From an uncultured Lachnospiraceae bacterium (GTDB lineage Bacteria; Bacillota; Clostridia; Lachnospirales; Lachnospiraceae), in contig CACZNZ010000051.1 in the NCBI GenBank assembly GCA_902782625.1, positions 1-10,978 of the forward strand: a stretch of 10,978 bases of DNA. Direction: 5' to 3'. Below, in pieces: positions 1 through 10,978 of this stretch. Position 1 is the stretch's first letter. The number at the start of each line of letters is the position of its first letter. A program made the position numbers and the translations under genes. The notes under the pieces were generated by a model. That model searched no databases and was not told the DNA's origin. It was given only the letters and a program-made list of their open reading frames with translations.

Positions 1-269
1 ATATGTCCATCCCGTATTTATCCTCGATCACCCCGGAATAAAGGGAGTCTCATCAGGCGGCCGCCGGCTTGCGGCTCCATAGGGTTCCAGCCTCCCCGCG
101 GTTCTCGCCGGGCCGCCGGCGGTTTCTTTCGTCAGCCGGCGGAAGTATCATGATCCCATCCGTGTTTCATCGCCCTGCCGGGTGCCACCCGGCATTTCAG
201 GAAGACTGTCTGCCGCTCGCCCTTCCGGGGTTATCGCGCATCTCCATTCGGCTGAGGCCTTCCGGTCCC

Positions 270-310
270 CACAGAGGAATGTACCTGATGAATGTCTATG
301 TGGTTGTCAA
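270..310. repeat. imperfect direct repeat, copy 1
   Basis: This stretch (CACAGAGGAATGTACC followed by TGATGAATG, ending GTTGTCAA at 303-310) recurs at 501-540 as CATAGAGAAATGTTTC, TGATGAATG, then GTTGTCAA. In the first 25 positions 21 match; the middle differs and contains a one-base gap; the last eight bases match exactly. The two copies start about 231 bases apart. On the minus strand each ends in TTGACAAC/TTGACAAA-like sequence, so they could be duplicated promoter or operator segments, or ends of a small mobile element. The function is unknown. Confidence 0.5.
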
Positions 311-318
311 TGTACTTT

Positions 319-341
319 GTAACCGGTTGAATGCCGGTTAC
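319..341. repeat. hairpin, 8-bp stem
   Basis: GTAACCGG (319-326) and CCGGTTAC (334-341) form a perfect 8-bp stem around a 7-nt loop. No T-run follows on either strand, so it is not a typical intrinsic terminator. It lies just right of repeat copy 1. Confidence 0.5.
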
Positions 342-385
342 AGGTAAATCTTACTGGGAAAAATATTCACGTAGGAGATCGCAAT

Positions 386-414
386 AGTATCACTGGTGAT
401 ACTGCGAGTATCAC
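386..414. repeat. AGTATCAC triple motif with palindrome
   Basis: AGTATCAC (386-393), its reverse complement GTGATACT (396-403), and AGTATCAC again (407-414). The first two make an 18-bp palindrome with a 2-nt centre; the third is a direct copy. The arrangement suggests a protein binding site with an extra half-site, or alternative hairpins in RNA. Which one cannot be told from sequence alone. Confidence 0.45.
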
Positions 415-500
415 CTGCCTTATAGGAAGCTATTGTTTACGGAAGTGAACCGCATATGGAAGAGGGATAGGAACTTTCATACGGCTAACTTATCCACGTC

Positions 501-540
501 CATAGAGAAATGTTTCTGATGAATGACTGCTAGTTGTCAA
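501..540. repeat. imperfect direct repeat, copy 2
   Basis: Second copy of the repeat at 270-310, in the same orientation, sharing the CTGATGAATG core (516-525) and the terminal GTTGTCAA (533-540). The 190 bases between the copies hold two small hairpins and no gene. Confidence 0.5.
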
Positions 541-550
541 ACATGCGCAT

Positions 551-613
551 AAAGATGGGATGGTTTGGCCATCTTTCCACGTCACAGCGGTTTTTCAGAG
601 AGAAAAAGCCGCT
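551..613. repeat. two consecutive hairpins
   Basis: The first hairpin is AAAGATGG (551-558) with CCATCTTT (569-576), an 8-bp stem and a 10-nt loop. The second pairs AGCGG plus TTTTTC (586-596) with GAAAAA plus GCCGCT (602-613), an 11-bp stem with one bulged base and the loop AGAGA. The second resembles a transcription terminator in strength but has no U-tract after it on either strand. Confidence 0.4.
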
Positions 614-888
614 TATTTACTTATAGGTTATGGGAGAGGTTATAAAAGAAACGAATTTTGAAAAACAGATTGAAAAACAGGGAATTGACATTTTTGAAAA
701 TATGTGCAAGTCGTACACGGCTTCGTAAGTGGCTTTATTTCCGAGGTGCCACTATACTTACCGCCGAATTTGTTCAGATTTGTCGTAAGCCATGTTTTGG
801 ACTGCCGTTGCCTGATGCCATCGGGTCGTAACACCTTATACACTTGCTGCCTTCGCTTGCTGGGGAGTGCCCCGGACCCTAGTTTAAT

Positions 889-907
889 CATCATCCAGAG
901 GATGATG
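889..907 (-). terminator. hairpin downstream of the six-gene operon, candidate terminator
   Basis: CATCATCC (889-896) and GGATGATG (900-907) form a perfect 8-bp stem with a 3-nt loop, 24 bases beyond the stop codon of the last operon gene. Between them a smaller GCGT/ACGC stem (913-925) also exists. No good U-run follows on the minus strand, so termination may be weak or factor-dependent. Confidence 0.35.
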
Positions 908-930
908 GCTGCGCGTATAAAACGCTAGTG

Positions 931-1227
931 TTATGAAAGGTTTTTTTTATGTAGGATTGTCCGTGCCATATTCATTAATTCGTCACTTATGGACTGCTCC
1001 ATTACTACATCGTTTACTTCAGGCAGTGCGGTTGTTAGTTTTTCTTTTACAAGCATTTCCAGTGTGAGGTCCGCGGAAGGACATCCGGAACAGGCACCGG
1101 TAAAGCGGATATGTGCAACACCTTCTGAATAATCCAGCAATGTCAGATTACCTCCATGTGCAAGCAGAGAAGGACGTACTTGTTCTTCCAATATTTGTTC
1201 AATTTTATCTTTCAGTTCTGCGTTCAT
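931..1227 (-). CDS. Nfu-type iron-sulfur cluster scaffold/carrier (NifU C-terminal domain)
   Basis: This 98-residue protein is a stand-alone NifU C-terminal (Nfu) domain, a family that holds a labile [4Fe-4S] cluster between subunits and passes it to target enzymes in the cytoplasm. Residues 1-25 contain the typical IEQILEEQVRPSLLAHGG opening, in which the HGG is characteristic, and the cluster ligands sit in GACSGCPSA (C46 and C49, a C-x2-C pair). The length is normal for the short form. The start is set by a strong GAGGAGG site 9 bases upstream of the ATG. It is the last gene of the minus-strand operon, 39 bases after the acyl ligase. No other Fe-S assembly gene is near, so it may serve an enzyme of this cluster, the obvious one being the divergently encoded [4Fe-4S] dehydratase; that link is inference. 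The family call is secure. Confidence 0.9.
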   Translation of the reverse strand: MNAELKDKIEQILEEQVRPSLLAHGGNLTLLDYSEGVAHIRFTGACSGCPSADLTLEMLVKEKLTTALPEVNDVVMEQSISDELMNMARTILHKKNLS

Positions 1228-1266
1228 ATAGATGGCCTCCTCTTTTTTTTATGGTATCGGTATTCT

Positions 1267-2769
1267 TTAAACTAATATAGCATTGTAATTGATTTTTTCG
1301 GAGCCGGTTCGCGGAATCTTCGGAAGAAAACGAATATGGAATACGGAATACCGAAGACTGGTCTGTTTTCTGAGAAAAGCAAGAGTTGCCTCTGTAAGCA
1401 GTTTTGTATTCTCGGAATCCGGGACCGGATCACAGATCAACGCAATATAGATCATATCATCTTTTCCGGCACATAAAAAGGATTCCGGGCGAGGTAAATG
1501 AAGGGAAGAGATTTCTTCTGCTGTAGATAATATGATGGATATATGAGAGTTCAGGAGCTCTTCCAGTTCGTCCAGACTGACACGCTTGCCGGAAACCTTT
1601 ACAAATCGTTTTTTTCTGCCGATGATATAATAATACCCATCCTTATCACAGTGGGCCAAATCTCCAGTATAGAGGATGCCTTTGTTTTCATCACCTTTTT
1701 GCAGATCATCAGCATTTTCGGCATATCCCAGAAAAACATTTTGACCGGAATAGATTAATTCGCCGTTTGGCTGATTTGCGCAGGTTTCTGAAGACTCTGC
1801 AAGCAGTGTAAAGGATCCTCCCGGAATAGCTTGACCAATGCTTCCCGGCTTTTTCAGACACATATCCGGAGGAAGATAGCTCATTCTTGCAGTAGCTTCT
1901 GTCTGACCATACATGATAAAGAAACGTATTCCTTTTGTATTTGCCCATTTTGCGTATTCAATCTGTAATTCTTTGGGCAGTTTTCCGCCAGCCTGTGTCA
2001 TGGTGGTCAGAGAAGGAAGTTCCATATCAAAAAAACCTATTCGTTTTAAAAGTGTGTAAGAATTCGGAACCCCGGCAAAAGAGGTTGCCTTAGCTGATCG
2101 AAAAAAATCCCAGAAGCGAATATCCAATATCCCATAGTCTGTTATCAGCAGAGAAGAACCTTTTAGTAGATGGCTGTTGATGACAGAAAGGCCGTACGTA
2201 TATTCCATAGGCAGTGATGTGATCGGGCGATCTTGTTCGGTTATTTCCAGATAAGTGGCGATCGATTCAGCGTTGCTCTGCAGATTTTTTCGGGAAAGGC
2301 GTACCAGCTTTGGACTGCCGGTACTACCGGAAGTGGAAAGAAGAAGAGCAAGATCAGAATGCAGTATAGGACTTTGCAGTCCGGTTGCAACAAGAGACCA
2401 CATAGAATTTGTCCACAGCATCTTTCCGCAGGACGATGAAGGATCCGTTCTTTCTGTTGGTAAAAGAATGGCTCCCGGTTGGTATCGTTTCATCAGAGAA
2501 TGCAGAGGTTCTTTTGCAATAGAGGAAGGGAGCAGAAGAGGCACACAGCCTTTTTGCAGGCATCCTAAATAGACTGTGATTGGAATGTAGTCGTTTTTAC
2601 AGAGCAGAAAAAGAAGTGAGCCGGCGGGAACACCCTGCAGAATGAGATCCTGCAGATCCCACATAGCGGAATAAGTCAGATGTTCTCCGTCTGAACACAA
2701 GAAAACTGTTTTGTCAGCAAACATCGGATTTCTGGAAAAAAACCAAGTTGGTACAGTTCCTTTTGACAT
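1267..2769 (-). CDS. AMP-forming acyl ligase (ANL superfamily)
   Basis: A 500-residue member of the acyl-CoA synthetase/adenylation-domain superfamily. It should activate a carboxylic acid with ATP to an acyl-AMP and pass it to a thiol, either CoA or a carrier protein. Visible motifs in order are STSGSTGSPK (145-154, phosphate-binding loop), YGQTEATARM (287-296), YTGD (367-370, ribose-binding Asp), GRKKRFVKVSGKRV (384-397, hinge and C-terminal subdomain), and PRTGSEK near the end, where K492 is the expected catalytic lysine. All key residues are present, so it looks active. It follows the LuxE-LuxC fusion by 13 bases and has its own AAAGGAG site 7 bases before the ATG. With an acyl carrier protein four genes earlier, it may be an acyl-ACP ligase rather than an acyl-CoA ligase. 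Substrate cannot be read from the sequence. Confidence 0.9.
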   Translation of the reverse strand: MSKGTVPTWFFSRNPMFADKTVFLCSDGEHLTYSAMWDLQDLILQGVPAGSLLFLLCKNDYIPITVYLGCLQKGCVPLLLPSSIAKEPLHSLMKRYQPGAILLPTERTDPSSSCGKMLWTNSMWSLVATGLQSPILHSDLALLLSTSGSTGSPKLVRLSRKNLQSNAESIATYLEITEQDRPITSLPMEYTYGLSVINSHLLKGSSLLITDYGILDIRFWDFFRSAKATSFAGVPNSYTLLKRIGFFDMELPSLTTMTQAGGKLPKELQIEYAKWANTKGIRFFIMYGQTEATARMSYLPPDMCLKKPGSIGQAIPGGSFTLLAESSETCANQPNGELIYSGQNVFLGYAENADDLQKGDENKGILYTGDLAHCDKDGYYYIIGRKKRFVKVSGKRVSLDELEELLNSHISIILSTAEEISSLHLPRPESFLCAGKDDMIYIALICDPVPDSENTKLLTEATLAFLRKQTSLRYSVFHIRFLPKIPRTGSEKINYNAILV

Positions 2770-2782
2770 CAGAGAACTCCTT

Positions 2783-5059
2783 TTACGTTACGATTGGCTG
2801 TGACAGTTTACAAATCAAGTCTTTGCCGTCCCAAACCGGGTCAAAGATTAGTGCTTCTCCCACTGATACCACCCGCAGAGCATCATATGTACGGGAACGC
2901 TGAAGAAGGCCTTGCATTTTATGCGGTTCAAATCCATAAACCGTTACGGTCTGCAGCTTATCACCCAGGTTGGCAGGAAGGAAAGCCAATGAAGACAGAA
3001 CCATTTCAAAAAACAGACCGCATCGTGCTTCCAGCATTTCCCATGGAACACAAGGAATAAGAGAAGGAGAGATGTCAATAGTCCATTGCGGCGGTAATTC
3101 TGCTGTCATTACCAGATTCCCTGCGTAGAAGCGTACAGAGAGACCAGGGATGTCCAAGGCCTGCCGCACCAGTAGACTATATTTTGACAGGATTGAATAG
3201 TCATCCGGATGGTAACGCTTCTGTACGATAGCAGCCAAAGTCTGCCACCAACGCCAACGGATGTTCTGTACATATTCTGGAGATTCACCTGTCCAGAAAA
3301 CAATTATTGGACTGGAACAGGCATTCTGGTCTGCATCATAGGTATCTTGGTAAAAACGGCAGCACAGCTGATACAGTTCTTCGTCAGTAAGAGAATCGAT
3401 GGATTCTGCAGACAGGATACATATAGAATAACGATCCGGAAACATCAGATCAAAACTGTCGGCCTTGGCTGGGATTCCATGCAGTTTCCGGACAGTTTTA
3501 TCTCCTCCCCATAATAGACGCGCATCAGCTGTTGCAGAAAGTTTGCGGAATATTCGATCGGAGCGCGGAAAGCGTATTATGGCTGTGCGACGATAAAGAT
3601 CAGCATAATTCGGCAGCTGTAACAGTGCATTGATTTTTTTGCAGAGAAGATCAGTAGCAGGATGGGGATATTCACTGATCCGGATGGTCACGGTACAGCC
3701 GGCCAACAAGACAACAGCCCAGTTATAGGCAAATAGGACAGGCATATTGGAGGGGGCTGAGATAAGTACATGGCCAATACCGCGTCTCTGTTCAGGATAT
3801 CGACTCTGCAGTTGTTCCAGATGGGCTCGTCGTAGCCAGAAGCCAAATTGAATAATATCCGGAAAAGCACGACATGAGGGATCATGCATCAGATCACTGG
3901 AAAGAGTTTCCAGACAGTTCAAGGTGTGTTCCTGAAAACTCTTATTAGTGCCTTCAGATTGCGTCATGCTTCCGGCCATGCAAATGATTTTTTGATCTTT
4001 TGACGAAATCGGGGCAGTAGCGGCAAAGAAAGTGTCACTGCAGCCGCGAATTTCAGCATGAGGTACACGACCATCAATGGCAAAATATCGTCCCTTCCTG
4101 CCACAGGGACAGTCGTCTTCGCCAAGGATACGTCCCTGATCTTCTGTCAGGATCCGATGGCCGGGATAAGAGGTTGGGAGAAGAGAAGAAACCGTAAGGA
4201 TTCCCTGTTCTCCCTGAAGACATTCTGAGAAATCTACTGGATGAAGCGCCTGAATGTCTGACCATTGACTGGTGTGCAAATGTCCATATTTGCATTCCAT
4301 AAAGATGCTTCCCAGCTGTTCGGCCATACCATAGTAATTGAAGACCTGTCGGATTCCGGCGGCCTGTTCCAGTTCAGATTTAAACTGTTCCGGAGAAACA
4401 GATAAGTCGGTCATCCTTTTCCAACCACCTCCATGGATCAATACAGAATGAGAAAAATCCGGATGAAGTCCGGCATTAAGAAGCGGAAGGGTGAAATATT
4501 GCCGGATCATATAGGTAAACCCGAAAAGAAGAGTTTTTTGTCCACGATGCTCTTCTGCAAAACGAAGTATCGTTTCTATGTCCAGAGTCAGATCTTCATG
4601 AAGTGCCCAGGTACGGGAAGAAGAAAAAAGTGCAAATCCTGCTATGCCGGCTCGGCGTGCACTGAAATCTGCGGTGGGAGAAATGGTTCTTCTGGTATCG
4701 ATGATCAGCATGGGAAGACGTTTGCCACCAAGAAAATCCTGTAGAATCAGATATAATACCTGCTGCTGGCTTTCTGCTGCTTCGGAATCCAGAAAAATGC
4801 GGGAAGGTTGTTGTCCGCTGGTTCCGGAAGAAATTACTTCCCGAACGATTGTGTTTTTTGGGACGCTGAACAACTCGTGATCCCGGAAGGCGGAGACAGG
4901 AAGAAGGGGTATGTCGGAAGAAAATGCCTTGCATAGATTTCGGTAGGGAATACAACCTTGTCGATGCTGTTCTGAAAGCGCAGACAGTTGGTTTTTGAAG
5001 CGCATTGTTTTTTCGGACTGCATTTGTGAAAACGGTTTGTCGTTATAAAGGGGTTTCAT
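2783..5059 (-). CDS. LuxE-LuxC fusion: acyl-protein synthetase plus acyl reductase
   Basis: One 758-residue protein carries both halves of a fatty acid reductase. Residues 1 to about 345 match LuxE-type acyl-protein synthetase: SSGTSGQQPSR (77-87, ATP loop), YGMAEQ (243-248), a CPCG pair (317-320) and the closing GR-x-PHAEIRGCSD (330-342), whose C340 is the likely acyl-accepting cysteine. From about 400 to the end it matches LuxC acyl-CoA reductase: SAPSNMP (434-440), LLWGGDKTVR (515-524) and DQNACSSP (577-584), with C581 the expected catalytic cysteine. In luminous bacteria LuxE activates the fatty acid and LuxC reduces it to aldehyde with NADPH as separate subunits. No lux luciferase genes are in view, so the aldehyde has another use here. 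The LuxC part is somewhat short. The ATG has AAGGA about 12 bases upstream, a long spacing, but no better start is visible. Confidence 0.85.
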   Translation of the reverse strand: MKPLYNDKPFSQMQSEKTMRFKNQLSALSEQHRQGCIPYRNLCKAFSSDIPLLPVSAFRDHELFSVPKNTIVREVISSGTSGQQPSRIFLDSEAAESQQQVLYLILQDFLGGKRLPMLIIDTRRTISPTADFSARRAGIAGFALFSSSRTWALHEDLTLDIETILRFAEEHRGQKTLLFGFTYMIRQYFTLPLLNAGLHPDFSHSVLIHGGGWKRMTDLSVSPEQFKSELEQAAGIRQVFNYYGMAEQLGSIFMECKYGHLHTSQWSDIQALHPVDFSECLQGEQGILTVSSLLPTSYPGHRILTEDQGRILGEDDCPCGRKGRYFAIDGRVPHAEIRGCSDTFFAATAPISSKDQKIICMAGSMTQSEGTNKSFQEHTLNCLETLSSDLMHDPSCRAFPDIIQFGFWLRRAHLEQLQSRYPEQRRGIGHVLISAPSNMPVLFAYNWAVVLLAGCTVTIRISEYPHPATDLLCKKINALLQLPNYADLYRRTAIIRFPRSDRIFRKLSATADARLLWGGDKTVRKLHGIPAKADSFDLMFPDRYSICILSAESIDSLTDEELYQLCCRFYQDTYDADQNACSSPIIVFWTGESPEYVQNIRWRWWQTLAAIVQKRYHPDDYSILSKYSLLVRQALDIPGLSVRFYAGNLVMTAELPPQWTIDISPSLIPCVPWEMLEARCGLFFEMVLSSLAFLPANLGDKLQTVTVYGFEPHKMQGLLQRSRTYDALRVVSVGEALIFDPVWDGKDLICKLSQPIVT

Positions 5060-5122
5060 AAATACGGGAATTCCTTCTTCTAAAAAAATGAAATATCAGG
5101 CATACAGTCTCACTGCATGTTT

Positions 5123-5764
5123 TTACAGTGATTTATTATGATACATATACGGGCTGCCATGCCCTGGGAAGAGAGTCATGCCAGGATGCAGAATTTTTTC
5201 AAACCAGGGTTCTGTTTTTTGGAGATAGTCAGTTTTGCTGCTACCCGGCAGATCGAGATTAACAGGCATATCAGGTAGAAAATAATCACCAGTAAAAAGG
5301 AATCGATTGTCCATCAGAATAGTAGAACTTCCCGGAGAATGCCCCGGACAAAGCTGCATATGAAAAACATGACCTTGCCATCTCAGATCTGTTTGTGTTT
5401 GAAAAACAACCTCGCATGGACGGCATATAAATGGATCATGTCTATCTTTGCAGACATTGCCCGTATAGGAATATGCCAGTAAATCATAAACAGGTGAGAG
5501 GTTTCCCCGGGCATCCCCTATACGGTAGCTACAGATATCTGAAGAAACAACAGGAGCACCGGTCATGCTGCGGATCTCTTCCAGCCCACTGATATGATCA
5601 ACATGCTCATGTGTGAGCAGGATCATATCCAGTGTCCAGGAGTGGGAAAGAAGCAGTTTTCTGGCTTTTTCTGCGTCGCCAGCATCGATCAAGAGGGCTG
5701 AGGATCCTTCTGCGATTAAATAACTATTACTTGTTGTTTCGTTTGAACACAAATGTATAATCAT
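5123..5764 (-). CDS. metallo-beta-lactamase-fold hydrolase
   Basis: A 213-residue protein of the glyoxalase II-like branch of the metallo-beta-lactamase fold. The metal ligands are all visible: THEHVDH (H52, H54, D56, H57), PGHSPGS (H142), TGD (D160, the bridging aspartate) and the final PGHGS (H202). It probably binds two zinc or iron ions and hydrolyses a thioester or ester in the cytoplasm; there is no signal peptide. The start is supported by GCGGAG 6 bases before the ATG. It sits 39 bases after the acyl carrier protein gene, and a perfect CTGCTG/CAGCAG hairpin lies in that gap (5781-5796). In this operon an acyl-thioester hydrolase releasing product from carrier protein or CoA is a sensible guess, but the fold covers many reactions and the substrate is not evident. 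Confidence 0.85.
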   Translation of the reverse strand: MIIHLCSNETTSNSYLIAEGSSALLIDAGDAEKARKLLLSHSWTLDMILLTHEHVDHISGLEEIRSMTGAPVVSSDICSYRIGDARGNLSPVYDLLAYSYTGNVCKDRHDPFICRPCEVVFQTQTDLRWQGHVFHMQLCPGHSPGSSTILMDNRFLFTGDYFLPDMPVNLDLPGSSKTDYLQKTEPWFEKILHPGMTLFPGHGSPYMYHNKSL

Positions 5765-5780
5765 GAATACTCCGCTCTTA

Positions 5781-5796
5781 CTGCTGCATCCAGCAG
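5781..5796 (-). repeat. intercistronic hairpin between the ACP and MBL genes
   Basis: CTGCTG (5781-5786) and CAGCAG (5791-5796) pair perfectly around a 4-nt loop, 16 bases before the ATG of the hydrolase gene. It may influence mRNA processing or relative expression; this is unproven, and a 6-bp stem may occur by chance. Confidence 0.3.
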
Positions 5797-5803
5797 ATTA
5801 AAG

Positions 5804-6040
5804 CTATAGGGCCACACCATATTCTGCAAGGATTTCCAAACCTTTTTCATAAGATGAAAACCGAAGAACATCGAGGTTTTCCATGCGGATATGGAAGGCT
5901 TCTTCCAGTTCGGCAATAATGTCCATGTGTGTCATGGAGTCCCAGGCGGTAATACCGTGATATTTCAATCCGGGCAGTTCTTCTTGGGTCACCTTCAGAT
6001 TTTGCATCATTATGTTATCGTATTTTTCTTTAGACGTCAT
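5804..6040 (-). CDS. acyl carrier protein
   Basis: A 78-residue acyl carrier protein. The four-helix pattern is clear, and the phosphopantetheine attachment site is WDSMTHMDIIAELEEAF with S35 as the modified serine. The motif has DSM rather than the DSL of housekeeping fatty-acid ACPs, and the preceding HGITAWDS resembles carrier proteins of specialised clusters (acyl ligase plus reductase) rather than AcpP. A phosphopantetheinyl transferase is not in the window. The ATG overlaps the end of the upstream MaoC gene by 11 bases, with an AAAGGAG site 7 bases upstream inside that gene, so the two are translationally coupled. It is likely the carrier for the acyl group activated by the ligase at 1267-2769 and reduced by the LuxE-LuxC fusion (inference from context). 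Confidence 0.88.
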   Translation of the reverse strand: MTSKEKYDNIMMQNLKVTQEELPGLKYHGITAWDSMTHMDIIAELEEAFHIRMENLDVLRFSSYEKGLEILAEYGVAL

Positions 6041-6749
6041 TTTTGCGCTCCTTTACAATGAAGAATCGTTTACTCATCAGTTCTGTAAATTGTCCGTGAA
6101 TCACTTCCGTTCCATCTGAATTTCTGCAGATGCCATTAAACGTTCCAACATAGGTACTGCCATGTTCTATGCAGGATGTAAATTTGATTTCCGCAGTGAT
6201 CGTATCTCCTGGGAATACCGGTGCTTTATAATGTATATGTTCTTCCAATAATACAGTGCCAGAACCGGGCAGTTCCGTTCCCAGAATGGCAGAAAACAAA
6301 GTGCCAACAAAAATACCATGCACAACAGGTCTGCGAAAGACGGTTAGATCGGCGATAGCAGGATCCAGATGAATGCCGTTCCTATCATGTGAGAGCTCGA
6401 CAAAAGAAAGCAGATCTTTTGTAGTAAAGGTGCGGCTTCGAGATACGCACATACCGATGGTAAGTTCTTTTTTTGACATATCCGTGTCTTGTTTTAATAT
6501 GGTACGAGAATGCTTTTTTACAAACAGGACATCTTTTGGAGAGGAAACCAACAACACTTTTCCGGCCCGCAGCATATCTATATGGACACAGCGGTTAGGA
6601 CATCCGCATATCACGATCCATACAGGGCAAAACAAAGCGGTATCATAAACCGGATGTATGTCCGGAAGATCGGATAATAATTCTGTGACGGCCTGTGCTC
6701 TGTCATATCGTGGGTTACAACCGCCACAGTATTTGATACCGAGGTTCAT
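6030..6749 (-). CDS. Cys-motif N-terminal domain fused to MaoC-like hydratase
   Basis: First gene of the minus-strand operon. I choose the ATG at 6749 (239 residues) over the one at 6776, because GGAGGCG lies 8 bases before the former and nothing useful precedes the latter. Residues from about 95 form a MaoC/(R)-enoyl-CoA hydratase hotdog domain. FVELSHDRNGIHLD (113-128) holds the catalytic Asp122 and His127 with Asn124, and HIHYKAPVFPGDTI is typical further on. The N-terminal 80 residues are a separate domain with YCGGCNPRYDR (C8, C11) and ICGCPNRC (C48, C50, C54), an array that could bind a metal or Fe-S cluster. I know similar cysteine-motif proteins occur in Clostridia but cannot name a function. 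Met91 begins the MaoC part, so an internal start is conceivable. The hydratase would add water to an enoyl-CoA or enoyl-ACP. Confidence 0.8.
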   Translation of the reverse strand: MNLGIKYCGGCNPRYDRAQAVTELLSDLPDIHPVYDTALFCPVWIVICGCPNRCVHIDMLRAGKVLLVSSPKDVLFVKKHSRTILKQDTDMSKKELTIGMCVSRSRTFTTKDLLSFVELSHDRNGIHLDPAIADLTVFRRPVVHGIFVGTLFSAILGTELPGSGTVLLEEHIHYKAPVFPGDTITAEIKFTSCIEHGSTYVGTFNGICRNSDGTEVIHGQFTELMSKRFFIVKERKNDV

Positions 6750-6832
6750 ACTGTATCGCCTCCATTCCTTTGCCATATGGGAGACAGATTTCAGATGCTG
6801 GGATTCCGAAGAGAAATCCCATTATTTTTATA

Positions 6833-6848
6833 TGCAAATATGATGCCA
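6833..6848 (-). promoter_or_regulatory. sigma-54 promoter of the minus-strand operon
   Basis: Read on the minus strand the element is TGGCAT-CATAT-TTGCA, with the invariant GG and GC spaced exactly as in -24/-12 promoters. Transcription would start near 6822, leaving a 73-base leader before the ATG at 6749. The same TGGCAT-N5-TTGC form occurs in the divergent dehydratase promoter. Confidence 0.72.
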
Positions 6849-6879
6849 GTAAAAAAATATAGCTAGTGGTCTGAAAGAA

Positions 6880-6897
6880 TGTGCACATGTGACAAAT
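6880..6897. promoter_or_regulatory. upstream activator site 1 (CACATGTG core)
   Basis: TGTGCACATGTGACAAAT contains a CACATGTG palindrome centred at 6887.5. Its last 15 bases recur exactly at 10803-10817 in front of another sigma-54 promoter. It lies about 65 bases upstream of the predicted minus-operon start and 135 upstream of the dehydratase start, both within the usual range for sigma-54 enhancers. The likely ligand is the Fis-type activator encoded at 8626-10692 (inference). Confidence 0.68.
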
Positions 6898-6919
6898 AGC
6901 TACACGATATGAGCGAAAA

Positions 6920-6932
6920 TGACACATGTGCA
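6920..6932. promoter_or_regulatory. upstream activator site 2, inverted copy
   Basis: TGACACATGTGCA is the reverse complement of site 1's TGCACATGTGACA at 12 of 13 positions. Its CACATGTG core is centred at 6926.5, 39 bases from site 1, about 97 bases upstream of the dehydratase start. The mirrored pair suits a shared enhancer for both divergent promoters. Confidence 0.66.
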
Positions 6933-6996
6933 AAGCTAATTCCGTATTGCAAGAGAATTAACTATAGATTATGATCATTTTTCCGGACTGAAAAAT

Positions 6997-7012
6997 TGGC
7001 ATAATTCTTGCT
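6997..7012 (+). promoter_or_regulatory. sigma-54 promoter of the dehydratase gene
   Basis: TGGCAT-AATTC-TTGCT, preceded by AAAAAT, has the -24 GG at 6998-6999 and the -12 GC at 7010-7011 with correct spacing. The predicted start is near 7023, giving a 111-base leader. Confidence 0.75.
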
Positions 7013-7021
7013 TAGAAAAAA

Positions 7022-7101
7022 ACAAATAATAGATGAAATGTGTGATTATCGCAGGCTGGGAGAAAGGGGGAAAAAGGCCTGACTGAGATACAAATAATAG
7101 A
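7022..7101 (+). repeat. 12-nt direct repeat in the dehydratase leader
   Basis: ACAAATAATAGA occurs at 7022-7033, right at the predicted transcription start, and again at 7090-7101 in the 5' leader. The copies are exact and 68 bases apart. AT-rich composition makes chance possible. Confidence 0.3.
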
Positions 7102-7133
7102 CTGTAAAAACAACTTAAAAAAGGAGGCATATT

Positions 7134-8585
7134 ATGGCACTCAAAACCGGAGCCGAATACATCGAATCCATCCGCAGCATGAAAATGAATATTTATATGT
7201 TTGGAGAAAAGGTCGAGAATCCTGTTGACAATCCCATTTTACGGCCATCTCTGAATTCTGTCCGTATGACATATGATCTGGCACAGATGCCGGAATATGA
7301 GGATCTGATGACAGTTATTTCTCCAATCACCGGAGAGCGGATCAATCGGTTCACACATATCCATACAAGCACGGAAGACCTTATGAATAAAGTTAAAATG
7401 CAGAGGCTAATGGGACAGAAAACAGCAGCCTGCTTTCAGCGTTGTGTTGGTATGGATGCATTCAATGCTGTATTCAGCACGACTTTCGACTGTGATGCTG
7501 TTCATGGTACAAAGTATCACGAAAACTTTTTGAAATTCCTGAAATATGCACAGGAGAACGATCTGACGGTCGACGGAGCTATGACAGATCCGAAAGGTGA
7601 CCGCAGTAAAGCACCACATGATCAGGAAGATGCTGACATGTTCCTGCATATTGTTGAGAGAAGGGAAGATGGTATTATTGTACGCGGTGCTAAAGCACAT
7701 CAGACAGGTATCATCAATTCTCAGGAAGTGATCGTTATGCCGACACAGGCTATGGGCGAGGCGGATGTCGATTATGCTGTAGCATTTGCTGTTCCGGTTG
7801 ATACGGAAGGAATTACCATGATCATCGGGCGCCAGTCCTGTGATACCCGCAAGCTGGAAGGCGCTTCTATGGATACCGGCAATCCGGAATTCGGCGGAGT
7901 CGAAGCACTTACTGTTTTTGATGATGTTTTTGTTCCTAATGACAGGATCTTCCTCTGTGGTGAATATGAATTTGCGGGTGTATTAGTAGAACGGTTTGCA
8001 GGTTATCACAGACAGTCCTATGGTGGCTGCAAAGTTGGTGTCGGTGATGTTTTAATTGGGGCGGCAGCTCTGGCTGCAGATTACAATGGCGCAAATAAAG
8101 CTTCTCATATAAAAGATAAACTGATTGAAATGCAGCATTTGAATGAGACGCTGTACGCTTGCGGTATCGCCTGCTCTGCGGAGGGACATCCGACAGCTTC
8201 CGGAAATTATCTAATTGACCTTCTGCTGGCTAACGTATGTAAACAGAACGTTACCCGATTCCCGTATGAAATTGCGAGACTGGCAGAAGACATCGCCGGT
8301 GGATTGATGGTCACCGCTCCGTCAGAGAAGGATTTCCGGGCGGAAGTTACCGGCCCGATCGTAAAGAAGTACCTGCAGGGTGTGGCGTCTGTTTCCACAG
8401 AAAACCGGCTGCGGATTCTTCGGCTGATAGAGAATCTGACTCTCGGCACAGCAGCTGTCGGTTATCGCACGGAATCCATGCACGGAGCCGGTTCCCCACA
8501 GGCGCAGCGCATTATGATCTCCCGTCAGGGTAACCTGGCTATGAAGAAACAACTGGCGAAAGCAATCGCGCATATAGAGGAGTAA
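7134..8585 (+). CDS. abfD: 4-hydroxybutyryl-CoA dehydratase / vinylacetyl-CoA delta-isomerase
   Basis: This 483-residue protein matches the Clostridium aminobutyricum AbfD enzyme along its whole length as I recall it. AbfD converts 4-hydroxybutyryl-CoA to crotonyl-CoA by a ketyl-radical mechanism using FAD and a [4Fe-4S] cluster; it also isomerises vinylacetyl-CoA. The cluster ligands are all present: C100 and C104 in CFQRCVGMDAF, H292 and C299 in YHRQSYGGC. So are residues known to matter in AbfD: T191 in KAHQTG, E257, Y296, K300, and E447 in YRTESMHG. This separates it from flavin hydroxylases of the HpaB family, which lack the cysteines. It is about seven residues shorter than the reference near 405-420, away from the active site. 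AAAAAAGGAGG ends 6 bases before the ATG. Expression is from the sigma-54 promoter at 6997. A related but different hydroxyacyl-CoA substrate cannot be excluded. Confidence 0.93.
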   Translation: MALKTGAEYIESIRSMKMNIYMFGEKVENPVDNPILRPSLNSVRMTYDLAQMPEYEDLMTVISPITGERINRFTHIHTSTEDLMNKVKMQRLMGQKTAACFQRCVGMDAFNAVFSTTFDCDAVHGTKYHENFLKFLKYAQENDLTVDGAMTDPKGDRSKAPHDQEDADMFLHIVERREDGIIVRGAKAHQTGIINSQEVIVMPTQAMGEADVDYAVAFAVPVDTEGITMIIGRQSCDTRKLEGASMDTGNPEFGGVEALTVFDDVFVPNDRIFLCGEYEFAGVLVERFAGYHRQSYGGCKVGVGDVLIGAAALAADYNGANKASHIKDKLIEMQHLNETLYACGIACSAEGHPTASGNYLIDLLLANVCKQNVTRFPYEIARLAEDIAGGLMVTAPSEKDFRAEVTGPIVKKYLQGVASVSTENRLRILRLIENLTLGTAAVGYRTESMHGAGSPQAQRIMISRQGNLAMKKQLAKAIAHIEE

Positions 8586-8613
8586 AAGAGCAGCAATACA
8601 GGAATACTTTTTT

Positions 8614-8640
8614 CAATACCGGGGTCTATCCCCGGTATTG
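8614..8640. terminator. strong hairpin between convergent genes, overlapping the regulator's stop
   Basis: CAATACCGGGG (8614-8624) and CCCCGGTATTG (8630-8640) form a perfect 11-bp stem with a 5-nt loop that contains the regulator's TAG stop (8626-8628). It lies 29 bases after the dehydratase stop and is probably a shared end for the converging transcripts. The six Ts precede it on the plus strand, and no U-tract follows on either strand, so it is not a textbook intrinsic terminator; it may work as an RNA 3'-end stabiliser. Confidence 0.55.
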
Positions 8641-10692
8641 ATTGTAATCGATATGGTACAGTTCCAGTTTACGGTATAAGGTTCGACGGCTGATACCAAG
8701 CAGGCCGGCGGCTTCACGGATGTTGCCGTGAGTGAAGGACAGTGCCTCCTGGATCTGATGATTTTCCCGCTCCTGAATAGAAAAAGGTTTACCATCTTCG
8801 GGCTGGGAAACGTTGTCAGAAATACCGTCTGGAGTGGCAGGGGCAGATTGCCGGCCGGCGGGAGTAGTTCGTGTGAATATATTACCGATTCCAAAATAGG
8901 CAGAGGTATCTTGTGCAGGAACATATTCCTGTATTTCACGCGGCAGGCAAGCAGGGGTGATCCATCCGTCAGGTGTGATATAAACAGCGCGTTCCATTAC
9001 ATTTTCCAACTGACGGACATTTCCCTCCCAGGGATAACGTAGCAGGAGGGAAAGGGCATCTTCGGACAATGTAGCGACCCGGCCGGATCCCGTATTTGCT
9101 GCATACTTTACCAGGAAGAACTCAGAGAGAATACGAATATCTTCGCCTCTTTCACGAAGCGAGGGTATTTTTATATTAAAGACATTGAGACGGAAATACA
9201 AATCTTGTCGAAACTGATGATCGCTGACCAGATGCTCAAGATTTTGATTGGAAGCACTGATAATACGTACATTGATTCTTTTGGACTTGCGTGCTCCAAT
9301 ACGTTGCACCTCTCGATTTTGGAGTACGCGCAGCAGCGCCACCTGTGTTTCGAATGACATGCCGTCGATTTCATCCAGAAAGATAGTGCCTCCGTCTGCC
9401 AGTTCAAATTTTCCTGCAGCACCCTCTTTTCGGGCACCGGTAAAGGAGCCGCTTTCATAGCCAAAAAGCTCTGATTCAATTAGAGTTTTAGGAATCGCTC
9501 CGCAGTTGACAGCAATAAAAGGATTGTTTCGCCGTGCACTGGCATTATGGATTGACTGTGCAAACAGTTCTTTTCCAGTGCCGCTTTCTCCCTGCAGAAG
9601 GACTGTGGCATCGTTAGTAGCCGCAATCTGTGCCAGTTTGATGGTATCGCGGATCTGAGGAGATTCTCCAATGATGTCCTGAAAAGAAAAATGAGCATCA
9701 TTGCCCAAAATATGATTGACACGCTGATGCAGTACAGAGAGTGGTACAAGCTGCATGACGTATTCCAATGGATTTGCTTTCTTTACAGACAGAGAAACAA
9801 ACTGATGATGAAACTCATCGGTTAATTGCACCGCTTTGTCTTGAATGCCGTTTCGGAAAGCTGATTCGGAAAGGGTATTTTTATCGATCAGATCAAAAAC
9901 CGGACGTTTTTGTAATTGCTCCGCAGGAATTTGCAGAAGATCCGTCAGACAATGATTAAAGGTTGTGATATGCAGATCCTGGTTCAGCAGAGCGACGGAA
10001 TTTGGAAAAGTTTCAATGATCAGATCAAGTTTTTCGGTTAAGAGAGATTGCTGATCCAACAGTTCTTTGAGATGGATCTGGCGGGAAATAGCATCCGCAG
10101 CTGCAGCGACAAGCCCGACGGTGTGTGCTGAGACGTTTTCAGCCATTCCCGAAAGACAGACGACTCCGCCAATTCTTCCACTCGAAAGAATAATAGGGGC
10201 ACCGGAACAGGCCCAGTCGCTGTGCACTTCAAAATAGTGTTCATTTCCGTATACCTGGAGAGGTTGTCCGGTAGTGAGGACGGTACCGACTCCGTTCGTG
10301 CCAAATCGTTCCTCACTGCGGTTTGCTCCTGCGACAAACAGAGTATCTTCAGAGTATTTCTTCAGATTCTCATCACCCCGCATAAACAGAATATAACCTT
10401 CTTCGTCAGACAAGCTCAATAAAAACCCGGAACCTTGTATGTGTGTATATAATTCTTCCAGATAGGAGAAAGCTATATTGCATAGCACAGGACGTGCCAG
10501 TATACGTTGTTGGAGTGCTGTATCAGAGAGAGGCGTTTTATCTACGCCTTCCATTGGAACGCCATTTTTACGACATCGCAGCCAGGAACTCAAAATGAGC
10601 GGGCGGACGACACCCTCCGGAATAGGAAGTCCGTTCCGCAGACATTCCCGTGCCTTTCGAATTTCTTCTTGACTATACATGTTTGTCCTCAT
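8626..10692 (-). CDS. sigma-54-dependent transcriptional activator, AcoR-like
   Basis: A bacterial enhancer-binding protein of 688 residues. An AcoR-type start ([17 protein letters not shown], 30-46) leads into a GAF-like sensor (about 75-208, with [10 protein letters not shown]), then a PAS-like segment (about 223-323). The AAA+ domain follows, with Walker A GESGTGKE (368-375), the sigma-54 contact loop GSFTGA (415-420, Ser for the usual Ala), Walker B GGTIFLDE (434-441) and the RQDLYFRL region. A Fis-type helix-turn-helix closes it (about 644-683, [21 protein letters not shown]). It should bind enhancer sites and use ATP to open sigma-54 promoters in response to a small ligand; the ligand is unknown. 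Start: ATG at 10692 follows GAGG by 6 bases; ATG at 10680 follows AGGA and is equally possible. The open frame runs on to 10893, but that part lacks homology and crosses the promoter region. Confidence 0.92.
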
Positions 10693-10711
10693 TTCTTGCC
10701 TCTTTTTTCTC

Positions 10712-10740
10712 AGTATATCCCATGATGTGAAAAAAGTAAA
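10712..10740 (-). promoter_or_regulatory. sigma-A-type promoter of the regulator gene
   Basis: On the minus strand, TTTACT (10740-10735), a 17-base spacer and TATACT (10717-10712) form a good housekeeping promoter. The start would be near 10705, only about 13-25 bases before the two candidate ATGs. This also argues against the longer reading frame, which would begin upstream of the promoter. Confidence 0.55.
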
Positions 10741-10760
10741 TTGAACGTGAAAATGTGCAT

Positions 10761-10791
10761 ATAAACATGAGCCATACTGGCGCATGTTTAT
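10761..10791. repeat. long inverted repeat in the control region
   Basis: ATAAACATGAGCC (10761-10773) and GGCGCATGTTTAT (10779-10791) are complementary at 12 of 13 positions around ATACT. It differs from the CACATGTG sites and lies between the regulator's promoter and the activator site at 10803. It is a candidate operator for a second regulator or for autoregulation; as RNA it would fold into a hairpin. Confidence 0.5.
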
Positions 10792-10802
10792 GTAAAAAAA
10801 TG

Positions 10803-10822
10803 GCACATGTGACAAATGTGAC
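10803..10822. promoter_or_regulatory. upstream activator site 3
   Basis: GCACATGTGACAAAT (10803-10817) is identical to 6883-6897, and the following bases add a second half-site (ATGTGAC, 10816-10822). The core centre at 10807.5 is about 106 bases upstream of the predicted start of the gene at 10965. It is the main evidence that this gene and the divergent cluster share an activator. Confidence 0.68.
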
Positions 10823-10887
10823 CCTCCAAAAAGAAAAATGAAAACGGAAATCACCCTGTTTTCCGTTGATTCAGGCTTGCTGAAAAA

Positions 10888-10903
10888 TGGCACGGTATTT
10901 GCA
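10888..10903 (+). promoter_or_regulatory. consensus sigma-54 promoter
   Basis: TGGCACGGTATTTGCA matches the -24/-12 consensus TGGCACG-N4-TTGCA at every defined position. The start would be near 10914, giving a 51-base leader to the ATG at 10965. Confidence 0.85.
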
Positions 10904-10964
10904 GAAACAAGTGTGAATTCGAAACAACCGACAACCGAACATGTTAGAAAAGGAGCAAGACGTT

Positions 10965-10978
10965 ATGGAAGTGAAACA
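10965..10978 (+). CDS. start of an unidentified gene, cut by the window edge
   Basis: An ATG preceded by AAAAGGAG (10948-10955) at 9 bases spacing opens a frame beginning MEVK before the window ends. Position downstream of a consensus sigma-54 promoter and an activator site makes it a real gene of the same regulon. Four codons do not allow any identification. Confidence 0.6.

Follow-up and report, generated by a model that had tools for sequence, protein, structure and literature searches.

A fused LuxE-LuxC protein, candidate C4-acid reductase, encoded opposite a 4-hydroxybutyryl-CoA dehydratase gene in an uncultured Lachnospiraceae bacterium

The locus and the fused gene

The window (the whole stretch of DNA analysed, 10,978 nucleotides) carries a presumed operon in the order thiol domain-MaoC, acyl carrier protein (ACP), metallo-hydrolase, LuxE-LuxC, acyl ligase and NifU, which faces a gene for 4-hydroxybutyryl-CoA dehydratase (HBD). 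Its features are the following:

931..1227, minus strand: NifU-like Fe-S protein (PF01106, E=1.1e-22)
1267..2769, minus: AMP-forming acyl ligase (LIG), probably loading the ACP (PF00501, E=2.8e-36)
2783..5059, minus: fused LuxE-LuxC, 758 aa (open frame and Pfam domains; fused ortholog in genome G687)
2786..3949, minus: LuxC domain, residues 371-758, predicted NAD(P)H-dependent acyl-thioester reductase (PF05893; profile match to 7xc6 chain A)
3317..3319, minus: C581, predicted catalytic cysteine in QNACSSP (motif from residue 578)
3950..4027, minus: linker between the two halves, about residues 345-370 (alignment of five fused proteins)
4028..5044, minus: LuxE domain, residues 6-344, predicted acid activation (PF04443, E=3.1e-38; 7xc6 chain E)
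4040..4042, minus: C340, predicted acyl-accepting cysteine in RGCSD (motif from residue 338; aligned with 7xc6 LuxE)
4814..4831, minus: ATP loop SSGTSG, residues 77-82 (sequence)
5123..5764, minus: metallo-beta-lactamase-fold (MBL) hydrolase, probable thioesterase (PF00753, E=2e-18)
5804..6040, minus: acyl carrier protein with WDS attachment motif (Pfam E=0.031, below cut-off)
6030..6776, minus: YCGGCN thiol domain fused to a MaoC-type hydratase (PF01575, E=1.8e-15 at residues 113-208)
6833..6848, minus: sigma-54 promoter-like site of the LuxE-LuxC operon, TGGCATCATATTTGCA, 1 mismatch (chance 0.0025 per 300-base upstream region)
6997..7012, plus: sigma-54 promoter-like site of the dehydratase gene, TGGCATAATTCTTGCT, 2 mismatches (chance 0.004 per 300-base upstream region)
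7134..8585, plus: 4-hydroxybutyryl-CoA dehydratase, AbfD-like, divergent to the operon (1u8v, E=9.4e-236, nearly full length)
8626..10893, minus: sigma-54 activator with GAF, PAS, AAA+ and Fis parts (PF00158, E=4.3e-69)

The sequence-only reading had placed a LuxE-LuxC fusion at 2783..5059, and these coordinates are correct; the strand is minus, since the stop-free frame (758 codons) lies only there and the plus-strand translation has many stops. The proposed placement by profile was carried out with Pfam: LuxE (PF04443) falls at residues 6-344 and LuxC (PF05893) follows at residues 420-592, both above their cut-offs and in one frame, so that the two domains do belong to one protein.

On the LuxE half, PF04443 scores 132.1 bits against a curated cut-off of 24.9. 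The ATP loop is retained as had been read, and an SSGT-type loop occurs together with RGCSD in 41 of 46 LuxE ORFs. The position of C340 is likewise confirmed: a single-sequence search pairs it with the cysteine of the GCS motif close to the C-terminus of 7xc6 chain E (E=6.8e-9), and we take the equivalent C-terminal cysteine of LuxE to be the acyl acceptor. That search did not recover the LuxC of 7xc6, and on the LuxC half PF05893 (E=1.8e-14, 53.9 bits, cut-off 21) covers only profile positions 82-243 of 401. All 11 aligned LuxC parts match PF05893, and a profile built from them matches 7xc6 chain A (LuxC) with E=6.6e-21; because this match spans positions 74-397 of 399, the LuxC half is complete despite the partial Pfam coverage. 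The catalytic cysteine (C211 of A2) is among the invariant columns of this profile, and C581, previously pointed out as conserved, is invariant in 11/11 aligned sequences. An AlphaFold model of the fused chain from a 5-row alignment (mean pLDDT 53.7, pTM 0.41) is too poor for use.

Both halves are divergent from the models of luminous bacteria, since the LuxE half reaches 43 bits on NF052244, the NCBIfam model of luminous long-chain LuxE, below the equivalog cut-off of 550, and the LuxC half has no NCBIfam LuxC match. The homology with LuxE and LuxC would be expected of a classical fatty acid reductase that supplies lipid synthesis, of plasmalogens for instance, with long-chain aldehyde, and a canonical, separately fused LuxE-LuxC does occur in the family (L081; LuxE E=4.3e-109, LuxC E=1.5e-79). 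For the protein in the window such a role is quite improbable, however, given that score on the long-chain model; no lipid gene was recognised in the locus, which is linked to C4 enzymes instead.

Authenticity and distribution of the fusion

The luxE and luxC frames overlap in 35 of the 36 split pairs examined (maximal ORFs), with luxC in the same other frame relative to luxE in 34, so that a one- or two-base indel would fuse the two genes. An error of reading or assembly that merged them is nevertheless extremely improbable: genome G687, which represents another genus and a separate assembly, encodes the same fusion without stops (residues 10-753, 45% identity). Its protein is the sister of the window protein in the tree (support 100/98) and has a linker of similar length. 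This independent ortholog rules out the frameshift artefact that the sequence-only reading had named as its possible refutation.

The fusion is less of a rarity than that reading implied: it is present in 7 of the 55 genomes that match at E<=1e-20, and the tree shows at least three changes between the fused and split states. The Nonomuraea match (H1, L062) was left out; its record is unannotated, and ORFs called there by a simple method matched neither LuxE nor LuxC. Among titles and abstract openings, we recognised no description of a fused LuxE-LuxC; literature linking LuxE, LuxC, transketolase and acyl carrier protein was not found.

The dehydratase, its control and the linked LuxE clade

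The CxxxC and HxxxxxxC motifs of the dehydratase align with those of 1u8v and are presumably the ligands of the [4Fe-4S] cluster. The enzyme is oxygen-labile, and an anaerobic host would fit. The window thus resembles a 4-hydroxybutyrate/GABA fermentation locus (AbfD, 1u8v), from which it differs in that its contig has neither SucD nor 4-hydroxybutyrate dehydrogenase. No 4-hydroxybutyrate dehydrogenase was recognised in the window or in locus L064, or at E<=1e-30 in genomes G000 and G687; the LuxE-LuxC contig of G709 does carry two homologues, at distances of about 12 and 18 kb past LuxE-LuxC. Both the divergent dehydratase, which is the best hint to the substrate, and the sigma-54 sites had been overlooked in the earlier note.

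Ten of the 20 upstream regions tested contain sigma-54-like sites, with chance values of 0.001-0.012 each (mononucleotide shuffles); none was found in the regions tested of L077, L078 and L035. The whole window holds 8 consensus matches with at most 2 mismatches against 3.5 expected by chance (3/200 shuffles reach 8), and hence a lone 2-mismatch site is weak. The activator probably begins further downstream than its annotated start. Of 12 genomes that carry such a locus, RpoN was detected in 7; PF04552 has no match in the window's 76%-complete assembly. In the loci of genus g7, a LysR regulator takes the place of the sigma-54 activator.

HBD-linked sequences make up 11 of the 48 LuxE rows in the tree, L073 being counted by inference across a contig break. 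Nine of them, one linked by inference, form one clade without other rows (support 87/90). The linkage label requires 2 changes on this tree, whereas shuffled labels require 10.0 on average and at least 7 (0/300 as few as 2); on an earlier 44-row tree, with L073 unlabelled, 3 changes were needed. The nine clade rows span 6 genera and two classes; two genomes, both of one genus, fall in a class other than the window's. Loci of these two contain NifU, MaoC, ACP (in L093 only), MBL, LuxE, LuxC, LIG, RpoN and the activator, with HBD divergent. Of 250 genomes of the family, 20 have HBD (E<=1e-60) and 17 have LuxE (E<=1e-20); 6 have both, with the two adjacent in 4. The hypergeometric probability of co-occurrence is 0.0009, or 0.0038 without the window, although these p-values ignore relatedness. 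Several HBD loci lack LuxE/LuxC, and the LuxE-LuxC module is therefore accessory. A replacement of SucD by LuxE-LuxC was also considered, but close SucD (>50% identity) is rare with or without the module (0/6 genomes with a LuxE-LuxC/HBD locus outside g7, 1/15 HBD genomes without adjacent LuxE-LuxC), so that no such pattern was seen.

Comparable gene sets are in print, and LuxE/LuxC without luciferase is not the novelty it had seemed (PMC7874193, PMC4875605; with abfD, PMC6615313). In Clostridium, the XanR sigma-54 regulon predicted in 2019 comprises abfD-nifU-hyp-ach-golB and acp-caiC-luxEC (PMC6615313, Table 1); it is assigned to 'Butyrate/Butanol synthesis', and the passages concerned give no mechanism for luxEC. 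The window shares with it abfD and nifU together with acp, ligase and luxE-luxC genes, as well as -24/-12 sites and a sigma-54 activator. It differs in that luxEC is not stated in those passages to be one protein, and in that the window's operon includes the thiol-MaoC protein and the metallo-hydrolase. Our guess for the counterparts of hyp, ach and golB is the thiol-hydratase, a CoA-transferase and the hydrolase.

Proposed function and competing readings

The ACP, acyl ligase and thioester hydrolase named as neighbours in the sequence-only reading are all present (WDS-bearing ACP, PF00501, PF00753). The WDS motif is identical in 30/30 aligned ACP rows, and a LIG homologue lies within 9 kb of LuxE in 36 of 41 LuxE loci. 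The YCGGCN domain was found in 11 proteins of the loci and resembles the Rdx/SelW thioredoxin-like family only faintly (E=0.19). The absence of luciferase also holds for what is assembled: PF00296 has no match in the window's genome (76% complete, 639 contigs). Neither the window nor the scanned ORFs of L064 gave a recognisable enzyme that would use an aldehyde; an Fe-ADH is nearby only in L093, L094 and the three loci of genus g7.

Lux fatty acid reductases follow the logic of thioesterase plus LuxE plus LuxC, to which we liken the gene set of the window. Both halves are homologous to the luminous reductase (7xc6), with catalytic cysteines aligned; the differences are the single chain, the distant relationship, the co-encoded ligase and ACP, and the luciferase not found in the 76%-complete genome. 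We propose, with a probability of about 0.55, that the fused protein is a single-chain ATP- and NAD(P)H-dependent reductase of the LuxE-LuxC type, which turns a C4 acid into an aldehyde, the acid being handled by a dedicated ligase and ACP. By homology, the LuxE half would adenylate a carboxylic acid with ATP, the acyl group would move to C340 and from there to C581 in the LuxC half, where NAD(P)H would reduce it to the aldehyde. A short C4 acid is the probable substrate; the putatively co-transcribed ligase and ACP would handle it, and the metallo-hydrolase probably releases it in a LuxD-like role. At this putatively sigma-54-switched locus, the dehydratase and MaoC may interconvert 4-hydroxybutyryl-, crotonyl- and 3-hydroxybutyryl-thioesters. 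Because the fused gene belongs to a conserved, putatively switch-controlled C4-acid cluster, its presumed aldehyde probably serves metabolism; that its role is other than light, as the sequence-only reading held, is very likely. For a fermenter, ligase and LuxE together would spend much ATP, which counts against our proposal.

One possibility, which we consider doubtful, is that the ligase attaches one end of a dicarboxylate (succinate, for example) to ACP, the free carboxylate is activated by LuxE, and LuxC reduces it to give 4-oxobutyryl-ACP (a succinic semialdehyde thioester) for entry into 4-hydroxybutyrate, while SDR or transketolase would use the semialdehyde in sugar-type loci. This would explain why an ACP ligase travels with a second acid-activating enzyme, and the product would supply the adjoining 4-hydroxybutyrate step. 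Oxalate-CoA ligase ranks first among solved relatives of LIG and malonyl-CoA synthetase is among the best; but the resemblance is general, with 192 matching PDB sequences and a peptide synthetase at rank 2. R295 after the TEAT motif is kept in at least 90% of 36 LIG and is presumably a pocket position. Against this scheme stand the dehydrogenase searches and the rarity of close SucD reported above, and a cost of four ATP equivalents per semialdehyde.

Many relatives of LuxE/LuxC seem to supply surface glycans or flagellin with an acyl or aldehyde building block, and the module of the window might do likewise. The set of ACP, SDR, AMP ligase, LuxE and LuxC occurs in flagellin glycosylation islands (PMC7874193, PMC4875605), with which the window has the ACP-ligase-LuxE-LuxC core in common; there the context is one of sugars with a FabG-type reductase, and the passages seen mention neither dehydratase nor fusion. 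Furthermore, LuxE/LuxC adjoin NeuB, a cytidylyltransferase and a Maf-type protein in L092, and a cytidylyltransferase and MptE/Maf-type protein in L039; the core also lies within a polysaccharide cluster of Deinococcus, and a Rhizobium plasmid carries it together with a glycosyltransferase and a transketolase. Such a role is highly doubtful for the window, however, as the main HBD-linked clade is separate in the tree and HBD-linked loci differ in content. Transketolase (0/9 HBD-type versus 17/32 other LuxE loci), NeuB (0/9 versus 4/32), Maf (0/9 versus only 1/32), DegT and LpxA-like genes (0/9 each) are missing from them, and SDR occurs in 1/9 versus 24/32. The scan of 8 window proteins turned up no sugar enzyme; NeuB/Pse or Maf genes are found neither among the window proteins nor in the 9 HBD-type loci.

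A rather unlikely generalisation would make LuxE-LuxC outside luminous bacteria a far-end reductase: a C4 dicarboxylate is ACP-bound by one carboxyl and the other is reduced, giving semialdehyde-ACP, which SDR reduction or ketol extension by transketolase would turn into unusual glycan acyl groups in sugar-type loci, and which would lead to 4-hydroxybutyrate and crotonate in the dehydratase-type locus. The flagellin glycan of Aeromonas piscicola AH-3 is described with an unassigned 102 Da unit and a 376.14 Da pseudaminic derivative (PMC7874193); a C4H6O3 dihydroxybutyryl group (102.03; 376.148) would suit these masses, as a numerical match only.

LuxE/LuxC genes of dark bacteria are currently labelled as bioluminescence or fatty-acid genes. 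The tie of one LuxE clade to 4-hydroxybutyryl-CoA dehydratase and sigma-54 sites provides a concrete, testable substrate class, for which the single-chain LuxE-LuxC is a convenient protein. If the far-end model were true, one module would also account for the puzzling gene sets of flagellin glycosylation islands.

Fused and split forms of LuxE-LuxC

The window (10,978 bases) is one entire contig, C51, of a 76%-complete genome of 2.84 Mb in 639 contigs. Translation of the interval under study and Pfam assignment give:

2783-5059, minus strand: LuxE-LuxC gene, 758 codons
residues 6-344 of its product: LuxE domain
residues 420-592 of its product: LuxC domain

The cysteines that the sequence-only reading had taken to be catalytic, C340 (RGCSD) and C581 (QNACSSP), lie at exactly these positions in the translated sequence. 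In a single-sequence search, the RGCSD cysteine aligned onto the GCS of LuxE in the solved LuxE/LuxC complex 7xc6, and the LuxC of this structure was not recovered; a profile built from 11 LuxC parts matched it from position 74 to 397 of 399. With the luminous-type LuxE model the protein scores 43 bits, well short of the 550-bit cut-off. The SSGT-type loop and RGCSD occur together in 41 of 46 LuxE open reading frames; the exceptions are loci L042, L044 and L083 (one motif unmatched), L080 (a 194-codon fragment) and L081 (canonical type). The LuxC motif pattern is matched in 41 of 44, and the remaining three (L044, L049, L083) keep the cysteine within variant motifs.

The fused protein was searched against four sets of genomes, drawn from the order (295), the class (391), the family (250) and the phylum (398). 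A tally over these overlapping sets gives 55 distinct genomes with a match at E<=1e-20, some to the LuxE part only. A fused frame is present in seven of them: the window's genome, G687, G548, G425, G351, G757, where both Pfam domains were confirmed, and G861, known from an 831-codon open frame alone. Separate LuxE and LuxC genes are found in two named loci, one of them L002, and also on Rhizobium and Deinococcus plasmids. The LuxE tree (LG+G4, one search) requires three changes of fusion state, i.e. in the window together with G687 (100/98), in the group of G548, G425 and G351, and in the distant canonical L081. The latter (L081:8363-10864), also from the family, encodes an 833-residue fusion (LuxE E=4.3e-109, LuxC E=1.5e-79) of a type distinct from that in the window, with KAS III-like and Fe-ADH-like genes nearby. 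At L002:7833-9713, a GNAT acetyltransferase domain is fused to LuxC. Maximal luxE and luxC reading frames overlap in 35 of 36 split pairs, by lengths (4 to 125 bases) that are upper bounds because start codons were not fixed, and the frame offset is identical in 34 of 36. Hence, recurrent fusion through a small indel is easily understood.

Two kinds of locus

As transcribed, the minus strand of the window encodes a YCGGCN domain-MaoC hydratase, an ACP, a metallo-beta-lactamase-fold hydrolase, LuxE-LuxC, an AMP-forming ligase and a NifU-like protein. The divergent plus-strand gene encodes a 4-hydroxybutyryl-CoA dehydratase (1u8v match, E=9.4e-236, CxxxC and HxxxxxxC motifs aligned) and is followed by a sigma-54 activator gene.

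6507-6776, minus strand: YCGGCN domain, N-terminal, fused to MaoC

This domain was seen in 11 proteins, usually joined to MaoC; it accompanies a FabA-like domain in L083, stands alone (92 residues) adjoining the dehydratase in L091, and is truncated at the end of the contig in L090. A Rdx/SelW-like hint is weak (E=0.19).

Our census covered 41 loci (LuxE match >200 bits; genes within 9 kb, identified with a simple ORF finder and BLAST; L081, the canonical type, excluded). Nine are dehydratase-type, counting L073 of G709, whose link we infer from a dehydratase on another contig that ends just past MaoC and hydrolase. Transketolase is nearby in 17 of the 32 other loci versus 0 of 9 dehydratase-type loci, SDR in 24 versus 1, DegT in 8 versus 0, and NeuB in 4 versus 0. 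A ligase accompanies 27 of the 32 and all nine, and the 9-kb filter recovers an ACP in 22/32 and 6/9; the ACP of L064, which overlaps another frame, was observed separately from this filter. On a 48-row LuxE tree, with four loci added, nine dehydratase-linked rows form one clade (87/90) spanning six genera and two classes, and L077 and L078 form a second, separate pair. The dehydratase label changes twice, versus a shuffled mean of 10.0 and minimum of 7 (0/300 shuffles so low); the 44-row tree, which lacked the four additions and left L073 unlabelled, requires three changes.

Among the 250 family genomes, the dehydratase occurs in 20, LuxE in 17, and both in six (the window's genome G000, and G687, G709, G715, G731, G878). 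The two adjoin in four of these six, probably also in G709, and not in G878. LuxE-LuxC is absent at six dehydratase loci examined (L085-L089, L091), which makes the module an accessory; one more dehydratase locus, L090, is truncated where its contig stops. L086, L087 and L091 carry a transketolase-like pair near the dehydratase gene, possibly another source of succinic semialdehyde.

Sigma-54-like sites and regulators

Sites in the window that resemble the -24/-12 promoter include:

6833-6848, minus strand: before the LuxE-LuxC unit, 1 mismatch
6997-7012, plus strand: before the dehydratase unit, 2 mismatches
10888-10903, plus strand: perfect consensus TGGCACGGTATTTGCA, directed at the contig end

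Because the last is aimed at the contig end, the same control may have a further target outside the contig. The whole window contains 8 pattern matches versus 3.5 expected, a number reached in 3/200 shuffles. With GG and GC fixed, the stricter pattern (chance 0.001 to 0.012 in 300-base upstream regions, mononucleotide shuffles) is present in 10 of 20 such regions: two each in the window, L064 and L093, one each in L094, L083, L084 and L090. It is absent from the six regions tested in L077, L078 and L035, and upstream of NifU in L094 and L090, HBD (the dehydratase) in L083, and MaoC in L084.

RpoN is present in G687, G709, G825, G546, G1265, G1185 and G731, and was not found in G093, G193, G262, G715 or the incomplete G000. 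The three loci of one genus (g7) have a LysR-type regulator; one of them was scanned. In L093 and L094, RpoN and an activator come after the ligase:

L093:6983-8257 and L094:5467-6738: rpoN, directly after the LuxE-LuxC-ligase genes, adjoining the activator

These loci thus seem to carry their own sigma factor; a second rpoN lies elsewhere in both genomes. In G709 (contig C124), a truncated RpoN piece immediately follows the ligase.

Possible chemistry and relation to known systems

LuxE is acylated in an ATP-dependent step, and the acyl group is moved to LuxC for reduction with NADPH. Given this chemistry and the conserved residues, one chain would convert an acid to an aldehyde. Ligase and ACP indicate that, at some stage, the acid sits on a carrier, the metallo-hydrolase could release it, as LuxD does, and dehydratase and MaoC point towards C4 thioesters. 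We keep as a rival that LuxE acts on the free end of a dicarboxylate held by ACP, which would account for the two paired activating enzymes. The idea that LuxE-LuxC substitutes for SucD finds no support: no replacement pattern appears, close SucD being rare with or without LuxE-LuxC.

Table 1 of PMC6615313 places abfD-nifU-hyp-ach-golB and acp-caiC-luxEC in the XanR regulon of Clostridium, and flagellin glycosylation islands are described with ACP, FabG-like reductase, AMP ligase, LuxE and LuxC, a set for which fatty-acid or liposugar parts are suggested (PMC7874193, PMC4875605). From these accounts, therefore, LuxE-LuxC in dark bacteria and its link to abfD are already known. What is added here, as far as the literature searched shows, is the fusion, the clade that spans two classes and the division into two locus types.
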